Source of the DNA: Pirellulaceae bacterium
Lineage (GTDB): Bacteria > Planctomycetota > Planctomycetia > Pirellulales > Pirellulaceae
Direction of reading: 5' to 3'
Assembly (NCBI GenBank): GCA_030744095.1
Contig: JASLRF010000045.1
Span: forward strand, 1-5,148
Length of the DNA: 5,148 bases
Each line of letters opens with the position of its first letter. The stretch's first letter is position 1. The position numbers were made by a program, and so were the translations under genes. The notes beneath the pieces were generated by a model. That model did not search any database and was not told the origin of the DNA. It was given only the letters and a program-made list of their open reading frames with translations. Positions 1-5,148 of this stretch are shown here, piece by piece.

Positions 1-34
1 ATCTCTTAATGAGGGCGATCGATCTGAGGCCGTT

Positions 35-1375
35 GTGACACCGCCACCGAGTGAGCCGGCTTCAGATGCGACTACCACGGTCGGAGAGATCGGCGGTGAT
101 GATACACTCATCGAAGCCGAACAGCCCTCGATCGAATTCGCCAAGAACGTTCAGGCTGTCGTTGAATCAGTGGACACTGAAGGGGAAACAACAGACACGA
201 ATGCGTCAAGCAAAGGGCTCGACAAACAGTACTATGGCTTTGTCTGGTTGTTGACCGTCGGCGGTCTCTTCGTCATTCGCTTGCTGATCGATCCGACAAT
301 GGTGCGGCGTCCGCTGCTCGAGCCGAACCTATCGACCGGCGGCTTGGCATTCATGGGCGTTTCCTTGTTCGTCTTTCTAATGGCCAATGTAGTAAGCAGC
401 CAACCCAACGAGGCCGATTTAGCAGGCCCGAAGAGTGCGGAACACCTGCTCGTCGGCACACCCGATGATCCTGATTCGAAGGATCCATTGCGCTTGCAGG
501 GCCCAGGCAACGCGATTTTTCACTTGATTCCGACCCTGGTCACCAACCCGTCGTTATTTACAGAAGGAGGCGAACCGACGGAGATGGGCTACGTGCGAAC
601 CGCCAAGGCGATGGCGATTCTCTCGCATTTGGCAATTGTGATCGGGTTAGTCGTTATCGGGTACCGACATTTTGGCAACATTAAGACAGGCATTGGCGCG
701 GCCACGTTGTATTTGATGCTGCCGTACACCGCGCTGGAGACTGGACGTGTCTTGCATGTCTTGCCCGCCGCCTTACTGATCTGGATGGTCCTTTGCTATC
801 GGAAACCGTTGTGGGCAGGGATCTTCACAGGCTTGGCGATTGGTGTCGTCTACTACCCGCTTTTCTTATTACCGCTGTGGATCAGCTTCTATTGGAAACG
901 TGGTTTGCTTCGTTTTGGGCTTGGTGTGACGTGTACGCTTTTTGTGGTAGCACTCTCCTTGGCTCTCGTCTCCGCCGATTTCGGCGACTACCTAGGCAAC
1001 CTGCGAAGGTTGTTTGGTATCTGGGAACCAGCAATGCGACACATGCAGGGTGTCTGGGGACTGGGTTGGGATCCGCTTTACCGGTTACCGGTAATGGCAG
1101 CGTTTGTCGTGATGAGTGTCGCGTTGGCGCTTTGGCCACCCCAAAAAAACTTGGGAACGCTACTTAGTTGCTCAGCAGCTGTCATGGTGGCAAGTCAGTT
1201 TTGGCATGGATATGGTGGCGGGTTATACATCGCCTGGTACTTGCCACTTACGCTGCTGACTTTCTTACGGCCCAACCTGGAAGATCGAGTTGCCCTGACG
1301 GTGTTGGGTGAAGGTTGGCGACCTCGCTTGCGGCGAGACCTTCTCGCGCGGGCCGCCGTGTGGATTCTCCCATAG
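35..1375 (+). CDS. Polytopic membrane protein, possibly GT-C glycosyltransferase-like (5' end uncertain)
   Basis: The product has 446 residues if the GTG at 35 is the start. A GAGG at 26-29 lies five bases before it and could serve as ribosome binding site. However, the frame has no stop back to position 2, so the gene may begin left of the window. Residues 1-65 are acidic, rich in Thr, Ser and Glu, and probably disordered and cytoplasmic. About ten hydrophobic segments follow, near residues 67-86, 102-121, 189-209, 217-233, 239-255, 258-286 (long, perhaps two), 289-312, 351-367, 373-390 and 393-411. A roughly 70-residue polar loop (120-188) separates the second and third. The segment near 257-288 (KPLWAGIFTGLAIG, then YYPLFLLPLW) recalls the pattern of GT-C/DUF2029-type mannosyltransferases, but no catalytic acidic motif can be assigned, so this is a weak inference. 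The tail (412-446) is basic. It would sit in the inner membrane. That the gene is real is clear; its function is not known. Confidence 0.85.
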   Translation: MTPPPSEPASDATTTVGEIGGDDTLIEAEQPSIEFAKNVQAVVESVDTEGETTDTNASSKGLDKQYYGFVWLLTVGGLFVIRLLIDPTMVRRPLLEPNLSTGGLAFMGVSLFVFLMANVVSSQPNEADLAGPKSAEHLLVGTPDDPDSKDPLRLQGPGNAIFHLIPTLVTNPSLFTEGGEPTEMGYVRTAKAMAILSHLAIVIGLVVIGYRHFGNIKTGIGAATLYLMLPYTALETGRVLHVLPAALLIWMVLCYRKPLWAGIFTGLAIGVVYYPLFLLPLWISFYWKRGLLRFGLGVTCTLFVVALSLALVSADFGDYLGNLRRLFGIWEPAMRHMQGVWGLGWDPLYRLPVMAAFVVMSVALALWPPQKNLGTLLSCSAAVMVASQFWHGYGGGLYIAWYLPLTLLTFLRPNLEDRVALTVLGEGWRPRLRRDLLARAAVWILP

Positions 1376-1450
1376 GACGATCGTCAATCAGCAGTTCGAA
1401 AGTGCCGGTTGGTCGGGTCGCGTCGACTCTTTGGCCCGCAATGGACTGCT

Positions 1451-1478
1451 CCGACTCGCAACAGTCGGTGGTCTTTTT
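1451..1478 (+). terminator. Possible intrinsic terminator of the membrane-protein gene
   Basis: CCGACT (1451-1456) and AGTCGG (1463-1468) form a perfect six-base stem with a six-base loop, 75 bases after the stop codon. A run of five T (1474-1478) follows after a five-base gap. The stem is short and the T-run is offset, so it would be a weak terminator. A competing stem, GACTG (1444-1448) with CAGTC (1462-1466), overlaps it. Confidence 0.35.
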
Positions 1479-1680
1479 GCATCAAAACGAGACACGGATC
1501 GCCGCCGACGGGGTAGAAAACGTCGTCACGCCAAGTTTCGTAAGTCCCGTCGTTCTATCTGCTTGCGTCGTGCCCACCGAACGCAGGTCAACCACTTTCC
1601 CAAATTCGGCACGACCGCTGCACATCATCTCGTGTTGACCGTCGTGATTGGCTCGTCGTTGGCAGAACATTTTGAAGCGA

Positions 1681-1686
1681 GAGGGG
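1681..1686 (+). promoter_or_regulatory. Ribosome binding site that selects the ATG at 1694
   Basis: GAGGGG at 1681-1686 lies seven bases before the ATG at 1694. It lies only one base before the in-frame ATG at 1688, which is too close. The spacing favours 1694 as the start, giving a protein that begins MTIKTQT rather than MAMTIKT. Confidence 0.6.
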
Positions 1687-1693
1687 AATGGCG

Positions 1694-2149
1694 ATGACTA
1701 TCAAAACCCAAACGGTGAAGCGGCCCAACGGATGCATTGAAGTCATGCGTGTCCTGTCGGCGACGAGCCTAACCGAATGGTCTGACCAAGACCCGCTGGC
1801 TTATGAAAAAAGCATCCTCTGGCTCAAGAACATCGATGCGGTTCGTTTTGTCCGCACGGTCGAAGTCCGTTGTGCCCGCAGTCGGCGCGGAGCATTGAAC
1901 TTGAGTACTGGAGAACGTGTGATCGGATATGCGAAGCTCACGTCGAATGCACCGCGCGATCCCAAGACCGACTGCTACACGCGGCGTCTCTTTTACCTGA
2001 AGCCCTCCGACACGGGCGAACAGCCAGGTGTCCCGCCAGACGCTGTTGACCCGCGCACGATTCTGCCTGGAGTACGCGGCGAGACACCTATCATGCCGGT
2101 GGGTCCTCTGGGCCATACCGCCCACGATACTCTTCAGCCGGGTATTTGA
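1694..2149 (+). CDS. Small protein of unknown function
   Basis: The gene encodes 151 residues from the ATG at 1694 (153 from the ATG at 1688). I do not recognise the family. It is soluble, with no signal peptide or membrane segment. Residues 1-112 look like an ordinary folded domain: a beta-rich start (MTIKTQTVKRPNGCIEVMRV), a mixed middle with WLKNIDAVRFVRTVEVRC, and a segment ending TDCYTRRLFYLKP. Four cysteines are spread through it without a clear metal-binding spacing. The last ~40 residues are rich in Pro and Gly, and the final 59 bases lie antisense to the end of the mazG-like gene, so the C-terminus is probably an unstructured tail. The good ribosome binding site, codon use that favours G or C in third positions, and the poor composition of the opposing minus-strand frame (1769-2194) support it as real. 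It may be cotranscribed with the upstream membrane protein only if the hairpin at 1451 is read through. Confidence 0.65.
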   Translation: MTIKTQTVKRPNGCIEVMRVLSATSLTEWSDQDPLAYEKSILWLKNIDAVRFVRTVEVRCARSRRGALNLSTGERVIGYAKLTSNAPRDPKTDCYTRRLFYLKPSDTGEQPGVPPDAVDPRTILPGVRGETPIMPVGPLGHTAHDTLQPGI

Positions 2150-2459
2150 TCTTGTTCTTGTCCATCTTCTCCTGCATGGCCGTACTGACGTCAATGTTCA
2201 GTTCATTGGCAATGGCCAGGGCATAGCACAAGACGTCAGCCAATTCTTCGGCGACGGCCCGCAGTTTCTCTGGGTCGTCGCCGATCACGCGCGACGCATC
2301 TTCAGAAATCCACTGGAAGTGCTCCATCAATTCGGCGGCTTCAATCGCCAGGGCCATCGTCAGGTTCTTGGGCGAATGAAATTTCTGCCAATCACGCGCG
2401 TCGACGAACCGACGAACCATGTCTCGTAGCTCGGCGATCTTCGTGGTCGTATCCGCCAT
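2091..2459 (-). CDS. MazG-like nucleotide pyrophosphohydrolase (dCTPase-like)
   Basis: This is a 122-residue, single-domain all-alpha NTP pyrophosphohydrolase of the MazG-like / DCTPP1 (RS21-C6) type, which cleaves (d)NTPs to monophosphate and pyrophosphate in the cytoplasm and clears non-canonical or excess dNTPs. The signature is plain: RDWQKFHSPKNL at residues 22-33, EAAEL with E40 and E43, FQW at 48-50, and EELADVLCY with E72 and D75. Together these give the E-x2-E ... E-x2-D magnesium site. Length matches the short single-domain branch, not the roughly 260-residue two-domain E. coli MazG. The ATG at 2459 has no Shine-Dalgarno upstream, but the N-terminal helix needs about these residues, so the start is reasonable. 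The 3' end overlaps the convergent gene at 1694-2149 by 59 bases. No mazE/mazF toxin-antitoxin genes lie nearby. Preferred substrate cannot be read from sequence; dCTP is the family-based guess. Confidence 0.93.
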   Translation of the reverse strand: MADTTTKIAELRDMVRRFVDARDWQKFHSPKNLTMALAIEAAELMEHFQWISEDASRVIGDDPEKLRAVAEELADVLCYALAIANELNIDVSTAMQEKMDKNKIKYPAEEYRGRYGPEDPPA

Positions 2460-2483
2460 TTGAGTTGACTCTTGCTAGTGCGT

Positions 2484-2511
2484 GTCGCGCGGACATAAAC
2501 GTCCGCGTCAC
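2484..2511. repeat. Inverted repeat upstream of the mazG-like gene
   Basis: CGCGGAC (2488-2494) and GTCCGCG (2501-2507) are perfect seven-base arms around a six-base loop (ATAAAC). Pairing resumes weakly outside (G2487/T2508, T2485/A2510, G2484/C2511). No T-run follows on either strand, so it is not a typical intrinsic terminator. It lies about 30-50 bases before the mazG-like start codon, where it could be an operator dyad or an RNA hairpin in the leader. Confidence 0.55.
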
Positions 2512-2566
2512 TTTGTTTCACAGGTCCAAACGGCGAAGAAGCCGCTGTGGTTAATCCGCATACGCT

Positions 2567-2789
2567 CTAAAGGGGTGAATTGGCCTGATGGATCGAGTGG
2601 GCCAGCGTCGCGAACCGGTCTCGAATCGCAATGGCCCGCTCAATGTGCCTTCGTCGCATGTTCCGTTAACTTAGCCAAACTGGCAGCAGTGTCGATCACC
2701 CCTAAATCCCGGTTGTTGTCGGAGCGTTGTGCGTCTTCTAACGGTTTTGACCATTCTTCCACGAGAGGCGGGCTTTCGCCATGGTTCAC
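2567..2789 (-). pseudogene. Possible small gene broken by a +1 frameshift, upstream of mazG-like gene
   Basis: On the minus strand a GTG at 2789 opens a 49-residue frame ending in TGA at 2642-2640. It begins VNHGESPPLVEEW and ends SLAKLTEHATKAH. The +1 frame takes over at that point and runs to a TAG at 2569-2567, reading IERAIAIRDRFATL and then AHSIHQANSPL. Skipping one base at the CAT-TGA junction joins the two into a hydrophilic, helix-forming protein of about 73 residues. Both halves have the balanced charge and Ala/Leu content of real protein, unlike the plus-strand reading. The second half could also start on its own at the ATG at 2659, overlapping the first by 20 bases. No ribosome binding site is visible for either. 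It may be a decayed gene, a pair of small overlapping genes, or chance; there is no recognised family. Confidence 0.28.
2595..2641. repeat. Hairpin with ten-base stem
   Basis: GAGTGGGCCA (2595-2604) pairs with TGGCCCGCTC (2632-2641) over ten bases with one G-T pair. The interior can pair further through GCGA (2610-2613) and TCGC (2626-2629). No T-run follows. It overlaps the coding-like minus-strand frames at 2567-2789, so some of the symmetry may be incidental. Confidence 0.4.
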
Positions 2790-2884
2790 AACCTAAGCTT
2801 GTAGTGCCTGGTGAGTAATGAAGTTGCCGGTTGGAATTGAATGCTGGTGCCATCACGAGTAGACCACATCGGCACCAATCCCGT

Positions 2885-2890
2885 AAGGAG
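2885..2890 (+). promoter_or_regulatory. Ribosome binding site of the deacetylase gene
   Basis: AAGGAG at 2885-2890 lies five bases before the ATG at 2896. It is the strongest Shine-Dalgarno match in the window and fixes this start. Confidence 0.75.
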
Positions 2891-2895
2891 CGACG

Positions 2896-3939
2896 ATGAT
2901 CAAGCAGAGCTTTTTTCGCGTCGCGCGAAGTCGTGCGTTTTCGACGTTGGTAAGGCTGCTGGAAAAACTGGAACATCAACACAATATGCTCCGCGTGCTG
3001 ACCTACCATCGTGTCGATTATCCCGATGCACGACCGGATCTTGACCCAAACCTGATCAGCGCGACTCCCGAGACTTTTGCTCGCCAGATGGAGCACCTTG
3101 CCGAACATTATGTTGTCATGACAATCGATCAGGTGGTGCAAGCGGTGCGCGACAAGTCGACACTGCCACCGCGGAGTGTGCTCGTCACATTTGACGACGC
3201 ATACTACGACTTTGCCGAACATGCCTGGCCAACGCTGAAACGGCTGGGCTTACCCGCGGTGATGTTCGTCCCCACTGCTTTCCCCGGCCAGGCGCGGCAG
3301 TTTTGGTGGGACACCGTATACGAAGCACTTCACAAATGCAAAGTGGATCGGGACCTGGGCAAGTGTGGCATCGAAGTCCTTCGGAACGAAAGTCGAGCAC
3401 AAACGTATCGGCGTATCGTTTGCGAACTGAAACTGCTGCCCCACGACGAAGTCCTCGCGCGCGTCGCCGAGTTGTCCCGGCAATGCGAATTGTCTCCAAT
3501 CGTCAGTCCGGTCATGGCGTGGGGTGAATTGAAGAACCTGGCCGGCCAGGGACTGGCACTTGGTGCCCATACACAGACGCACCCGTTGTTGAACCGAGTA
3601 CCACTGGAATCAGCTGTTGAAGAGGCGATTGGGTCGTTACAAGAACTGCAATCACACGTCGGCGATGTCGCTCCAGTTTTCGCCTATCCAGGCGGAGCAT
3701 TCAGCGATGAGGTGGTCCAACATCTGCGAGACCATTTCGAACTGGCGTTTACGACGTGCCGCGGAATCAACGACATGGGTCGGGCGGATGCGTTACGCCT
3801 GAGGAGAATCAACGTCAGTCACCACACACCAGATTCCCTGGTTCGTGCCCAGATGTTAGCCGGAGTTCGCCACTTTAATCACCGCTGGCCACTTGACAGT
3901 TCCAATTCGTGCCCGAACCCGGGAAGTTGCTGCTGTTGA
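2896..3939 (+). CDS. Polysaccharide deacetylase (NodB homology domain, CE4 family)
   Basis: This 347-residue protein should remove acetyl groups from N-acetylated amino sugars in a surface or cell-wall polysaccharide, using a divalent metal. An opening TYHRV motif (36-40) leads into the NodB fold. Motif 1 is TFDDAYYDF (98-106), giving catalytic-base and metal Asp 100 and 101; Ala 102 replaces the usual Gly, as is common in the FDDAYxDF branch. An insert of roughly 70 residues with FWWD (136-139) precedes AWGELKNL (208-215). Motif 2 is HTQTHP (225-230), giving the two metal His. Motif 3 is AYPGG (263-267), and RLRRI (301-305) closes the fold. The N-terminus is amphipathic and basic with no clear signal peptide, so the protein may be cytoplasmic or peripheral to the membrane. 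The last 61 bases overlap the convergent gene, and the Cys-rich end (SCCC) is probably a by-product of reading antisense through it. The membrane protein at 35-1375 may belong to related envelope work, but no polysaccharide gene cluster is visible. Confidence 0.93.
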   Translation: MIKQSFFRVARSRAFSTLVRLLEKLEHQHNMLRVLTYHRVDYPDARPDLDPNLISATPETFARQMEHLAEHYVVMTIDQVVQAVRDKSTLPPRSVLVTFDDAYYDFAEHAWPTLKRLGLPAVMFVPTAFPGQARQFWWDTVYEALHKCKVDRDLGKCGIEVLRNESRAQTYRRIVCELKLLPHDEVLARVAELSRQCELSPIVSPVMAWGELKNLAGQGLALGAHTQTHPLLNRVPLESAVEEAIGSLQELQSHVGDVAPVFAYPGGAFSDEVVQHLRDHFELAFTTCRGINDMGRADALRLRRINVSHHTPDSLVRAQMLAGVRHFNHRWPLDSSNSCPNPGSCCC

Positions 3940-4901
3940 GGAGGATGAAGCTGTTCCCAGAGGCGAGTCCGATAGCCTTCCACCAGACAGACCATCATTT
4001 CCAGGATCAAAATGTCAGCGCGGTTCATCACGTGGCGTGCGCTGCGATGGCCCAATCCCTCGATCATTTCGCCCAATACGTCCAGATGCAGCAACACCGC
4101 TTGATGGGCGGTCACCTGCGATGAAGCCAGCAATTCGACAAGCTGCCTCATTTCTTCGGCCAGGTTTCCAGACCCCATGATGACGTAGGTGCGAAGAAGT
4201 TCTCGGTACCGCCCAGACAATGATTCGGCCAGTGGCTTGGGAAGCGGGACGGCGCGGGCGAGCGGGTTCACTTGAGAGCGATCGTTCATCACGTCGTCAC
4301 CACTTTCCACAGGTACCGTACCCAACAGCATGGCCCGTTGTTGGGCCAACAGACGCTTGGCTTCGTCATGTTCGAGTTTTTTACGGTGACTTTCGGCCTG
4401 CTGCAACCGTCGATTCTCCGCCACCAGACGTCGCCGCTCGATCGCCCGCGACACTGTCCAGATCAGCGAACGGACCGTCGTCGTGTTGATGCAAACGTAG
4501 GCATCCGCACCAGCTTCGAAACAGAGCGCTGACATTTCTTGTTCGCTGAGCGTGCCGAGCACCACCACCGGTTGTTCCTCACCGCCACCGGCGCGTAGCC
4601 CGTCGAGCAGTTCCAGCGAATCCAGGTCCGGCTCCTCGTGACTGATCAACACGGCGTCGAAAGACTCTTCGCGCAAGCAAGCCAATCCGTCGGCCATCCC
4701 CACGGATTCTTCCAACAGAACTTCCGTGGCGCTATCTGCCGCCAGCGCGTCTGCCAACCAACCACCAGTACGCTGCGTGCCCGCCACAAACAATGTCCGC
4801 ATCCGCGGGGGCAAGAAACCCCATGGTGTTGTGGGAAACTGATTGTCCGAAGCTTCGACGACAGTTGCCATGATCCATCCATCTGCTAGCACGTGGCGCA
4901 T
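3879..4901 (-). CDS. KaiA-like regulator: pseudo-receiver, coiled coil, KaiA/RsbU-type helical domain
   Basis: Residues 34-155 of the 340 follow the alternating strand/helix pattern of a response-regulator receiver (RTLFVAGT, FDAVLISHEEPDLDSLELL, PVVVLGTL, GADAYV). The key residues are gone: the acidic pair is A40-G41, the phosphoacceptor Asp is S87, the switch Thr position is G116 and the Lys is I138. It is therefore a pseudo-receiver that should not be phosphorylated in the normal way. Residues 152-193 are a charged coiled coil. Residues 224-316 form a helical domain with RYRELLRTY (231-239), GNLAEEM, a central LHLDVL with H272, and LEMMVCLVEGYR; this pattern matches, as I recall them, the KaiA C-terminal and RsbU N-terminal domains. 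The tail is Gln/Pro-rich. The order pseudo-receiver, linker, helical dimer domain is that of KaiA (about 284 residues). It is probably a cytoplasmic dimer acting by protein contact. Starts at 4901, 4871 (M11) or 4802 (M34) are all possible; none has a strong ribosome binding site. No kaiB/kaiC or rsbT is in view. Confidence 0.88.
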   Translation of the reverse strand: MRHVLADGWIMATVVEASDNQFPTTPWGFLPPRMRTLFVAGTQRTGGWLADALAADSATEVLLEESVGMADGLACLREESFDAVLISHEEPDLDSLELLDGLRAGGGEEQPVVVLGTLSEQEMSALCFEAGADAYVCINTTTVRSLIWTVSRAIERRRLVAENRRLQQAESHRKKLEHDEAKRLLAQQRAMLLGTVPVESGDDVMNDRSQVNPLARAVPLPKPLAESLSGRYRELLRTYVIMGSGNLAEEMRQLVELLASSQVTAHQAVLLHLDVLGEMIEGLGHRSARHVMNRADILILEMMVCLVEGYRTRLWEQLHPPQQQQLPGFGHELELSSGQR

Positions 4902-5148
4902 TGCCCAATTCGGCGAGCACCTTGTACTAGAGTGGGTCGAACGGCGTCAACGCCAACCGTAGCCTGTGGAGACGAGGCTGCCGTGCACGGTAGCCGTCGT
5001 AAGATGTACTCTAGGCTGCGCCAAAGTTAGTATTGCTTGAGCTGGGCGATCGTTCGGGTTTTGTTTACGCTTTTCTATTCCGACAGGGCGATGCGACGCT
5101 GAGATTGTACGCTCGACGGAAGGTTGTCTTGGCACCAATTGACGACAT
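4902..5148. other. Upstream region of the KaiA-like gene, rich in dyad symmetry
   Basis: These 247 bases reach the right edge. No confident gene is present; a 63-codon minus-strand frame (4947-5138) has no supporting signal. The part nearest the KaiA-like gene contains several inverted repeats between 4927 and 5014. At the far right, GGAAGG (5118-5123) lies five bases before a TTG at 5129 whose frame (TTG GCA CCA ATT GAC GAC) is open to the edge. A rightward gene might start there, which would make this a divergent promoter region, but the visible coding part is too short to judge. Confidence 0.45.
4971..4998. repeat. Inverted repeat centred on CCGTGCACGG
   Basis: CCGTGCACGG (4981-4990) is a perfect ten-base palindrome. 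Flanking GCTG (4977-4980) and TAGC (4991-4994) extend it with one G-T pair, and GACG (4971-4974) with CGTC (4995-4998) extends it again after a two-base bulge. It lies about 70 bases before the first possible start of the KaiA-like gene. It could be an operator for a dimeric repressor or activator, or an RNA hairpin in the leader. Confidence 0.5.

Follow-up and report, generated by a model that had tools for sequence, protein, structure and literature searches.

KaiA is known as the partner of KaiC. Related designs have been described beyond this pairing: passages of PMC11372060 report KaiA3 in five genera outside cyanobacteria, describe the N-terminal domain of RsbU as sharing the KaiA fold, and say that the proposed RsbT site of RsbU matches the KaiC site of KaiA. 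A kaiABC operon has already been reported in a Planctomycetaceae assembly, according to PMC8113500. Here, we describe a gene from a Pirellulaceae bacterium, located in a stretch of 5,148 nucleotides (the window, meaning the whole stretch that was analysed), whose predicted product is a pseudo-receiver regulator of the KaiA superfamily, and we compare it and its relatives with these systems.

The gene (window positions 3879..4901, minus strand) is an open reading frame of 340 amino acids. Its true translation start is probably at 4871 (Met11), giving 330 amino acids, because at least 90% of the 74 family sequences in the alignment keep Met11. Among the matches listed, the nearest named ones are Pirellulaceae records, and the closest relative (98% identical) is named a response regulator of Pirellulaceae bacterium. 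Altogether, 1956 of 7999 scored candidate proteins matched at E<=0.001 (the best 120 of the 1956 are listed), though the weaker members of this set may be plain receivers. An AlphaFold2 model of the full-length protein, made with 74 sequences, reached a pLDDT of 85.9. It lays out a receiver-type beta/alpha fold (residues 31-137), a single helix (143-193) and helices at 222-242, 248-260, 265-281 and 288-318. The long helix (4323..4475, minus strand) comes after the last strand of the receiver, and 19 of its 51 residues are charged, in agreement with the charged coiled coil proposed by the first-pass annotation. The motifs picked out at that stage (RYRELLRTY, GNL, LHLDVL and EMMVCLVEGYR) are all present in the reading frame. 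A C-terminal tail, HPPRQxxLPGF (window 3912-3947), is conserved in the close family and absent from the divergent members L098-L107; it is possibly a short binding motif.

The N-terminal domain (residues 31-137; 4491..4811, minus strand) is a degenerate receiver. Its modelled fold matches receivers, and the VIA list for the full-length model contains receivers only. The Pfam Response_reg score is nonetheless 17.1 bits, under the cut-off of 30.2. At the phospho-Asp position the window protein has Ser87 (codon 4641..4643, minus strand), and Asp occurs there in 0/74 and, window included, 0/93 aligned sequences; position 139 is Lys in two of the 93. The conserved Asp, acidic pair and Lys that mark a phosphorylatable response regulator are, as a set, not found in the family protein. 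A receiver-like domain lacking phosphorylation residues had been predicted from the sequence, and this description holds. Given the absence of Asp from both alignments, we set aside ordinary aspartate phosphorylation at the Ser87 site. In the model, a helix alpha-4 (120-129) sits between strands 112-116 and 134-137, and its retention makes the domain unlike the KaiA pseudo-receiver. Database source names of relatives (OmpR or NarL/FixJ family response regulator) would make the protein a DNA-binding transcription factor. This is very improbable: the window protein has no Pfam DNA-binding domain, its NCBIfam response-regulator matches score far below the cut-offs and cover the receiver and linker, and the C-terminal domain is a KaiA-type bundle.

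That C-terminal domain (residues 222-318; 3948..4238, minus strand) was assigned as a KaiA-type four-helix domain by PDB profile search, AlphaFold2, Foldseek and VIA. When a profile of 62 family C-domains was searched against the PDB, KaiA chains came first (E 4e-5 to 1e-3), the best non-KaiA match had E 0.12 and RsbU had E 0.17. The domain modelled alone by AlphaFold2 has a pLDDT of 91; with this model, Foldseek returned KaiA at ranks 1-12, and VIA returned KaiA at ranks 1-7, with globins and phycobiliproteins coming after KaiA and RsbR. Individual Pfam scores are weaker. For the window protein, KaiA (PF07688) gives 12.9 bits (16.2 for the domain alone), under the gathering score of 22.2, and RsbU_N gives 13.7 bits, below its 25.5 cut-off, with the match lying C-terminally. 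Over the 62 family C-domains at E<=1, KaiA matched 51, RsbU_N 46 and the next family 4; from these sequences, the family-level KaiA and RsbU_N matches are more than chance. In the reverse direction, the family profile scored 26.5 and 22.4 bits on two KaiA C-domains, and the highest score among 510 reversed or shuffled decoys was 9.4. A precomputed PF07688 assignment is present in three of the 120 listed relatives (P0077, P0094 and P0106; the best 120 of 1956).

A KaiA match could also reflect a common helix arrangement, with the C-domain acting like the N-terminal (globin-like) domain of RsbR in a stressosome-type sensor. We give this reading hardly any weight, as RsbR was absent from the 14 PDB matches of the 62-domain profile at E<=10 and appeared at Foldseek rank 35, and the Pfam matches to KaiA and the decoy scores also speak against it. 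Examination with HMMER, AlphaFold2, Foldseek and VIA neither placed the domain in an unrelated family nor yielded a fold that fails to superpose on the KaiA/RsbU bundle. The KaiA-type helical domain that had been proposed thus comes first by profile and by fold, and we are highly confident of the KaiA-superfamily reading of fold and architecture. In a tree of C-domains the family forms one group at 79/90, but KaiA placement is unsettled and branches are long, and the tree was set aside. Three further leads were dropped. Locus L211 scored 4.0 bits on the family profile, within the decoy range, so that this profile gives no ground for calling it a relative; suspected fusions in L182-L185 (long open frames) looked by eye like in-frame upstream extensions with no new domains; and plain receivers overwhelmed a search with a full-length KaiA3-like query (384/384 genomes).

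The 62 C-domains were scored at the 27 conserved KaiA positions given in PMC8113500, with the variants listed there allowed. Well-kept positions include Y198 and H237 (62/62 each), L272 (L or M, 60/62), Y276 (59/62), Y205 (55/62), R277 (52/62), H271 (49/62) and E274 (44/62), and D242 is D or E in 54/62, where the window has Gly. M241 is kept in 11/62, D267 in 2/62 and E251 in 1/62; F224, D260, Y261 and R262 are each kept in 0/62. At KaiA 260-262 the family has R-A-D (59 to 61 of 62) in place of the KaiA DYR. This triplet belongs to a near-invariant family signature, GLGxRSxRHVMxRAD (residues 282-296; 4014..4058, minus strand), which occupies the last loop and the beginning of the last helix and aligns with KaiA at about 247-262. 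PMC4844972 links the KaiC tail to KaiA residues 245, 249, 257 and 259, and also states that its own mutants did not well support published complex structures. The signature spans the segment that holds KaiA 249, 257 and 259, with 245 a little before it. From the residues kept and lost, several dimer-side residues therefore seem to resemble those of KaiA, and the docking segment, though conserved, differs. We infer that the same C-domain face as that of KaiA may bind a different partner.

Alternatively, the protein could be a true KaiA, stimulating KaiC autophosphorylation in a planctomycete timer and acting in trans on a distant kaiBC. KaiA is, after all, its closest known relative by both fold and sequence, but the complete loss of F224, D260, Y261 and R262 argues the other way. 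Partner genes were sought in the genomes of relatives. In a sample of 196 genomes of one planctomycete order, the family is present in 98 and a KaiC-type ATPase (E<=1e-25) in 29: 21 genomes have both, 77 the family only, 8 KaiC only and 90 neither. KaiC is thus commoner in family-positive than in family-negative genomes (21/98 versus 8/98), as a true KaiA would favour, with a Fisher p of 0.015 that is uncorrected for kinship or completeness. Yet KaiC was not detected at E<=1e-25 in 77 of the 98 family-positive genomes, a count to be read as an upper bound because not all first-look candidates are scored in such genome searches. Of 19 host genomes, one (G003) yielded a KaiB and the other 18 did not, again an upper bound on absence. 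All 19 host genomes pass the PF06745 cut-off because this Pfam family also matches other RecA-like ATPases; strong double-domain PF06745 frames of more than 500 aa occur in three of them (G002, G003 and G011), and G012 has one strong PF06745 domain in a 357-aa frame. Around the family genes themselves, neither kaiB nor kaiC was found in any of 81 loci (tblastn, E<=1e-6), nor in the window by Pfam.

The co-occurrence counts therefore indicate that KaiC is not a required partner, though it is weakly associated, and independence from KaiC in most hosts is likely. A timing role is not supported for most hosts. The proposal of a KaiA-type regulator in a planctomycete held for the architecture (profile, fold and Pirellulaceae relatives), but not for a link to a KaiC clock in most hosts.

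Some more distant planctomycete proteins with a KaiA-type domain are encoded just ahead of kaiB and kaiC. The A2 profile matched 23 of 392 phylum genomes, and 20 of these matches are strong and three weak. Of the weak ones, two (L178/L207 and L179/L208) combine a receiver with a KaiA-type domain and immediately precede kaiB and kaiC, and the kaiB after L178 matches PF07689 at 5e-25; the third, L180, adjoins CheB/CheR-like genes, as read from the sequences. In all, rows of a KaiA-type (KaiA3-like) gene, kaiB and kaiC were found at L207 1866-4638, L208 7358-10100, L209 2144-4700 and L214 2289-6139. Their family-profile scores are 40.7 (L178/L207), 34.6 (L179/L208), 27.2 (L209) and 17.0 bits (L214). 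The receiver of L178 keeps its Asp and that of L208 is without it; L178 and L179 have a small insertion at the first helix of the C-domain, and the L214 protein is 647 aa long, with the KaiA-type domain at its end. KaiA-type domains therefore occur in Planctomycetota with KaiBC as well as without it. The separate KaiA-type genes in these rows count against the family protein being the true KaiA. On the other side, six KaiC loci of family-positive genomes (L186 and L217-L221) have no KaiA-type gene found adjoining kaiC, and kaiB adjoins kaiC in four of them (L186, L217, L218 and L219), which counts in favour of that reading. Taking both sides together, we regard the true-KaiA reading as quite unlikely. 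Second KaiB-like proteins were also seen near kaiC, at L214 6243-6665 and L217 6050-6870.

The gene neighbourhood was surveyed by tblastn in the 81 loci (the window and 80 others; the downstream flank measures at least 500 bp in 77 and the upstream flank at least 1.5 kb in 67). In the window, a polysaccharide deacetylase gene (2896-3939, plus strand) lies between the KaiA-like gene, which it overlaps tail to tail by 61 bases (window 3879-3939), and a downstream gene for a MazG-like nucleotide pyrophosphohydrolase (2091..2459, minus strand; PF12643, 2.2e-13). In 40/81 loci, window included, a MazG-like gene follows on the same strand no more than 3.5 kb downstream; 37/81 have a divergent LarC gene up to 3.5 kb upstream, and 14/81 a downstream ATP-grasp gene; Pfam checks of LarC and of ATP-grasp neighbours, one case each, confirmed both. 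These frequent neighbours, and a YfcE-like one, were considered as signalling partners and rejected, since they look like housekeeping genes. The window also encodes a DUF6009 protein (1688-2149; PF19472, 2.9e-18) and a 446-aa reading frame (35-1375) that by eye resembles a membrane protein and matches nothing in Pfam or NCBIfam at E<=1.

The RsbU_N matches to 46/62 C-domains, and the correspondence of binding sites proposed for RsbU and KaiA, raise a further alternative: an adaptor similar to RsbU, which would control a sigma factor by recruiting a GHKL switch kinase of the RsbT/RsbW type. Several observations fit. In two of the 81 loci (L007 and L008) the family gene has a STAS/HATPase pair some 9-10 kb upstream of it, a STAS-like gene stands beside a HATPase_c_2 gene in G001, G002, G010, G011 and G014 (by eye, with Pfam for G001), and a sigma-70 gene is three genes away in 5 divergent loci (Pfam check for two). 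HATPase_c_2 proteins occur in 8/8 hosts tested, and this ubiquity makes them uninformative as partners. A search for the RsbU_N family hit one of 19 genomes, at the place of the family gene itself, and this lead was dropped. We consider the adaptor reading unlikely. A STAS gene followed by a HATPase_c_2 gene, forming a partner-switching pair, was also noted at L187 2481-3307, and similar pairs occur in several hosts.

A different lead comes from the divergent members. In six of their loci (L194, L195, L196, L202, L203 and L205), the next same-strand gene encodes a Ser/Thr kinase with a hydrophobic N-terminal half, whose membrane type was judged by eye (in L196 the kinase is split over two frames); Pkinase matched in the two tested, at 2.8e-45 (L194) and 6.4e-44 (L202). 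In G088, G257, G496 and G579, coordinates place the same membrane part after the family gene, bringing the count to 10 genomes, with the kinase domain itself seen in the six fetched loci and the membrane part alone in four. In these 10 genomes, 248-369 bp separate the matched segments on the same strand. In G285, G171 and G310 this kinase type occurs elsewhere in the genome, away from the family gene, and among the other divergent genomes examined it was not found in G106 and G276. Neighbours were viewed in the other divergent loci L197-L199 and L201, and the family gene of L200 was left out.

In the order sample, the membrane part is present in 93/196 genomes. It is commoner in family-positive than in family-negative genomes at E<=1e-3 (58/98 versus 35/98, p 0.0016), 1e-20 (55 versus 29, p 3e-4) and 1e-30 (32 versus 13, p 0.002), and at 1e-36 the counts are 7 versus 4 (p 0.54); kinship and completeness confound these p values as they do the KaiC counts. 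The membrane part was found by tblastn in 0/81 family loci. A protein kinase is the best candidate class of partner because the next gene in the divergent clade encodes a membrane-type Ser/Thr kinase, and we put it forward as a tentative identification.

Sequence and model together give the architecture, the loss of the phosphorylation site, the KaiA-type fold and the conservation, and show no kaiB or kaiC found in the 81 loci and no KaiC found in most of the hosts sampled. The reading we prefer, with somewhat better than even confidence, is that of a KaiA-superfamily pseudo-receiver regulator uncoupled from KaiBC and docking on another ATP-using partner. Since the family sits mostly in genomes in which KaiC was not detected, it probably regulates some other partner. 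By analogy with KaiA, the protein would work as a homodimer. Its pseudo-receiver would sense a non-phosphate input (a protein or a ligand), the long helix would relay this input to the four-helix domain, and that domain, through its GLGxRSxRHVMxRAD face, would bind an ATP-using partner other than KaiC and alter its activity. A bolder and rather doubtful extension is that Planctomycetota hold a KaiC-independent branch of the KaiA superfamily whose KaiA-type docking domain, governed by a receiver blind to phosphate, tunes membrane Ser/Thr kinases; KaiA would then be a general kinase-regulating module, with the clock as one use. The family matters in two respects. It lets one test whether KaiA arose from older, broader kinase-docking regulators or whether a clock part was put to new use, because a KaiA-fold family found mostly without KaiC exists beside same-phylum relatives that precede kaiBC. 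It also offers a conserved pseudo-receiver that would take an input other than phosphate.

Compared with known systems, the protein resembles each in part. Among the literature matches listed, which mostly exclude subscription journals, we found no published description of the family. RsbU of Bacillus subtilis is alike in that RsbU_N matches many family C-domains, but it bears its domain N-terminally, before a phosphatase, whereas that of the family is C-terminal and the window protein has no PP2C/SpoIIE phosphatase domain by Pfam; by profile and fold, moreover, RsbU matches less well than KaiA. Canonical KaiA of Synechococcus elongatus likewise joins an Asp-less receiver-type N-domain, a linker and a four-helix C-domain. 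However, its pseudo-receiver is without alpha-4 (as described in PMC11372060), which the family model has, it carries DYR rather than RAD, and it acts with KaiC, undetected in most family hosts. We do not file the family under KaiA: when tested, it departs from KaiA in its gene linkage, in the window protein's score relative to the Pfam cut-off and in the form of the pseudo-receiver. The planctomycete KaiA-type proteins before kaiB-kaiC share the C-domain type and differ in their kaiBC linkage. KaiA3 (Sll0485) of Synechocystis also joins a receiver to a KaiA-type C-domain; according to the account in PMC11372060, it has in most cases retained the phospho-Asp, and its gene is linked to kaiB3, whereas in the family none of the 93 aligned sequences has the Asp and kaiB was found in none of the 81 loci. 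The combination that defines KaiA3, a phospho-Asp receiver and a KaiA C-domain encoded next to kaiB, is thus not that of the family protein. On sequence and structural modelling, we take this to be a real planctomycete family of the KaiA superfamily, with KaiA3 as its nearest published design.
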